A stretch of 64,000 nt of DNA from assembly GCA_015231755.1 (NCBI GenBank), contig JADGAZ010000002.1:62001-126000 (forward strand), given 5' to 3'. Positions 1-64,000 of this stretch are shown in pieces. The translations under genes and the position numbers were made by a program. Within the stretch, counting starts at the first letter, position 1, and every line of letters begins with the position of its first letter. The notes below the pieces were generated by a model. The model searched no databases, was not told where the DNA came from, and saw only the letters and a list, made by a program, of their open reading frames with translations. The stretch is from Magnetococcales bacterium (GTDB taxonomy: Bacteria; Pseudomonadota; Magnetococcia; Magnetococcales; Magnetaquicoccaceae).

Positions 1-172
1 ACAAGGCCGCATCGAATACGTGCCGATGCCCGACGTGCTGAAAACCAAATATCAAAACTTTACCGAAGCCGACATCACCCACCTGCGGGCCGTGGGTTAC
101 GACGCCCCCTTCGACTCTTTGGAAGAAGGCATCCAGACCTTCGTGCGCGCCAAGGCGAGCGCCACCCCATGA
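1..172 (+). CDS. hldD: ADP-L-glycero-D-manno-heptose 6-epimerase, C-terminal end (partial)
   Basis: The window opens inside this gene. The last 56 residues (frame 2) include [27 protein letters not shown] and a final EEGIQTFV helix, matching the C-terminus of HldD/RfaD, which epimerises ADP-D-glycero-D-manno-heptose to the L-glycero form used for the LPS inner core. The stop overlaps the start of the next gene as ATGA (169-172), so it is translationally coupled to waaF. The NAD-binding half lies outside the window. Confidence 0.88.
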
Positions 173-1173
173 ATTCCGACGGGGCGATCCTGGTGATCGG
201 TCCCTCCTGGGTGGGGGACATGGTGATGGCGCAGGCGCTGTTCAAAACCCTGCAACAACATCACCCCCAAACCCCCATCGATCTGCTGGCCCCGGCCTGG
301 ACCCTGCCCCTGGTCAGCCGCATGCCGGAAATCCGCCAGGGCATTCCCCTGCCCGCCGGACACGGGGAGTTGGCCCTGGGCACCCGCTTCCGACTGGGCA
401 AAAGCCTGCGGGGACGCTACCGGCAGGCCATTTTGCTGCCCAACTCCCTCAAGTCCGCGCTGCTGCCCTGGTTTGCCGCCATTCCGGTGCGCACCGGTTT
501 TTTGGGGGAGTGGCGCTGGGGGCTGCTCAACGACATCCGCCCGTTGGACAAAACCAAACTGAAACGCACCGTGGACCGCTTCGTGGCCCTGGGACTGCCG
601 TCGGGCACCCCCTTTCCCGACTCCATCCCCCTGCCCGCCCTGGTGGCGACACCGCAAGCCGGAGCCGCCCTCCTTCAACAATACGACCCCTCGGGCCAGG
701 GACCGCTGCTGGCTTTGTGCCCCGGCGCCGAATACGGTCCGGCCAAACGCTGGCCTGCGGGCCACTTCGCCGCCCTGGCCCAGACCCGCATCCGGGAAGG
801 ATGGCGGGTGGTGGTGCTGGGCTCGGGCAAGGAACAAACCCTGGGGGATGAAATCCTCGCCGGACTCGGCCCCCACGCCCTCAATCTGGCGGGGAAAATC
901 CCCCTGGAGCAGGCCGTGGATCTGCTGGCCCTGGCAGAGGCGGTGGTGACCAACGACTCCGGACTCATGCATGTGGCCGCCGCTCTGGATCGTCCCGGCG
1001 TGGCCATTTTCGGCTCTTCGGATCCGGGCCATACCCCGCCTCTGGGGGGACGGTTGCGGGTGGTCTCCCTGGGTCTGCCCTGCGCCCCCTGCTTCAAACG
1101 CCACTGCCCCGACGGCCCCAAGGCCCGCTGCCTGGAAGAGATCACGCCCCGGATGATCCTGGAGGCCTTGTAA
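169..1173 (+). CDS. waaF: ADP-heptose:LPS heptosyltransferase II
   Basis: 334 aa, full length for the GT9 family. WaaF adds the second L,D-heptose to the LPS inner core on the cytoplasmic face of the inner membrane. The N-terminus has the family glycine loop ([16 protein letters not shown], about residues 9-24). The C-terminal nucleotide-sugar domain has [13 protein letters not shown] (about 261-273) followed by [13 protein letters not shown], and a Cys-containing tail ([11 protein letters not shown]) typical of WaaF. The ATG overlaps the hldD stop (ATGA). The gene lies between hldD and an lpxL-like gene, with waaC two genes on, so the heptose donor and both transferases are encoded together. 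Confidence 0.93.
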
Positions 1174-1175
1174 CC

Positions 1176-2138
1176 ATGTCCCGTCCCCGCTTCCGTCACC
1201 GCGTCGAATGGCTGCTGCTCGAAGGTCTGCTGGCCCTGATCCGCCAGGGAGACTTAAGCGCCGCCTACCGCAAGGCCAGGGGACTTTCCCGGCTGGCCCG
1301 ACGCCTGCTGCATTCGGAATGGGCCTGGACCAACGCCAATCTGGCCATGGTCTACGGGAACGCCCTCACCCCGGAGCAGCGGGAACGACTGGCCATGCTC
1401 GCCTTTGAAAACATCTTCTACAGCCATATGGAGGCGATCCGGGTACACGAAATCTCCTTCCGAGACGAAGGGGTGGAACGGCTGCACGCGGCCCGCGAGC
1501 AAGGCCGCGGGGTGATCGTGGTGGGGGTGCATGTGGGCTGCTGGGAACCGGGTCTGAAACGGCTGGGAGGACATGCGGCACCAGCGGCCATTCTCTACCG
1601 GCACGCCAACAACCCCTTGAGCGAACAAAGCTTCATGAAGATGCGCGCCAGCTACGGCGTGGAGTGGATCTCCCGGCAAAACACCCGGGAGATCGTCCGG
1701 GCCTGCCAGGAACGCAAGGTATTGGGGTTCATGACCGACATCAACACCCGGGATGGCGGCGTCACCGCGCCGTTTCTGGGGGTCGAGGCCCAGTGTCCGC
1801 CGGGACCGGCCCGGCTCGCCTTAAAATTCAACATGCCTTTGGTGCCCATCATCGCCACCCGCCATGGGATGGGTCAGGCCATCTTCCGGGTGGGTCAAGC
1901 CATCGATCCCCACAGCGCCGGCTCCGGAGAGGCCCAAATCCAGACCCTCACCACCCGGATCAACACCGCCTTCACCGCCTGGGTCCACGAATACGCCGAA
2001 CAATACAACTGGCTGCACGCCCGCTGGCGCGCCCGTCCCGACGGAACCTTGTGGCGACCCGAAGAGGCGATCCACGCCAATCCCGCTCCGGCGACCCCGT
2101 CGCCACGGGTCATGCGGTTGTTGCAAAGTCCGCGATGA
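1176..2138 (+). CDS. lpxL: Lipid A biosynthesis acyltransferase (LpxL/HtrB family)
   Basis: 320 aa. Lysophospholipid-acyltransferase family member expected to transfer a secondary acyl chain from acyl-ACP to Kdo2-lipid IVA at the inner membrane. The catalytic HX4E motif is visible in GVHVGCWEPG (His119, Glu124). The family 'NANLAMVYG' segment precedes it, and LGFMTDINTRDGG plus FLGVEAQCPPGPARLA follow as the substrate-binding blocks. The gene starts 2 bp after waaF, and its stop overlaps the waaC start (ATGA at 2135-2138). Whether it is LpxL-like or LpxM-like cannot be told from the sequence alone. Confidence 0.85.
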   Translation: MSRPRFRHRVEWLLLEGLLALIRQGDLSAAYRKARGLSRLARRLLHSEWAWTNANLAMVYGNALTPEQRERLAMLAFENIFYSHMEAIRVHEISFRDEGVERLHAAREQGRGVIVVGVHVGCWEPGLKRLGGHAAPAAILYRHANNPLSEQSFMKMRASYGVEWISRQNTREIVRACQERKVLGFMTDINTRDGGVTAPFLGVEAQCPPGPARLALKFNMPLVPIIATRHGMGQAIFRVGQAIDPHSAGSGEAQIQTLTTRINTAFTAWVHEYAEQYNWLHARWRARPDGTLWRPEEAIHANPAPATPSPRVMRLLQSPR

Positions 2139-3157
2139 AACTGCTTTTGGTCAAGACCTCCTCCTTCGGGGATGTGCTGCACACCCTGCCGGCCCTCAAC
2201 GACCTGCGACGCCATCGCCCGGAGATCCGGGTCCACTGGGTGGTGGAAGAGGCCTTCGCCCAGATTCCCACCTGGTCGCCCCAGGTGGAACGGGTGATTC
2301 CCGTGGCGTGGCGACGCTGGCGGGGCGGCGTGTGGCAGGCCATGCGCTCCGGGGAGCCGGAAGCCTTTTGGCGCGCCCTGCGGGATCAACCTTTTGAAAC
2401 CATTCTGGACGCCCAGGGATTGATCAAAAGCGCGGTGATGGCCCGCATGGCCCACGGCACCCTCCATGGACTGGATCGGGCCTCGGCCCGCGAGCCATGG
2501 GCCACGCTCTTGTACCAGCGGACCCACACGGTGCCGGTGGAGCTGCACGCCACGGAGCGGTTGAGACGCCTGTTCGCCGCCGCCCTGGAGCTGCCGCAGC
2601 CCCAGGGGCCGGCGGATTTCGGGTTGGAGGCGGCACGCTTCGCCACTGACGCCAATCAGGCGGAGGGGTCCACTCTGATTTTTTTGCACGGAACCACCTG
2701 GGTCTCCAAGCTGTGGCCCGTGACCCACTGGCAGGAGCTGGCCCGACTGGCCAGTCAAGCGGGCATGGGCGTGGCGCTGCCCTGGGGCAACACGACGGAA
2801 CGCCAGCGGGCCGCAGAGATCGCCCAGGCGGCCCCTTCCGCCTGTCGGTTGCTGCCGCCTTTGACCCTGGCACAATTGGCGGCCCGACTGGCCGGCGCCC
2901 GGGCTGTGGTGGCCACGGATACCGGCCCGGCCCATCTGGCGGCGGCCCTGTCCACCCCCACCATCGGCCTCTACGGCCCCACCCCCACGGAGCGGATCGG
3001 CATCGTGGGGCGTCACGTGACCCGGCTGTGCGGTCCCTGTCCCCTGGCTCCCTGTCGTCAACGGGTCTGCCCGCTCAAAGGGCAACCAAACGGCTGCATG
3101 CGCGCCTTGACCCCGCAACAGGTGTGGCAAACCGTCACAGAGCAGCTTGGCATGTAA
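2135..3157 (+). CDS. waaC: ADP-heptose:LPS heptosyltransferase I
   Basis: 340 aa GT9 enzyme that adds the first L,D-heptose to Kdo2-lipid A. The N-terminus MKLLLVKTSSFGDVLHTLPA is the typical WaaC opening, and the C-terminal domain has ATDTGPAHLAAAL (about 259-271) followed by TIGLYGPTPTERIG. A Cys-rich tail (CGPCPLAPCRQRVCP) is present. The frame stays open well upstream, but the ATG at 2135 forms an ATGA overlap with the preceding stop and matches the family N-terminus. It is the last gene of the inner-core operon; a GC hairpin follows at 3181. Confidence 0.93.
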   Translation: MKLLLVKTSSFGDVLHTLPALNDLRRHRPEIRVHWVVEEAFAQIPTWSPQVERVIPVAWRRWRGGVWQAMRSGEPEAFWRALRDQPFETILDAQGLIKSAVMARMAHGTLHGLDRASAREPWATLLYQRTHTVPVELHATERLRRLFAAALELPQPQGPADFGLEAARFATDANQAEGSTLIFLHGTTWVSKLWPVTHWQELARLASQAGMGVALPWGNTTERQRAAEIAQAAPSACRLLPPLTLAQLAARLAGARAVVATDTGPAHLAAALSTPTIGLYGPTPTERIGIVGRHVTRLCGPCPLAPCRQRVCPLKGQPNGCMRALTPQQVWQTVTEQLGM

Positions 3158-3172
3158 ACTTTTGAAGAAAAA

Positions 3173-3206
3173 GAAGAGGTCTGGGGGATTCCTCCCCCAG
3201 GGTTTT
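3173..3206 (+). repeat. Dispersed GGGGGATTCxTCCCCC hairpin repeat, probable terminator
   Basis: A stem CTGGGGGA / TCCCCCAG (3181-3200) with a TTCC loop is preceded by an A/G-rich run and followed by GGGTTTT. It lies between convergent waaC and kup and can act as a terminator for waaC. The same core occurs twice, in inverted orientation, at 54286-54388, so it belongs to a dispersed family rather than being a private terminator. The rest of the 3207-3411 gap is AT-rich with no gene seen. Confidence 0.7.
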
Positions 3207-3411
3207 AACTATAGTTTATTTATTGATAATTTTTTACATAGCAATTCCAATATTATGCTTTAAAATGACATAACCATACAATTCCAAGTTTTCAATTTCC
3301 AGGAATCCCAAAGCAAGACAATGGGTTCACCCAACGGGATAAGATTCTTCTGTCCGGTCTGCGGCGTATCTCTTATGAGTCTGGGGCGGACCGCTAATCC
3401 TGACATACGCG

Positions 3412-5304
3412 TCAGATTGGAATGCGCACCCCAAGTTCGATGACCTTATCCAGAGGAATATTCAAATAGGCGGCAATGCTGCCCGCATTGTGTTGCATGA
3501 CAATCCAGAACTTGGTGCGCCAGGAGGAGAGTGTTCTTGTCTTATTTTCCTGGAAGACAAACACCACTCTTCCCAAGAAGTAATACGTCTCATCCGCATC
3601 AAATCCGTTGATGCGGATTTGACAGAGTTGTAGCGCTGCAGGAATGTCCGGAACCTCTTGATAGCCGTAATCCAGAAAAATACGATAAACGCTATCTTGA
3701 ATCAGTTCCACATTCAGCCGTTCGTGATCTTCCACATAGGGGACATCCTTGGTGCGGGTGGTTAAAATGATGACCCGATCATGCACCACACAATTGCACG
3801 AAATATTTTGCATAAGGGCACGGGGGGCATTGTACGGATCGGCGGTAAAAAAAATGGCCGTTCCCGGTGTTCTGCTGATGAGGGGATTGTTGGTGAACTG
3901 GCCCAGGAAAAGTTCTAAAGGAATGGTGTCTTGATGCCAAGCCTGCGAAGCCTGTTCCCCTCCCAACCTCCAGGTGGTCATAATGAAGAAGATCGAAAAA
4001 CCCAGCACCAGCGGAAACCATCCACCAGTGGGAATCTTGATGACATTGGCCAAAAAGAAGGTCAGATCAAAGGCAATGAAAATGGTCAGGAGGCTGAATT
4101 TGACCAGCCTGTTCCAGCGATGAATGGTGCTGAGGACGACCCCAAAGGCCAGGATGGTGTCCACGAGCATGGCCCCGGTGACGGCGATACCATAGGCGGA
4201 AGCTAGATTGTCAGAGGATTTGAAGGAGAGTACCACCAAGACGACACCGGTCATCAGACTCCAGTTCAAAAAAGGCACATAGATCTGACCCATTTCATGG
4301 ATGGAAGTATGGATCACCTCCATTCGGGGCAACAAACCCAGTTGCACGGCTTGGCGGGTAGCGGAAAAAACCCCGGAAATGACCGCCTGAGAGGCGATAA
4401 CCGTGGCTGCGGTGGATAATGCGACCATGGGATAAAGCAGCCAGGAGGGAACCAGCAGATAGAAAGGATTGCTGGCCGCTTCAGGATTGTGCAACAAAAG
4501 TGCTCCCTGACCGAGATAATTGAGGAGCAGGGATGGGAAGACAATAAAAATCCAGGAAATACGAATCGGGCGTGAACCGAAATGGCCCATATCCGCATAC
4601 AAGGCCTCGCCACCGGTCACGCAGAGAAACACAGACCCCAAAACGATAAAACCAGTTGTGGGGTTGTCCATGATGAACCGGATGCCATGCCAGGGGCTGA
4701 TCGCCATGAGAATTTCTGGGTGTTTCAAAACTTCAATCGCCCCCAGAGTTGCGAGAACCCCAAACCACAAGAACATGACCGGACCAAAATATCGGCCCAC
4801 TGATTCTGTTCCCCGTTTCTGTATGGCAAACAGGACGATGAGTACGACCAGGGTCAAAGGAAGAATATAGGGTTTGAAGAAGGGAGTGGCCACCTCCAGG
4901 CCTTCGATGGCGCTGAGTACTGAAATCGCCGGAGTGATGATGCCGTCTCCAAAAAAGAGTGAAACTCCGCACATGCCCAACAGCAGCACGAGTTTCTTCC
5001 CTCGCGGATTGTTTCCAAGGCTTCTTTGGGCCAATGCTACCAAGGCCATGACGCCACCCTCACCTTTATTGTCAGCTTGCATAATAAAAAATATATATTT
5101 TAGCGTAATAACGATAATAAGCGAAATAATCACAAGTGATATTACACCAAAGATGTGAGCGGGAGATGTGGCGTGACCTGCGCTGACGGACTCTTTGATG
5201 GAATATAAAGGACTGGTGCCAATATCTCCAAAAACCACCCCCATCGTCCCAAGGATGAGAACGTCGAGTCGCTTCTTTCTGTCTTGTTCGTGAGATTGAT
5301 CCAT
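3412..5304 (-). CDS. kup: Low-affinity potassium transporter Kup
   Basis: 630 aa, the usual length for bacterial KUP/HAK proton-coupled K+ transporters. The N-terminal signature GDIGTSPLYSIKES is present (about residues 25-38), followed by about 12 hydrophobic membrane segments up to about residue 450 and a hydrophilic cytoplasmic C-terminal domain. GDGIITPAISVLSAIEGL is the conserved block of the family. The ATG at 5304 is preceded by GAGGA at good spacing. The upstream 5305-5529 stretch is much more AT-rich than the genome average and holds the promoter, although no confident -35/-10 pair was assigned. It is a monocistronic gene convergent with waaC. Confidence 0.95.
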   Translation of the reverse strand: MDQSHEQDRKKRLDVLILGTMGVVFGDIGTSPLYSIKESVSAGHATSPAHIFGVISLVIISLIIVITLKYIFFIMQADNKGEGGVMALVALAQRSLGNNPRGKKLVLLLGMCGVSLFFGDGIITPAISVLSAIEGLEVATPFFKPYILPLTLVVLIVLFAIQKRGTESVGRYFGPVMFLWFGVLATLGAIEVLKHPEILMAISPWHGIRFIMDNPTTGFIVLGSVFLCVTGGEALYADMGHFGSRPIRISWIFIVFPSLLLNYLGQGALLLHNPEAASNPFYLLVPSWLLYPMVALSTAATVIASQAVISGVFSATRQAVQLGLLPRMEVIHTSIHEMGQIYVPFLNWSLMTGVVLVVLSFKSSDNLASAYGIAVTGAMLVDTILAFGVVLSTIHRWNRLVKFSLLTIFIAFDLTFFLANVIKIPTGGWFPLVLGFSIFFIMTTWRLGGEQASQAWHQDTIPLELFLGQFTNNPLISRTPGTAIFFTADPYNAPRALMQNISCNCVVHDRVIILTTRTKDVPYVEDHERLNVELIQDSVYRIFLDYGYQEVPDIPAALQLCQIRINGFDADETYYFLGRVVFVFQENKTRTLSSWRTKFWIVMQHNAGSIAAYLNIPLDKVIELGVRIPI

Positions 5305-5529
5305 GGAATCCTCATTAACCTTTGAGAGAGTTGCGAATATTTTTTGATCTCATGTTTCGCAAATACAGGAGAGCTTTTATAGACAAGACTTAAAGAAAGG
5401 ATAAACATCTACCGATGATAAAACAAGGAGATATAAAATTTATATAATAATTATATGTAATGTCTCTCCATTTTTATAAAATTTTTATGTCACATTTTCT
5501 TCACACTTGTCCAAAACAGCTTTCTGAGG

Positions 5530-5750
5530 GTGCGCTCTCCTGGTAAAAACGGCAAAATGGGATTGTCGAGATTCCAGTTCCGCCAACACCCACCAGGAGA
5601 ACCCTCTGCGCATCCAGATCTGGACGGCTCTGCTCGCAATCCTCCTGCTCAAGTGGCTGCACCATCCCTCCATGGCGGGATGGTCCATCTCCAACATGGC
5701 GGCCCCATGCTGCGCATGAACTTGTTCACCTACAGGAATTTTCGAGATGC
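5530..5750 (+). pseudogene. Remnant of IS4/IS5-superfamily transposase (C-terminal end)
   Basis: From about 5568 one frame reads ENPLRIQIWTALLAILLLKW...MAGWSISNMAA, then after a 1-nt shift MLRMNLFTYRNFRDAF in the next frame. The order and wording match the conserved C-terminus of DDE transposases of the IS4/IS5 type ('..AVRIQIWTALIAYLLLK..SLSNLxxMLRxNLFTYRxL..'). Only the last 55-60 residues remain, with a frameshift at about 5700, so it is non-functional. No terminal inverted repeat was found. It runs directly into an IS630-type remnant. Family assignment is from memory of conserved motifs. Confidence 0.6.
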
Positions 5751-5774
5751 TTTTCTTCAGGAGCGGGATCAATA

Positions 5775-6168
5775 CGTTGGCGTGTGCATCAGCACGGTGT
5801 CCGCAGCGATGCAAAAAATGGAAATCCGTAAAAAGACGACGCGCTACTCCGAAAGAAACCACACTAGAAGAATAGAATATTTACGACAATTCCGTCTTCT
5901 TAGACAAAAATATGGCAAGGAGAATGCTGTTTATTTTGATGAAAGTGGATTCGATCAAAGTGTAAATCGTACTCATGGATGGGCTACCAGAGGCCACAGG
6001 ATTCAAGGTGATATTCCGGGCCGCAGACACCGACGCACCAACCCGAATGATGGCCTAAAGAAACGGGGCATGGTTGGCACCTCTGCTGTTTGACCACTCC
6101 TGCACAGCAGCACTTGTCAACACTTGGATACACGCGCCTTTCCTGGCGCACCTGGACCCCATCAATTT
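5775..6168 (+). pseudogene. Truncated, frameshifted IS630-family transposase remnant
   Basis: The segment GVCISTVSAAMQKMEIRKK is the end of the helix-turn-helix region, and VYFDESGFDQSVNRTHGWATRG contains the first catalytic Asp region of IS630 transposases. After a frameshift and an in-frame stop near 6050 the neighbouring frame continues GAWLAPLLFDHSCTAALV..HLDPINF, the next conserved block. The N-terminus and the C-terminal part with the last catalytic Glu are missing. The homology stops where the msbA stop codon begins (6162), so the element was truncated against, or inserted at, the 3' end of msbA. Confidence 0.75.
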
Positions 6169-7976
6169 TGGGACGGCTCGGCCAGCAGTGGTACTCCTTC
6201 TTCCACCAACTCCTTGCCGATCAGCTTGCGATACTCCCCATCCTTGCGGGTAAGCAGCTCGGCATGGGTGCCGCTTTCCACGATACGACCATTCTTGAGC
6301 AGTAAAATATGATCGGCCCGCTCCACCGTGATCAGACGATGAGCAATGATGATCACGGTGCGGCCCGACATCAACTGGTCGATGGCATCCTGCACCGCCC
6401 GTTCCGACACGGTATCAAGGGCCGAGGTGGCCTCGTCCAGAATCAAGATCGGGGCATCCTTCATGAAAGCCCGGGCCACGGCCAAACGCTGACGCTGTCC
6501 CCCGGAGAGACGAATGCCGGACTCCCCGATCTGGGTGTCGAAACCCTGGGGCAGGGCCTGGATGAACTCCAGGGCGTTGGCCTGTCTGGCCGCGTGGAGA
6601 ATCCTTTCCATGGGACAGTCCGGCATGCCATAGGCGATGTTGTTGCTGATGGTGTCGTTGAACAACACCGTGTTCTGGGTCACCACGGCGATCTGGGAAC
6701 GCAGACTTTCCAGGGTGACCCCCCGGATATCGTGACCATCGAAACGGATGGTGCCCTGGGTGCCTTCGACGAAACGGGGCAACAGATTGGCCAAGGTGGT
6801 CTTGCCACTGCCACTCGGTCCGACGATGGCGATCTTCTGACCCTTTTTCAGGGTGAAATCCACCCCCTGCAACACATCCGCCTCGGATTGCAAATAGCGA
6901 AACCACACACTGTCGAAACGGATTTCGCTGGTAAACGGCGGCAGCGGAATGGCGTCGGGCCGATTCTGAATCTCCGGCTCACGGTCCAAAAGCCAAAACA
7001 CCCGGCTGGCCGCCGCCAATCCCTGCTGGATCATGCTGTTGATCTTGGTGATCCCCTTGATGGGCTCATAGGTCATCACCAAAGCGGTCAAAAACGAAAA
7101 AAACGTCCCGGTGGAAGACTCCCCGGCGATCACCCGGCTGCCGCCATACACGATGATGGCGATGATGCCGATGCCGCCGATCTGCTCCATCACCGCGTGG
7201 GAGAGTTTGCGGGTTTTGGTGTCCTGGATGGTCACCCGGAAATTCTCTTTCATCACCCGGGAAAACCGATCGATTTCAAATTGTTCCATGCAAAACGCCT
7301 GGATGATCAGACTGCCGAGCAAGGATTCGTGCAAAACGGCAGTCAGATGGGCCATGATCTCTTGCAAGCGGTTGTTCAGGCGGCGATGAATGCGGCTGAA
7401 GAAAATCACCGGCAGAAAAGCCACCGCGATGAATCCGGAACAAAAAATCGCCAACTGCCAGTCCAAATAATAGATCAGACCCACCAGCCCGATGATCTGA
7501 AACACATTCTTGACCAGTCCCACCGACGCGGACGAAATGCTCGCCTGGATCAAGGAGACATCGTTGAGAATGCGGGAAATCAACTCGCCGGTTGAGTATT
7601 GATAGTGGAAAGAGAGGGATTGCCGATGCAGATGCTCGAAGATTTTCAGGCGGATGTCCCGCACGATGCTTTGGCCCACCAACTCCAGATAATACTCATA
7701 ATAATAATAACAAATCCCCTTGAACAAAAAGACCGCCGCAATCACCCAGGGCAGATAGGTGAAATAGAAATAGTCCTTTTCGATAAAAATCTTGTCCAAG
7801 GCCGGTTGGATCAGATAGGCCTGAAGCGCCGTGAGTCCGGAGACCAGGATCATGCACAAGATCGCCACCGACCAGTAGCGCAGATAGGGTCGGGTATAGC
7901 CATACAAACGTCGCATGACATCATCGTCTGGTTTGTCTTTGCCGGCCGACAGGGGTTCTGTATGCTTTGCATTCAT
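6162..7976 (-). CDS. msbA: Lipid A/LPS export ABC transporter, permease-ATPase (MsbA)
   Basis: 604 aa half-transporter with six membrane segments in the first 320 residues and a C-terminal nucleotide-binding domain: Walker A GPSGSGKTT (about 383-391), ABC signature LSGGQRQR (about 488-495), Walker B ILILDEATSALD (about 508-519) and the H-loop in IIIAHRL. MsbA flips core-lipid A across the inner membrane. Last gene of the minus-strand LPS operon, starting 7 nt after the preceding glycosyltransferase, which supports MsbA rather than a generic multidrug exporter. Its 3' end touches an IS630 remnant, so the last few residues may have been altered by that event. Confidence 0.9.
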   Translation of the reverse strand: MNAKHTEPLSAGKDKPDDDVMRRLYGYTRPYLRYWSVAILCMILVSGLTALQAYLIQPALDKIFIEKDYFYFTYLPWVIAAVFLFKGICYYYYEYYLELVGQSIVRDIRLKIFEHLHRQSLSFHYQYSTGELISRILNDVSLIQASISSASVGLVKNVFQIIGLVGLIYYLDWQLAIFCSGFIAVAFLPVIFFSRIHRRLNNRLQEIMAHLTAVLHESLLGSLIIQAFCMEQFEIDRFSRVMKENFRVTIQDTKTRKLSHAVMEQIGGIGIIAIIVYGGSRVIAGESSTGTFFSFLTALVMTYEPIKGITKINSMIQQGLAAASRVFWLLDREPEIQNRPDAIPLPPFTSEIRFDSVWFRYLQSEADVLQGVDFTLKKGQKIAIVGPSGSGKTTLANLLPRFVEGTQGTIRFDGHDIRGVTLESLRSQIAVVTQNTVLFNDTISNNIAYGMPDCPMERILHAARQANALEFIQALPQGFDTQIGESGIRLSGGQRQRLAVARAFMKDAPILILDEATSALDTVSERAVQDAIDQLMSGRTVIIIAHRLITVERADHILLLKNGRIVESGTHAELLTRKDGEYRKLIGKELVEEGVPLLAEPSQN

Positions 7977-7983
7977 GGAGGGG

Positions 7984-8766
7984 TCATTCTTCCCGGGTTG
8001 ATCGCAGCGATAATTGTGAATTGACTTCGCGCAATTTCATGTATTTGAAAAACACGCCAGTGGCGTTGGAGACCGATATCAAAAATCCGTTGGCACCATC
8101 CAGAATGCCTCCCTGCAGCAAATAGTTCTTGAGAAAAGCAATAAAAGTTTTTACAACAATCATCGGCACCGCCGCGTGACGTTTTCCCGCATACTGACTG
8201 GCATACAGATCCGAATAACGCTGCATCTTGTCGATCAAGCCGGAGACCCCATCGAAGGAGTCATGACGGATCACCTGTCGCAACTTCACCACCCGCATGC
8301 CGGGTTGGACGATCACGCTCTCATGGACCAACGCGGCGCTGTAGGCCGTGACCCGACGGTGAAACAGGCGGCTCACATAATCCGGATGCCAGCCGCAACA
8401 GCGGATGACCTGTCCCCGGTAGTGGTTGCGGCGGGGCAACGCGTAGATGGTCTGGGAATCGAGACTGGCGTGCAGGGTGACAATCTCCTGACACGCCTCG
8501 GCCGAGAGTTGTTCATCGCTGTCCAGGGCCAGGATCCAGTCGTGTCTGGCCTGTTCCGTGGCCCAGCGTCTCAGGGGGCCGAAGCCGATGAAGGGGCTGT
8601 GAATGACCAAAACATTAGCAAAATCACGAGCGATTTCCAGGGTGTCATCCGTGGAGCCGTTGTCGCACAGGATCACCTCATCGAAGCCACGCACCGATTC
8701 CAGACAGGCCCGCAGGTGGCGGGCGCTGTTGAAGGTCAAAACCTGGACACTGATCGGAAGCGTCAT
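7984..8766 (-). CDS. Family 2 glycosyltransferase, LPS core (WaaE/LgtF-like)
   Basis: 260 aa from the ATG at 8766. GT-A fold signatures: DNGSTDDT (about 35-42) binds the nucleotide sugar, and ALDSDEQ (about 81-86) contains the DXD metal site. The body (RNHYRGQVIRCCGWHPDYVSRLFHR) and the end (ILDGANGFLISVSNATGVFFKYMKL) match the WaaE/KdtX/LgtF group that transfers glucose to core heptose. The frame can be extended to 8796 only with a rare ATT start and no ribosome site, so 8766 was chosen. Sugar specificity cannot be read from the sequence. Confidence 0.85.
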   Translation of the reverse strand: MTLPISVQVLTFNSARHLRACLESVRGFDEVILCDNGSTDDTLEIARDFANVLVIHSPFIGFGPLRRWATEQARHDWILALDSDEQLSAEACQEIVTLHASLDSQTIYALPRRNHYRGQVIRCCGWHPDYVSRLFHRRVTAYSAALVHESVIVQPGMRVVKLRQVIRHDSFDGVSGLIDKMQRYSDLYASQYAGKRHAAVPMIVVKTFIAFLKNYLLQGGILDGANGFLISVSNATGVFFKYMKLREVNSQLSLRSTREE

Positions 8767-8792
8767 GCGACAGCACTCTTTTTTTAGTACAA

Positions 8793-10055
8793 TCAAAGCG
8801 ATTCATGGTCACCTCCACGCAGATGAGCAAACAGCACCACCGTGAAATAGGTGAAAAAGTACCGCTCGGTAAAATCCATCAACATGGAGTTGAGCAAACA
8901 GCCCAGCGCAAACAGCACGACAAACCCCTGTGACAGATCCCTGAAGAATCCATCCTGCTTGCAACTGGCCTGCCACTGCGCAAAAAACAACAAAACCAGC
9001 GCCGCCATGCCCATCAGACCCAACTGCACCCCGAACTCCAGATACTGGTTGTGGAGATTGCTGGTCGGCAAGGTGGTGGTGGCCTGGACCAGGCCAGAGG
9101 CGGAGGGTTGAGGCGACGGGCGGGGGGAGCGTTCCTGTTGCAAACGCTCATAGCGAGCCAACACACTGCCGGTTCCGCCCCCCAGAATCGGTTTTTCCCG
9201 GATCAACGCCAAGCCATTGACGAAATAGTCGTAACGGGCGCCGATGGAGTTTTCGTGGCTTTTGTCCTGCAACAGCCGATAGTCAAGAACGGCGGCCTGG
9301 ATGCGTTGCTGGATGGTGCTGGAGGTGACGGTGACCACCACCCCAAAGACGCCCAGGGCGGCGCAGACCAGCAACAAATAACGACGGGGGGTCACCTGAG
9401 CGGCGAAGACGAAGACCAGCACCATCAACAACACATATCCGGAGCGTCCTGGAGAAAAATACAGAATGTACTGCATGCCCAGCACCGCCATGCCCACCCC
9501 GAGCCAACGACCTTTCCGAAACCGGAAGGCGTGCTGGGCCAGCACAAACACATAAAAAGACATCATCAGGCTGGTGGAGATGTAACTTTTCAACAAGCCG
9601 GGATTGTCCGGGCGGAACAACGGATAAAACACCGAATCGGGACGGAACCATCCGGCAAACACCTGGGCGATCACCGAAAGCACCACCACACCGCTCATCG
9701 CCACCACAAACAGATAGACCCCCCGCATGCGGTTTTGATGCGACGCGAAAAACGGCAACAACAAAACCGCCAACAGCAGATAGTGATACTTCCAAAATAC
9801 CCGGGCCGCCTCGGCCAGCGTCAATTCGCTGTAAAAAACCCCCAGCCCCAACAACACGAACAGCAGCAACAACGCCTGGGCCACCCGACTGGCGCCAAAG
9901 GCCAACCACCGCTCCCGCCAGCCTCCGCTCAACAGAAGCAACACCAAGGTCAGATAGGAGGAGATGGTGGTCAACGACGTGGAAAAGGGCAACGACAACC
10001 CCAACAACAAAAAACTCCTCACCGCCCAGGGATGCAACGGAAACACGACGCTCAT
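8793..10055 (-). CDS. waaL: O-antigen ligase / polymerase family membrane protein
   Basis: 420 aa, about 10-12 hydrophobic segments. The large periplasmic loop ends in [19 protein letters not shown], the conserved His-Asn region of Wzy_C/O-antigen-ligase proteins that join undecaprenyl-linked glycans to the lipid A core. The start at 10055 gives an ATGA overlap with the preceding glycosyltransferase and has GGAGGGGAG about 10 nt upstream; the frame is open 87 nt further but without that support. It lies in the LPS operon upstream of msbA, which favours WaaL. A Wzy polymerase is the main alternative. Confidence 0.78.
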
Positions 10056-10897
10056 GGCAAGCCGGACTCCCCTCCCGATGGCCATTCCCGATCCCGAAGC
10101 CCCTCCCCATCCGGCAGATGCCGGTTCAGTCCCTGGAGGCAAAACACTCTTTTCTCGTCGATGGTCTGTTGCAGAATATCATCGTTCACCGACACCTGAT
10201 CCCGTGACGCCAAAGGATGGTGCAGGTGATATCCCACCCCCTTGAACACCATCTTGCGACACCATCCCCCGTTGTTGATCAATCGGGCGGCGAATTCGCT
10301 ATCTTCCCGACCCCATCCCTCCATGGCCTCGTTGAAGCCGTTGACCGCGATGGCGTCCTGCTTCCAAAACGAGAAATTGCAGGTACGAATGCCCCGCAAC
10401 GATTGGGTTTTCCGGGACAACAGCCCCGACAGCACCCCGAGACGCAACGCCTTGTGGCGACCACTCAGGCCCGGCGTCCAGAAGGGAATCCGGATCGATT
10501 CGGTTTCCAGAATTTTTTGTGTGCGCTCCGGACTCAACAGGATGCGGGATCCTTGAATGAACTGGCCTTGCCGGGCCGTCTGGAGATGATCGGCCACGAA
10601 ACGGGCATCCAGAATCATGTCCCCGTCGATCAGAATCACATAGGCGCCACGGGCGCGGGCAATGGCCAGATTGCGACAGCGGGCGGCGCGAAATCCCCGG
10701 TCCTCCTGCCACGCATGGATCACCGGCACCGCGGACCGTTCCTGAAAGGCGTGGACCAGCGCGCCAGTCTGCGGCCCGGAGCCGTCATCCGCCACGATGA
10801 TCTCATCCGGTGGCCGGGTCTGGCGCAAGGCGCTGGACAACGCAGCCTTCAGAAAGGCTTCCTGGTTGTAGGTGGTCACGATCAAGGAGACCTTCAT
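10052..10897 (-). CDS. Family 2 glycosyltransferase with C-terminal GT7-like motif
   Basis: 281 aa. N-terminal GT-A domain: [24 protein letters not shown] (about 36-41) and a DXD site ILIDGDMIL (Asp91-Asp93). The C-terminal part has [19 protein letters not shown], the GWGxED motif of the galactosyltransferase/chondroitin-polymerase type C-terminal domain. It probably adds a sugar to the LPS outer core or an O-antigen precursor in the cytoplasm. The ATG overlaps the stop of the upstream heptosyltransferase-like gene (ATGA at 10894-10897) and its own stop overlaps the O-antigen ligase start, so it is an integral part of the operon. Sugar and acceptor are unknown. Confidence 0.82.
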
Positions 10898-12063
10898 GGG
10901 CGCTCGCTTGGCAAAAGCCGTTGCAGCACCCCGATGACTTCCGAACTGTCCAGTTGTTCCAGACAGTCGCTCACGTGGCTGTCGTTGCAGCCGCGCCCGT
11001 GACACGGCACACAAGGCCAATCCTTCTGCACGATTCCATGGGGTCCGCAGAACTGGATTCCCTGTCTGCCGTAGGGATTGCGGGTCAAGGAGTCCCAGCC
11101 ATTGGGCCACGGTCCCCACTCGAAGGGCATGCTCGGACCAAACAACGCCAACACCGGCACATCCAGACTGGCGGCGATATGCATCATGGCCGTATCCACC
11201 CCCAGATACAGCCGACACAAGGAAGTCAAGGCCACCACCTGCTTGACCGTCAAACATCCCCCCATGTCCACCGGAGGCAGCCGACACAAAGCAACGATCG
11301 CGGCGATATTGGCCATCTCCTCCGCCGCCGGACTGCCGGTCAAGGCCACGGCAAACCCTCGCTCTTGCAACCAGTCGATCACCTGGGCCATGCCGGTGGC
11401 TGTCCAACTCTTGAAGCGCCAACGGGCGGTGGGATGGATCTGCACCAACGGCTTGACCCCATCCCATCCCTGCTTGAGCAGACCCTCCCGGACCGTGGAC
11501 AACTCCGTCGCGGAAAAAACGTTGTAAACCCGGGTATCCAGCTCCCGGATCCGGCTGTTCCAGGTGATCAGATCCAGATGCCGCAGCACGGCATGACGGG
11601 GGCCCACATGATGGGCAACGGGATGGGTCAACAGGAAACGCCGCCACCACCGCTCCCGGTCCACCCGCAAAAAGCCGATACGCACCCCGGCTCCGCTGAC
11701 GAAGCCCACAATGTGACCCCGATCCCCGTCGGTGGTGTTGATGGACCAGTCGAACCGTCTCCCCCGCAACGTCTGCCACCAACGCCATTGCCGCAGCCCA
11801 TACGCGCCGACGGACTCTCCGGCTCCCCGTTCGGGAAAGGTCAACACTTCGTGGACATGGGGATGGCCCGCCAGAATCGACTCGGTGCCGGCCTTGACCA
11901 ACACGCTGATCCGGCACTCCGGAAAATTCTTCTTGAGGGTGGAAAACAGTGGACCCGTCAACAACACATCCCCCAGATAGCGGGATTTGACCACCAGAAT
12001 CCGTGCCGGACGATCCCCTTCTTTCCCTGCCGCTGACATCATGACGCTCCAATAACAGTCCAT
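10894..12063 (-). CDS. Glycosyltransferase family 9, heptosyltransferase III-like
   Basis: 389 aa from 12063, or about 382 aa from the Met codons at 12042/12039 ([17 protein letters not shown]). GT9 architecture: [22 protein letters not shown] at the N-terminus and [23 protein letters not shown] in the C-terminal domain, with a Cys-rich tail (FCGPHG...[11 protein letters not shown]). It is nearest in appearance to WaaQ, which adds the branch heptose III. First gene of the minus-strand LPS operon (waaQ-like, GT2, ligase, GT2, msbA). The gap 12064-12249 is shared with divergent rfbD and must hold both promoters. Confidence 0.82.
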
Positions 12064-12249
12064 GGGGATTGATTGTCAGGCCAATCTAACACCCCGTTCC
12101 ACCACGCTCAAGTCTTTTCCCCCCGGCTCTCCGGAGCCAAAACGCTTCCGGAAACAACAGGATTCAACAAAAAAGCAACAGGCTTTCCTTTTACCCCGGA
12201 AACCGTTTTAATAGTCCCGTACTCCCTTCACTCCAAGGAAAACTCCCCC

Positions 12250-13131
12250 ATGAAACTGCTGCTCACCGGTGCCCACGGTCAGGTGGGTCAAGAGATTGCC
12301 GCCTTGGCCCAACAGTCCGACTGCTCCCTGCTGGCCCTGGACCGGACCGCCCTGGACATCACCGATCCCCAGGCGGTGCGCATAGCGGTGAATGCCTTCC
12401 GCCCCAACGTCACCATCAACGCCGCGGCCTTCACCGCCGTGGATCTGGCCGAAAGTCAGCCATCCCAGGCTTTCGCGGTCAACCGGGACGGACCCGCCCA
12501 TCTGGCCGCCGCCTGTGCCGCCATCGATTGTCCGTTGATACATCTGTCCACGGATTATGTGTTCGACGGCAGCAGTCCCACTCCCTACACCGAAACCGAT
12601 CCCGCCGCTCCCATCGGGGTCTACGGGCAGAGCAAATACGACGGGGAAGAGGCGATTCGCACCCTGTGGTCCCGTCATCTCATTGTGCGGGTCAGTTGGG
12701 TGTTCGGCTTTCACGGCAGGAATTTCGTCAAGACCATGCTGCGGCTCGCCCGGGAAAAAGAGACCCTGGCGGTGGTCCGGGATCAGTGGGGAGGCCCCAC
12801 CCCCGCCGACGCCATCGCCGACACCCTTCTGACGCTGGCCCGCCGGATCGCCACGGAACCGACGTTCCAGGAATGGGGAACCTATCACTATTGCGGAGAA
12901 CCGGGGGTCTCCTGGCATGAGTTCGCCGCTTTCATCATCGCACAGGCCCGGCAACGGATCCCCCTGGCGGTGCAGGAAATCCGGGGCATCACCACCGCCG
13001 AATACCCCACTCCGGCCCGACGCCCCGCCAACTCCCGCCTCGACTGTCAACAAATCGCCACCCGTCTGGGAATCGCACCGGCGGATTGGCAGCAGGCGGT
13101 TCACATCCTGATGCCCCGTCTGCTGCCATGA
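12250..13131 (+). CDS. rfbD: dTDP-4-dehydrorhamnose reductase
   Basis: 293 aa, normal for RfbD/RmlD, the last step of dTDP-L-rhamnose synthesis. Visible: NAD(P) motif TGAHGQVG near residue 6, LSTDYVFDG, the catalytic YGQSK (Tyr125, Lys129) and a conserved end with RPANSRLDC. The frame is open upstream to 12073, but the ATG at 12250 has AAGGA nearby and starts the Rossmann strand directly. No rfbA, rfbB or rfbC is in the window, so the other rhamnose genes must lie elsewhere. Its position beside LPS glycosyltransferases suggests a rhamnose-containing O-antigen. Confidence 0.93.
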   Translation: MKLLLTGAHGQVGQEIAALAQQSDCSLLALDRTALDITDPQAVRIAVNAFRPNVTINAAAFTAVDLAESQPSQAFAVNRDGPAHLAAACAAIDCPLIHLSTDYVFDGSSPTPYTETDPAAPIGVYGQSKYDGEEAIRTLWSRHLIVRVSWVFGFHGRNFVKTMLRLAREKETLAVVRDQWGGPTPADAIADTLLTLARRIATEPTFQEWGTYHYCGEPGVSWHEFAAFIIAQARQRIPLAVQEIRGITTAEYPTPARRPANSRLDCQQIATRLGIAPADWQQAVHILMPRLLP

Positions 13132-13195
13132 TCGACGCAAGCCAACCGCGCCCCCTTCCCCCGGGGCCGGCGCGAGCGTCGGCAAGCAGGCCCCA

Positions 13196-15049
13196 TCAAA
13201 GGGTGACCGATTTCGCGCCCTCTTCCGACTGCCCCACCGGATCGGCGGCCAGCAGCATGCGGGAATCGACCCGGGAGGCCCGATTGCGACCCGAGGTCTT
13301 GGAGTGGTACAACGCCACGTCGGCGGATTTCAACACATTCCAGAACTGATCCGAATCCCCGGGAAACTCCCCATATCCGATGCTGATGGTCTTATGCAAA
13401 ATACGCCCGTTGCTGATCCGGAACTCGCAGCCGGCCACGCTGGACAACAGCTTTTCGGCAATCTGCCCGGTCTCTCCCGAATCGATGTCCACCAGCACGA
13501 TCAAGAACTCCTCGCCGCCGAACCGGATCACCAGATCCGCCGCCCGGACGTGATCCCGCAGCAGTTTGGCCAGGGTTTTCAGAACCGCGTCACCGGCGCC
13601 ATGGCCATAGGTATCGTTGACCTGCTTGAAATGGTCCATATCGCACATCAACACCCCCAGACTCTTGTGGCGTCGCACGGCCCCGAAGCAGATCCCGTCG
13701 ATGCACTCCTGCAAAAAGCGACGGTTGTGCAATCCTGTCAACGGATCCCGCAAGGCCGACTCCCGCAGGGTTTGCAGCAAACGTTTGGACTCGATGACCG
13801 GCAAAGACTCCTTGAGATACTGGCCCGCCTTGAAGATCCCATCGATCCGGCTTTGCCGTTCGGCATGGGTTTCGACCTTTTCCATGATGAACTGCACCAG
13901 TCCCACGGTGCCCCCCCCGATGGACATGGGCAGACAGGCGTGCTCATGGGTCTGATACAGCAGGAAATGACGACAAATGCGGGGAAAATCCATGGATGAG
14001 ACTTCATGCCCGGTCTTTTTGGCCTTGCACAGCTCACAGTTGACCAGAATCTCCGGATTGCAAGGCAGAAGTTGGTCCTCGGCATCCTCCGGATAGACCA
14101 CCTTCAGGGTATGGTTCATCACATCCACTTCGTAGATCAGACAGTGGGTCAGATTCAAGGCGCCGTGGAAGGTTTCCCACAAACGGGTATAGACATCTTC
14201 CAGGGTGTCATCCTCCTCGATCACCTTCTTGAAGTGGTTCAGCCGGGCGATGGACTCCATCAACCCATTGAACTCGTTCGACAGAACACCAATTTCGTCG
14301 ATGGAGGTAATGGAGATGCGCTTGTGCAAATCCACATTGCCATTGCCGCTGGCGATCTCCTTGAGGCCCACGATCACCTTGCTCAACCGGTGGGTGATCC
14401 CCCGTCCCACCAGCCAGGCCAGCAACAAAGTCAACACCGCGAACACCGTGGCGCCACTGATGGACACCACCCGCAACTCCCGGATTTCCGTCACCACATC
14501 ATCCATGTAGACGCCGCTGCCGATGACCCAGCCCCAGGGGGAGAATCCTTTGACAAACGACATTTTCGGCAATGGTTCCTTTCCCCCCGGCCTGGGCCAA
14601 TGGTATTCCACAAACCCCTGGCCCTTGAGGGTCACCACTTCCACGAACTCCTTGAACAGCCGTTTGCCGTGGGGATCGGCGTAATCGGCCAACGATTTTC
14701 CTTCCAGTTCCGGGAAATTGGGATGCATCACCATCGCCGGTTGGGTGTCGTTGATCCAGAAGTACTCCTTTTCCCGATAGCGGAGTTGTCTCAAGGTTTC
14801 CCGGGCCAATTTTTTGGCCTGCTCTTCTTCCAAGACCCCTTTTTTGTACTCCTGGTGAAAAAAGCTCACCACTCCGTGAACCACCTCCACCACATGCTGA
14901 ATACCGGCCTTTTTTTCGTCGATGATCCGCGACTGAATGTTGGGAATGAAATAGAAGAAGACAATCGACAGCAACATCAACACGCTGAGACAGGAGATGA
15001 ACAGAATCTTGGCCAGAATCGACCACTGTGAAAAACGCAAACCATGCAT
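13196..15049 (-). CDS. Membrane-bound diguanylate cyclase with Cache sensor and HAMP
   Basis: 617 aa from the ATG at 15049 (GGGAGAG upstream); the frame is open much further, but that part overlaps the neighbouring gene. Order: TM1 about 12-32; periplasmic single-Cache domain with YREKEYFWINDTQPAMVMHPN; TM2 about 195-215; HAMP; a Cys-containing GAF-like segment (about 285-430, NCELCKAKKTGHE); GGDEF. The active site is RFGGEEF (Gly511-Phe515) and an inhibitory I-site RAAD (Arg502-Asp505) lies five residues upstream, so it should make c-di-GMP from two GTP with product inhibition. The ligand of the Cache domain is unknown. Confidence 0.9.
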   Translation of the reverse strand: MHGLRFSQWSILAKILFISCLSVLMLLSIVFFYFIPNIQSRIIDEKKAGIQHVVEVVHGVVSFFHQEYKKGVLEEEQAKKLARETLRQLRYREKEYFWINDTQPAMVMHPNFPELEGKSLADYADPHGKRLFKEFVEVVTLKGQGFVEYHWPRPGGKEPLPKMSFVKGFSPWGWVIGSGVYMDDVVTEIRELRVVSISGATVFAVLTLLLAWLVGRGITHRLSKVIVGLKEIASGNGNVDLHKRISITSIDEIGVLSNEFNGLMESIARLNHFKKVIEEDDTLEDVYTRLWETFHGALNLTHCLIYEVDVMNHTLKVVYPEDAEDQLLPCNPEILVNCELCKAKKTGHEVSSMDFPRICRHFLLYQTHEHACLPMSIGGGTVGLVQFIMEKVETHAERQSRIDGIFKAGQYLKESLPVIESKRLLQTLRESALRDPLTGLHNRRFLQECIDGICFGAVRRHKSLGVLMCDMDHFKQVNDTYGHGAGDAVLKTLAKLLRDHVRAADLVIRFGGEEFLIVLVDIDSGETGQIAEKLLSSVAGCEFRISNGRILHKTISIGYGEFPGDSDQFWNVLKSADVALYHSKTSGRNRASRVDSRMLLAADPVGQSEEGAKSVTL

Positions 15050-15087
15050 CACGACTCTCCCACGGGTAAACCGGCACCATGCAACGC

Positions 15088-16104
15088 TCAAGAAGGGCTT
15101 CCAGGTTCCTGGATCACCGCCCGGACCTTCTGACGGTCGAAAAAGAAAATCACCAATCCGGGAAAGCTTCCCAGCATGTTCAACATCCGATACACCAGGA
15201 AAATGGTGCCATAGGGGGCTCCCGAGGGCACGGTTTCCAGCCAACGACACATCTGATCGAACGCCGCCTCCCCCACGCCAATTCCCCCGGGGGTCAAAGG
15301 GAGAAAATTGGCCATCCAGGCCCAGGGGGTGGCGAAGGCGTAGTCCAGGGGCGTCAAGGTGCCCACGCCCATGGCCATGGAGACCAGCACCAGTCCCATC
15401 AAAAGCAACCCCTGCAACACCAAGGTAAGCAGAAAAGCCATCAGCAGTTGGGGCAACGCATTCCGATAAAGACGGATGATATCCAACAGCCGCCCGAGCA
15501 ACTGACCCAGGCGACCCGCGGCCAGCAGGCGGGCAAACCAGGCTTGTTCCGTCAGGAAATGCAGCAGCCGATACAGCACCACCGCCCCCACCGGCACCCC
15601 CACCACCGCCCCGAAGACCACACCGGCCATCAGTTGCAACGGTCCGATGCCGGTCACCACAGCGGGGTTGGACACAATCGCCAGCATGGCGATGAACAGC
15701 ATACCATACAGTCCCACCGCCCGGTCCACGAACAAGGAAAGAAATCCCTCCAGCCGCTGTTCCGGGGCCACCCGGATCACCTGGGCCAACCGGACCGCAT
15801 CCCCCGCCATGCCGCCACCGGGCAGAACCAGATTGCAATACAACCCCAGAAACGTCACCTTGTGTCCCCAGGACAAAGGCAACGCAATTCTCTGGGAACG
15901 CAACAGCACGATCCAACGCAAAGCCCCCAGACTGTAACTGACGGTGCTGAACAAAACCGCCATCACGATGGTCCAGGGAGAAGAGGAGAGCAGCCACAAC
16001 GCGGCAAAATCCAGTTTGCCCTGATACCACAGCAAAGCGATCAAACTGACGCTCGCCCCCAGTTTGATCACCGGCAGCAACCGCTGCCACAGTGTCTGTT
16101 TCAT
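15088..16104 (-). CDS. Flippase-like integral membrane protein (UPF0104/LPG-synthase TM family)
   Basis: About 338 aa from the ATG at 16104; GTG starts up to 16167 would add 21 residues. Roughly eight hydrophobic segments. Family marks of the lysylphosphatidylglycerol synthase TM region / YbhN group are visible: LGALRWIVLLRSQ, FLGLYCNLVLPGGGMAGDAVR and LTPGGIGVGEAAF near the C-terminus. No aminoacyl-transferase domain is attached, so it is not a complete MprF. Known relatives are proposed lipid or lipid-linked sugar flippases; the substrate here is unknown. The 38-nt gap to the cyclase gene and shared direction suggest co-transcription. Confidence 0.78.
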   Translation of the reverse strand: MKQTLWQRLLPVIKLGASVSLIALLWYQGKLDFAALWLLSSSPWTIVMAVLFSTVSYSLGALRWIVLLRSQRIALPLSWGHKVTFLGLYCNLVLPGGGMAGDAVRLAQVIRVAPEQRLEGFLSLFVDRAVGLYGMLFIAMLAIVSNPAVVTGIGPLQLMAGVVFGAVVGVPVGAVVLYRLLHFLTEQAWFARLLAAGRLGQLLGRLLDIIRLYRNALPQLLMAFLLTLVLQGLLLMGLVLVSMAMGVGTLTPLDYAFATPWAWMANFLPLTPGGIGVGEAAFDQMCRWLETVPSGAPYGTIFLVYRMLNMLGSFPGLVIFFFDRQKVRAVIQEPGSPS

Positions 16105-16399
16105 GGGCACATTCCCCGACGGTGATCGTTCACCCCTTGCAAAACGTGACAGAATATCATGCACCACTCTCCCCCTGGAAGCACAATCACCGTCGTCGGA
16201 TCAGAACCAACCCGGTTCTCGCCCCCACGGCGCGCTTCCCGGGGATTTTGACAACGCAGCTGGTTCATTTCCGTGGCCCTGGTGATAAAATTATGGCATA
16301 GTTGTTGATGTGAATGATAAACCTGACCCCATGCCCCATGGATTCAGACGATGTTTCACATTTCGTTCCAGAAATTGCCGATTGATCAGGAGAACCACT

Positions 16400-19300
16400 G
16401 TGAGTGAGTTTTTTGCCGGACTTTCCCTGGCCCCCCGCGACGAGGATGACGACGCTCAAAAACGCGGAAAGGAGGGAAAATCCCATGGTCTCTCTCTGGA
16501 ATTCCAACCCCTGGACGACACAGACGCCCCGCATCCGGACGCTTCCGCTTCGTCCGCCGCCTCGTGGCGACTCCACGAAGAACCGGCCCCTCTGGCCTTC
16601 AATCCGGATGACGAAGCCACCTGTCTGGCTCCACCCGCGATGTTCCAGTTCCACGACGAGCCGGCCACGCCGACGCCACCATCCAGCGACACATTTGACC
16701 GCGAATCCATCCGCCCGTCTCCGCCCCCGACCCTGGCGTTCGACGACGAAGCCACCTGTCTGGCTCCGCCCCACTCCCTGGTCTCCGATGACGAGGCCAC
16801 GGTCATGGCCCCCACCACCCGCTCCACCACCTCCCCCGTCACCGCGTCGGTCACCGCGTCGGTCACCCGGGGAGGCCATACCCGCGCACCTTTGAATTAT
16901 GGAGATGAAAACACCTCCCTGCCCACCCTGACCCAACTGGACCCGGATGGAGACGGCGCCACCGAGGCCACCCGCGCCCGGGAACCGATCAACTCCGACG
17001 CCCTGCCCATCGGTCACATGCTCATGTGGTACCGGATCGAACAGGTGCTGGGTCAGGGGGGCTTCGGATTGACCTATCGGGCCAAGGATACCCGGCTCAA
17101 CAACTTTGTGGCCATCAAGGAGTATCTGCCCACCCAGTTGGCCAGCCGTGGCACCGATGGGGGCATCCATCCCAAGGGACCGGATCAGGAGGAACCCTTC
17201 ATCAAAGGTCGGGAACGCTTCCTCAACGAAGCCCGCACCCTGGCCCGCTTCAAACATCCGGCGCTGGTGCGGGTGGCCACCTTCTTTGAAGAGGCCAACT
17301 CCGCCTACATGGCCATGGAGTTCGAGGAAGGCGAATCCCTCGGCTCGGTACTCAAGGCGAAAAAAACCCTGGAGGAACCGGAACTCCTCAAGATCGTCAT
17401 GCCGCTGCTGCAAGGACTTCAGGCGCTGCACGCGGAAAACATCATCCATCGGGACATCAAGCCGGACAACATCTTCATTCGCAAAAAAGATGGCACGCCG
17501 GTGCTGCTGGACTTCGGTTCCGCCCGCAAGACCGATGCCGGGGACAACATGACCGCCATGCTCACCCCGAGCTACGCCCCCATGGAGCAGTATTTCGAGG
17601 ATGCCAGCCGTCAAGGCCCCTGGACCGACATCTACGCCATGGGTGCGGTGATGTACCGGATCATCAGCGGTCGCAAGCCGGTGGGAGCGCCGCAACGCAG
17701 CAACGCCATCATGCGCAATCAGCCGGATCCCCTGGTGGCGGCGGTGGAAGTCGGCATCGGACGCTATTCGGAATCCCTGCTCAAGGCCATCGACGTAGCC
17801 CTGGCGGTGGTGGAGACGGATCGTCCCAAAACCATCCAGGAGTGGTTGAAGTCGGTGGAAGTCGCCATGCCGGAGGAAGAACTCCACGGCATGGAACGGG
17901 TGATGAGCAAACTCCCCAAGGATCCGAAACTCAAGGCCGCGGTCATCGGGGTGATGCTCCTGACCCTCGGCGGTCTGGGCTATGGGGCCTGGAGCCTCAT
18001 CAGTCAGGCGGCAGGTCCGCCGGTACTCACCCAGGCGGAAATTCAAGCCCAGGCCATGGCCGCCCTCAAGGCCAAAGCCGACCAGGGCGACGTGGCCGCC
18101 ATGCGGGAGATGGCCGAACGGCATCTGAAAGGGGATGGATTTTCCAAGGATCTCACCGTGGCCCTGAACTGGTACCGTCAGGCGGCCAAACAAGGCGACG
18201 CCGTCTCCCGGTTTGAACTGGCCACGGCTTACGCGTCGGGCAACGGCGTGCCCAAAAACGAGGAGAAGGCGGCGGAATACTACGAACAGGCCGCCCAGCA
18301 GGGACACCCCAAAGCCCAGGCCCGCCTGGCGGAAGTCCTGGAAAACGGTCACGGCATCAAGGCCGACGCCGCCAAGGCCCTGGAATGGCACGAAAAGGCC
18401 GCCAAACAAGGGGATGCCAACTCTCAATACAAAATGGGGGTGGCCCACGAAACCGGCTCCGGCATGCCCAAGAACGATCAGACCGCCCTGACCTTGTACC
18501 TGGCGGCGGCAGACAAGGGAGTGGCCGAGGCCCAATTCAAGGCTGGCCTGTTTTTTCTGTCGGGACGGGGCACCCAGGCCGATCCCGCCAAGGCGGCCCA
18601 ATGGCTGCTCAACGCCGCCCAGAAGGATATCGCGGAAGCCCAGTTCCAGTATGCCCAACTGCTGACCAAAGGCACCGGAGTCGAAAAAAATCCCAAAGAG
18701 GCGGCCCGCTGGATTTTCAAGGCGGCCAACCTGGAACACCCGGAAGCGCAACTGCAACTGGCGATCCTGTTTGAACGGGGCGCGGGCATCCGACAGGATG
18801 GCATTCAATCCTTCAAGTGGTACCGCAAGGCGGCGGATCAGGGCAACCTCAAGGCGCAATTGATTCTGGCGGAGATGTACCGCTCCGGCAAAGGGGTGGA
18901 TCAAAACTTCCAGGAAGCCACCCGCATGTTTGAAATGGCCGCCAAACAAGGCAACGCCGAAGCGCAAAACGGTCTGGGCACCCATTACCGCTTTGGTCTG
19001 GGCCCCCCCAAGGATGCGGAACAGGCGATCCAGTGGTTCCAAAAAGCCGCGGAACAGGATCACCCGGATGCCCAGTATCACCTGGGCGCCATGTACGAAA
19101 ACGGCGAAGGGATCAAACAGGATTACGCCAAGGCCATCGAATGGTATCGCAAGTCCGCCACCAAGGGTCATACCGGCGCCTTGAGCAGCATGGGCTGGAT
19201 GCACGAAGAGGGCAAAGGGGTGGCGGTGAATCTCAACGAGGCGGCCAAATGGTATCAAAAAGCCACCTTGCGGGGAGATGCCCGTTCCCAGAAAAATCTG

Positions 19301-19579
19301 GCCTGGATGTACGAAGAGGGACGGGGCGTCAAACGCAACACGCCCATGGCTTTTGCCCTCTACACCCTGGCCGCCGCCCAGAAAGACAAGGACGCCAAAC
19401 GCAACATCACCCTGATCACCCAGGACATGACCCCGGAACAATTGCGCAAAGGAGCCGCACTGGTCAAGCAACTCGACGAAATCGTGCAAAAGTTCAAGGA
19501 ACTCCGGGAAAAGAAACATCAAACCTCCCCGGTCAGTCAGGCGGCCTCCTCCGGCAATCCGGTCCACAAGACCCCCTGA
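16400..19579 (+). CDS. Transmembrane Ser/Thr protein kinase with 12 Sel1 repeats
   Basis: 1059 aa from a GTG at 16400, chosen because AGGAG lies 8 nt upstream; the frame is open to 16310 without such a site. Disordered N-terminus (1-205) with recurring acidic-Thr motifs; kinase domain about 210-485 with GQGGFG loop, Lys in VAIKEY, catalytic HRDIKPDN (about 350) and DFG (about 371); one membrane span about 511-535; then twelve tandem Sel1/TPR-like units of exactly 36 residues (about 562-993). The kinase would face the cytoplasm and the repeats the periplasm, like PknB-type receptors but with a Sel1 sensor arm. Substrates unknown. Divergent from the flippase-like gene, followed by a hairpin terminator. 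Confidence 0.93.
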   Translation: MSEFFAGLSLAPRDEDDDAQKRGKEGKSHGLSLEFQPLDDTDAPHPDASASSAASWRLHEEPAPLAFNPDDEATCLAPPAMFQFHDEPATPTPPSSDTFDRESIRPSPPPTLAFDDEATCLAPPHSLVSDDEATVMAPTTRSTTSPVTASVTASVTRGGHTRAPLNYGDENTSLPTLTQLDPDGDGATEATRAREPINSDALPIGHMLMWYRIEQVLGQGGFGLTYRAKDTRLNNFVAIKEYLPTQLASRGTDGGIHPKGPDQEEPFIKGRERFLNEARTLARFKHPALVRVATFFEEANSAYMAMEFEEGESLGSVLKAKKTLEEPELLKIVMPLLQGLQALHAENIIHRDIKPDNIFIRKKDGTPVLLDFGSARKTDAGDNMTAMLTPSYAPMEQYFEDASRQGPWTDIYAMGAVMYRIISGRKPVGAPQRSNAIMRNQPDPLVAAVEVGIGRYSESLLKAIDVALAVVETDRPKTIQEWLKSVEVAMPEEELHGMERVMSKLPKDPKLKAAVIGVMLLTLGGLGYGAWSLISQAAGPPVLTQAEIQAQAMAALKAKADQGDVAAMREMAERHLKGDGFSKDLTVALNWYRQAAKQGDAVSRFELATAYASGNGVPKNEEKAAEYYEQAAQQGHPKAQARLAEVLENGHGIKADAAKALEWHEKAAKQGDANSQYKMGVAHETGSGMPKNDQTALTLYLAAADKGVAEAQFKAGLFFLSGRGTQADPAKAAQWLLNAAQKDIAEAQFQYAQLLTKGTGVEKNPKEAARWIFKAANLEHPEAQLQLAILFERGAGIRQDGIQSFKWYRKAADQGNLKAQLILAEMYRSGKGVDQNFQEATRMFEMAAKQGNAEAQNGLGTHYRFGLGPPKDAEQAIQWFQKAAEQDHPDAQYHLGAMYENGEGIKQDYAKAIEWYRKSATKGHTGALSSMGWMHEEGKGVAVNLNEAAKWYQKATLRGDARSQKNLAWMYEEGRGVKRNTPMAFALYTLAAAQKDKDAKRNITLITQDMTPEQLRKGAALVKQLDEIVQKFKELREKKHQTSPVSQAASSGNPVHKTP

Positions 19580-19593
19580 CCCCATCCAATCAA

Positions 19594-19629
19594 AAAAAGG
19601 GCCGGGAAGTCAAATCCCCGGCCCTTTTT
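19594..19629. terminator. Bidirectional Rho-independent terminator
   Basis: Perfect stem GGGCCGGG / CCCGGCCC (19599-19606 with 19617-19624) extended by AAAAA/TTTTT, with a 10-nt loop and T-tracts on both strands. It lies 15 nt after the kinase stop and also faces the end of the convergent MshK-like gene, so it can serve both. Confidence 0.9.
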
Positions 19630-19671
19630 CACACATGCTCCCGTTTCCTGCCCCCCATCCGCCCCATCACA

Positions 19672-19715
19672 GGTCCAGAGGGATCATCCCCTGGCGGGGT
19701 ATGGGGCACAGCCCC
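19672..19715. repeat. Degenerate copy of dispersed hairpin repeat
   Basis: AGAGGGATCATCCCCTGG followed by GGGGTATGGGGCACAGCCCC gives two adjacent imperfect palindromes. The first resembles the GGGGGATTCATCCCCC core seen at 3181 and 54286-54388 but has shorter G and C runs. It lies between the terminator and the end of the MshK-like gene. Membership in the same family is a judgement from the shared G-run/ATC/C-run layout. Confidence 0.4.
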
Positions 19716-19769
19716 ACGGTTCGATTGGGCGACTGTTCGTCAAAACGCACCAGACGAACGCCCCATCGT

Positions 19770-20459
19770 TTATTGTCCCGCCCCTTTCAGGGCGTTCATC
19801 ACGTCGGAGTAGTTCTTGAGCATCTGCAACGCTTCCCCCACGTTGCCAGACGAAGCCGACCCGGCGGGAACCTGGGCGGCGACCACTTTCGACTCCTCTT
19901 TTTTCTCTTCCTTTTTCTCTTCCTTCTTCTTTTCCACATGAACCGGGTTGAACACCTTGACCCACTGCCGAATGGAACGACCGGCGATCAGGACTTTTTC
20001 CGTGGTGATGGTACGGACCTTGGCTCCGGATTCCCCTTTAAGTTCATCTCCTTCCTGATACATCTCCCCGTCGATCACGGCAAAGCGGTCCGGCCCGGAA
20101 ACATAGGCCATGGAGACCACATGGCTGCCCAGATCCTCTTCGGGACGGTTGGAAATGGCCTGATCCGACGCCACATGCTGACTGGAATAACCCAGCATTT
20201 CCATGGCCACGCTCCCGGGAACCTGAGACGGGGGCACCCGCAACTGATCGAGTTCCGGCATCAAGGTGCGGATGTCGGTTCGGGCCTTGTCATCCACCAC
20301 CGGGACCGGTTTTTTTTCCTTCATGGCCGCGCCGCCGGGGGCCAGCACGATCGGCTTGACCACGGGTTGCAACGCCAGCCACGTGAAATATCCGCCGGTG
20401 GCAATCACAGCGGACACAGTCAGGGCCATGGAAATCAAACCCATATGTTTTGCTTTCAT
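19770..20459 (-). CDS. Pilus assembly protein, MshK/GspC-PilP-like
   Basis: 229 aa. One N-terminal membrane anchor (about 7-28), a Pro-rich linker, then a small periplasmic domain FAVIDGEMYQEGDELKG...VRTITTEKVLIAGRSIRQW. The 'VIDGEMYQEGDELxxxxVxxIxxxxVxL' pattern is that of PilP/GspC/MshK homology-region proteins, which link the inner-membrane complex to the secretin. A KKEEKKEEKKEE charge repeat and a short C-terminal helix follow; these are not part of the core family. It begins 6 nt after the MshI-like gene in the order J-I-K. Identification rests on size, topology, the short motif and context. Confidence 0.6.
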   Translation of the reverse strand: MKAKHMGLISMALTVSAVIATGGYFTWLALQPVVKPIVLAPGGAAMKEKKPVPVVDDKARTDIRTLMPELDQLRVPPSQVPGSVAMEMLGYSSQHVASDQAISNRPEEDLGSHVVSMAYVSGPDRFAVIDGEMYQEGDELKGESGAKVRTITTEKVLIAGRSIRQWVKVFNPVHVEKKKEEKKEEKKEESKVVAAQVPAGSASSGNVGEALQMLKNYSDVMNALKGAGQ

Positions 20460-20465
20460 GGTAGC

Positions 20466-21920
20466 CTACTCCCTCTCCAGTTTGAGGGTAAACTGCAACT
20501 CGGCGACATCGGTGGAGAAATCGCTCTTGAGTACCCGATAGTTGCGACTGGTCAAGCCGGCGATGAAGGCCTCATGATCCTGGCTGGCCTGGGGGAAGCC
20601 TTCCTTGATGCGTCCTTTCAGGGTCATCAGGATTTTGGAGTGATCATCGTACTCCACCTGCACCTGATCGAACTCGATCTTGCCCTTGAGGGATCCGGAA
20701 ACGTCGTTGAGCACCCCTTGCAAAGAAGGCGCGGCCTTGAGGCGATTCAGGTTGTCGGAAAAGGCGACCATTTGCTGATAGCCGGGATCCAGAAGATCGA
20801 CCTTCAGGCTGGCCATGGTCTTGACATCGGTCAGTTGATTGGCCTCTTCGGTCAACACGGTGGCCTGACGTTGCAGGGCCAAGGCTCCGAGATACAGACC
20901 GGCCACGATCAACAAGGTGATGAAAGTGGCCCAGGGCAACAGACGTTGCGCCTGATAGCGCACCCGATCCAGAGTCGGAGAGGAGGAGTCCGCCACCGAC
21001 AGATAGGTCAGCACCTCCGGAATGGAGGAGACCACGAAGGCATTGTCCTTCATTTCAAACAGGCGGGGTTTCAGCGGTTTGAACGGAACATTGAAATTTT
21101 TGGCCAGTTTGTGTCCCCACTCCGCGGACATCAACCGGGACTGCTCCTTGCCCAGGGAACTGGCCTCTCCTCCCCCGACCCAACCCGTGGCGGTGGAGGA
21201 GGCTTCCCGGGTCTGACCAAAGCCGGAAAAACCGGTTTTGCCGGACATGGCGGAGTGGGAAGTCAAGGAAGCATCCTCCTGTTCCACCCCCGCCAGCCAG
21301 TTGAAGTGGACGATCAGATCGGGTTTGCCCTGCAAATCAGCGAACAGGGCGCGAATCTCCTGTCCCACGGTTTCGGCCTGATTTTCCTTGGCCTCCGGGG
21401 TGTTGCCATAACTGGAGACCCGACTGGAGGCCAAGGCCTGACCGGAACGTCCCACCAACAGATCCACATGCCGATCATGCTCGAACAGCACCACCACGGT
21501 CTTGTTTTTGGAAAAGGCCCGCAGGCAGGCGTAAAGCAAGGCATTGACGGAAAAAAGCAGATGGTGATCCGGATCGTCATGGGCCCGGTCTTCGTAGGCG
21601 CTGTAAAGTTCGCCTTCCACCACGGTGAAGAAAAGCTCCGTGGAGGTCTTGCCCCGTGCCCGTTTCCAGTGGGTACAGACCCGGGCGTGTTCTTCGCTGT
21701 CACCGCTCTCCAAAAGCCGTCTCTGGGTGACGATTTCAGCGTACTTCACCGGCGCCTCAACCGTCATGAAACGGGGGACGGCACCACCGAAATCGCTGAA
21801 GATCCACTTGTTCCCCTTGACCGTGGAGATATCATCCAAAAGTTCGGCGGATCTGCGATGCATCCGATGGGTAGCCCCATCCAGCTCTACAATCCATTCA
21901 TCCAACAAGGATTTTCTCAT
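20466..21920 (-). CDS. Pilus biogenesis protein, MshI/GspL-like (PilM-PilN type)
   Basis: 484 aa. The N-terminal about 300 residues are soluble and resemble an actin-like PilM/GspL cytoplasmic domain (LLFSVNALLYACLRAFSKNKTVVVLFEHDRHVDLLVG; LVHFNWLAGV). A membrane span lies at about 325-347 (LPWATFITLLIVAGLYLGAL), then a periplasmic PilN-like region with a short coiled coil and a ferredoxin-like end (FDQVQVEYDDHSKILMTLKG). This is the fused PilM-PilN layout of MshI and GspL, which connect the extension ATPase to the periplasmic alignment complex. It lies 89 bp after the MshJ-like gene. No strong catalytic motif was identified, so assignment is by architecture and neighbours. Confidence 0.6.
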   Translation of the reverse strand: MRKSLLDEWIVELDGATHRMHRRSAELLDDISTVKGNKWIFSDFGGAVPRFMTVEAPVKYAEIVTQRRLLESGDSEEHARVCTHWKRARGKTSTELFFTVVEGELYSAYEDRAHDDPDHHLLFSVNALLYACLRAFSKNKTVVVLFEHDRHVDLLVGRSGQALASSRVSSYGNTPEAKENQAETVGQEIRALFADLQGKPDLIVHFNWLAGVEQEDASLTSHSAMSGKTGFSGFGQTREASSTATGWVGGGEASSLGKEQSRLMSAEWGHKLAKNFNVPFKPLKPRLFEMKDNAFVVSSIPEVLTYLSVADSSSPTLDRVRYQAQRLLPWATFITLLIVAGLYLGALALQRQATVLTEEANQLTDVKTMASLKVDLLDPGYQQMVAFSDNLNRLKAAPSLQGVLNDVSGSLKGKIEFDQVQVEYDDHSKILMTLKGRIKEGFPQASQDHEAFIAGLTSRNYRVLKSDFSTDVAELQFTLKLERE

Positions 21921-22009
21921 CGTGTTTCCATCCGGTTAGCCACTTTCCAATCCACCCGGCGCCCTTCTCCACCAGGACGACGACGATTTGACACCCGCCA
22001 CGGCATCGG

Positions 22010-22567
22010 TCAACTCCTTGGGAAAACCAGGTAATGACCCGTCAAAGAGAGCAACACCTTTTCCCCGGGAACCGGCGGCGGCGTGGTCGGAGCGCCCGGT
22101 CCCATCCCGGCCTTGGTGGTCATCAGGGTCACGATGGACGGGGGCAACGACTCCTTGGCGAACAAAGAGGTGATTTCCAGCTTTTTGGGCTTGAAATAAA
22201 ATCGGGATGAAGGGCCGGCATTGATCAGCAAGGCGCGCAATTCGCTCACGGTGATCAACTTTTCCTTGATATCCACCTTGTAGGTGGTCCACCCCTGACG
22301 CTCATCCAGCCGGTTATCCTCCGCCGACTTGACGAAAGTCCGCACCTCTGTGGAAAATTTTCTGTATTCCTGGATCTTTTCCATCTGACGATCCAGTTCC
22401 GCACGGATCCGTTTGGCCTCGTCCAGACGCTCGCTGGCCGCGATATGATCCTGATAGGCATTCCAGAGCAGATGGGCGCTGTAGGGCATGCCCACCAGGA
22501 TTCCCAGGGCCACCATAAAATAAAGCGACCGTCCCAACAGGGCAATCATCGATTGCAAGACGTTCAA
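22010..22567 (-). CDS. Pilus alignment protein, MshJ/PilO-GspM-like
   Basis: 185 aa bitopic protein: short cytoplasmic tail, membrane span about 11-33, a coiled-coil stretch (ERLDEAKRIRAELDRQMEKIQEYRK) and a small periplasmic domain ending in LLSLTGHYLVFPR. This is the size and layout of PilO/GspM/MshJ. The start is a TTG at 22567 with GAGGAG about 10 nt upstream; the next Met codon (22549) is too far from that site. First gene of the J-I-K set. Sequence conservation in this family is low, so the call depends on topology and context. Confidence 0.6.
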   Translation of the reverse strand: MNVLQSMIALLGRSLYFMVALGILVGMPYSAHLLWNAYQDHIAASERLDEAKRIRAELDRQMEKIQEYRKFSTEVRTFVKSAEDNRLDERQGWTTYKVDIKEKLITVSELRALLINAGPSSRFYFKPKKLEITSLFAKESLPPSIVTLMTTKAGMGPGAPTTPPPVPGEKVLLSLTGHYLVFPRS

Positions 22568-23054
22568 TAGCGCGACTCCTCTACAAAAACAGGGTGCTTG
22601 GCAATTTCACTATCTTCCGATAAAAATGGAAAAAAAGCAATACCGATGCCATTTCTTCCACACACACTCAAAAAAGCCCTGCATTTTCGCCTTCCACCCC
22701 ACCCGCCGCCACCCGCATCAGCCCATCGCCCCACCCTGGACACTGGGGTATCCTGGACTTTGCAACGCTTGATTGTTTTTGGCCCTCTCGCCCCTCAAGC
22801 CCCCCTTACGCATCCAATTGCGACAGCACACCTCTTGCTTGCAAATGGGAACACTTTTTGCTTGGCGCCATGCACGCCTCTCAAACTACTGCCAGAATAC
22901 ACACAGAGAGAACTAGAACATTTTATAAACATGGATGGATCATTTTTTATGTTGACAAAAAGGAATATTTCAGAAACAATTTACATTTCCTTCTTTAAAT
23001 TGAATTCGGAAACCAAACCGGAAACCCCATCAGCACCATCAAGGAGTCTTACAA
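22568..23054. other. Long intergenic region upstream of prepilin gene
   Basis: 487 bp between the divergent MshJ-like and prepilin genes. No convincing gene was found on either strand. Composition changes from GC-rich (22650-22820) to AT-rich (22900-23040), as expected for a long leader. It contains the sigma-54-like element at 22847-22862 and the AAGGAG ribosome site at 23041-23046. The minus-strand promoter for the J-I-K genes must also lie here, but was not located. Confidence 0.6.
22847..22862 (+). promoter_or_regulatory. Candidate sigma-54 (-24/-12) promoter of prepilin gene
   Basis: The sequence GGGAACACTTTTTGCT has GG (22848-22849) and GC (22860-22861) separated by exactly 10 nt, with a TTGC -12 box. 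This fits the RpoN consensus TGGCACG-N4-TTGC with mismatches in the middle. It would start transcription about 180 nt before the prepilin ATG. Type IV major pilin genes are often RpoN/PilR-dependent. No activator site was identified. Confidence 0.45.
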
Positions 23055-23537
23055 ATGAACAGCATCCGCGCCGCCCTCCGGCAACGCAAGGAAGAAGGCT
23101 TTTCCCTCGTGGAAATGGCCATCGTCCTGGTGATCATCGGCCTGATCGTCTCCGCCATCGCCGTGGGCAAAACGACCATGAGAAAAGGCGAAGCCACGAA
23201 AGCCTATCAGCAATATCTCAACCCCTGGATTCAAAACGCCCTCAACACCTACCAGGGCACGGGTACAGCCGGTTGGGGTACCAACGCCGACCTCAAGGAC
23301 ACCTACAATTTTGGTGCCGGCACCATCGCCAAGACCACCAGCTATCCCACCTATACCGCTGGCATTCTGGAGATGCGCTTCACCCTGACAAGCCTCACCG
23401 CCGATGAATCCCAGGAATTGATGGGTGTGTTCAAAAATGCCCTGACCAACTCGGCGACCTCCGTGACGGTTAGCACGACCTCTCTGCAAGTGACCTTCAA
23501 CGTTCCGGCTGTTTCGCAGACCGCCACCGGCACGTAA
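23055..23537 (+). CDS. Type IV prepilin (probable major MSHA-like pilin)
   Basis: 160 aa. A 15-residue charged leader ending in Gly is followed by FSLVEMAIVLVIIGLIVSAI: a class III signal sequence cut between Gly15 and Phe16 by prepilin peptidase, with Glu at mature position 5. The remaining about 120 residues are Thr/Ser-rich with no Cys, so there is no disulfide loop. AAGGAG precedes the ATG at ideal spacing, a sigma-54-like promoter lies 190 nt upstream, and a terminator follows at 23557, so it is an independently expressed unit, as expected for a major pilin. Oriented opposite to the rest of the pilus locus. Confidence 0.88.
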   Translation: MNSIRAALRQRKEEGFSLVEMAIVLVIIGLIVSAIAVGKTTMRKGEATKAYQQYLNPWIQNALNTYQGTGTAGWGTNADLKDTYNFGAGTIAKTTSYPTYTAGILEMRFTLTSLTADESQELMGVFKNALTNSATSVTVSTTSLQVTFNVPAVSQTATGT

Positions 23538-23556
23538 TCGGCTTGCAGCACACATC

Positions 23557-23593
23557 AAGCGGATTCCCGATACCCCGGGAATCCGCTTTTTTT
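23557..23593 (+). terminator. Rho-independent terminator after prepilin
   Basis: Stem AAGCGGATTCCCG / CGGGAATCCGCTT (23557-23569 with 23576-23588), 6-nt loop, followed by a T7 run. It begins 20 nt after the prepilin stop and ends 14 nt before the ligase-like gene, so the pilin message is separated from, or only partly read into, that gene. Confidence 0.93.
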
Positions 23594-23606
23594 ATGCCAC
23601 TCCTCC

Positions 23607-25112
23607 ATGGCCCATCCCATGTCAAAAACACTTCAATCCACCATGACTCAGCCTCTGTTGTGGTGGATTGGACTGTATTGGCTCATTACCCCCAATTACA
23701 ATCTCATCCCGGATATCCAGCTTTCCGCCTACGACGAACAACGGTTCTTTGAGTTGCTTCTGCTTGCTTGCGGCATGCTTTTGACCCTCGTGCCGCCATT
23801 CCGCTCCCAATGGCTTGGGGTTTTGCATGCGATCCCCGGTCGCCTGCAAAGCGTAGTCGCACTTTTTTTCCTGTGTGGTATCCTGTCCGCGTTGCTGGCC
23901 CACTCTCCCCAGGCGGCCATCCAGGAGGTATCCCTGCTGATGATGCTGACCATGCTCGCCATCGGCATCGCCGCCCACCTGCGCACCCACGGGGAGCAGG
24001 CTGTGGTGCTGGTCGTGGTGTTGATGATGGGGGCTTGCACCTGGATCAGCCTGCTGTTGCTGGATGATTTTTTCTACTTTCTCGAATATATGAAGTTCAT
24101 GCTCGACCCGACCCGATTCTTTTCCCGTTTTGTCAGCCTGCGCTTTTTCAACCAGTTCCAGACCTGGACCTTTCCCCTACTCGCGCTGCCCTATCTCTTC
24201 TGGTCCGCACGTCTGGGACGCTGGAAATGGGCACTCTATCTGCCGAGCGCCTTGTGGTGGGCTTGGTGGATGTTCACCGGTGGCAGAGGCGTATTGATGG
24301 CCATGGTGGTGGTTTGTGTCACCCTTGGGGTCATGTTTCGCAAACAGGCTCTGCCCTGGCTGCATTTTCAAGGGCGTGCGCTGCTGGCAGGATTAATAAT
24401 TTATATCGTCTTATTTGAAACACTAATCCCCGCCAATACCAGCGAAACTCTGCTGCGGTTGCACGATCCCGCCCGACTGAAGCTGTGGTCCGCCGCGTGG
24501 CAGATGATGATGGAACACCCCTGGCTGGGCATCGGCCCCCAACATTATGCTTGGTATTATCCCTACCAACTGGCCGCGCATCCCCACAACCTCTCACTGC
24601 AAATCCTGGCGGAATGGGGCATTCCCGCCTTTGTGGCCTCTGCGGTGATCACGATTTGGGGCGGGCTGGGATGGTTTCGGTCGGCTGCGGGACAGGTGAA
24701 AGAGGAGTCGGTCACCTCACCGGTGCTGCACCACACCCGCATCGCCCTGACCGGTTCATTCGTGGCCGGCATCACCCATGCCCAGGTATGCGGACTGCTG
24801 GTGATGCCCATCAGTCAAGTGACGGGGGCCTTGGTCTTGGGCATGATGCTGGGCCTGCATCAACATACGGCCCCCTCGACTCCCCCTCTGGTCTCCGTCT
24901 CCTCCCGATCCCAGGCTTGGATCCTGGGCCTGGCGGGCCTGATGCTCGTCTCGGTCTTGAGCTGGAGCCTGTTCCCCAAAATCACCCGCTTGCAGGATGA
25001 CAAACTCCACTTCACCCAAGCCTATCCCAAACTTCCATACGCGCCGCGATTCTGGAATCAGGGGTTGATTCATCTGCCGGAGGCGGCTCCGCCCCCCCCT
25101 AACCCCTCATGA
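23607..25112 (+). CDS. O-antigen ligase / PglL-type oligosaccharyltransferase-like membrane protein
   Basis: 501 aa, about 12 hydrophobic segments. The N-terminus has the PNYNLIPDIQLSAYDEQRFFELL pattern, and the large loop contains HPWLGIGPQHYAWYYPYQ followed by AAHPHNLSLQILAEWGIPA, the conserved His-Asn block of Wzy_C proteins. That family includes WaaL ligases, Wzy polymerases and PglL/PilO O-oligosaccharyltransferases of pilins. Its position right after a prepilin on the same strand, inside a pilus locus and away from the LPS genes, favours transfer of glycan to pilin; this is inference. No Shine-Dalgarno was seen at the chosen ATG, and Met codons at 23619 and 23643 are alternatives. Confidence 0.75.
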   Translation: MAHPMSKTLQSTMTQPLLWWIGLYWLITPNYNLIPDIQLSAYDEQRFFELLLLACGMLLTLVPPFRSQWLGVLHAIPGRLQSVVALFFLCGILSALLAHSPQAAIQEVSLLMMLTMLAIGIAAHLRTHGEQAVVLVVVLMMGACTWISLLLLDDFFYFLEYMKFMLDPTRFFSRFVSLRFFNQFQTWTFPLLALPYLFWSARLGRWKWALYLPSALWWAWWMFTGGRGVLMAMVVVCVTLGVMFRKQALPWLHFQGRALLAGLIIYIVLFETLIPANTSETLLRLHDPARLKLWSAAWQMMMEHPWLGIGPQHYAWYYPYQLAAHPHNLSLQILAEWGIPAFVASAVITIWGGLGWFRSAAGQVKEESVTSPVLHHTRIALTGSFVAGITHAQVCGLLVMPISQVTGALVLGMMLGLHQHTAPSTPPLVSVSSRSQAWILGLAGLMLVSVLSWSLFPKITRLQDDKLHFTQAYPKLPYAPRFWNQGLIHLPEAAPPPPNPS

Positions 25113-25119
25113 CAAAAAA

Positions 25120-25746
25120 TCACTGCCCCCCGCGCACCGGCCAGACATACAAATTACTGACCGTGCTTTGCCCCTGACCGGGAGGAGCCTTGCGATTGGA
25201 AGAGACCACACCATCGGTAAAATCCACATACCACGCCTTGGTCGTATCGCTGGCCAAAGGGGTGCTGGTCCAATACTTGTCCGCCTGAAGAGAAACGAAG
25301 GGATGTCCAGACTGCACAGGCACGCTGGTATTGCCCAAATCCAACAGGCTTTCCAGTTCCAGACGCGATGGCAAACGCCAGTCGGTGTAACTGCCCGTGT
25401 AGGTGTTGCTGGAACAGTTGTTGGTAGAGCGCGTGGTATTGAACGCAACGATTTTGGTCAATGCCGCGGACCATTGCATGGAACCCCAGCAGTTGGCATT
25501 CTTCAACCACATCAAACCGGTTAATTTATCCACGACACTGCCATCACTCCGGTCACTAAAACGGGTGGTTGGCCATGCCACGCCTTTTTGCAAATCCCCG
25601 TCTTCACCGCTGCGCGCACCATCGTATCCAATCGTCTGACCGGTCTTTGGAACCAGAGCACTGGATGCGCACCCATCGGCACTCACGCCCAAGAGGCCTG
25701 ACAATCCCATCACAAACAGACCTGCGATTGCAAAATTCTGCCTCAT
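25120..25746 (-). CDS. Secreted Lcl/DUF1566-domain protein
   Basis: 208 aa with a hydrophobic N-terminal signal peptide (about 1-24). The rest is one Lcl_C/DUF1566 domain: FSDRSDGSVVDKLTGLMWLKNANCWG, DWRLPSRLELESLLDL, KYWTSTP and a final YVWPVRGGQ. These domains occur in secreted and fimbria-associated proteins, and the C-terminus of the Legionella collagen-like adhesin Lcl gives the name. It shares every block with the C-terminal domain of the adjacent prepilin fusion, so the two probably arose by duplication. Start at 25746 is supported by AAGGGGA upstream; it follows the fusion gene by 14 nt in one operon. Confidence 0.82.
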   Translation of the reverse strand: MRQNFAIAGLFVMGLSGLLGVSADGCASSALVPKTGQTIGYDGARSGEDGDLQKGVAWPTTRFSDRSDGSVVDKLTGLMWLKNANCWGSMQWSAALTKIVAFNTTRSTNNCSSNTYTGSYTDWRLPSRLELESLLDLGNTSVPVQSGHPFVSLQADKYWTSTPLASDTTKAWYVDFTDGVVSSNRKAPPGQGQSTVSNLYVWPVRGGQ

Positions 25747-25760
25747 GCGTCATCCCCTTG

Positions 25761-27275
25761 CTACTGACCACCCCGTACCGGCCAAACATAATACTGCTTC
25801 GATTTGGTATCACTGGCAATCGCGGCACTGTCCAGACTCACGGCCCAGGCATTGTTCGCCGGTTGACTGATGGCATAGGAAGTGCTGGTCCAGTACCAAT
25901 TGTTCTGCACATTTTCCGGCGCGGGCAATCCGCTTGTGGGCACGGGAATGGCGGGTGAGTATCGTCCCATATCCAACAAACTGCTCAACTCCCGACGATT
26001 GGGCAGACGCCAATCGTTTAATGTGCCGGTGTATGTGGGAGATGTGGTGCAATTATAGCCCGTGGTGCGACTGTTCAAGGCCGTCACCTTGTCCAGGGCC
26101 TGGGTCCAGGTCATATTTCCCCAACAATTCGCATTCTGCAACCAACTCAATCCGGTCAGATTGTCCGTGATCGATCCATCCCCGTTGTCCGAGAAACGGT
26201 AAACCTGATACCACAAAATGCCAATGTTGGAGGTTCCGGTCAACTGGGCAGTACTGATATCATCTCCGGCAGCCGTCGCCGTGGCGGTGGCCAGATATTC
26301 AGACGAATAGTTCTTGCCCATCGACACCACACCGCTTCTCACCGTCAATTGAAACAGACGATTGACGGTATTCCCCACCCCATCCTTGAGATAGATGCGA
26401 ATATCGTGCTTGGTTCCCGTGGAACTGCCATCCCCCAGATCAAACTCGGAACTGCCTGTCATGGTCAACGTCGAGGAACTGCCCGATGCAAACGACGCTC
26501 CGCACCCGCCACTCCCCACCACCGAGACGGAGGCGGGAGATGCAAAGGAGAGATCACCATTCAAAAGGCCGCTGGCAATCGCACTGCTTTCCACACACCA
26601 TTGATAACTGGAACCACTGCCACCCTGGGCCGTAAACGTCTGGGTTCCATAGGTCTCAAGCTCGAAACCAACCGGCAACGCATTGGCAACCAGGGTCAAG
26701 GTGGTGCTGGATTCCAGATCCTGGCAACCAAAAGACTTCTTCAATTCATCCAATGTCACCCACTCCAGAATATCATCCGTATCATCGGTGATATCGCTCG
26801 GAGTGCCATTGTTGCTGTACACGGTATTGGGAAAGGGGGTGGAGACGGCAATGGCGCCGGCGGTTTTGTCGGGTGTGGTGGTGGCGTTGTTGACCTGGCC
26901 GTTGCGGCCATTGCTCCAGATCACCAAGGCCACACTGCTCAAACTGTCCACCGAGAGATAACCGGAAGGGGTGGCGCACACCGAGCCTGTGGTGACCAAA
27001 CGGCTGTCAAAGGCGTATTGAATGGTATTTTGATACCCATCGAGCTGATTGGGAACCACACCACCAAACTCCGTGGCATTCGGCAAGCGGCCATTGGCGG
27101 TGGCGTAACCAATCAAGGCGCTCTTGTCGGCACGCAACGCCGAGACCGTTTTTTCCCGCCCGATGGTCTCCATGTTGGGGGCCAGCAAGGTCAACGTGGA
27201 GACGCCAATGGCCACGACCATCATGAACAGCGCCATGCCAATCAGGCTGAAACCGGCGGATTTTTCAGTATTCAT
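25761..27275 (-). CDS. Large prepilin-like protein fused to Ig-like and Lcl/DUF1566 domains
   Basis: 504 aa from the ATG at 27275 (GGAG upstream). Class III signal KSAG then FSLIGMALFMMVVAIGVSTL: the pilin N-helix is present but mature position 5 is Gly instead of the usual Glu. A prepilin body like that of the next protein upstream follows (NTIQYAFDSRLVTTGSVC; SVALVIWSNGRNG), then a Ser/Thr-rich Ig-like stretch (YGTQTFTAQGGSGSSYQWCVE), and from about residue 370 an Lcl/DUF1566 domain ending YYVWPVRGGQ. Probably a minor pilin that displays an adhesive domain at the pilus tip. Tip position is inferred from the missing Glu5 and domain size. Confidence 0.85.
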   Translation of the reverse strand: MNTEKSAGFSLIGMALFMMVVAIGVSTLTLLAPNMETIGREKTVSALRADKSALIGYATANGRLPNATEFGGVVPNQLDGYQNTIQYAFDSRLVTTGSVCATPSGYLSVDSLSSVALVIWSNGRNGQVNNATTTPDKTAGAIAVSTPFPNTVYSNNGTPSDITDDTDDILEWVTLDELKKSFGCQDLESSTTLTLVANALPVGFELETYGTQTFTAQGGSGSSYQWCVESSAIASGLLNGDLSFASPASVSVVGSGGCGASFASGSSSTLTMTGSSEFDLGDGSSTGTKHDIRIYLKDGVGNTVNRLFQLTVRSGVVSMGKNYSSEYLATATATAAGDDISTAQLTGTSNIGILWYQVYRFSDNGDGSITDNLTGLSWLQNANCWGNMTWTQALDKVTALNSRTTGYNCTTSPTYTGTLNDWRLPNRRELSSLLDMGRYSPAIPVPTSGLPAPENVQNNWYWTSTSYAISQPANNAWAVSLDSAAIASDTKSKQYYVWPVRGGQ

Positions 27276-27335
27276 GACCACTCCGCAACACCCGGGCACG
27301 GTTTTTCGGTTCCGAACGACGAGCCCCGGCCCCTG

Positions 27336-28268
27336 CTACTGGTTGACATACAGACTGAACCGCCTGCTGACCGTATAGGCGTTTGTATCCTTGAGATACA
27401 CCACCAAATCATAAGGGCCACCCTGATCGGTGGAAACAAAGGCCGAATTGCCCGTCATGGTCAAGGTGCTGCCCACCGAGGCCGGAGCGGTGCAACTGCC
27501 AAACGCGGTGGCGGGGGTCACGCCTGCGGTGGCGGTGAACGTCAGCTTGCCGGATCGGGTGGTATCCGGGAACTCGACACACCAGTAGTACGGCGCAAGC
27601 CCCCCATCCGGTGTAAAGGTCACGGTGCCATAGGTGGAACCGACGATCCCCACCGGCATGGACGAGGCCAGAATCTTCAACGAACTTCCCCCGCACCCGG
27701 CAGCGGCTTTCAATTCCGACATGGTGGCCCAACCCACCAGATCGTCGCTGGTGGTGCCTTCCTGATACAAAGGAACCGTATAGGTGGCGGCAGCCGCGAT
27801 GGCACCTGCGGTCTTGGCGTTGCTGGTGGCGCCGTCGTACCCCATGCTCCAGATCACGAACGCCACGTTGCTGACCGAAAAATTGACGCTACCATCGGAC
27901 TTCAAGACCTGGACGGTCAGATTGGTGCTGTCCCGGTTGCATACGGCGTTGGCGGAGGTCAGATTGGTATCATACGCGTATTGCAAGGTATTTTTCTGTC
28001 CATCCTGCACGCTGTTGACCACACCCGTATTGGAAATGGTGGAAGGCAGGTATTTATGCGCCCCCCCGTAACCGACCAGGGCTTCCACGGCATGACGCAC
28101 GATGGTTTCGTTCTTGTTTTTCAACGCCTGCCGCATGGAGGGGGTGTAGGCGGTGATGCCGCCGGCGATGATCAGGCCGATGATGATCATGACGATCGAC
28201 AGTTCAATCATCGAAAACCCGCCGCTCCGTTTGCGAACCGGGGATATCGTGTCATGGTTCATGGTCAT
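27336..28268 (-). CDS. Large prepilin-like protein with Ig-like C-terminal module
   Basis: 310 aa from the ATG at 28268 (AAGGA six nt upstream). Leader ends RSGG, then FSMIELSIVMIIIGLIIAGG: a canonical prepilin N-helix with Glu at position 5. The globular part (KNTLQYAYDTNLTSANAVC...VAFVIWSMGYDG) is shared with the following 504-aa protein, and YGTVTFTPDGGLAPYYWCVE with a Thr-rich end (LTMTGNSAFVSTDQGGPYDLVVYLKD) looks like a beta-sandwich module. Four or more Cys could form disulfides. A minor pilin or pseudopilin expressed with the platform and ATPase genes; not the major subunit, because it is large and lacks its own strong expression unit. Confidence 0.82.
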   Translation of the reverse strand: MTMNHDTISPVRKRSGGFSMIELSIVMIIIGLIIAGGITAYTPSMRQALKNKNETIVRHAVEALVGYGGAHKYLPSTISNTGVVNSVQDGQKNTLQYAYDTNLTSANAVCNRDSTNLTVQVLKSDGSVNFSVSNVAFVIWSMGYDGATSNAKTAGAIAAAATYTVPLYQEGTTSDDLVGWATMSELKAAAGCGGSSLKILASSMPVGIVGSTYGTVTFTPDGGLAPYYWCVEFPDTTRSGKLTFTATAGVTPATAFGSCTAPASVGSTLTMTGNSAFVSTDQGGPYDLVVYLKDTNAYTVSRRFSLYVNQ

Positions 28269-28419
28269 GCGATCCTTGGCGATTGGAGAAGCCATCCGGC
28301 CTGGACGATAACCCACCGGAAAAAGGTTTCCGGGTCGAATTTTTGTCCAGGTTTCACGGATGGTTGCAGGATAACACAATCCCTGCCGGGGTGATATTCT
28401 TTTTTGTCGCCCGCCCGAC

Positions 28420-29640
28420 TCATCCCACCATGCTGTACAACGGCATGAACATGCCCAAAAGCAGCACCACGAACATGCCGCCTCCCAACACCAAGGCGAT
28501 GGGCTCAATGCTTTTGCCCAGGGTCTTGACGGTGTCGTCCAGGCGTCGTCCATACTCTTCGGCGGCGAAGTCCAACTGGGTGGACAAGGCGCCGCTGACC
28601 TCGCCGATACCGATCATGCGCACCACGAAGGGCGGAAAGATTTTGGCGTCGGCAAAAGAGACCCGCAGTCCCAGACCATTGATCAATCCGGCGCGCACTT
28701 CGAGCATCTTTTCCTTGTAGACCTCGTTGCCCAGCGATCCCCCCAGGATGTCGATGCTCTTGATCACATCCACGCCGGCATTGAGCAACAGGCTGAAATA
28801 TTCGGTGATGAAGGCCAGATTGGAGGCGTTGATGATCCGGCTGATGATCGGCAGCCACAGCATGAATCCATGGACCTTGCGGCGAAAAATATAAACCTTT
28901 CTCATCAAAGTTTTGAACGTGACAAAAAACACGAACATCCCCAACCCGATGAATCCCAGATAATCCCGCAGGAAGTCCGCCGCCCCGATGATGCCTCGGG
29001 TCAAAGCGGGCAGTTCCTTGCCCGTGGCCTGCAACAAAGGCAGCATCATCGGCACCACGAAATACAGCCAGAACGCCATGGCGCCGATAATGGCGGTGAA
29101 CATGAACGCCGGATACATCAAGGCACTTTTGGTTTCCCGGAAGATCTTATCCACCTTGATCATGTGCAAGGAGGCATCCTTGATGGTGCGATCCAGCGAG
29201 CCGGTCTCTTCGCCGATGCGCATCAGAAACAGGGTGGTATCCGGAAAGAAGCGGCTCCAGCTTTTGGCGGCCTCCGACAGACTGGCTCCGGAGTGGATAC
29301 GGCTGACCAGATCCTGTCCCAGTTTGGCGAGGGTGGGATTTTCGTTATCCGCCATGGCGTCCTGGATGGCGGCCACCACCGGAATGCCGGACTTGAGCAT
29401 GATGGCCACGTTGTTGAGGGCTTCGGCCATGGTGGCCACATCGACCTTGGTTTCAAAGAACCGTTCCAGAATGCCGTAGAGGGTGCCCACCACCGGATGC
29501 AACGCCCGGGCGAAAATCACCGCGCCCCCTTTGCGCTCCAGATAGGAGGTGGCGGAAATGGGACTGTCGAAGGGCAAATGGATCAATCCGCCACGAATCA
29601 CGCCTTCCTTGGCGATCAGCTTGTAATAAAAATAGGCCAT
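28420..29640 (-). CDS. mshG: Type II secretion/type IV pilus inner-membrane platform protein (MshG/PilC/GspF)
   Basis: 406 aa, the GspF-family length. Two repeated cytoplasmic domains, each followed by membrane segments: about 175-200 (ALMYPAFMFTAIIGAMAFWLYF), about 222-246, and a C-terminal span about 378-402. Marks include LMRIGEETGSLDRTI in the first repeat and MIGIGEVSGALSTQL in the second, the conserved G(E)xSGxL motif. The platform turns ATPase work into pilin extraction from the membrane. It starts 16 nt after the ATPase gene. A 151-nt gap to the prepilin upstream in coordinates contains a small hairpin (28316-28333) and no gene. Confidence 0.93.
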   Translation of the reverse strand: MAYFYYKLIAKEGVIRGGLIHLPFDSPISATSYLERKGGAVIFARALHPVVGTLYGILERFFETKVDVATMAEALNNVAIMLKSGIPVVAAIQDAMADNENPTLAKLGQDLVSRIHSGASLSEAAKSWSRFFPDTTLFLMRIGEETGSLDRTIKDASLHMIKVDKIFRETKSALMYPAFMFTAIIGAMAFWLYFVVPMMLPLLQATGKELPALTRGIIGAADFLRDYLGFIGLGMFVFFVTFKTLMRKVYIFRRKVHGFMLWLPIISRIINASNLAFITEYFSLLLNAGVDVIKSIDILGGSLGNEVYKEKMLEVRAGLINGLGLRVSFADAKIFPPFVVRMIGIGEVSGALSTQLDFAAEEYGRRLDDTVKTLGKSIEPIALVLGGGMFVVLLLGMFMPLYSMVG

Positions 29641-29656
29641 GCGTGCCCGCTCCCGC

Positions 29657-31309
29657 TCAATGTCCCAACACCCGAATCACTTCCTTGACCGTGGTCTGGC
29701 CAAGTTTCACCTTGCGGGAGGCGCAATGGAAGATGGTCCGGTAGCCATGCTTGATGGCGGACTCTTCCATGGTGTCCACATCCACATCCCGACCGATCAT
29801 GCCCGCCAGTTCCCGGTTGGAACGCAAAATTTCATAGATCAGCGTCCGCCCCATGTAACCGCTGTGATGGCAATCCTCGCAGCCCCGGCCCCGCCACAGG
29901 GTGGTGATTTCCGGATCCCGCAGATAGGCCAGTTCTTCGGCAGACGGATGATACTCCTCCTTGCATCCGGGACAGATCTTGCGCACCAGTCGTTGACTCA
30001 CCACCCCCACCAGGGAGTCCGCCAGCATGAAGTTGGGAATCCCCAACGAACGCAAACGGGGAATGGCCCCCAAGGCGGTATTGGTATGCAGGGTGGACAG
30101 CACCAGATGGCCGGTTTCCGAGGCGGAAACCGCGGTCTGGGCGGTTTCGGTGTCACGGATTTCACCCACCAGGATCACATCCGGGTCGTGACGCAGGAAA
30201 TAACGAATGGCGCTGGCAAAGGTGTAACCGGCCTTGACGTTGATCTGGGTCTGCCGAATCAGAGGAATACGGTACTCGATGGGGTTTTCGACGGTGAGAA
30301 TGTTTTTTTCCGTGAGGTTGAGACGACGCACCGCCGCGTACAAGGTGGTGGTCTTGCCGGAACCCGTGGGACCGGTCAACAGCACGATGCCGAAAGGTTC
30401 GTTGAAGATTTCGGTCATCAGATCCAAATCCTCGTCGAACACCCCCAACTGACGCATGCCCATGAAGTCACCCTTGGCGGGCAACAGACGCAGCACCAGA
30501 TTTTCGCCGTAGGGGCAGACCGTGGACGAAACGCGGAAATCGAACTGATTGTTCAAGATCATCTCGGAGAAACTGCCGTCCTGGGGAAGACGCTGCTCGG
30601 AGATGTCCATGCCGGCTTTCATCTTGAGGGTGGAGGTGAGGCGTTTGAAGGTCAACGGAAGAGCGAACTGGGCGCGCATCACGCCGTCCACCCGGAAAGC
30701 CACGCTGATGGACATGTCCATGGGGCGGATATGGATGTCGGACGCCCGGGCCTTGACCGCCAACTGCAACAGATGATTCACGAACGAATCCAGGGAGCGC
30801 ACCCCGTCCCGGTCCGCCGCCAGGAGTTGGATCTCCTTTTGGATGAGCCGTTCCACCGGGTTTTCCAGGAAGTAATAATAATACTGGATGGCGTTGATGA
30901 TCTTGCTTTTTTCGCCTTGGCGCACCCGGGGTCTCAAACCGGTGGCCCGGGCGATGAATTTTTCCAATCCGTCCACGTCGTCGGAGTAGGTGACGACGAT
31001 CACCTCTTTGGCGTCGTTGAAATAGGGCAAAAACTTGTGGGCCATGCAGGCTTGAATGTTGAACAGGCGCAAACTCTCCGGAGAGGGCCGTTTCTGGTCC
31101 ACATCCACATACTTGCGTCCGTCCTGATCGGCGATGGTGGTGGCGATGTCGTACTGGGAGATGAAACCCAACCGTTCGAGGATTTCACCCACCCGTTCCC
31201 GGGTCACCTTCTGGTCTTGCAGGGCCAGTTCGATGTGGGAGTCAATGATCAGCCCCTTTTCTTTCAGGAGCTCACCGATCTGTTTGGTGACTTTTTCCGC
31301 CTCGGCCAT
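29657..31309 (-). CDS. mshE: Pilus extension ATPase with N-terminal c-di-GMP-binding-type domain (MshE/PilB)
   Basis: 550 aa. Residues about 8-60 contain two MshEN-type motifs: a degenerate QIGELLKEKGLIIDSHIELA and an intact RVGEILERLGFISQYDIATT. The ATPase core has Walker A GPTGSGKTT (313-321), Asp boxes, Walker B in DPDVILVGEIRDTETA, a His box (HLVLSTLHTNTA) and the Zn-binding CPGC/CEDC cysteines near the C-terminus. In Vibrio MshE these N-terminal motifs bind c-di-GMP and drive MSHA pilus extension; here that is inferred from motif 2. Between the AAA+/SPOR gene and the platform gene. Confidence 0.93.
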   Translation of the reverse strand: MAEAEKVTKQIGELLKEKGLIIDSHIELALQDQKVTRERVGEILERLGFISQYDIATTIADQDGRKYVDVDQKRPSPESLRLFNIQACMAHKFLPYFNDAKEVIVVTYSDDVDGLEKFIARATGLRPRVRQGEKSKIINAIQYYYYFLENPVERLIQKEIQLLAADRDGVRSLDSFVNHLLQLAVKARASDIHIRPMDMSISVAFRVDGVMRAQFALPLTFKRLTSTLKMKAGMDISEQRLPQDGSFSEMILNNQFDFRVSSTVCPYGENLVLRLLPAKGDFMGMRQLGVFDEDLDLMTEIFNEPFGIVLLTGPTGSGKTTTLYAAVRRLNLTEKNILTVENPIEYRIPLIRQTQINVKAGYTFASAIRYFLRHDPDVILVGEIRDTETAQTAVSASETGHLVLSTLHTNTALGAIPRLRSLGIPNFMLADSLVGVVSQRLVRKICPGCKEEYHPSAEELAYLRDPEITTLWRGRGCEDCHHSGYMGRTLIYEILRSNRELAGMIGRDVDVDTMEESAIKHGYRTIFHCASRKVKLGQTTVKEVIRVLGH

Positions 31310-31352
31310 CTTTCACGTCTCCCCGAACCTTCCAACCCTTGCCGCTGGTCCC

Positions 31353-34300
31353 TTATCGCCGCGCCGTTGGCGACAGCCCCATGATTATCCCTTTCCGACC
31401 GAATTTCAACTCCATCTCCCGCAAAAGCTGTTCCGCCTGCCCCCGCTCCTCCACGGGCGGAGTGCGCAACGCATACCAGGTATTGCCATCCGGTTTGGAA
31501 ATGTTGGCAATCACCGTCTCCACTCCCTTGTCGGCAAACCCCTTGCGAAACCGCTCCGCCTCGGCCTCGGTGCGCACGCTGGCCAACTGAATCACCCAGA
31601 TCCCCCGCCCCGACAATACCCCCCCCTTCTCCCGGGTTCCGGCTGATGCGCCCGCCTTCTCCTTTTCCCGGGCCGGAGGCGTTGCCACGAGCTTGTCCCG
31701 GGTCGGGGAGGGATGGCCCTGTTCCTGACTCAACCAAAACAAGGTGGCGATATCCGGATAACCGGTGACCGGCAGATTGCGCTGCTTTTGGAACTGGGTC
31801 ACGGAACTCATGGTCTTGCGGCCGACGATGCCGTCGGAAGGATCCGAGTAGAAGCCCACCCGGCTCAACTGCTCCTGCAAGGCCCGCACCTCCGGCCCGG
31901 AATGATCATAATAAAACGACTTGATGACAATATCCGGCTGCCAGAACAACAGCCGCTTGCCCCCGTGGTTCAACACCGCATGTTTCTGCTCCAGTCCAGG
32001 AGGCAACGCCGACAGGGAGACCAGATGCAAGCCCTTTTCCTCTTCCACCCGTCGAGCCACCCCTTCCAGCCATCCGTCAGCCAAACCCCGGGCGAACATC
32101 CCCTCGTACTCCCCCAGACCATAGGCCGCCAGAAACCGTTTCAGCTCGGGGGTGACACTGCCCGAATCCCGGGCCTCGCCACGACCACCCGGAGCGGAAA
32201 GCTCGGCAATGCGCTCACGGGCGATACGCAGTTCCTGTTTGGCCTTCTCCGCCTCCACCCGCGCCAGATCCACATCCTGGGCCACCCGCTCCCGGGCCTG
32301 AACCGCCTCCTCCATGGCCTTGCGGGCCCGGGCCTCCGCCTCTTTGGCCCCGGCTTCCGCCTGCTTGCGGGCCTGACTCAACTCTTCCATGGCCTGGGCG
32401 CGTTTTTTGGCCTCTTCCTCGGCCTTGGCCACCAACGCTCCCGCCTTGGCCGCTTCCGCCTCCCGCTCCTCCATCGCCTTGGCGTGGGCGCTCCTGGCCT
32501 GGGACAAAGCCTGCTCACGGCTGGACTGATCCAGATTGCGCGCCTGCTCGATGGCCTTGATCCCCCGCTCCGACTCCTCCCGCAGCTTCCGGGCCTCCTC
32601 TTCCGCCCGCTTGCGGGCCGCCAAAGCCTCGTTCAACACCCGCTGCGCCTCGACCTTGCCCTTTTCCAGCTCCTGACCGCTCTTCTCCTGCTCGGCTTGC
32701 ACCCGGGCCAACTCCCGGGCCGACTCCTCCCGCACCCGTTTGGCTTGCGCCTCCGCCTCACGCTGTCCCTCTTCGGCACGCTTCAGCTTGGCCTCCGCCT
32801 CGGCCTTGGCCGCCGCCACCGCCTTTTCCGACTCCACACGCAACGCCTCGATGCGCTGCAAAGCCGCCTGGGCCTCCTGACGGGCGGTCTGCGCCTCTTT
32901 TTCCGCCTGCTCCCGGGCCCCCTGGGCCACGGTCAAGGCCTTCTTCTCCTCTTCGGAATGAACCGCCCGGGCTTCCGCCTCCTGACGGGCCTTGTCCGCC
33001 GCCTCCTGAGCGCTTTTGGCACTGGCTTCCGCCGCCTTACGGGCCTCCGTCGCCGTGACCAACGCCTTGCCACGGGCCTCCGCCTCGGCTTGGGACTCGG
33101 CCAACCGGCGATGGGCCTCCGCCGCTTCCGCTTCGGCCTTGCGCTTGGCCTCCGTGGCCTCGGTCAACGCCTTGGCCTGACTCTCGGCACGGCTCCGGGC
33201 CTCCGCCAACGCCCCCTCGGCGCGGCCAGCCGCGGCCTCGGCAGCCTCCCGGGCCTCCCGAGCCTCGCTCAACGCCTTCTTGCGCGCCTCGGCTTCCACC
33301 TGGGAAACCTCCCGGGCATTGGCCACCTGGGTCAACGCCTTGGCTTCCACCACCTGGGCCTGGGCCACAGCCCCGCGGGCCTTCTCGCTTTCGGCGCGGG
33401 CCTTGAGCAGCTCCGACGCCGCCGACTCCCGAGCCGCCCGGGCCTGCTCCAGTTCTGCCGATGCCCGCTCCCGCTCCGACCGGGCGCGGGCCAACTCCGC
33501 TTCCACCTTCTCTTGCGCCAGCCGCACCGACTCGCTCTCCACGCCCCGGCCCGCCCCCTGTAACCACTCCCCCCGCCACCCCATGACCGCGATCGCCAAA
33601 CCCGCCGCCGCCAACACCCCCGGTCCGATCCGCCAGCCCCAACGCTTCCAGTTCACCGCCGGGCGGCTCATGTTCAGCTCACGGGCCACTTCCAGAATCA
33701 GACGCCGACTCAACCGCATGGTATTGTAGGCGAACAATCCGTACAAACAGCGATCCATCAAGTTGTTGAGCCGACGGGGATTGCCTCCGGTCAACACGTG
33801 CAACAAACGATAGGAGGCATCGGGAATCGTCACCCCCCCGGATGACCCCGCCGAAGTGAGCTTGAAGGCGATATACCGCTTCAACTCCTCCAGGTCATAA
33901 GGCCGCATGCGGGCATGCACCACAATCCGGCTCTTGAGCTGCCGCAATTCGTGGGCGTCAAGTTTGGTTTCCAGCTCCGGTTGACCCACCAGAAGAATCT
34001 GCACCAGCTTTTCGGCGTGTTCTTCCAGGTTGGAGATCATCCGCACCATCTCCAGACTCTCCATGGTGAGATTCTGGGCATCGTCGATGACAATGGCGCA
34101 ATTGATCCCGGCGGCGTAACGGTCGATCAAAAACCGATTCAAGGCCGCCATCTGCTCCTGGGGACCGGTTTTGCCTTCCACCACGATGCCGAAGTCCCGG
34201 TTGATCTCCTCCAGCAGCGCGGTTCCCTGAATGAAGGTGTTGAAGACCAGAGCGGTCTCCACCCGGGTTTCGTCCAGGGTGCGCAAAACCCGGCGGCTGA

Positions 34301-34583
34301 CCGTGGTTTTCCCCAGTCCCACCTCCCCGGTGATCATCAAAAAGCCCTTGCGGGTATGGATGCAATGCAAAACTTCGGTAATCAGGGTATCGATGCGGGT
34401 CGGCAGGAAAAACACATCCGCATCCGGGGCCACCGGGAAAGGATTGCGCTTGAGCCCCAAAAAACGCAGATAGGCCTCGCTCTCCTTGGCCATGGTCACC
34501 AGCTTGGCGACATCATCCCAGCTTTCGGGTTGGGGATTGGGTGAGGAGTTGGCCGGCTTGCGGGAAGCGGTCATGGGATGCAT
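31353..34583 (-). CDS. Giant ExeA/MshM-like AAA+ ATPase with coiled coil, PG-binding and SPOR domains
   Basis: 1076 aa. Order: cytoplasmic AAA+ domain (about 45-300) with Walker A GEVGLGKTT, Walker B IVIDDAQN and the GspA/ExeA-type FLGLKRNPFPVAPD start; one membrane span about 314-331; an Ala/Glu/Arg/Lys-rich coiled coil about 346-790; an ExeA-like segment; a peptidoglycan-binding domain about 892-949 (GPEVRALQEQLSRVGFYSD, GIVGRKTMSSVTQFQ); a C-terminal SPOR domain about 992-1067 (WVIQLASVRTEAEAERF). ExeA/GspA remodel peptidoglycan for secretin insertion; MshM is the MSHA counterpart but is far shorter. ATG at 34583 overlaps the preceding stop (TGATG). The long coil and the SPOR domain are unusual. 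Confidence 0.9.
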   Translation of the reverse strand: MHPMTASRKPANSSPNPQPESWDDVAKLVTMAKESEAYLRFLGLKRNPFPVAPDADVFFLPTRIDTLITEVLHCIHTRKGFLMITGEVGLGKTTVSRRVLRTLDETRVETALVFNTFIQGTALLEEINRDFGIVVEGKTGPQEQMAALNRFLIDRYAAGINCAIVIDDAQNLTMESLEMVRMISNLEEHAEKLVQILLVGQPELETKLDAHELRQLKSRIVVHARMRPYDLEELKRYIAFKLTSAGSSGGVTIPDASYRLLHVLTGGNPRRLNNLMDRCLYGLFAYNTMRLSRRLILEVARELNMSRPAVNWKRWGWRIGPGVLAAAGLAIAVMGWRGEWLQGAGRGVESESVRLAQEKVEAELARARSERERASAELEQARAARESAASELLKARAESEKARGAVAQAQVVEAKALTQVANAREVSQVEAEARKKALSEAREAREAAEAAAGRAEGALAEARSRAESQAKALTEATEAKRKAEAEAAEAHRRLAESQAEAEARGKALVTATEARKAAEASAKSAQEAADKARQEAEARAVHSEEEKKALTVAQGAREQAEKEAQTARQEAQAALQRIEALRVESEKAVAAAKAEAEAKLKRAEEGQREAEAQAKRVREESARELARVQAEQEKSGQELEKGKVEAQRVLNEALAARKRAEEEARKLREESERGIKAIEQARNLDQSSREQALSQARSAHAKAMEEREAEAAKAGALVAKAEEEAKKRAQAMEELSQARKQAEAGAKEAEARARKAMEEAVQARERVAQDVDLARVEAEKAKQELRIARERIAELSAPGGRGEARDSGSVTPELKRFLAAYGLGEYEGMFARGLADGWLEGVARRVEEEKGLHLVSLSALPPGLEQKHAVLNHGGKRLLFWQPDIVIKSFYYDHSGPEVRALQEQLSRVGFYSDPSDGIVGRKTMSSVTQFQKQRNLPVTGYPDIATLFWLSQEQGHPSPTRDKLVATPPAREKEKAGASAGTREKGGVLSGRGIWVIQLASVRTEAEAERFRKGFADKGVETVIANISKPDGNTWYALRTPPVEERGQAEQLLREMELKFGRKGIIMGLSPTARR

Positions 34584-35602
34584 CAAGGCAAATGGCGCAG
34601 CATTTCCCCAATGCGGGGGTCACCGGGATAGAGTCTCGACAGGCCGTGCAACCGCTCCCGGGATTCCGCCGTTCGCTGGGTGCGCATCTCCACCACCGCC
34701 ATGTTCAATCCGGCCTCCAGATCGTCCTTGCGACGCTCCAGGACCTGTTTCAGATAGATTTCGGCCCGATCGTAACGACCTTTGGCCACCTCCCAGTAGG
34801 CCCGCATGTTGAGCACATAGGGATCCGCCTCCCCACCGGCTTTGACCTTGCCGAGTTTCACGAACAGGTCATGAACCGATTTGGCATCGTCCCGGCCCAT
34901 GGCCAGTCTCAATTCCGCCACCACCCGGGCCACATCCCGCTCACGGGTTTCCAGCACCTCGGGAGCCACGACAGGCTCGGCCTTGGGGGCAGCCCGACGG
35001 GCCTGGGACAAGGCGAGACGCTCTTCTTCCCGGCTCACCACCAGCGGGGCCGGTTCACCGCCGGGGTTGGCGCCCTTGGCGGCGGGCTTGCCGGCATGGC
35101 TCTCCGGCCCTTCGGGGGCGGCGGAGTCGGCAAAAATGGCCAGGAATTTCTCTTCGGAGAGCGCTTCCTGTTTGGCATCGGCTTGGGGGTCGGCCGGAGT
35201 TTCATTCAGAGGCAGGTTTTCCGTGGCCCCTTCTGGACCAATGCCGGCGAACAACTCCTCGTCGATGGCACTCTTGGCTCCGGCTTTGGCCTCCGGGGCG
35301 CTCTTGGCGGCGACAGCCGGACTTTTGGCCTCCACAGCCGTCGGAGGCTTATGCTCCGCAGCGGAAAAAAACGTCCAATACACCCCGCCCCCGATCCCCG
35401 CCAGCACCACCACAGGCAGTGCCACCACCGCCGTTCTCACCAGCAGGGAGGCTTCGAGAAACCAGGAAACGAACCGGGCAAAAGGCCCAGAACCAGAATC
35501 CGTCTCATCATCGATGATCCCACCCTCGCCATCAAGCCTGGGAATCATGGTGACCGCTTCCGCCCGTTTCCGGTTGCGCAGAGCTTGATAAATCACGCTC
35601 AC
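34583..35602 (-). CDS. MshN-like bitopic TPR protein
   Basis: 339 aa. The start MSVIYQALRNRKR matches the 'MSVINQML' type N-terminus of MshN/GspB-like proteins. There is one membrane span at about 52-79, a low-complexity Ala/Pro/Glu linker (about 80-220) and a C-terminal TPR-like helical region (DDAKSVHDLFVKLGKVKAG...YDRAEIYLKQVLERRKDDLEAGLNMAVVE). Probably a periplasmic partner of the secretin and the AAA+ protein. ATGA overlap with the secretin gene and TGATG overlap with the AAA+ gene show tight coupling. Confidence 0.7.
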   Translation of the reverse strand: MSVIYQALRNRKRAEAVTMIPRLDGEGGIIDDETDSGSGPFARFVSWFLEASLLVRTAVVALPVVVLAGIGGGVYWTFFSAAEHKPPTAVEAKSPAVAAKSAPEAKAGAKSAIDEELFAGIGPEGATENLPLNETPADPQADAKQEALSEEKFLAIFADSAAPEGPESHAGKPAAKGANPGGEPAPLVVSREEERLALSQARRAAPKAEPVVAPEVLETRERDVARVVAELRLAMGRDDAKSVHDLFVKLGKVKAGGEADPYVLNMRAYWEVAKGRYDRAEIYLKQVLERRKDDLEAGLNMAVVEMRTQRTAESRERLHGLSRLYPGDPRIGEMLRHLP

Positions 35603-37494
35603 AGGATGGTCACCCGCAGCATGATGACCAGTTCCCGGGTGGTTTCGTTCTCCTGGTCATGGGTGAACAGCCGACCCAGCAATGGCAGTTCCGACAGCAC
35701 CGGTGCGCCGGTGCGATACTTGGTGGCGGTTTTGTCGATCAGACCTCCCAGCAACACCGTATCCCGATCCTGAAGTTCCAACAACGTACTGATCTCTTTC
35801 AGATTCACCTGGGGCAGGGAGACCTCGGAAGCCCCGAATTTCTTGGCATCCAGACTGCCGGACACCAGTGAACTCTGAATCGGATGGATGGAGAGGGTAA
35901 TCTTGCCATCGGTGGAGATGAAGGGCACCACCCCCATCATCACCCCGTCGAACAGGGTGGCGGTGGTCACCTCGGTGGTGGGGGCGGCCCCGGCCACGGT
36001 GGCGGCGGTCACTTTGGTCTGTTGCACGTAGTTGCTGGACTGGCCCACGCTGATCATGGCGGGCTGGCCATGACGGGCGCGAATGGTGGGATTGGACAGG
36101 GTGCGCACGTCGCCAAACTGCTTCAACAGATCGATGAAGGCTAGGCCATGGGAACCACCCAAGGTGAGACCCAGACCGGCGGGTTTGGCTCCCTGCAAGC
36201 CCAAAGCACTGGTGGTCCCGGAGGTGGACGTGCTGGGAATGCCCACAGCCACATGTCGATTCGCGGAGGCGTTGAAGGGATCATTGCCAACGATGGTACC
36301 ATCCGCAACCACCACCCCCTGCCCGACACCCAAAGTGGAGATGGTCTGGGTGATGCCACTGGTCAAAGCCAGATTCGAGCGCAGCAAGGCCCAGTTGATG
36401 CCGGCCTGATACTGATCGCTCAACTGCACTTCCATCAAGCGGGCCTCGATCAGGATCTGACGGCCTAAAATCTCCTTGTAGCGCTGCACCAGATCGGTGA
36501 CGGACTTGACCGCCGAGGGTTTGGAACGGATATACAGGGTTCCGGTCTGACGGTTGATCTGATAGGTGCCTTTTTTCTCACCCACCAGATTTTGCAGGGT
36601 CTTTTCGATGGGTTCGTAGGGATTGGTGGACTTGGCGCCCCCCGTCATGGCAAAGCCGCCTTTCAACCCGGTACCGGCTGCGGGGGCTCCGCCTCCGCCG
36701 GTGGCCCCGCCACCGATGCCCGTCAGGGCCGCGGCGCCCAACACATCCCCACCCGACTCGAAGGTGGAGGTGACATTGGTTTCCAGGAAGTTCAGGGGAA
36801 TAACCACCTCCTGGAACGGTTCGACCCGCAACAGGTTGTCTTCGATCACGCCATGGAGGTCCGCCAGTCGCAACACCTCCCGCAGCACCGTGGCGGCGGA
36901 GACCTTTTGAAAACTGACCGTGATGAGGGGGGCTTCTTCCAGCACAGCCGGATCCAGCAAAAGATTCAGGTTGGCCTGCTTGGCCAGGGCGCGCAACGCC
37001 TGACGGGCATCCACCTTGTCCATTTCCAAGGAGACCATGATGTCGGAAAGACGGTCGTATTTGGGCAAAACCGGAGCCGGCATCACCGGAGGGGCAATGT
37101 GTTCCATGGCGCGCATTTGATCGTTGCGCGCTCCGAGTCCCTTGGTTTCGCTCACCATCCGGCCATGGAGGTTGCGATCCGGAGATTCGTTGGACAGGTG
37201 CTGGGCATCCCGGTTGATTTCCCGGCTGGTGCGTTCCCAGCCTGGAAATTCTTCAGCCTTATCCGCCGCTTTGGCCAAAGGCTTGTCGCCAGGCTTATCC
37301 CCTTTTTTGTCCGCATTCCCCTCCCGTCGTCGTTCCAGGGCGGCAGACTCCTCCACCACGGCTTTGTGGGCAGCCGCCATGGATCCCGTGTCTCCCGAAC
37401 CCGGATTGCCGGAGACCATCTCGCCCGTCTTGCATCCGCCCATCACCAGAGCCAGACACACGATGCCACCGATCATCCATGCTTGCTTCATCAT
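35599..37494 (-). CDS. mshL: Outer-membrane secretin of MSHA-type pilus (lipoprotein)
   Basis: About 631 aa from the ATG pair at 37494/37491; the frame is open to 37533. Signal peptide with a lipobox-like MGGC, so probably a lipoprotein. Order: Pro/Lys-rich linker, STN-type domain (VSLEMDKVDARQALRALAKQ), secretin N1-like domain with TGTLYIRSKPSAVKSVTDLVQ, and the C-terminal secretin beta domain (LTLGGSHGLAFIDLL, SNPTIRARHGQPAMISVGQ, RDTVLLGGLIDKTATK, LPLLGRLFTHDQENETTRELVIMLRV). A Gly-rich stretch (GGGATGGGGAPAAG) sits between the domains. First gene of the main pilus operon, behind a sigma-70-like promoter at 37571-37599. Confidence 0.92.
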   Translation of the reverse strand: MMKQAWMIGGIVCLALVMGGCKTGEMVSGNPGSGDTGSMAAAHKAVVEESAALERRREGNADKKGDKPGDKPLAKAADKAEEFPGWERTSREINRDAQHLSNESPDRNLHGRMVSETKGLGARNDQMRAMEHIAPPVMPAPVLPKYDRLSDIMVSLEMDKVDARQALRALAKQANLNLLLDPAVLEEAPLITVSFQKVSAATVLREVLRLADLHGVIEDNLLRVEPFQEVVIPLNFLETNVTSTFESGGDVLGAAALTGIGGGATGGGGAPAAGTGLKGGFAMTGGAKSTNPYEPIEKTLQNLVGEKKGTYQINRQTGTLYIRSKPSAVKSVTDLVQRYKEILGRQILIEARLMEVQLSDQYQAGINWALLRSNLALTSGITQTISTLGVGQGVVVADGTIVGNDPFNASANRHVAVGIPSTSTSGTTSALGLQGAKPAGLGLTLGGSHGLAFIDLLKQFGDVRTLSNPTIRARHGQPAMISVGQSSNYVQQTKVTAATVAGAAPTTEVTTATLFDGVMMGVVPFISTDGKITLSIHPIQSSLVSGSLDAKKFGASEVSLPQVNLKEISTLLELQDRDTVLLGGLIDKTATKYRTGAPVLSELPLLGRLFTHDQENETTRELVIMLRVTIL

Positions 37495-37570
37495 CCGCGA
37501 CCCTTTATTGGGATCCATGGAACGGATACCCACTCATTCTGGGGGAAAAAAGCATATTCCATACAAAGAA

Positions 37571-37599
37571 ATCATAAACAATCCGAACCATTATTTCAA
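37571..37599 (-). promoter_or_regulatory. Sigma-70-type promoter of the pilus operon
   Basis: On the minus strand TTGAAA, a 17-nt spacer and TATGAT: five of six consensus bases in the -35 box and five of six in the -10 box, with ideal spacing. It lies about 70 nt upstream of the secretin start in a gap shared with divergent waaA. Not tested. Confidence 0.6.
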
Positions 37600-37711
37600 C
37601 CCTTCACACCATCATCTCTCGATCCGGCTCATGCTGGCATGGTATATGGTTGCGCGGTGATGGTTTCCATCGTGGATTGGACACAGCCACCTTCGGCTTG
37701 AGAATTAAAGC

Positions 37712-38992
37712 ATGCACACTCTTTATCACGCCCTTTTGACAGTCGTCATCGTTCTGACGCTGCCTGTCTGGGTTTGGCGCTATTACACCACCCCCAAATA
37801 CCGGGGAACCCTGCTGCCACGATTGGGAATACTCCCTCCAGGACCAAGCAATAATGATACCAGAAAACCCCGCATCTGGCTACACGCCGTTTCGGTTGGC
37901 GAGGTGATGGGAGCACGGGAACTGGCGGTGAATCTGCTCAAGAGTTTTCCCGGTCACGAACTGGTGATCTCCACCGTCACCCGCACCGGCCAACAGGTGG
38001 CCAAAGAGCGCATCCCGGAAGCCAGCGCCTATCACTATCTGCCCCTGGATCTGCCGGTGTGCATCCATCCGGTGGTCAACGCCATCCGGCCACGGCTGCT
38101 GGTGGTCATGGAGACCGAATTGTGGCCCGGACTCTTCCGGGTGCTGACCCAACGGGGTATTCCCATCTTTGTGGTCAATGGACGCATCTCCCCCCGTTCC
38201 TTTCGACGTTATCACGCCATCCGCCTTCTGACCCGGCGACTGCTGGCGGATGGCCGACTGTTTCTGATGCAATCCGCCCCGGACGCCCAGCGTCTGATCG
38301 CCATGGGAGCCGATCCTGAACGGGTGGTGGTCACCGGCAATCTCAAATACGATCAGGCCATGAAACCCCCGGATCCGGCGCTGCTGCACCAGTTGACCAC
38401 CCGGCTGCCGGTGCCGGAACAACCGGTCTGGATCGGCGCCAGCACCCATCCGGGGGAAGAGGAAATCCTGTTGGATCTGCATCAAAAACTGCTGAACCAT
38501 CCCCTGGCCCCCCGGCTGATCCTGGTGCCGCGCCATCCGGAGCGCTGCCCGGCCATCGAGGAACTGGCCCAGCAACGGGGATTGCGGCTGCAACGCTTTT
38601 CCGAGACCCGGGGAAACTGGGAGACACCGTTGTTGCTGGTGGATGAAATCGGCTGGCTGAACGGATTGTATCGCTGGGGACAACTGGTGTTCATCGGCGG
38701 CACGCTGGTGCCCAAAGGGGGACAGAACATGCTCGAAGCCGCCGCCTGGGGGGTGCCGGTGATCTTCGGACCCCATGTGTTCAATTTTCCGGAGATCTCC
38801 GAGCAAATGGAACGCGCCGGCGGCGCACTCCGCATCGCCACCCCCGCCGCACTGGAGACCCAGGTGATCGGCCTGTTGGAAAACCCGCAACGCCGTCAGC
38901 AGATGGGGGAGGCGGCCCGTTCGGTGCTGCCGGCCAACACCGGAGCCGTGCAACGCACCATCGCCGCCATTCGACGGGTCATGGATTCCTGA
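37712..38992 (+). CDS. waaA: 3-deoxy-D-manno-octulosonic-acid (Kdo) transferase
   Basis: 426 aa, standard for WaaA/KdtA. It adds Kdo to lipid IVA at the inner membrane. N-terminal membrane anchor (about 5-24), then the GT30 landmarks: RIWLHAVSVGEV (with the family's conserved catalytic Glu region), LELWPGLF-like METELWPGLFRVL, VVNGRISPRSF, and FIGGTLVPKGGQNMLEAAAWG. First gene of a waaA-lpxK pair, divergent from the pilus operon. Together with waaC, waaF and the lpxL-like gene, several of the core/lipid A steps are encoded in this window. Confidence 0.95.
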   Translation: MHTLYHALLTVVIVLTLPVWVWRYYTTPKYRGTLLPRLGILPPGPSNNDTRKPRIWLHAVSVGEVMGARELAVNLLKSFPGHELVISTVTRTGQQVAKERIPEASAYHYLPLDLPVCIHPVVNAIRPRLLVVMETELWPGLFRVLTQRGIPIFVVNGRISPRSFRRYHAIRLLTRRLLADGRLFLMQSAPDAQRLIAMGADPERVVVTGNLKYDQAMKPPDPALLHQLTTRLPVPEQPVWIGASTHPGEEEILLDLHQKLLNHPLAPRLILVPRHPERCPAIEELAQQRGLRLQRFSETRGNWETPLLLVDEIGWLNGLYRWGQLVFIGGTLVPKGGQNMLEAAAWGVPVIFGPHVFNFPEISEQMERAGGALRIATPAALETQVIGLLENPQRRQQMGEAARSVLPANTGAVQRTIAAIRRVMDS

Positions 38993-38997
38993 ACCCC

Positions 38998-40110
38998 ATG
39001 CAACGCCTGCTCCCCTGGCTCAGCGGCGAACAGCAACCCGACTCTCCGGCTGCCCGTCTGCTCCTGGCGGGACTGGGGGGAGCCGGCACCCTGCTGGGGG
39101 AATTCCAACGCCTCAAGGCCCGACTGCATCGGGAACGGCGTCTCGCTTCCCTGCGGGCTCCGTGTCCGGTGATCAGCGTGGGCAACCTCACGGTGGGGGG
39201 CACCGGCAAAACCCCCATGGTCTGCTGGCTCGCCCGTCACCTGATACCCACCGGTCGCCGCATCGCCGTGGTCAGCCGTGGCTATCGACAACACTCCCGG
39301 GATCCGGTGACCGTGGTCGCCGACCCGGAGGGCATTCGACTCGCGCCCCCCATGGCCGCCGACGAGGCGGTCTTGTTGGCCCACGCCCTACCCGGAGTCG
39401 CGATCCTCACCGGTGCCGACCGGCCCGCCCTGATCCGCCATGCGCTGGAACGGTTCGGCTGCGACCTGATCCTCATGGACGACGGCTTTCATCGGCTCGA
39501 TGTGCAACGGGATCTGGATCTGGTGCTGCTGGACGCCCGCCGTCCCTTCGGCAACGGTCGGGTGCTGCCCGGCGGTATTTTGCGGGAGTTCCCCTCGGCC
39601 CTGCACCGCTGCGACGGCATCATTCTCACCCGGGCCGACGATCCCGACGCCACCCAGGCCACCCTGGACACCCTGACACACCGTTTTCCCGACAAACCCC
39701 TGCTCACCGCCATCCATCGTCCCGCCGCCTGGATTCCCATCCACCCAGACGGCTCCCCCCTGCCCCTCCACGGCCTGACCGGTCCGGTGCTGGCCTTTTG
39801 CGGCATCGCCGCCCCGGAAGGATTCCGCCGCGCCCTGTCGGCACTGCCCCTCCAGGTGACGGCTTTCCACCCCTTTCCGGATCATCACCCCTTCTCCCCC
39901 GACACCCTGCGCCACCTGATCGCCCAGGCCCGGGCCTCCGGCGCCCAGGCCCTGGTCTGCACGGAAAAAGATGCCGTCAAGCTGACCCACGCCCCCTTCC
40001 CCCTGCCCCTGTTGGCCTTGCGGGTGGATATGGAACTGCAACACAACCGCTCCTGGCTGGAACAACGCCTAAATTCTCTGAATACCCTCCAATCTTTCAC
40101 AAAATATTAA
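38998..40110 (+). CDS. lpxK: Tetraacyldisaccharide 4'-kinase
   Basis: 370 aa. Phosphorylates the 4' position of the lipid A precursor disaccharide using ATP. The P-loop is VGNLTVGGTGKTPM (about residues 60-73), with the DDGFHRLDVQRDLDLVLLD block and the C-terminal CTEKDAVKL block of the family. It lies five nt after waaA without a clear ribosome site, so translational coupling is likely. This pairing of Kdo transferase and LpxK is common in Proteobacteria. Confidence 0.94.
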   Translation: MQRLLPWLSGEQQPDSPAARLLLAGLGGAGTLLGEFQRLKARLHRERRLASLRAPCPVISVGNLTVGGTGKTPMVCWLARHLIPTGRRIAVVSRGYRQHSRDPVTVVADPEGIRLAPPMAADEAVLLAHALPGVAILTGADRPALIRHALERFGCDLILMDDGFHRLDVQRDLDLVLLDARRPFGNGRVLPGGILREFPSALHRCDGIILTRADDPDATQATLDTLTHRFPDKPLLTAIHRPAAWIPIHPDGSPLPLHGLTGPVLAFCGIAAPEGFRRALSALPLQVTAFHPFPDHHPFSPDTLRHLIAQARASGAQALVCTEKDAVKLTHAPFPLPLLALRVDMELQHNRSWLEQRLNSLNTLQSFTKY

Positions 40111-40236
40111 ACCAGACCATCCTTTGCTCTTGCAATAGCAGCAAAACGATGCGATTTTTTCAAAAAATACCGACTTGACGGTTTATCCTGTCGTGTCATG
40201 CATCGATTTCAGCCACCTCTCCCAAAGGAGTCAATC

Positions 40237-41139
40237 ATGCCCTTCCTGCCTCTACTCCGTTGGATTTTGCCAACACTCTGCCTGTCATGGATTTTTGCTG
40301 GCCACATCCAGCCTGCCCACGCCGATCTGAAAGAGATTCTGGCCCGTGGCGAACTGCGTCATCTGGGCATCAAATACGCCAACTTCGTCACCGGTGCCGG
40401 AGATGGCATGGATGTGGAGATCATCCAGGGATTTGCCAAGAGTCTCGGGGTGCGCCACACCCTGGTATTCACCGATTTCGACACGGTTCTCAAAGACCTG
40501 CTCGGCAAACAGGTCACCCGCAAAGGGGATGAGGTGATCCTCGAAGGCAACTATCCCGTCAAAGGGGATCTGATTGCCACCGGATACACCATACTGCCCT
40601 GGCGGCAAAAGGTGGTGGATTTTTCCGCGCCCATTTTTCCCACCCAGGTCTGGCTCATCGCCCGTTCCGACTCCAGCCTGCATCCCATCAAGGGCAGCCG
40701 CGACCTGAGCCAGGATATCCAGGAAACCAAGGCGTTGATCTCCGGAAAAAGTCTGCTGGTCATGGAAAAGACCTGCCTGGATCCGGGGCTTTACGGCCTC
40801 AAGGACAAAGGACTGGATCTGCGCAAATATACCAAGAACACCAACCTCAACGAGATGGTCCCGGCCCTGCTCAACCAGGATGCGGAATTGTCCCTGCTGG
40901 ACGTGGCGGACGCCCTCATCGACTTGCAAAAATGGACCGGCAAGATCAAGGTGATCGGACCGGTATCCGACATGCAGGAAATGGCCGCCGCCTTTCCCAA
41001 GGACGCTCCGGAGCTGCGCCAAGCTTTTGACCAATATCTCGCCCGGATCCGCAAGGATGGCTCCTACGATGCCATCGTGAAAAAATACTATCCCGGGATC
41101 AAAAGTTACTTCCCGGCCTTTTTCGCGCCCAAAAGCTGA
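40237..41139 (+). CDS. Periplasmic family 3 solute-binding protein (sensor partner)
   Basis: 300 aa from the ATG at 40237, chosen because AAGGAG precedes it; the frame is open to 40198. Signal peptide ends about AHA (residue 29). The mature protein has the bilobed SBP_bac_3 layout: [59 protein letters not shown] and a C-terminal [17 protein letters not shown]. No permease or ATPase gene lies nearby; the next gene, 20 nt on, is a hybrid histidine kinase, so the protein may deliver a ligand signal rather than support transport. The ligand (amino-acid-like by family) is unknown. Confidence 0.85.
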
Positions 41140-41159
41140 TGCCCCCACGGAGAACCGGC

Positions 41160-44100
41160 ATGAAACATCCCATGCTCTCTCTGCCGGTTCTCCTGGTTGC
41201 GATGTTTTTTCTCTACTCGTCCGGCCTGCTGTGGCACGGCTACAAAAGTCAGGAACAGTTGCGGTTGGCCGCGGAAAGTCGCCTGCTGCTGGAAACCATT
41301 CGGCATACCGTCGCGCTTTCCAACCATCTGGGGGCACACCTGGAGCAGATCGCCGATCTGACCCATGGTCGGGAAATCGAAACCTACCTGACCAACCAGG
41401 ATCTTGGCATGTCACCGATGTACGGTCTGAACGCCAATCTGGAAACCATTCGCGACCGTTTCATGCAAACCCTCCTTGCCGGCACGAACGCCTCGACCCC
41501 TCCGCCCTACCTGCGTTTGACCCTGCTGGATCCGGAAGGAACAGCGTTGGTGGATACCCACGACGCCAATGATCCCTGGAACACCACCACCCCCCATCCG
41601 AACCAAACACCGGCCATCGAAATCGATCTGCTCCGACGCCAGATCATTCTGAAAGCCCCGGTACTGTTCAAGAACGCCCTGAGGGGACATGTTCTGGCCC
41701 AAGGGGATTTCAACGACCTGATGCACCCTCTCCAGACGGTCCAACAACAGGAAGGACGCCTGGAATTTCTGCTGCAGAACGATGGTCAAACTTTTTTCGT
41801 TCACAATCACCCCCTGTCCCCCGCCACGCTCCAGACCATTCAGCAAACGACCGCCGGAAGTCTATTCGAGCTGACTCTGCCCAAAACCGATGCGGATGAG
41901 GCAATCAACGTCTTGGCCATCAAGCACACGGTTGCCGGCACCGGGCTGTTCTGGCTGACCATCGCCGACGAACAGAAGCTCTACGGCCATATCACCTCCC
42001 GCAAATTCCTGGTGGCGTCGAGTGCCGTGCCCCCACTCCTGTTGATCAGCGTTCTGATCTTCGCCCACCTGCGACGACGGGCCGAAATCCTCACCCGTCG
42101 TGTCGAAGAGACGGACCGGCAACGTTCCCATCTGCAAAACATCAATCAGGAATTGGAAAACGAAATCCAGAAACGCATGGCCGTGGAGGCCTCCTTGCGA
42201 GAAAAAAGTCAGACCCTGGAAAAACTCACCGGCGAGTTGCAGATCAGCAAAAAATTGGCCGAAGACTCCAATCAGGCCAAAAGCGAATTTCTGGCCAACA
42301 TGAGCCATGAAATCCGCACCCCCATGAATGCCATCATCGGCATGACCCATTTATGTCTGCGCACGGAACTGATCCCCCGACAACGGGACTATCTGGAAAA
42401 AATCAACACGGCGGCCCATTCGCTGCTGCGCATTCTCAACGATATTCTCGACTTTTCCAAAATCGAAGCCGGTCGACTGGAAATGGAAGCCATTCCCTTC
42501 CGACTCGATCAGGTGATCGATCATCTCAGTACCCTCATGATTTTCAAGGCCCAGGAAAAAGGACTGGAATTCCTGCATCTGGTGGATCACCGCATTCCCG
42601 GCAATTTGATCGGGGATCCTTTGCGTCTGGAACAGGTGCTGGTCAATCTGGCGGGCAATGCCATCAAATTCACCACCAGCGGAGAGGTGATCGTCAAGGC
42701 CAGCCTGGAAAACCAGACCCCCTCCGAGGTCAAACTGCGTTTCACGGTACAGGATTCCGGCATCGGACTGACCCAGGCTCAAATCGACAAGCTTTTTCAG
42801 CCTTTTTCCCAGGCGGACTCCTCCACCACCCGACGGTTCGGCGGAACCGGTCTGGGTCTATCCATCAGTCGTCGACTCGTGGAGATGATGCAAGGTAGCA
42901 TCTCCGTGACGGGTCAACCGGGCAAAGGGAGTCAATTTTCGTTTACCGCCGTGTTCAAGATGGGAGAACCCGCCGCCGAAAAAATGGTGATGCTACCCAT
43001 GGATGCTCTGGCCATGGGCAGACGCGCCCTGGTTGTGGATGACAATCCCATGGCCCGGGAAATCATCGAACAAACCTTGATGGACTTTTCCCTGGAGGTC
43101 ACCTGCGTCTCTTCCGGAGAGCGGGCCTTGCAGATTCTGGAACAGGCCATCCGCACCGAACACCCCTTCGGACTGGTGATCCTGGATTGGAAGATGCCGG
43201 GCATGGATGGTCTGGAGTGTGCCCGCCGGGTCCGCGCCACCATGCCGGCGTCGGTCCAACCCAAAATCATCCTGCTGACCGCCTATGACAAGGCCCAGGT
43301 CCGGGAAGAGGCGTTGAGCAGCCATCTGGATGGCTATCTGACCAAACCCTTCAGCCATTCCCAACTGTTCGACGCCATCATGGTCTCCTTTGGCCACCAC
43401 AACGGGATGACACACCATCCGGAAACACCCCTGGTGGATGGATTCTCTCCCCTGCTGGCCGGTCTGCGGGGCATGCACCTGCTGTTGGTCGAAGACAACG
43501 CCATCAATCAGCAAGTCGCCCAGGAACTACTGGTCGCAGCGGGCTTTGCAGTCACCATCGCCAACCATGGACAAGAGGCCATCGACCGGATGCGGGAACA
43601 ATCGTTCCAGGCCATTCTGATGGACATCCAAATGCCTGTGCTGGATGGTTACGACGCCACCACACAGATCCGAGCCATGGATGCGGGCAAAACGCTCCCC
43701 ATCATCGCCATGACCGCCAATGCCATGTCTGGAGAACGGGAACGCTGTCTGGAAGTGGGCATGAACGACCACATCTCCAAACCCATCGATGTGGATCGTC
43801 TGATGTCCACGTTGATCCGCCATCTCAGCCCCAATGGTCCAGTGGTGTTGGAAAAAGAGGTCGCCGTACAGCCGGACAAGCCGATTTCCCCCCTGGTCTT
43901 GAACCTGACCGGATTCGATCTGCCCCGTGCCATGGCGCGACTGGGGGGCAATCAGAAGCTCTATCTGCAACTGCTGGATAAATTTGTGCGTCAGGAAAAG
44001 GACGCGGGGGAACGCATCGAACAGGCCTTGGAACACAACGAGATCCAGGAAGCCAGACGCACGGCCCACACCCTGAAAGGATTGGCGGGCAATCTGGGAT

Positions 44101-44579
44101 GTGGGGCACTGCGGGATGCCAGCACCAACCTGGAACGGGAATTGATGCAAGACATTCCGCAAGGCTTGGGAGAACCGATGGAGACCTTCAAACAGATCCT
44201 GGACCAGACCATCGCGACCATCGAAACCGCCCTGTCCACCCTGCCCACCCACCTGCGTCAGCCCCGCATCCACAAGACGCCCCCCAAAGACAAGGGGCAA
44301 CTGCTGGAGTGTCTGAAACGTCTGGAACCGTTGGTGCTGGAACGCAAACCCCGTCCCTGCATGGCGGTACTGGAGGAGATGCGTGGTCTCCAGTGGCCCG
44401 AACCGCTCCAGGAATCCTTGGAGCAATTGACCCAATGGATCCAGAAATACCGCCTGAAAGAGGCTCTGCCTCTGGTGCGTGAACTGATGACCGGGTTGCA
44501 ACCCCAGGAGGATGAGGGTGACGAGCGTCTTCCCTGCCTTGCCCCTCAAGAGTTGGAGCCGGATACCATCCAAGGGTAA
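41160..44579 (+). CDS. Hybrid sensor histidine kinase (HisKA-HATPase-REC-REC-Hpt)
   Basis: 1139 aa from the ATG at 41160, with GGAGAACC ahead; an earlier ATG at 41139 overlaps the preceding stop. TM1 about 6-25, periplasmic sensor domain, TM2 about 285-305, coiled coil, HisKA with [14 protein letters not shown] (His383), HATPase with GTGLGLSIS, receiver 1 (VVDDNPM; Asp676 in [10 protein letters not shown]), receiver 2 ([10 protein letters not shown]; Asp822 in [10 protein letters not shown]) and Hpt ([11 protein letters not shown], His970). It can run a full internal phosphorelay and hand phosphate to an unlinked regulator; no DNA-binding partner is adjacent. About 100 further helical residues follow the Hpt domain. 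Confidence 0.93.
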
Positions 44580-44722
44580 GTGCCCCATCCGGAGCGTGGC
44601 GGTCCAGCAGGGAGCGTCGGAATTTCCGGGTTGCACCGCGGGACGCCCCCGACCGCCCCACCCGAAACGCACCGTCACGGGGCAGACCCCGACCGGGACG
44701 CGGCCCCGCTCCCACTGGTCGT

Positions 44723-44890
44723 CTACTCCAGATTGCGCGCCTCGTCCACCAGCATCACCGGAATCCCCTCCCGGATCGGAAAGGCCAGACGATCGGCCTT
44801 GCAGATCAACTCCGCCGCCTTGGCGTCATACTCCAGACTCCCCTTGCACTGGGGACAGACCAGAATCTCCAACAATGCCCTGTCGATCAT
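44723..44890 (-). CDS. Trm112/YcaR-family small zinc-ribbon-like protein
   Basis: 55 aa, too short for routine ORF calling. The minus-strand reading is [20 protein letters not shown] ... [25 protein letters not shown], the complete Trm112/UPF0434 family pattern ([14 protein letters not shown] ... LxCxxxxLAFPIRdGIPVML). Cys12, Cys15 and Cys30 are present, as in short bacterial members. Bacterial homologues may activate methyltransferases, by analogy with eukaryotic Trm112. It starts 23 nt after the recO stop on the same strand, so it is the tail of the lepA-recO string. Confidence 0.92.
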
Positions 44891-44913
44891 ACGTCTTCAC
44901 TCCTTTTGCCGCG

Positions 44914-45666
44914 TCAACACTCCGCCAGATCCATCAGATGTCGAAAAGGTTCCTCGGCGGCCCAGGAACGGGGATCGATCCGGGTCAGACCCGCCATGCC
45001 CAGCCGATACAAAAGCGTCAATTCCTGTCGGGACAATCCCGCCAAAGCGGGAGGCCAAGCCCGATCGTTCATGGCCCGAAACACAGCCGGACTCACCTCC
45101 GGCAGCCGATGGGAATGGGGGGATCCACAAGGCCCGCACACCGCCCCACCCCGACGCACGGAAAAAAACCGCAGATCCTCCCGGCGACCACAGCCGACAC
45201 AATCGCCGGCCCGCCAACCGTGACCGAACAGGCCAAGCAGACGCCCCAGGGAGCCGGCCACCACCGCCAACGGATCCACCCCTGCCTCCAGGGCATCCAG
45301 GGCGCTGTTGAGACCATCAAACACCGCCCCGTCGCCGGAATCACCCGGCATGCCGAAACGATGGACCACTTCGATGAGCAGTTGCGCCGCCGCCGCAGCA
45401 GCAGCCATGAAGGGCAGATGATGACGGGCCTGAAGGATCTCCACCCGACTGACGCTCCCCATGGCCTCCGGCCCCCGGGCGCGCAACTCCACTTCCAGCA
45501 GATGAAACCCGGAAAACGCCCCCCGCGCCCCATCCCGTCCTCCCCGCCGCGCCCCCCGTGCCATGGCCGGCATCACGCCATATCCCGGCATCAGCAGGGT
45601 CACGATCCAGGAACTGTCGCGAAACGGCAACCGCCGCAATGCCAACGCCTTATCCGCGATCCTCAT
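44914..45666 (-). CDS. recO: DNA repair protein RecO
   Basis: About 250 aa from the ATG at 45666, which starts the OB-fold directly (MRIADKALALRRLPFRDSSWIVTLL); an upstream ATG at 45678 adds four residues. The segment YGVMPAMARGARRGG is the family 'GK..ArGARR' site, and four cysteines (CVGCGRRE...CGPC) form the zinc site found in many RecO proteins. RecO loads RecA with RecR in recombinational repair. The start lies within the end of era; gene order rnc-era-recO is widely conserved. Confidence 0.88.
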   Translation of the reverse strand: MRIADKALALRRLPFRDSSWIVTLLMPGYGVMPAMARGARRGGRDGARGAFSGFHLLEVELRARGPEAMGSVSRVEILQARHHLPFMAAAAAAAQLLIEVVHRFGMPGDSGDGAVFDGLNSALDALEAGVDPLAVVAGSLGRLLGLFGHGWRAGDCVGCGRREDLRFFSVRRGGAVCGPCGSPHSHRLPEVSPAVFRAMNDRAWPPALAGLSRQELTLLYRLGMAGLTRIDPRSWAAEEPFRHLMDLAEC

Positions 45667-46564
45667 CCGGATCCACATACCCCAGGTCCGCCAGCACGCG
45701 GGGATCCCCGCTCCACTCTTTTTCCACCCGTACTTGCAACTGCATGTAGATGGGACCGCCGAACATGGCTTCCAGCTCCTTGCGGGCCAAAGCGCCCACC
45801 CGCTTGAGTCCCTCTCCCCGGTGACCGATAACGATCCCCTTCTGGGACTCCCGGGTCACGATGATCAACGCCTCCAGATCCCGCACCTCGGAAGGAGCGG
45901 ATCGTTGTTCCCAGGTCACCACCCGCACCGCCAGAGCATAGGGGAGTTCCTGACGCAACTGCATGAACAGCTTTTCCCGGATCACCTCGGCGATGATGAA
46001 CGCCTCCGACTGATCGGTCCATTGACCGGCGGGGAAATACCGGGGGCCTGCCGGCAAGAAATCCGGCAACAGCTTCAGCAGACGCTCCACATTGCGACCC
46101 GTCATGGCGGAAATCGGCACCACCTCGGCAATGCGCTCCTCGGCCAAAGCCGTGACCGCGGCCAGACGCTCCATGAGCTGTCCGGTAAGCACCCGATCCA
46201 CCTTGTTGAAGACCAGAATCACCTTGGCCGCACCCAACCGGTTGAGAATCTCCCGATCTTCGCTGGTCAGACCCGTGGTGGCCTCGACAAAATACAAGAT
46301 CACATCCGCTTCGCTACAGGCGTCATAGGCGGCCCGCACCATCACCTGATTGAGCAACAGGCGCCCCGGTTCGTGGATGCCCGGCGTATCCAAAAAAATC
46401 AACTGCGCCCCGTCCCGCTCGCACACCCCCAGCACCCGACTGCGGGTGGTCTGGGCCTTGGGCGTGACAATGGCCGCCTTGCGACCCAATACCCGGTTCA
46501 AGAAGGTGGATTTTCCCGTATTCGGGCGACCGGCGATGGCAATGTAGCCGGAACGAAAGGGCAT
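45650..46564 (-). CDS. era: GTPase Era
   Basis: 304 aa from the ATG at 46564 (AAGAAGAG upstream), matching the normal Era length; the open frame runs to 46762 but that part overlaps rnc. G1 AIAGRPNTGKST, G3 FLDTPGIHEP, G4 VFNKVD, then the C-terminal KH domain with YALAVRVVTWEQR and RESQKGIVIGHRGEGLKRVG. Era binds 16S rRNA and assists 30S subunit maturation. It overlaps recO downstream and follows rnc by 71 nt. Confidence 0.95.
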   Translation of the reverse strand: MPFRSGYIAIAGRPNTGKSTFLNRVLGRKAAIVTPKAQTTRSRVLGVCERDGAQLIFLDTPGIHEPGRLLLNQVMVRAAYDACSEADVILYFVEATTGLTSEDREILNRLGAAKVILVFNKVDRVLTGQLMERLAAVTALAEERIAEVVPISAMTGRNVERLLKLLPDFLPAGPRYFPAGQWTDQSEAFIIAEVIREKLFMQLRQELPYALAVRVVTWEQRSAPSEVRDLEALIIVTRESQKGIVIGHRGEGLKRVGALARKELEAMFGGPIYMQLQVRVEKEWSGDPRVLADLGYVDPDEDRG

Positions 46565-46635
46565 CGGCTCTTCTTGTGCCGGCAGACCCTGCGACAACGC
46601 CCCGTTCACACCACCCGTGGATGACTCACGCACAC

Positions 46636-47400
46636 TCAATCCAGACACTCCTTCCCGACAGCTTGATCCATGATTTCCATGACCGCACGTGCGGCCTCCT
46701 GCTCGGCGCGACGTTTGCTTGGTCCCTCGCCCCGTCCGCGAATCCGCTCCTCCACCCGACAATCCACCCGAAACAGCCGCTCATGGGGGGCGCCGGAGAG
46801 TTCCACCAGTTCATAGCGGGGCAAGGGTCGCCCGGTGGCCTGCAACCGCTCCTGCAACGCGGTCTTGAAATCCTTGCACTCCCCCCCCGGAGAAAAACGG
46901 TCCATGCGGGGGCCAAACAGCCGTTTGGCCACCCGTTCCACCGCCGGCCATCCCCCATCCAGAAAAACCGCCCCTAAAATCGCCTCGATGCAGTTGCCCA
47001 GAATCGAAGGTTTCTCCCGACCACCACTCAAAGCCTCCCCCCGGCCAAGCCGCAGACGGGCACCCAGACCCAGCTCCTGCCCCATGGCCCCCAACGCCCC
47101 GGTATTGACCAGCGACGCCCGCCAATGGGAAAGCTCACCTTCCGGAGAGTCCGGAAAGCGGTGATACAACAACTCCGAGACCGCCAGATCCAGCACCGCG
47201 TCCCCGAGAAATTCCAACCGTTCGTTGTGGCCCGGCAGTTCCTCGTCGTCACCCGCCACCCGGGAGCCCTCCGGCTCGTCCTGGGCCACGGAACGATGGG
47301 TCAGGGCCAGACGCAACAACGACAAATCCGCGAAGGTATGATCGAACCTGTCATCAAACCAGGCATGCAGCGCGTCGGCGCTCAGGAAGGTGCCGCTCAT
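46636..47400 (-). CDS. rnc: Ribonuclease III
   Basis: 254 aa. The catalytic signature HNERLEFLGDAVLDLAVSE is present, then the second metal-binding segment ILGNCIEAILGAVFLDGG and a C-terminal double-stranded RNA-binding domain (DFKTALQERLQATGRPLPRYEL... GRGEGPSKRRAEQEAARAVM). Cleaves double-stranded RNA in rRNA and mRNA processing. It lies 4 nt after the DUF4845 gene, with no good Shine-Dalgarno, suggesting translational coupling. Confidence 0.95.
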   Translation of the reverse strand: MSGTFLSADALHAWFDDRFDHTFADLSLLRLALTHRSVAQDEPEGSRVAGDDEELPGHNERLEFLGDAVLDLAVSELLYHRFPDSPEGELSHWRASLVNTGALGAMGQELGLGARLRLGRGEALSGGREKPSILGNCIEAILGAVFLDGGWPAVERVAKRLFGPRMDRFSPGGECKDFKTALQERLQATGRPLPRYELVELSGAPHERLFRVDCRVEERIRGRGEGPSKRRAEQEAARAVMEIMDQAVGKECLD

Positions 47401-47404
47401 CCAG

Positions 47405-47797
47405 TCAGGAATCCGACTGATAGGTCAGGGTCCACTCCTCGTGTCCCGGCACCGCGAGTTCCGTATCCCCCAACGGCAGCGTCAAAGGAATGCTCATTTC
47501 CACCAACACCCGATAGCCCCGGGGAGTCCGGGACAAGGTGAAGGCCTCGGCGGGCAGACGGGAACGGTTGATTTCATAGTCGATGCGGCGTTTGACCTCT
47601 TCCACCGGCAGTTTGGCGTACTCCTTGACCACCCGGTTGGCCAGATCCCGCAACAAATAATAGTCGTAAACCGATGTGCCGATCCGGGAGACCAGGGTCA
47701 TGGCCATGCCGACCAACCCGATGATCACCATCAACTTGAGCATAAAGCCCCCGGAATCGGGACGTTTGCCCTGTTGTCCCTGTTGACATGATTTCAT
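47405..47797 (-). CDS. DUF4845-type small membrane protein
   Basis: 130 aa. One membrane span (about 19-38, FMLKLMVIIGLVGMAMTLV) and a periplasmic domain with YDYYLLRDLANRVVKEYAKLPVEEVKRRIDYEI and YRVLVEMSIPLTLPLGDTELAV. A small protein of this layout between lepB and rnc is characteristic of the DUF4845 family in many Proteobacteria, and the 'Y.V.v....pL' pattern fits. Function unknown. GGGGTGAG lies upstream of the ATG. Confidence 0.7.
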   Translation of the reverse strand: MKSCQQGQQGKRPDSGGFMLKLMVIIGLVGMAMTLVSRIGTSVYDYYLLRDLANRVVKEYAKLPVEEVKRRIDYEINRSRLPAEAFTLSRTPRGYRVLVEMSIPLTLPLGDTELAVPGHEEWTLTYQSDS

Positions 47798-47810
47798 GCG
47801 CTCACCCCAT

Positions 47811-48683
47811 CTAGCGGATCATCTGCCCCACCCGCTCCCAGCGGGGTTTGTTTTCGGTGCGGTCCCAGGACCAGAAAAACGCCACCGCCCGCCCCACCAG
47901 ACGGTGGGCCGGCACCAGACCCCAATAACGACTGTCGTTGCTGTTGTCCCGGTTGTCCCCCATGACGAAATAGTGATCCGGCGGAATCAGTTCGTCGGTG
48001 ACCTGATCCATGTTGGCATAGGGACGCACCAAAATGGAGTGGGGATGATCACCAAGATTTTCCATCAGGCGTTGGGACTCGACCCACTGATCGGACTCGT
48101 TGAGGTAGTTGTAATTCCCCTCCAGTTGTTGGGCCACCAGTTGTCCATTGACGAACAGCCGCTTTTCCCGATAGGAGATCCGGTCTCCGGGGAGGGCGAT
48201 GATGCGCTTGATGTAGTCCTTGGTGGGATCCCTGGGATACTCGAAGACCACAATCTCCCCACGCTGCGGCGCGCCGGACATCAAAATGCGCTTGTGGGTG
48301 AAGGGCATCCGGTAACCGTAAGCGAACTTGTTGACAAACAGATAATCCCCCACCAACAACGTGGGAATCATGGAGCCGGAAGGAATCTTGAAGGGTTCCA
48401 CCACGAAGGTGCGCACCATGAAGGCGATGGCCACGGCCATGATGATGGCTTCGTAGTATTCGGCGGCCACGCTGCCGCCTTCGAGAAACCCTTCCCCCTT
48501 GACGATCAGGAATCCCCCCATGCACAACAGGCCCAGGGCGATGATGCCGCCCCAGGTATGGGAGGCCTCGGGCATGGAGTAGGCCCCCATGGAGACCGTG
48601 TTGCCCAACACAAAAATGGCGGCAATCACGAACAACACCCCATGCCAGAGATGTTTCCGACGCCATGGATGACGATTCAACAC
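47811..48683 (-). CDS. lepB: Signal peptidase I
   Basis: 290 aa. Starts with GTG at 48683, supported by GGAGGAG 9 nt upstream. Two N-terminal hydrophobic segments (about 14-33 and 45-62) precede a third (about 78-92) before the catalytic domain. Box B PSGSMIPTL carries the nucleophile Ser104, and DYIKRIIALPGD the general base Lys159; box E is MGDNRDNSNDSRYWG. It cleaves signal peptides of exported proteins on the periplasmic side. Between lepA and the DUF4845 gene, the standard order. Confidence 0.95.
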   Translation of the reverse strand: MLNRHPWRRKHLWHGVLFVIAAIFVLGNTVSMGAYSMPEASHTWGGIIALGLLCMGGFLIVKGEGFLEGGSVAAEYYEAIIMAVAIAFMVRTFVVEPFKIPSGSMIPTLLVGDYLFVNKFAYGYRMPFTHKRILMSGAPQRGEIVVFEYPRDPTKDYIKRIIALPGDRISYREKRLFVNGQLVAQQLEGNYNYLNESDQWVESQRLMENLGDHPHSILVRPYANMDQVTDELIPPDHYFVMGDNRDNSNDSRYWGLVPAHRLVGRAVAFFWSWDRTENKPRWERVGQMIR

Positions 48684-48702
48684 CGGATCGACTCCTCCTC
48701 CC

Positions 48703-50514
48703 TCATTCCACTTTCAAGACCGCCAGGAACGCCTCCTGGGGAATCTCCACCCGACCGATCTGTTTCATGCGTTTCTTGCCGGCCTTTTGTTTTTCCAACA
48801 GCTTGCGCTTGCGGGTGATGTCGCCACCGTAACACTTGGCGGTCACGTTCTTGCGCAACGCCTGCACCGTCTCCCGCGCCACCACCTTGGTGCCGATGGC
48901 CGCCTGAATCGCCACCTCGAACATCTGGCGATGGATCAATTCGCGCATTTTCTTCACCAGATCCCGGCCCCGGGCCATGCTCTTGTCCCGATGCACGATC
49001 ACCGACAAGGCATCCACCGGATCCCCGTTGATCAGGATATCCAGCTTCACCAGTTCACCGACCCGGTACTCCAGAAACTCGTAATCCAACGAGGCGTAGC
49101 CCCGCGACACCGACTTGAGCCGGTCGAAGAAATCCAAGGCCACCTCGTTCATCGGCATCTCGTAGCGCAACATGGCGCGAGAGTCGGAGATGTATTGAAT
49201 ATCCCGCTGCGTGCCCCGACGATCGGTACACAGTTGCATCAAAGGCCCGACGTACTCCGGCGGCGCCAGGATCGAGGCCAGGATGAAGGGTTCTTCCAGG
49301 TGATCGAGCTTGTTGGGAGGGGGCAGCGCGGAAGGGTTATGCACTTCCAGCATGGTGCCGTCGGTGAGGTAGGCCTGATAGACCACCGTGGGGGCGGTGG
49401 TGACCAGATCGAGGTTGAACTCCCGTTCCAGCCGTTCCTGGACGATCTCCATGTGGAGCATGCCCAGAAAACCGCAGCGCATGCCAAAACCCAAAGCCGG
49501 GGAGCTTTCGGTCTCGAAAACGATGGAAGAGTCGTTCAGGGAGAGCTTTTCCAAGGACTCCTTCAACAGCACATAGTCCGAGGAGGTGGTGGGATACAGT
49601 CCCGCGAACACCAGGGGCTTGATCTCCTTGAAGCCCGGCAGCAACTCCGTGGCGGGTCGTCCGGCGTCGGTGATGGTATCCCCCACCCGGGCCATGGCCA
49701 CCTCTTTGATGCCGGCCACCACCCAGCCCACCTCACCGGCGGACAGGCTTGGGGTTTCGGTCAGACGGGGTGTGAAAATCCCGACCCGATCCAGCGGATA
49801 CTCCATGCCGGTACTCATCAGGCGGATGCGACGGGTGCGGCAGGAGGGTTCGGTGGAGAGCTTGCCATCGACAATGCGCACCAACGACACCACGCCCAGA
49901 AAGTTGTCATACCAGGAATCGACGATCAGGGCTTTGAGGGGGGCGTCGGGATCCCCTTTGGGGGGCGGAATGCGGGTGATCACGGCTTCTAAGATATCGC
50001 CGATGCCGATGCCGCTTTTGGCCGAGGCGAGAATGGCGTCGGAGGCGTCCAGACCGATGACATCCTCGATCTGCTTGCGCACCTTTTCCGGTTCGGCGGA
50101 GGGCAGATCGATCTTGTTGAGGACCGGCACCACCGCCAGATCGTGATCCAGGGCCATGTAGACATTGGCCAGGGTCTGGGCCTCCACCCCCTGGGCCGCG
50201 TCCACCACCAGCAACACCCCCTCGCAGGCCGACAACGATCGGGAAACCTCGTAGGAGAAGTCCACATGACCGGGGGTGTCGATGAAATTGAACACATAGG
50301 TGCGACCATCCTGGCCCCGGTAATTCAGTCGCATGGACTGGGCCTTGATGGTGATACCCCGTTCCCGTTCCAGGTCCATGCTGTCGAGGACCTGGGAGGT
50401 CATGTCACGGGCGTCCATGGCGCCGGTGAACTCGATCAACCGGTCGGCCAGGGTGCTTTTTCCATGATCGATGTGGGCTATGATGGAAAAGTTGCGAATC
50501 AGATCCAAAGACAT
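48703..50514 (-). CDS. lepA: Elongation factor 4 (LepA)
   Basis: 603 aa, full length. G1 [18 protein letters not shown], switch region [13 protein letters not shown]3 [18 protein letters not shown]4 [10 protein letters not shown], and the LepA-specific C-terminal domain ([29 protein letters not shown]). Ribosome-associated GTPase acting in translation initiation or back-translocation. First gene of the lepA-lepB-DUF4845-rnc-era-recO string; 92 nt separate it from the FliX-like gene upstream. Confidence 0.97.
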
Positions 50515-50606
50515 GAGATGGCACGACCACGAGCAAAGAAGGGCAAGTCAACCCCGCGCTGACAAAGGGGGGTCGCGGCGCCCACCGGTTCGGAAACGCC
50601 GCGCGA

Positions 50607-51053
50607 CTATTTATAATCCCCCCGATCGGTTTTCGCCAGTTCCACTGTTGCCAGAACCGCCGTTCTGTGCAGCATTTCTCGTTCCGAGCCGGTTTCCGGG
50701 GCGTTGGAGAGGGAATACAGAGCCTGATCCCGGGTTTCCTTGAGGCGCTGACGGGTTTCTTCCGATTCAGGCAGGGTGCCGGAGAGCAATTCGCGGCCCA
50801 AGACTTCCAAGGTATCGAGAAGTTCCCCCATCTGATCCAGTTGATCACGGCGCTGATGGGCCGAGGGTCCCCGTTCGGCGCCGGAGGAGACCGCCAGCGT
50901 GGCCAACAGAGGAATCGCCTCTTGAATGCCCGCGGCGGCGGCCAGGGATCTGGAAAAATTTGCCCCTGCCACACCCTGAGTGGAAGCTTTTGCCTTGGCG
51001 ACCGACGCACCGGCCGCACTCTTATCCGACTTTTCCAGGCGACGAACGGTCAT
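50607..51053 (-). CDS. FliX-like flagellar assembly protein
   Basis: 148 aa, no signal peptide or membrane span. The N-terminus is disordered and Ala-rich; then come helices QRRDQLDQMGELLDTLEVLGRELLSGTLPESEETRQRL and the end LHRTAVLATVELAKTDRG. The 'LLDxLExLxxxLLxGxLP..xxxxL' block and the closing VELAKL-like motif resemble FliX, the class II flagellar regulator partner of FlbD in Alphaproteobacteria. A strong GGGAGGAG site precedes the ATG. No flagellar gene is nearby, so the call rests on resemblance only. Confidence 0.55.
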   Translation of the reverse strand: MTVRRLEKSDKSAAGASVAKAKASTQGVAGANFSRSLAAAAGIQEAIPLLATLAVSSGAERGPSAHQRRDQLDQMGELLDTLEVLGRELLSGTLPESEETRQRLKETRDQALYSLSNAPETGSEREMLHRTAVLATVELAKTDRGDYK

Positions 51054-51167
51054 GTACGCTCCTCCCAGTGACGTATGCGTGATTTCGGTTGGTCCGGGAA
51101 GGATGGGTCATCCGCTCTGCCCGTTGCACTTCTTTACATTCAAGCCTCATGCCAATCCGGGTTGAAA

Positions 51168-52703
51168 TCAGACTCCCTGACGGGTTTCAGTCGGTTTCCG
51201 GGCCAGTTTGGCCAAAGCGTTCAAAAAGGCCAGGGCCGAGGCCACCACCACATCGTTGTTGACCCCCCTGCCCTGCACCGAGCGTTCATCCCGTTCCATG
51301 TTGACGATCACATCGGCCTGGGCGTCGATGCCACCGGTGATGGCCCGTACCTCGTAGCGTTGCAGCCGCACCTGATCGGCGCCGGGCACCAGATGGACAA
51401 TGGCGTTGAAGACCGCGTGAATGGCCCCTTCGCCCCAACCGGCCCCCCGCTGGGTCTGACCATGAATCTGGATCTCCGCCGCTGCCACCGGGGTATCCTC
51501 GGTGCCCGAGGCCACGTGCAGGCGGATCAGCTTGTAAGGATCCGCGTCCCGCACCACCTCGTCATCCACCAAGGCGCGGATGTCGTCGTCGAACAGGGTT
51601 TTCTTCTTGTCCGCCAGATCCTTGAAGCGTTGCATGATCCGTTCGATCTGGGAATCCGGGAGTTGATACCCCAGTTCCCGCAACCGTTCGGTGAAGGCGT
51701 GGCGACCGGAGTGTTTGCCCAGCACCAGCCGATTGGTGGCCAGACCCACGGAAGCCGGGGTCATGATTTCGTAGGTGGAAGCGTCCTTGAGCATGCCCGC
51801 CTGATGGATGCCGGACTCGTGGGCAAAGGCGTTGGCGCCGACGATGGCCTTGTTGGGCTGGATGGGAAAACCGGTGGTGCGGGAGATCAGACGGGAGGCG
51901 GCGGTAATCTCTTCGGTGACCACATCGGTGTGATACGGCATGATGTCCCGCCGGGTGCGCAGGGCCATCACCACCTCTTCCAAGGCGGCGTTGCCGGCCC
52001 GTTCCCCGAGTCCGTTGATGGTACACTCCACCTGACGGGCGCCATGACGGATGGCGGACAGGGAGTTGGCGGTGGCCAATCCCAGATCGTTGTGACAATG
52101 CACCGAGATGATCGCCCGGTGGACATTGGGCACCCGGGAGATGAGTTGATGGATCCGTTCGCCAAATTCGTGGGGCAGGGTATAGCCCACGGTGTCCGGG
52201 ATGTTGACGGTGGTGGCTCCGGCGTCAATCACCGCCTCGACGATGCGACAGAGAAAATCCATCTCCGAACGGCCCGCGTCCTCAGCGGACCACTCCACAT
52301 TGGCGGTATAGCGGGCAGCGCGACGCACGCCGGCCACCGCGGCTTCCACCACCTGATCCGGGGTCATGCCGAGTTTATGCCGCATATGGATGGGACTGGT
52401 GGCGATGAACAGGTGAATGCGGGGATTGACTCCTTCCCGCAGCGCCTCCCAGGCCCGATCGATATCCTCGTTTCTGGCCCGGGCCAAACCGGCCACCGAA
52501 CACTCCCGCACCTCCCGGGCCACCATGCGCACCGCCTCGAAGTTGCCCGGCGAGGAGATGGGAAAACCCGCCTCGATCACATCCACCTTGAGGCGTTCCA
52601 ACTGCCTAGCGACCCGGAGTTTTTCCTCCGCGTTCATCGAGGCGCCGGGGGACTGTTCCCCATCCCGCAGGGTGGTATCGAAGATGAAGACTTTTTCAGA
52701 CAT
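51168..52703 (-). CDS. leuA: 2-isopropylmalate synthase
   Basis: 511 aa, the bacterial type-1 LeuA length. Catalytic domain start FDTTLRDGEQSPGASM, HMRHKLGMTPDQV, and the metal-binding SVHCHNDLGLATAN; C-terminal regulatory domain after about residue 395 (YKLIRLHVASGTEDTPVAAAEI), which would give leucine feedback. First committed step of leucine synthesis from 2-ketoisovalerate and acetyl-CoA. It ends the ilvB-ilvN-ilvC-psd-pssA-leuA cluster; 50 nt separate it from pssA. Confidence 0.96.
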   Translation of the reverse strand: MSEKVFIFDTTLRDGEQSPGASMNAEEKLRVARQLERLKVDVIEAGFPISSPGNFEAVRMVAREVRECSVAGLARARNEDIDRAWEALREGVNPRIHLFIATSPIHMRHKLGMTPDQVVEAAVAGVRRAARYTANVEWSAEDAGRSEMDFLCRIVEAVIDAGATTVNIPDTVGYTLPHEFGERIHQLISRVPNVHRAIISVHCHNDLGLATANSLSAIRHGARQVECTINGLGERAGNAALEEVVMALRTRRDIMPYHTDVVTEEITAASRLISRTTGFPIQPNKAIVGANAFAHESGIHQAGMLKDASTYEIMTPASVGLATNRLVLGKHSGRHAFTERLRELGYQLPDSQIERIMQRFKDLADKKKTLFDDDIRALVDDEVVRDADPYKLIRLHVASGTEDTPVAAAEIQIHGQTQRGAGWGEGAIHAVFNAIVHLVPGADQVRLQRYEVRAITGGIDAQADVIVNMERDERSVQGRGVNNDVVVASALAFLNALAKLARKPTETRQGV

Positions 52704-52753
52704 GCCGCGTCACTCCCTGGGACTCACGGGCCAAAGCCTCTTGGCAAAGAGGA

Positions 52754-53566
52754 CTACTCGGTAAACTCCTGCACCTCGTCCTCCTCCTCCTCCTGTCCCT
52801 GGGCCAGCAAGGTACGGTATTCCCGATGGCTGGAGTAGGCAGAGAGCAGATAGGCCCAACCCACCACAAACAGAGTCGCCGCCATATGGATGGTAAGCAC
52901 CGTGATGAACACCACCACCGCCACCAAAGCCAGGAAAGGCCGTTTCCGATGCCAATTGAACTCCTTGAAGCTGCGGAAACGGATGCCGCTCACCATCAGG
53001 ATGCCCAGGGCATAGACTAAAAACAGCGGCAGCCAGCGCCAGAAATCGGAAATCCCCGCCGCGGCCCGATCCTGGGGGGCGATGCCCAGTTCCACATAAA
53101 ACAGCACCGTGGCCGCCAGCACCCCGGCGGCTGCGGGAATGGGCAGACCCTGGAAATAGCGTTTGGCCACCTCCTCGTCGGGGGCGGATTTTTGCACATT
53201 GAAGCGGGCCAGTCGAAGCGCCCCGCACACCGCAAACAGAAACGCCCCGGCCCATCCCACCCGTGAAAACGGCGTCAAGGCCCACTGGTGGATCAATACC
53301 GCCGGCGCGATGCCGAAGGACATGAAATCCGCCAGACTGTCATACTCCTTGCCGAACGCCGAAGTGGCGTTCATGGCCCGGGCCACGCGACCGTCCAGGC
53401 CATCGAACACCCCGGCCACCAGGATGGCCAAGGCGCCGTTCTTGTAGTCTCCGGTCAAAGCCGCCATGATGGCGTAAAATCCGAAGAACATCCCGCCGGT
53501 GGTCAACAGACACGGAAAGATGAAAGCCCCTTTTTTCTGGGGGGGGGTGGTTTTGATTTCGCTCAC
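52754..53566 (-). CDS. pssA: CDP-diacylglycerol--serine O-phosphatidyltransferase
   Basis: 270 aa from a GTG at 53566, preceded by GGGGAG at 10 nt; a GTG 18 nt upstream lacks that site. The CDP-alcohol phosphatidyltransferase motif DG-x2-AR-x8-G-x3-D-x3-D is intact in DGRVARAMNATSAFGKEYDS onward. About seven hydrophobic segments. It makes phosphatidylserine, the substrate of the psd gene next to it. A C-terminal acidic tail (EEEEDE) is present. Confidence 0.94.
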   Translation of the reverse strand: MSEIKTTPPQKKGAFIFPCLLTTGGMFFGFYAIMAALTGDYKNGALAILVAGVFDGLDGRVARAMNATSAFGKEYDSLADFMSFGIAPAVLIHQWALTPFSRVGWAGAFLFAVCGALRLARFNVQKSAPDEEVAKRYFQGLPIPAAAGVLAATVLFYVELGIAPQDRAAAGISDFWRWLPLFLVYALGILMVSGIRFRSFKEFNWHRKRPFLALVAVVVFITVLTIHMAATLFVVGWAYLLSAYSSHREYRTLLAQGQEEEEDEVQEFTE

Positions 53567-53610
53567 GTTCGCTATGCTCCCCACGGATCACGTTGCCAAA
53601 GAGACAAAGT

Positions 53611-54249
53611 CTACAACCGGGCGATCACCGTCTCCCCGGCCCGGGTCTGATCTCCCAGAACCGGCTCGATCCGGGCCGAAAGCGGCAGATAGACATCCAC
53701 CCGCGAGCCAAAACGGATCAGTCCGAACCGTTGTCCCGCCGGCATGGCGTCTCCGGGTTTGAGGTAACAGACAATGCGCCGAGCCACCAGACCCGCCACC
53801 TGCACGAACGAAATCCGTTCCCCCGCGGCGGTCACGACACACACCTCCATGCGTTCGTTTTCCACCGAGGCCTTATCCAGCGCCGCGTTCAAAAACTTGC
53901 CCGGATGATAGGCCACCTGTTCCACCCGACCCGCGATGGGAAAGCGGTTCACATGCACGCTGAAGACATTCATGAAGATCGAAAACTTGCGCGCCGGCAA
54001 TCCCGACAACGGCGCGATGGTCTCTTCGATGGCCACCACCTTGCCATCCGCCGGGGCGATCACCAAGCCATCCCCGCTGGGGGTTTGCCGTTCCGGATCC
54101 CGGAAGAACCACACGCACCACCCGGCTAAAATCCACAACACGGCCTGGAGGGGACGATAGGGCAGCCAGGCGGTTCCGGCCAGGGCCACCAGTACGAATA
54201 TCCCGATAAACGGCAGACCTTCCTTGGCCACCGGCGAACGCATCGCCAT
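53611..54249 (-). CDS. psd: Phosphatidylserine decarboxylase proenzyme
   Basis: 212 aa from the ATG at 54249 (AAGGAG upstream); an open extension to 54345 runs through the repeat and is not coding. Short PSD type: membrane segment near residues 13-32, VFFRDPERQTP-like FRDPER block, SVHVNRFPIAG, and the self-cleavage site RFGSRVDVYLP, where Ser becomes the pyruvoyl group. Converts phosphatidylserine to phosphatidylethanolamine. Adjacent pssA supplies its substrate. Confidence 0.93.
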   Translation of the reverse strand: MAMRSPVAKEGLPFIGIFVLVALAGTAWLPYRPLQAVLWILAGWCVWFFRDPERQTPSGDGLVIAPADGKVVAIEETIAPLSGLPARKFSIFMNVFSVHVNRFPIAGRVEQVAYHPGKFLNAALDKASVENERMEVCVVTAAGERISFVQVAGLVARRIVCYLKPGDAMPAGQRFGLIRFGSRVDVYLPLSARIEPVLGDQTRAGETVIARL

Positions 54250-54285
54250 AACGATCTCCTTGATATTGCTTAAACTATTGAAAGA

Positions 54286-54388
54286 AGAGAGGGGGTCTGG
54301 GGGATTCATCCCCCAGGGTTTTGATTTTTTGTTTTTAAAAGACAAAAAGCAAAGTCCTGGGGGGATGAATCCCCCCAGACCCCTCTCT
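54286..54388. repeat. Long inverted repeat built from two copies of the GGGGGATTCATCCCCC element
   Basis: Left arm 54286-54317 and right arm 54356-54388 are inverted copies of about 32 nt that differ only in G/C run lengths. Each arm also contains its own palindrome (GGGGGATTCATCCCCC), so nested hairpins are possible. The 38-nt spacer is A/T-rich, and T9 follows the right arm. It lies between ilvC and psd and may attenuate or terminate transcription inside the cluster. A single copy occurs at 3173-3206. Confidence 0.88.
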
Positions 54389-54407
54389 TTTTTTTTACCA
54401 GTGGTCC

Positions 54408-55445
<1,038 letters not shown>

Positions 55446-55514
55446 TTAAGTTCTCAAGCGCGCGCACGCGCCACGACCCGAAACCCACTATGATGGCGGC
55501 AAATCCGCCCCGAT

Positions 55515-56021
55515 TCAAGGATGGCTCGCTTTGTTGACCATGCCTTTTTCGCCCCGGGACAAGGCGACCAGCCCGGTGCGCACCATTTCCGTCACCCCCA
55601 GGGGGGTCAACAGGGCCAGACAGGCATCCAGCTTGCTGCTGTCGCCGGTGACCTCGATCATGAAAGAAGATGTGGTGGCATCCACCACCCGGGAACGGAA
55701 GATGTCGGCGATGCGCAACACCTCGGCCCGGGTATCCCGGTCCGTGGCCACCTTGACGAGCATTAGTTCCCGTTCCACATGGGGCCCTTCGGTCAAATCC
55801 GCGACCTGGATCACCGGCACCAGTTTGTTGAGCTGCTTCAAGATCTGCTCGATGATCCCTTCCTCACCCCGTGTGACCAGGGTGATCCGGGAGGTCTCCC
55901 CATCCCCGACCGGGGCGACGGTCAACGTCTCGATGTTGAATCCCCGCGCGGAAAACAATCCCACCACACGGGACAAAACTCCGGATTCGTTTTCCACCAA
56001 TACTGAAATGACGTGGCGCAT
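55515..56021 (-). CDS. ilvN: Acetolactate synthase small (regulatory) subunit
   Basis: 168 aa from the ATG at 56021 (AGGAGAG upstream). The N-terminal ACT domain is clear: HVISVLVENESGVLSRVVGLFSARGFNIETLTVAPV, and a C-terminal domain follows (RAEVLRIADIFRSRVVDATTSSFMIEVTG). It confers valine feedback and full activity on the catalytic subunit. It lies 51 nt after ilvB and 90 nt before ilvC. By length it is IlvH-like; the symbol ilvN is used loosely. Confidence 0.95.
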   Translation of the reverse strand: MRHVISVLVENESGVLSRVVGLFSARGFNIETLTVAPVGDGETSRITLVTRGEEGIIEQILKQLNKLVPVIQVADLTEGPHVERELMLVKVATDRDTRAEVLRIADIFRSRVVDATTSSFMIEVTGDSSKLDACLALLTPLGVTEMVRTGLVALSRGEKGMVNKASHP

Positions 56022-56072
56022 CGCGCTCTCCTGGCAAACTTTCTGGTTCAATACCGATCAAACCATTTGATT

Positions 56073-57770
56073 TCAGATCAAGATCATCTCACTCAACCCC
56101 GCCCCGGCGGGCACCATGGGATAGACGTTGGCCTCCCGGTTGACATGGAAGTCCATGATCACGGTACCCGGATACGCCAGTCCCTTTTCCAAGGTGGCGG
56201 TCACGTCGGCCACCTTGTCGCAGCGCAGACCCAGCGCGCCGTAGGCTTCGGCCAGCTTGACGAAATCCGGGGTCACGTCCATGTCGGACTCGGCGTAGCG
56301 GCGTTGATAGAAGAACTCCTGCCACTGGCGCACCATGCCCAGATAGCCATTGTTCAGGATCACCACCTTCACCGGCAGGTGATACTGGAGGCAGGTGGCG
56401 AACTCCTGGATATTCATCTGGAGGGAGCCTTCGCCGGTGATCACCACCACCTGGGCGTCGGGCATGGCCACCTGGGCGCCCATGCCGGCGGGCAGACCAT
56501 AACCCATGGTGCCCAGTCCACCGGAGGTGAGCCAGCGCCGTGGCTTCTGGAAGCCGTAGAACTGGGCGGCCCACATCTGATGCTGTCCCACGTCGGTGGC
56601 GATGATGGCTTCGCCCTTGGTGACGGTGTGCAGACATTGCAGCACATATTGAGGCTCGATCACATCCGGCCCCTGGGTGTAGCGCAGACACTCCCGCTTG
56701 CGCCAGCCGTTGATATCCTCCCACCAATCGGAGACATCCGGTCTGGCGGACTGGAATTCCGGAGCGTGTACCAGTTCGTTGAGCTGACCCAGCACCTGTT
56801 TGACATCCCCCACGATGGGCAGATCCACCTTGACGTTCTTGGAGATGGAGGTGGGATCCACGTCGATGTGGATGATGGTGGCATGGGGGGCGAAGACCGA
56901 AATCTTGCCGGTCACCCGATCGTCGAAACGGGCGCCGATGGCCACCAGCAGGTCGCAATGGGAGACCGCCATGTTGGCTTCGTAGGTGCCATGCATGCCC
57001 AGCATGCCGATGAAACGCTCATCCGCCGCCGGGAAGGAACCGAGGCCCATCAGGGTGTTGGTGACCGGGAATCCCAGCCCTTCCACCAGACGGAACAGCT
57101 CGTCGGAGGCATTGGACAGCACCGCACCGCCGCCCACGTACAGCACCGGCTTTTTGGCCTGCTGGAGCATGCGGGCGCCCCGGCGGATCTGGCCGATGTG
57201 ACCGATCTGGGTGGGACGATAGGAACGGATTTTCGGTTCGGCGGCGGAGTGGACATATTCCGCCTCGGCCACGGTCACGTCCTTGGGGATGTCCACCAGC
57301 ACCGGACCGGGACGACCGGTGCGGGCGATGTAGTGGGCCTCCCGCAGCACCCGCGCCAGATCGTTGACATCCCGCACCAGGAAGTTGTGTTTGGTGCAAG
57401 AGCGGGTGATACCCACGGTATCCGCCTCCTGGAAGGCGTCGTTGCCGATGAGGGCCACCGGCACCTGTCCGGAGATGCACAACAAGGGAATGGAGTCCAT
57501 GTGGGCCGTGGCCAGACCGGTGACGGCGTTGGTGGCTCCGGGGCCGGAGGTGACGATGGCCACTCCCACCCGTCCGGTAACCCGCGCGTAGCCGTCGGCG
57601 GCGTGGACCGCGCCCTGCTCGTGGCGGGTGAGATAGTGATGGATTCGATGTTTGTTTTTATACAATTCGTCATAGATGTACAATACGGTCCCGCCGGGGT
57701 AGCCGAACAGGGTATCGACCCCCAAATCCAACAGGGTTTGAATGACGATTTGCGCGCCCGTCATTTTCAC
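56073..57770 (-). CDS. ilvB: Acetolactate synthase large (catalytic) subunit
   Basis: 565 aa thiamine-diphosphate enzyme. LFGYPGGTVLYIYDEL and the catalytic-Glu region HEQGAVHAADGYAR at the N-terminus; FAD-linked middle domain; TPP motif TGEGSLQMNIQEFATCLQY...NNGYLGMVRQWQ near the C-terminus. Condenses pyruvate to acetolactate. GTG at 57770 has AGGAG 10 nt upstream and is preferred to the ATG two codons later. First gene of the ilvB-ilvN-ilvC-psd-pssA-leuA cluster. Confidence 0.96.
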   Translation of the reverse strand: MKMTGAQIVIQTLLDLGVDTLFGYPGGTVLYIYDELYKNKHRIHHYLTRHEQGAVHAADGYARVTGRVGVAIVTSGPGATNAVTGLATAHMDSIPLLCISGQVPVALIGNDAFQEADTVGITRSCTKHNFLVRDVNDLARVLREAHYIARTGRPGPVLVDIPKDVTVAEAEYVHSAAEPKIRSYRPTQIGHIGQIRRGARMLQQAKKPVLYVGGGAVLSNASDELFRLVEGLGFPVTNTLMGLGSFPAADERFIGMLGMHGTYEANMAVSHCDLLVAIGARFDDRVTGKISVFAPHATIIHIDVDPTSISKNVKVDLPIVGDVKQVLGQLNELVHAPEFQSARPDVSDWWEDINGWRKRECLRYTQGPDVIEPQYVLQCLHTVTKGEAIIATDVGQHQMWAAQFYGFQKPRRWLTSGGLGTMGYGLPAGMGAQVAMPDAQVVVITGEGSLQMNIQEFATCLQYHLPVKVVILNNGYLGMVRQWQEFFYQRRYAESDMDVTPDFVKLAEAYGALGLRCDKVADVTATLEKGLAYPGTVIMDFHVNREANVYPMVPAGAGLSEMILI

Positions 57771-58132
57771 GTTCGTTCACTCCTTGAATTGCAGGAAAGA
57801 TGTTCCCCTGATGCCTGTGACATGAAAAGAAACTATGAAGTTCCGCGCCATCCGTGTCAACCGACGTGTAAAAAATTTACCGCGACACCCGGCACAAAGG
57901 CCACACCACCAACTCCGCTACGCCATGCCCGCCAGGGAAACGCCCCATCCCTCGGGGCGGGATGGTGGCGAATGGTCAATGTGTTGGCAACCATGGCTTT
58001 TCACCCTGTTTTGGTCTACAAATGCATACCAAGACATACAGCGCGTCCCCCCCTCCCGCACCGGTTCGAGGGGCATGTTATCATGGACGAAGCCTTTGGC
58101 GTAACTTAATCATTTCGGATCGGAGTGAGTTC
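57771..58132. other. Divergent intergenic region between ilvB and dynamin-like gene
   Basis: 362 bp with no gene seen. It holds the ilvB promoter (57832-57860), a G/C hairpin near 57940-57960 (CGCCCC / GGGGCG) without a T-tract, and the presumed promoter of the GTPase gene, which was not assigned. No tRNA fold and no peptide-leader attenuator rich in Leu, Ile or Val codons was found ahead of ilvB. Confidence 0.6.
57832..57860 (-). promoter_or_regulatory. Sigma-70-type promoter of the ilv-psd-pssA-leuA cluster
   Basis: On the minus strand a perfect TTGACA -35, a 17-nt spacer and CATAGT (four of six -10 consensus bases). The predicted start lies about 55 nt before the ilvB GTG. Best promoter match noticed in the window; untested. 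Confidence 0.65.
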
Positions 58133-59614
58133 ATGTTCAACAATGCCAGCAGTCAGGTGGATCGCCGTCTCAACAGCCTTGAAGCCCATCTCCAACAAGA
58201 AAATCCAGTGCTGCTTCAGGTGGTCCAAAGTTTCCGGGAACTGGACAAGGTAGCCTACCGCATGGGACTGCTCAGTCGGGACGACTCTTTCGCGACCCGC
58301 GTGCCCTGGTGGCCGATGGTGTCGATCCTGGGTACTTTTTCTTCCGGGAAATCGAGCTTCATCAACAGCTTCGTCGGACAAAAGCTCCAACGCACCGGCA
58401 ATCAGGCGGTGGACGACAAGTTCACGGTGATCTGCTACAGCAAGGAAGAACAGGTGCGCACCCTCCCCGGACTGGCCCTGGACGCAGACCCCCGCTTTCC
58501 CTTCTACCAGATCAGCCAGCAGATCGAACACGTGGTCAAAGGCGAAGGCAAACGCATCGACGCCTATCTGCAACTCAAAACCTGCATGACCGAAAAACTG
58601 CGGGGCAAAATCCTGATCGACTCCCCCGGCTTCGACGCCGACGCCCAGCGCACCTCCACCCTGCGCATCACCGAACACATCATGAACCTATCGGATCTGG
58701 TGCTGGTCTTCTTCGACGCCCGCCATCCGGAACCCGGCGCCATGAAAGATACCCTGGACCATCTGGTCAAGAATACCATCAACCGTTCCGATTCCAACAA
58801 GTTTCTGTTCATCCTCAACCAGGTGGACTGCACGGTGCGGGAAGACAACCTGGAAGATGTCACCGCCGCCTGGCAGCGCTCCCTGGCCCAGTCGGGTCTG
58901 ACCGCCGGTCATTTCTATCAGATCTACAATCTCGACGCCGCCATGCCCATCGATGACGCCACCCTCAAGGCCCGCTACGAAAACAAACGCGAAGAGGACA
59001 TGAACGAAATCGACGAACGCATCCGGCGCGTGGAGGTGGAACGGGTCTATCGCATCATCGGCGTGCTGGAACACACCGCCAAACTCATGATGAATCAGGT
59101 CGCGCCCCTGACCCGGGGTCTGCTGCAACGCTGGCGCAAATACACCCTGGTGCTGGACGCGGTGCTGATCGGACTGCTGGCCATGGGGGTCACCGCCTTG
59201 ATCTCCGCGGGACTGCCGGTCAGTTCCTGGCTCGACATCAACGCCTGGGCCACCCAGCCCACCTGGATCCAGGTGGTGGCGGGCACCCTGGCGGTGGCCG
59301 GGGTCTCCACGGTGGGTTTCTTGCATCTGATGCTGCGCAAATTCACCGCCAATCTGCTCATCAGGCGTCTTGACAAAGAGATCCCGGAAACCGACTTGCA
59401 AGAATATGTCCGCAACGCCTTCCGCAAGAATACCCATCCCCTGCGTCCCCTGCTCCACGCCCAACCCGCCGGATGGGGCAGACTGGCCCAGATGCGCATC
59501 GAAAAGGTGCTCAAACACACCGACACCTACGTGCAAAACCTCAACGACCAGTTCACCAACCCCTCGGGTCGCGCGGATGCTTCCAATCCCACGATCCAAC
59601 CGGAAACGAAATAA
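58133..59614 (+). CDS. Dynamin-family membrane GTPase
   Basis: 493 aa from the ATG at 58133 (GGAGTGAG upstream); the open frame upstream is not coding. GTPase domain: G1 LGTFSSGKSSFIN, G2 Thr in DDKFTVICY, G3 LIDSPGFDAD, G4 LNQVD. A helical middle region follows, then two membrane spans (about 341-363 TLVLDAVLIGLLAMGVTALI and about 382-402) and a helical C-terminus with LIRRLDKEIPETDLQEYVRNAF. The layout resembles bacterial dynamin-like proteins, which bind and remodel membranes, but with true transmembrane segments. It stands alone, between divergent ilvB and a sensor kinase. Cellular role unknown. Confidence 0.82.
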   Translation: MFNNASSQVDRRLNSLEAHLQQENPVLLQVVQSFRELDKVAYRMGLLSRDDSFATRVPWWPMVSILGTFSSGKSSFINSFVGQKLQRTGNQAVDDKFTVICYSKEEQVRTLPGLALDADPRFPFYQISQQIEHVVKGEGKRIDAYLQLKTCMTEKLRGKILIDSPGFDADAQRTSTLRITEHIMNLSDLVLVFFDARHPEPGAMKDTLDHLVKNTINRSDSNKFLFILNQVDCTVREDNLEDVTAAWQRSLAQSGLTAGHFYQIYNLDAAMPIDDATLKARYENKREEDMNEIDERIRRVEVERVYRIIGVLEHTAKLMMNQVAPLTRGLLQRWRKYTLVLDAVLIGLLAMGVTALISAGLPVSSWLDINAWATQPTWIQVVAGTLAVAGVSTVGFLHLMLRKFTANLLIRRLDKEIPETDLQEYVRNAFRKNTHPLRPLLHAQPAGWGRLAQMRIEKVLKHTDTYVQNLNDQFTNPSGRADASNPTIQPETK

Positions 59615-59637
59615 CACCCAAGGGTATTCTTATCGCA

Positions 59638-59685
59638 GATCACGACCGCCAACCTTGCAAGATTCCAAAGATGGCGGTCGTGATC
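59638..59685. terminator. Perfect 14-bp inverted repeat after dynamin-like gene
   Basis: GATCACGACCGCCA (59638-59651) pairs exactly with TGGCGGTCGTGATC (59672-59685) over a 20-nt loop. It begins 24 nt after the GTPase stop and ends 29 nt before the histidine kinase ATG. There is no T-tract, so it may be a Rho-dependent pause, an mRNA-stabilising hairpin, or an operator for the kinase gene. Confidence 0.5.
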
Positions 59686-59714
59686 CAGACTTGACGACGG
59701 CGTGACGGTTTTCG

Positions 59715-62441
59715 ATGCTCAACCGAATCCCTTTGACCTGGAAAGCCCTCGTGGCCACGGTTTTGGTGGCCACCGCCACCTGGAACCTCCTGGATGTCAT
59801 TCAAACCGATCATCTGCGCGCCATTTTCCAATCCCGACTCTCCGCGGTCCTCGGAGAAAAAGCCTCGGCCAACCGGATTCTCTTCGACAACCACATACGC
59901 GCCTATCACCAATCGGTCCGGCTGCTGGCCGCCCAGAAAAACTTTCTCGACTATATCGCCGAATGGTCCACCGGGGATGAATCGGTCCCCCGTCTGCTCC
60001 ACCACGACCGTCCCCCCTCGTGGCTGCCCCGGGCCTCGGTGTTGCGGGGATTCACCCCCTTGCCGATTCTGCTGCTGCTGGATCAAAACGGCACGGTACG
60101 GGAGATCTATCAGGGACAGACCGCTCCACCCCCGGCGGCCCTGCTGGAACCCACACCGCTGCTCATGGAGTTGAGCCACAATCAGACCTTTCTCACCGCC
60201 ATCGCCGACGCCCCCTATCTGATCACCTCGGAAACGATCCTCGACAAACAGGGAGACCCCAAGGCCACCCTTATGCTGGCCGCGCCGCTGAACGACGAAT
60301 TCCTCTCCCGGTTTCAAGGTCCGGTGGGACGCTATACCGGTCTGGTGGCCCTGCTGGAAGGCGAAAACCAGACCATCATCGCCAGCAATCAACCGGATGT
60401 ACTCCCTTCGGGGGTGCCTTTGGCCAAGACCTCGGAACGGTTTCTGGTTTCGGGTCATTCGTTCTTCGATTACGGCTCTTCGGATCTGCTGTTGCAACTG
60501 GTCACCTTAGAGTCCACCGAAACCCTGGAATCCCTGTTGCGTTCGATCCTGTCCACCGAGCGGCGCCAACGGTTCATCACCGCGGCGGCCCTGATCATCT
60601 CCTGTCTGCTGATCATGCTCTGGATCACCCGCAACATCGAACAGATCACCAGAGACATCGTGGATTTCTCCCGCAACGTCCTGGACTCCAAAACCCGGGA
60701 CACCCATCCCCATCAGGATGAATTGCAAACCCTGCGCACCCGCTTCGTCCAGTTCACCGAAGAGATCATCTCCACCCGCGACACCCTCAAAACCGAACTC
60801 GAAGAGCGCAAACGCATCGAAAGCGCCATCCGCAAGCTCTCCCGCGCCGTGGAACAAAGCCCGGCTGCGGTGATGATCACCAATCCCCAGGGGCTGATCG
60901 AATACGTCAATCCCCAGTTCACCATCTTGACCGGTTATGCGTCCGAAGAGAGCCTGGGACGGGATCCGGGCTTCCTGAAATCCGGCAAGACCCCGGCGAC
61001 CACCTACAAAAACCTCTGGGAGACCATCTCCGCCGGTCAGGTGTGGCGCGGGGAACTTCACAACCGGCGCAAGGACGGCACCACCTATTGGGAATTGAAC
61101 GCCATCTCCACCATTCACGACCGGGAGCTGGGCACCACCCACTATGTGGCCATCAAGGAGGATGTCTCCTTGCGCATCGAGATGGAAAAAGCCCTGGAAC
61201 AGGCCCGAGCCGCCGCCGAAGCGGCCATTCAGGTCAAAAACGACTTCATGGCCAACATCAGCCACGAACTGCGCACCCCTTTGAACACCATCATCGGCTG
61301 CGCCAATCTGGTGCTGGAAAAAACCTGCGGCGAACTCAACAAAACGCAGCGCAAATACCTCAAGGAGGTGCTCACCGGCGCGGATCGCCTCACGGTGATG
61401 ATCGACGACCTGCTGGACATCTCCCGGGTGGACACCAAACAGTTCATCCTCGAAAAGCAGATGTTCGAGCTGCGGGGACTGGTGGAAGGGGCGGCGGCCA
61501 TGGTGGTGGCCGAAGCCCGGGCCAAATCCCTGGATTTTTCCTGCCACATCCACCCGGACGCCCCGGCCCGGTTGCGGGGGGATCCGGTGCGGCTGCGGCA
61601 CGCGTTGTTGCATCTGCTGGGCAATGCCATCAAGTTCACCCCCCACGGCAAGGTGAGCTTGAGCGTGGATCCGGCCCCGGCTCCGGCGGATGGGGGCACC
61701 ATCATCGTCACCATCGCCGACACCGGCATCGGCATTCCGGAAGAGTTGCACACCACCATTTTCGACCCCTTCACCCAGGCCGACTCCTCCTTGTCCCGCC
61801 CCTACGGCGGATCCGGACTGGGATTGGCCATCACCAAGCGCATCATCGAACTGATGGGGGGCAACATACGGGTCTCCAGCCGGGTGAACGAAGGCAGTAT
61901 TTTCGTCATCACCTTGCCTTTGGAAATCCCCAGACAGGATCTGCCGGCCCTGGTGGATCCGAGCCTGACCCCGGCCAGCTTCCTGCCGGGTCGCAAGGCG
62001 CTGGTGGCGGGCAAACATCCGGTCAACCGATTGATCCTGAAAAAACTGCTGCTGGCACGGGGCATGGAGGTGATCGAGGCCAGTCAATGTCAGGTGGTGG
62101 AGGCCATGGCCGAAGAGACCGGCCCGGCGGAGTTCGATCTGATCTGTCTGGACTGCTCCCTCTCCCCCACCGGCGGCGTGGAGGAGACCCGACGCCTGCG
62201 GGCCATTCCCGGCATGGCCACGGCACCGCTTCTGCTGTTCGGCGGCGACGATCTACGGGTGCCCGGCGATCCCCCGGCGATCCAGATCCTGCCCAAGCCG
62301 ATCCGCCGTTCCCAGGTGTATCAGGCGATCAATCTGGCCTTCAAGCTCCCCCTGGATGACACCACGGATCCCCTGCCCCCGGTCAACGGCGCAACAGAAC
62401 CCGGAGAAACCGGCGACCCCGGAGAAACCGGCAACGCCTGA
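59715..62441 (+). CDS. PAS-containing hybrid histidine kinase with degenerate receiver
   Basis: 908 aa. TM1 about 8-28, periplasmic sensor domain about 30-280, TM2 about 285-305 (FITAAALIISCLLIMLWI), HAMP-like linker and coiled coil, PAS (about 375-490, AVEQSPAAVMITNPQGLIEYVN with a PAC segment), HisKA FMANISHELRTPLN (His about 516), HATPase with YGGSGLGLAIT, then a C-terminal receiver-like domain. In that domain the acidic pair is replaced (VAGKHPVN for VVDDNP), although the Asp in LICLDCSLS and the Lys in ILPKPI remain. No clear ribosome site precedes the ATG. No cognate regulator is adjacent. Confidence 0.88.
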   Translation: MLNRIPLTWKALVATVLVATATWNLLDVIQTDHLRAIFQSRLSAVLGEKASANRILFDNHIRAYHQSVRLLAAQKNFLDYIAEWSTGDESVPRLLHHDRPPSWLPRASVLRGFTPLPILLLLDQNGTVREIYQGQTAPPPAALLEPTPLLMELSHNQTFLTAIADAPYLITSETILDKQGDPKATLMLAAPLNDEFLSRFQGPVGRYTGLVALLEGENQTIIASNQPDVLPSGVPLAKTSERFLVSGHSFFDYGSSDLLLQLVTLESTETLESLLRSILSTERRQRFITAAALIISCLLIMLWITRNIEQITRDIVDFSRNVLDSKTRDTHPHQDELQTLRTRFVQFTEEIISTRDTLKTELEERKRIESAIRKLSRAVEQSPAAVMITNPQGLIEYVNPQFTILTGYASEESLGRDPGFLKSGKTPATTYKNLWETISAGQVWRGELHNRRKDGTTYWELNAISTIHDRELGTTHYVAIKEDVSLRIEMEKALEQARAAAEAAIQVKNDFMANISHELRTPLNTIIGCANLVLEKTCGELNKTQRKYLKEVLTGADRLTVMIDDLLDISRVDTKQFILEKQMFELRGLVEGAAAMVVAEARAKSLDFSCHIHPDAPARLRGDPVRLRHALLHLLGNAIKFTPHGKVSLSVDPAPAPADGGTIIVTIADTGIGIPEELHTTIFDPFTQADSSLSRPYGGSGLGLAITKRIIELMGGNIRVSSRVNEGSIFVITLPLEIPRQDLPALVDPSLTPASFLPGRKALVAGKHPVNRLILKKLLLARGMEVIEASQCQVVEAMAEETGPAEFDLICLDCSLSPTGGVEETRRLRAIPGMATAPLLLFGGDDLRVPGDPPAIQILPKPIRRSQVYQAINLAFKLPLDDTTDPLPPVNGATEPGETGDPGETGNA

Positions 62442-62554
62442 AGACAAAGACTGGACTTCCTGGATTGATTTTGCTTCAATTTCAGATCCACTTCCCAACG
62501 CCGCTTCCAAAAAGCACGCGGGAGGCGTTCCAACCGAGAAGAGGGCCACGAATC

Positions 62555-63856
62555 ATGGGCATGAAAGTATTGCTGGTCGGTAGTGGTGGCAGGGAACACG
62601 CCCTGGCGTGGAAAATCGCCCAATCCCCGCTGGTGGAAACACTCTGGTGCGCGCCGGGCAATCCGGGCATCGCGGCCCACGCGATCTGCGTGAACATCCA
62701 GGCCGACGCCCTGGAAGCACTGGTGGCCTTCGCGGTGGATCAGGCCATCGATCTGGTGGTGATCGGCCCCGAAGCCCCCTTGACCCTGGGATTGGCCGAC
62801 TTGCTGCACGGAGTGGGCATTGCGGCCTTCGGCCCTTCCAAAGCGGCGGCGGCCCTGGAAGGCTCCAAGGCCTTCATGAAGGATCTGCTCGCCCGTCACG
62901 CCATTCCCACCGCCGCCTATCGCACCTTCCGGGATCCGGAAGCGGCCTGGGCCTATATCCAGGCACAAGGCGCGCCCATCGTGCTCAAGACCTCGGGCTT
63001 GGCCGCGGGCAAGGGGGCCATCGTCTGCCAGACCCTGGCAGAAGCCAAAGAGGCCCTGGAGCGCATCATGATCCAGCGGGAGTTCGGATCCGCCGGCGAC
63101 GAAATGGTGGTGGAAGGATTCTTGCGGGGGGAAGAGGCGTCGCTGCTGGCCTTCGTGGACGGGGAACGGGTGATCCCATTGGCAGGCGCCCAGGACCACA
63201 AGGCGATCCGGGACGGGGATACCGGTCCCAACACCGGCGGCATGGGGGCCTACTCCCCGGCCCCGGCCCTGACCGACGCCCTGGTGAACCGGGCGGTGGA
63301 GGAGATCATCCTGCCCACGGTGCGGGCCATGGCCGCCGAGGGTTATCCCTACCGGGGGATCCTCTACGCGGGCCTGATGATCGACGGGGATGACCTGCAA
63401 ACCCTGGAATACAACGTGCGCTTCGGCGACCCGGAGTGTCAGCCGCTGCTGATGCGCATGCGTTCGGACATCGTGCCCTTCCTGATGGCCTGCGCCACCG
63501 GATCCCTGGCCGGCATGGCCATCGACTGGGATCCCCGCGCCGCCTTGTGCGTGGTCATGGCGGCGGAGGGCTATCCGGGCCACTATCCCAAGGGCGATGC
63601 GATCCAGGGACTGGATCAGGCCGCCGGGTTGGCTGGCGCATCCGCCGACAGCATGGTCTTTCACGCCGGCACCCGCCTGGAAAACAATCAAGTGGTCACC
63701 GCCGGAGGACGGGTGCTGGGGGTCACGGCCCTGGGACAAGGCGTGGCCGAGGCCCAACGCCGGGCCTATGAGGTGGTGCGGAGAATATCCTGGAAAGGGG
63801 TCCAGTTCCGCAGTGACATTGGCTATCGGGCCGTGGCCCGGGAACAGCAAGCTTGA
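62555..63856 (+). CDS. purD: Phosphoribosylamine--glycine ligase
   Basis: 433 aa from the ATG at 62555; an open extension to 62465 lacks family residues. MKVLLVGSGGREHALAWKI is the PurD N-terminus, followed by APGNPGIA, VVIGPEAPL, the ATP-grasp block VLKTSGLAAGKGAIVC, DHKAIRDGDTGPNTGGMGAYSP and EYNVRFGDPECQ, a metal-binding segment. Makes glycinamide ribonucleotide in purine synthesis. Followed 16 nt on by purE, so the two form a purine operon continuing beyond the window. Confidence 0.97.
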   Translation: MGMKVLLVGSGGREHALAWKIAQSPLVETLWCAPGNPGIAAHAICVNIQADALEALVAFAVDQAIDLVVIGPEAPLTLGLADLLHGVGIAAFGPSKAAAALEGSKAFMKDLLARHAIPTAAYRTFRDPEAAWAYIQAQGAPIVLKTSGLAAGKGAIVCQTLAEAKEALERIMIQREFGSAGDEMVVEGFLRGEEASLLAFVDGERVIPLAGAQDHKAIRDGDTGPNTGGMGAYSPAPALTDALVNRAVEEIILPTVRAMAAEGYPYRGILYAGLMIDGDDLQTLEYNVRFGDPECQPLLMRMRSDIVPFLMACATGSLAGMAIDWDPRAALCVVMAAEGYPGHYPKGDAIQGLDQAAGLAGASADSMVFHAGTRLENNQVVTAGGRVLGVTALGQGVAEAQRRAYEVVRRISWKGVQFRSDIGYRAVAREQQA

Positions 63857-63872
63857 GGGCAACAAAAGAAAC

Positions 63873-64000
63873 ATGAACGCAGCGACTACCCCTCTGGTGG
63901 GGATTCTGATGGGATCCGACTCGGACTGGGAGGTGATGAAGGAGGCGGGCAAGGTGCTGCGCGACTTCGGCATTCCGTTTGAAATGAGCGTCACCTCCGC
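63873..64000 (+). CDS. purE: N5-carboxyaminoimidazole ribonucleotide mutase, N-terminal part
   Basis: The window ends inside this gene. The first 42 residues read MNAATTPLVGILMGSDSDWEVM then AGKVLRDFGIPFEMSVTSA; GSDSDWxVM and the 'P.E..V.SA' block are the PurE active-site signature. Catalyses N5-CAIR to CAIR in purine synthesis, next to purD. The ATG at 63873 has a weak A/G-rich site upstream. Confidence 0.93.
   Translation, partial: MNAATTPLVGILMGSDSDWEVMKEAGKVLRDFGIPFEMSVTS

Follow-up and report, generated by a model that had tools for sequence, protein, structure and literature searches.

The MSH pilus operon

The window, which is the whole stretch of 64,000 nt of DNA that was analysed, carries a set of MSH pilus genes on the minus strand, and all features described below lie on that strand unless stated otherwise. 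The MshL secretin (35599..37533) matches TIGR02519 with 264.2 bits against a cut-off of 250.2. It is followed by an MshN-like TPR protein (34583..35602; TPR_19), the mshM-like gene (31353..34583), the MshE extension ATPase (29657..31309; MshEN domain, NF053729 with 43.5 bits against a cut-off of 38, and also PilB/GspE-like by NCBIfam) and MshG, a PilC-type inner-membrane platform protein (28420..29640; GspF/PilC profiles). The mshM-like gene encodes 1076 aa from an ATG start, and its start codon and the stop codon of the upstream gene overlap in the shared sequence TGATG. MshL, MshE and MshG are the mandatory genes of the MSH system (PMC6668835), and all three were found here in one locus with mshM. 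Pilin-like proteins with an N-methylation motif are encoded downstream of the pilus operon genes and may include a major pilin of the MshA type. The 22 mshM orthologues occupy the same operon slot. The order MshL-TPR-MshM-MshE-MshG is common to 22/22 loci, allowing for contigs that end early; the TPR gene is upstream of mshM in every one, and the MshL orthologues share contigs with the MshM orthologues. This operon context bears out the identification as MshM that had been proposed from the sequence alone. Assignment to the XrtA/PEP-CTERM-associated ATPases (TIGR03015) was rejected, as the score of 215.5 bits is below the cut-off of 324.5.

Several neighbouring features were also observed. The N-terminal c-di-GMP-binding motif of MshE scores above its cut-off, and the pilus is therefore probably c-di-GMP-controlled. 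Two Lcl_C (PF07603) proteins follow the pilus genes (25120-25746 and 25761-27299, both minus); the longer is pilin-like at its start and might be an adhesive pilin. A pilin-like protein (23055-23537) adjoins a Wzy_C/TfpM-like O-oligosaccharyltransferase (23607-25112), both on the plus strand, and the two are a possible pilin glycosylation pair. A literature search on pili in magnetotactic bacteria returned nothing relevant.

Domain architecture of MshM

The N-terminal part of MshM is an AAA+ ATPase domain (33669..34478; residues 36-305). AAA_22 matches residues 77-208 (E 2e-24, above the curated Pfam cut-off), with a Walker A motif (GEVGLGKTT) at residue 86 and a Walker B motif (IDD) at residue 166. 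The fold resembles those of Cdc6/ORC, TnsC and MuB, and this domain is the most conserved region of the protein (dN/dS 0.03-0.08). A single transmembrane segment follows (33582..33638; residues 316-334 by hydropathy, with a model helix at 321-334), and then a long Ala-rich linker.

Three folded domains form the C-terminal part. The first (31905..32150; residues 812-893) consists of three helices and β strands, is modelled by AlphaFold with a pLDDT of 91.5 and is present in 22/22 orthologues; a Pfam search with this domain gave no match. It is directly followed by a peptidoglycan-binding domain, PF01471 (PG_binding_1; 31740..31901; residues 895-948, E 6e-17, above the curated cut-off), which was likewise found in 22/22 orthologues and has SleB and CtpB as solved relatives. 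The last is a SPOR domain, PF05036 (31386..31607; residues 993-1066, E 1e-8, above the curated cut-off), with FtsN and DedD as solved relatives. Its glycan-contact residues are Gln999, in the first strand, and Ser1002, and the Gln is unchanged across 18/18 SPOR-bearing orthologues. Contact of a SPOR domain with glycan has been demonstrated in RlpA (PMC6895207). The sequence-only reading had described five parts (AAA+ domain, membrane span, coil, peptidoglycan-binding domain and SPOR domain), and the Pfam matches above cut-offs, the one hydrophobic segment and the coil score confirm each of them; its list missed the conserved domain at residues 812-893.

The linker is a constrained coiled coil

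The linker (32190..33539; residues 349-798) was delimited by heptad score, periodicity, salt bridges and model helices. Over about 445 residues it contains 28% Ala, 20% Glu and 20% Arg/Lys. In a scan with a COILS-type scoring matrix, about 444 residues within 346-798 score P > 0.5. When neighbouring proteins were scanned as controls, six of the eight had no residue above this value, and the other two were MshL (31 residues) and a histidine kinase (75 residues). The mean score of the coil is 1.69 versus 1.48 (sd 0.014) in composition-preserving shuffles, and the heptad z is ~13-15. Two matrix-free measures were also compared with shuffles: hydrophobic periodicity at 3.5 (z = 6.7) and enrichment of i/i+4 salt bridges (z = 7.9). 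Because the signal exceeds the shuffles in score, periodicity and salt bridges, it is more than composition, and composition alone was ruled out as its source. In the assigned register, 65% of the d positions are Ala and 38% of the a positions are Leu, Ile, Val, Met or Phe, values that are partly circular because the register was picked for a high score. Ala-rich d positions are a pattern familiar from tight antiparallel coils.

Selection on the coil was estimated from pairs of orthologues. dN/dS was 0.20 and 0.30 in two close pairs and 0.18 in a third that is more diverged; the linker between the peptidoglycan-binding and SPOR domains (PGB-SPOR linker) gave 0.76 where it was computable. An assembly artefact of a repetitive gene was ruled out, because independent genomes carry a coil of similar length and the coil is constrained. 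The coil is thus not disordered, nor is it just filler. The earlier claim of a heptad coil of ~445 residues rich in Ala, Glu, Arg and Lys is thus upheld by the shuffle, periodicity and salt-bridge tests.

Predicted hinges divide the coil

An AlphaFold model of the MshM monomer, built with the 22-sequence alignment (pTM 0.37, with low confidence at some hinges), places four helices in the coil at residues 349-422, 428-550, 562-680 and 686-796. With a rise of 0.15 nm for each residue, they would measure ~11, 18, 18 and 17 nm. Hinge 1 (33303..33317; residues 423-427) has a counterpart in 13/14 long members, in which the heptad register breaks or weakens around linker offset 78-101. Hinge 2 (32901..32933; residues 551-561) lies in a region with pLDDT < 50 (residues 542-568), and register breaks were observed close by in several families. 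Hinge 3 (32529..32543; residues 681-685) varies in position within the family; of the three, hinge 1 alone shows wide conservation. The division of the coil into four helices is a model prediction, and the helices may pack as a bundle. The coil had been described as near-continuous; its length stands, and its seamlessness does not, given the model breaks at 423-427, 551-561 and 681-685. With four predicted helices there would be no need for a 65-nm rod, and the coil would fit a normal periplasm. The conflict that had been pointed out between a 65-nm coil and the thickness of the periplasm is weakened by this prediction.

Variation of MshM within one order

The 22 MshM orthologues come from 21 genomes of one order, probably Magnetococcales, and every one is located in the MSH slot. 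Two linker classes were observed. Long linkers (14/22) extend 325-477 residues after the transmembrane segment and are nearly all coil; short linkers (8/22) have 40-104 residues and no coil, and are mostly Pro-rich. By a slightly different length measure, 12 of the 14 long coils fall at 408-469 residues, and none of the 22 linkers lies between 98 and 311. The coils of 408-469 residues have a median pairwise identity of 31%. The coefficient of variation of length is 0.12 for the coil versus 0.57 for the PGB-SPOR linker. The tree of the AAA+ domain and the tree of MshE each require four changes between long and short labels, and a short form (G010) occurs beside four long forms within the window's own genus. 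The simplest reading of the history of the coil is one gain followed by several losses, since the long coils can be aligned with each other and have hinge 1 in common.

Alignment shows the SPOR domain in 18/22 orthologues, and Pfam at E 0.01 finds it in 17. The four without it are three short forms that branch early and one member with an early frame end, and 18/19 members of the derived clade carry it. All five parts (AAA+, transmembrane segment, coil, peptidoglycan-binding and SPOR) are complete in 13 members from eight genera and seven families, and five SPOR-bearing orthologues have no coil. One genome (G019) has two MSH operons, at L057 (9024-10637) and L049 (6089-8911); one encodes a long-coil MshM with SPOR and the other a short MshM without SPOR. 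In another genome (G026; locus L135 on contig C403), the operon reads MshL-TPR-MshE-MshG without mshM, and the TPR gene is separated from mshE by 24 bp. No mshM orthologue was seen elsewhere in the G026 assembly, and this operon appears to be a natural mshM deletion. The coil-free orthologues and the mshM-less operon indicate that the coil, and perhaps MshM itself, is not strictly required.

Distribution outside the order

The sample comprised 398 genomes, all from Pseudomonadota, of which 350 lie outside the class of the window. Among the matches listed, which were ranked by score, full-length matches to a profile of the 812-893, peptidoglycan-binding and SPOR domains were confined to the class, and none of those listed from the 350 genomes outside it had the combination. 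The best match outside the class, again among the matches listed, was in G265 and covered the first two domains only. A search of genome contigs gave three remote matches. In the ~400 sampled genomes and the matches listed from them, the full architecture is restricted to one order. The earlier statement that MshM normally has the AAA+ domain only is not supported: five MshM proteins of other Pseudomonadota (L095-L099), which are encoded beside MshL, have AAA_22 and PG_binding_1 without SPOR or a long coil. Because peptidoglycan-binding MshM exist elsewhere, the additions in this order are the coil and SPOR only. By these domain matches, an ExeA-like arm on MshM is more widely distributed than first thought.

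Proposed role and alternatives

We propose, with a probability of about one half, that MshM is a secretin-assembly factor of the ExeA/GspA kind, which is anchored to the wall and has in addition a foldable spacer and another anchor. It would be the counterpart of ExeA/GspA in the MSH pilus. By analogy, the cytoplasmic AAA+ domain would multimerise at the inner membrane, and the periplasmic arm would bind the wall, allowing the MshL secretin to be built into the peptidoglycan there or to be threaded through it. The MshN TPR protein would probably take the role of ExeB/GspB. In this order the arm appears to have acquired a second wall anchor, SPOR, which should prefer peptide-stripped glycan, and also a homologous coil of ~440 residues. 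The coil is most likely folded back on itself as a bundle of three or four helices of 11-18 nm each, and it could serve as a spacer, foldable or extensible, that separates the ATPase from the domains bound to the wall; folded as a bundle, it would fit within the periplasm. In Vibrio cholerae, deletion of mshM or mshN leaves surface pili unreduced (PMC4624765). Together with the mshM-less operon of G026, this means that the role may be partial or conditional, or may concern placement and not assembly.

The SPOR domain makes septal targeting of MshM plausible, and a tentative alternative, to which we give about half the weight of the proposed role, puts this domain at the centre. Stripped glycan at new poles or sites of division would recruit MshM, which would place the pilus there, as had been suggested from the sequence, with the coil providing reach only. 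The SPOR fold with its invariant glycan-contact Gln and the retention of SPOR in 18/19 members of the derived clade are consistent with this, and known SPOR proteins are linked to division or morphogenesis (PMC6895207). However, a SPOR domain can be a plain wall anchor, as in the Legionella secretin LspD (PMC9239104), and MshM has a general peptidoglycan-binding domain as well.

It is rather unlikely that the coil is a low-complexity spacer, neutral and free to expand, whose length has no function, and that MshM is accessory or regulatory. The several long/short switches within the order, the operon without mshM and the normal pili of the Vibrio cholerae mshM deletion (PMC4624765) would all agree with this view, but the purifying selection on the coil resembles that on folded domains, the lengths leave a gap at 98-311 with much tighter variation than in the PGB-SPOR linker (0.12 against 0.57), and hinge 1 is shared. 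Slightly less probable still is a more far-reaching view, in which selection maintains the coil as a spacer of set length. By folding and unfolding, the coil would let the inner-membrane AAA+ ring hold a SPOR-marked septal or polar wall patch at an adjustable distance, and the secretin would be inserted only into wall under remodelling. If this were true, the coil-less lineages would have lost such control of secretin insertion. Least probable is a rigid TolA-like rod of ~65 nm that runs along or across the envelope and through which the AAA+ ring would transmit force, or movement driven by ATP, to the wall: long stretches do remain in one heptad register and the i/i+4 salt bridges are strong, as in stable single helices, but the AlphaFold model breaks, register breaks recur (hinge 1 near offset 80 in 13/14) and some lineages have no coil.

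The proposed role as a wall-anchored assembly factor bears on the passage of large secretins across the peptidoglycan and on the choice of their site. A single order holds natural variants that have or lack the coil of ~440 residues and that have or lack SPOR, as well as one operon lacking mshM, and they allow the contributions of wall anchoring and spacer length to be compared directly.

Comparison with known systems

Several proteins in the genome of the window belong to the ATPase family of MshM. At one locus (L061, 6432-11788), two AAA_22 proteins flank a GspE-like ATPase. Another, the DamX-type L062 (7632-9731), has, like MshM, an AAA_22 domain of the cytoplasmic type and a SPOR domain at its C terminus; unlike MshM, it has no PG_binding_1 match, and no pilus operon genes were detected adjacent to it. 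In TolA and other long periplasmic helical stalks, as in MshM, a helical linker rich in Ala, Lys and Glu joins a membrane span to a distal domain. In contrast to MshM, TolA is not known to have an ATPase or wall-binding domain, and the MshM coil has about double the length and contains predicted breaks.

The MshM proteins of MSH pili (VC0403 of Vibrio cholerae and the longer L095-L099) occupy the same slot by MshL, MshE and MshG. Those of L095-L099 also share the peptidoglycan-binding domain, whereas 0/5 have the coil or SPOR.

ExeA/GspA are likewise built of an AAA_22 ATPase, one transmembrane segment and a periplasmic PG_binding_1 arm, with a secretin as partner; MshM has the cytoplasmic-type AAA_22 domain with a single transmembrane segment, and PG_binding_1. 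ExeA binds to peptidoglycan, on which it forms multimers with ExeB, and assembly of the secretin ExeD depends on it (PMC4098917). GspA differs in having a C39-like domain (PF21327) and no long coil, and the MshM described here adds the long coil and SPOR. Between the transmembrane segment and the peptidoglycan-binding region of MshM, PF21327 gave no Pfam match and an hhalign probability of < 1%, and a C39-like identity of residues 812-893 was rejected by profile comparison and Pfam. A Foldseek match to the periplasmic arm of Vibrio vulnificus GspA (PDB 4g54) has an E value of 0.1 and may stem mainly from the peptidoglycan-binding part. As residues 812-893 are not detectably related to the C39-like domain, the arm is not a mere copy of the ExeA arm. 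MshM here is a well-bounded version of a known assembly ATPase and not a new class of system.
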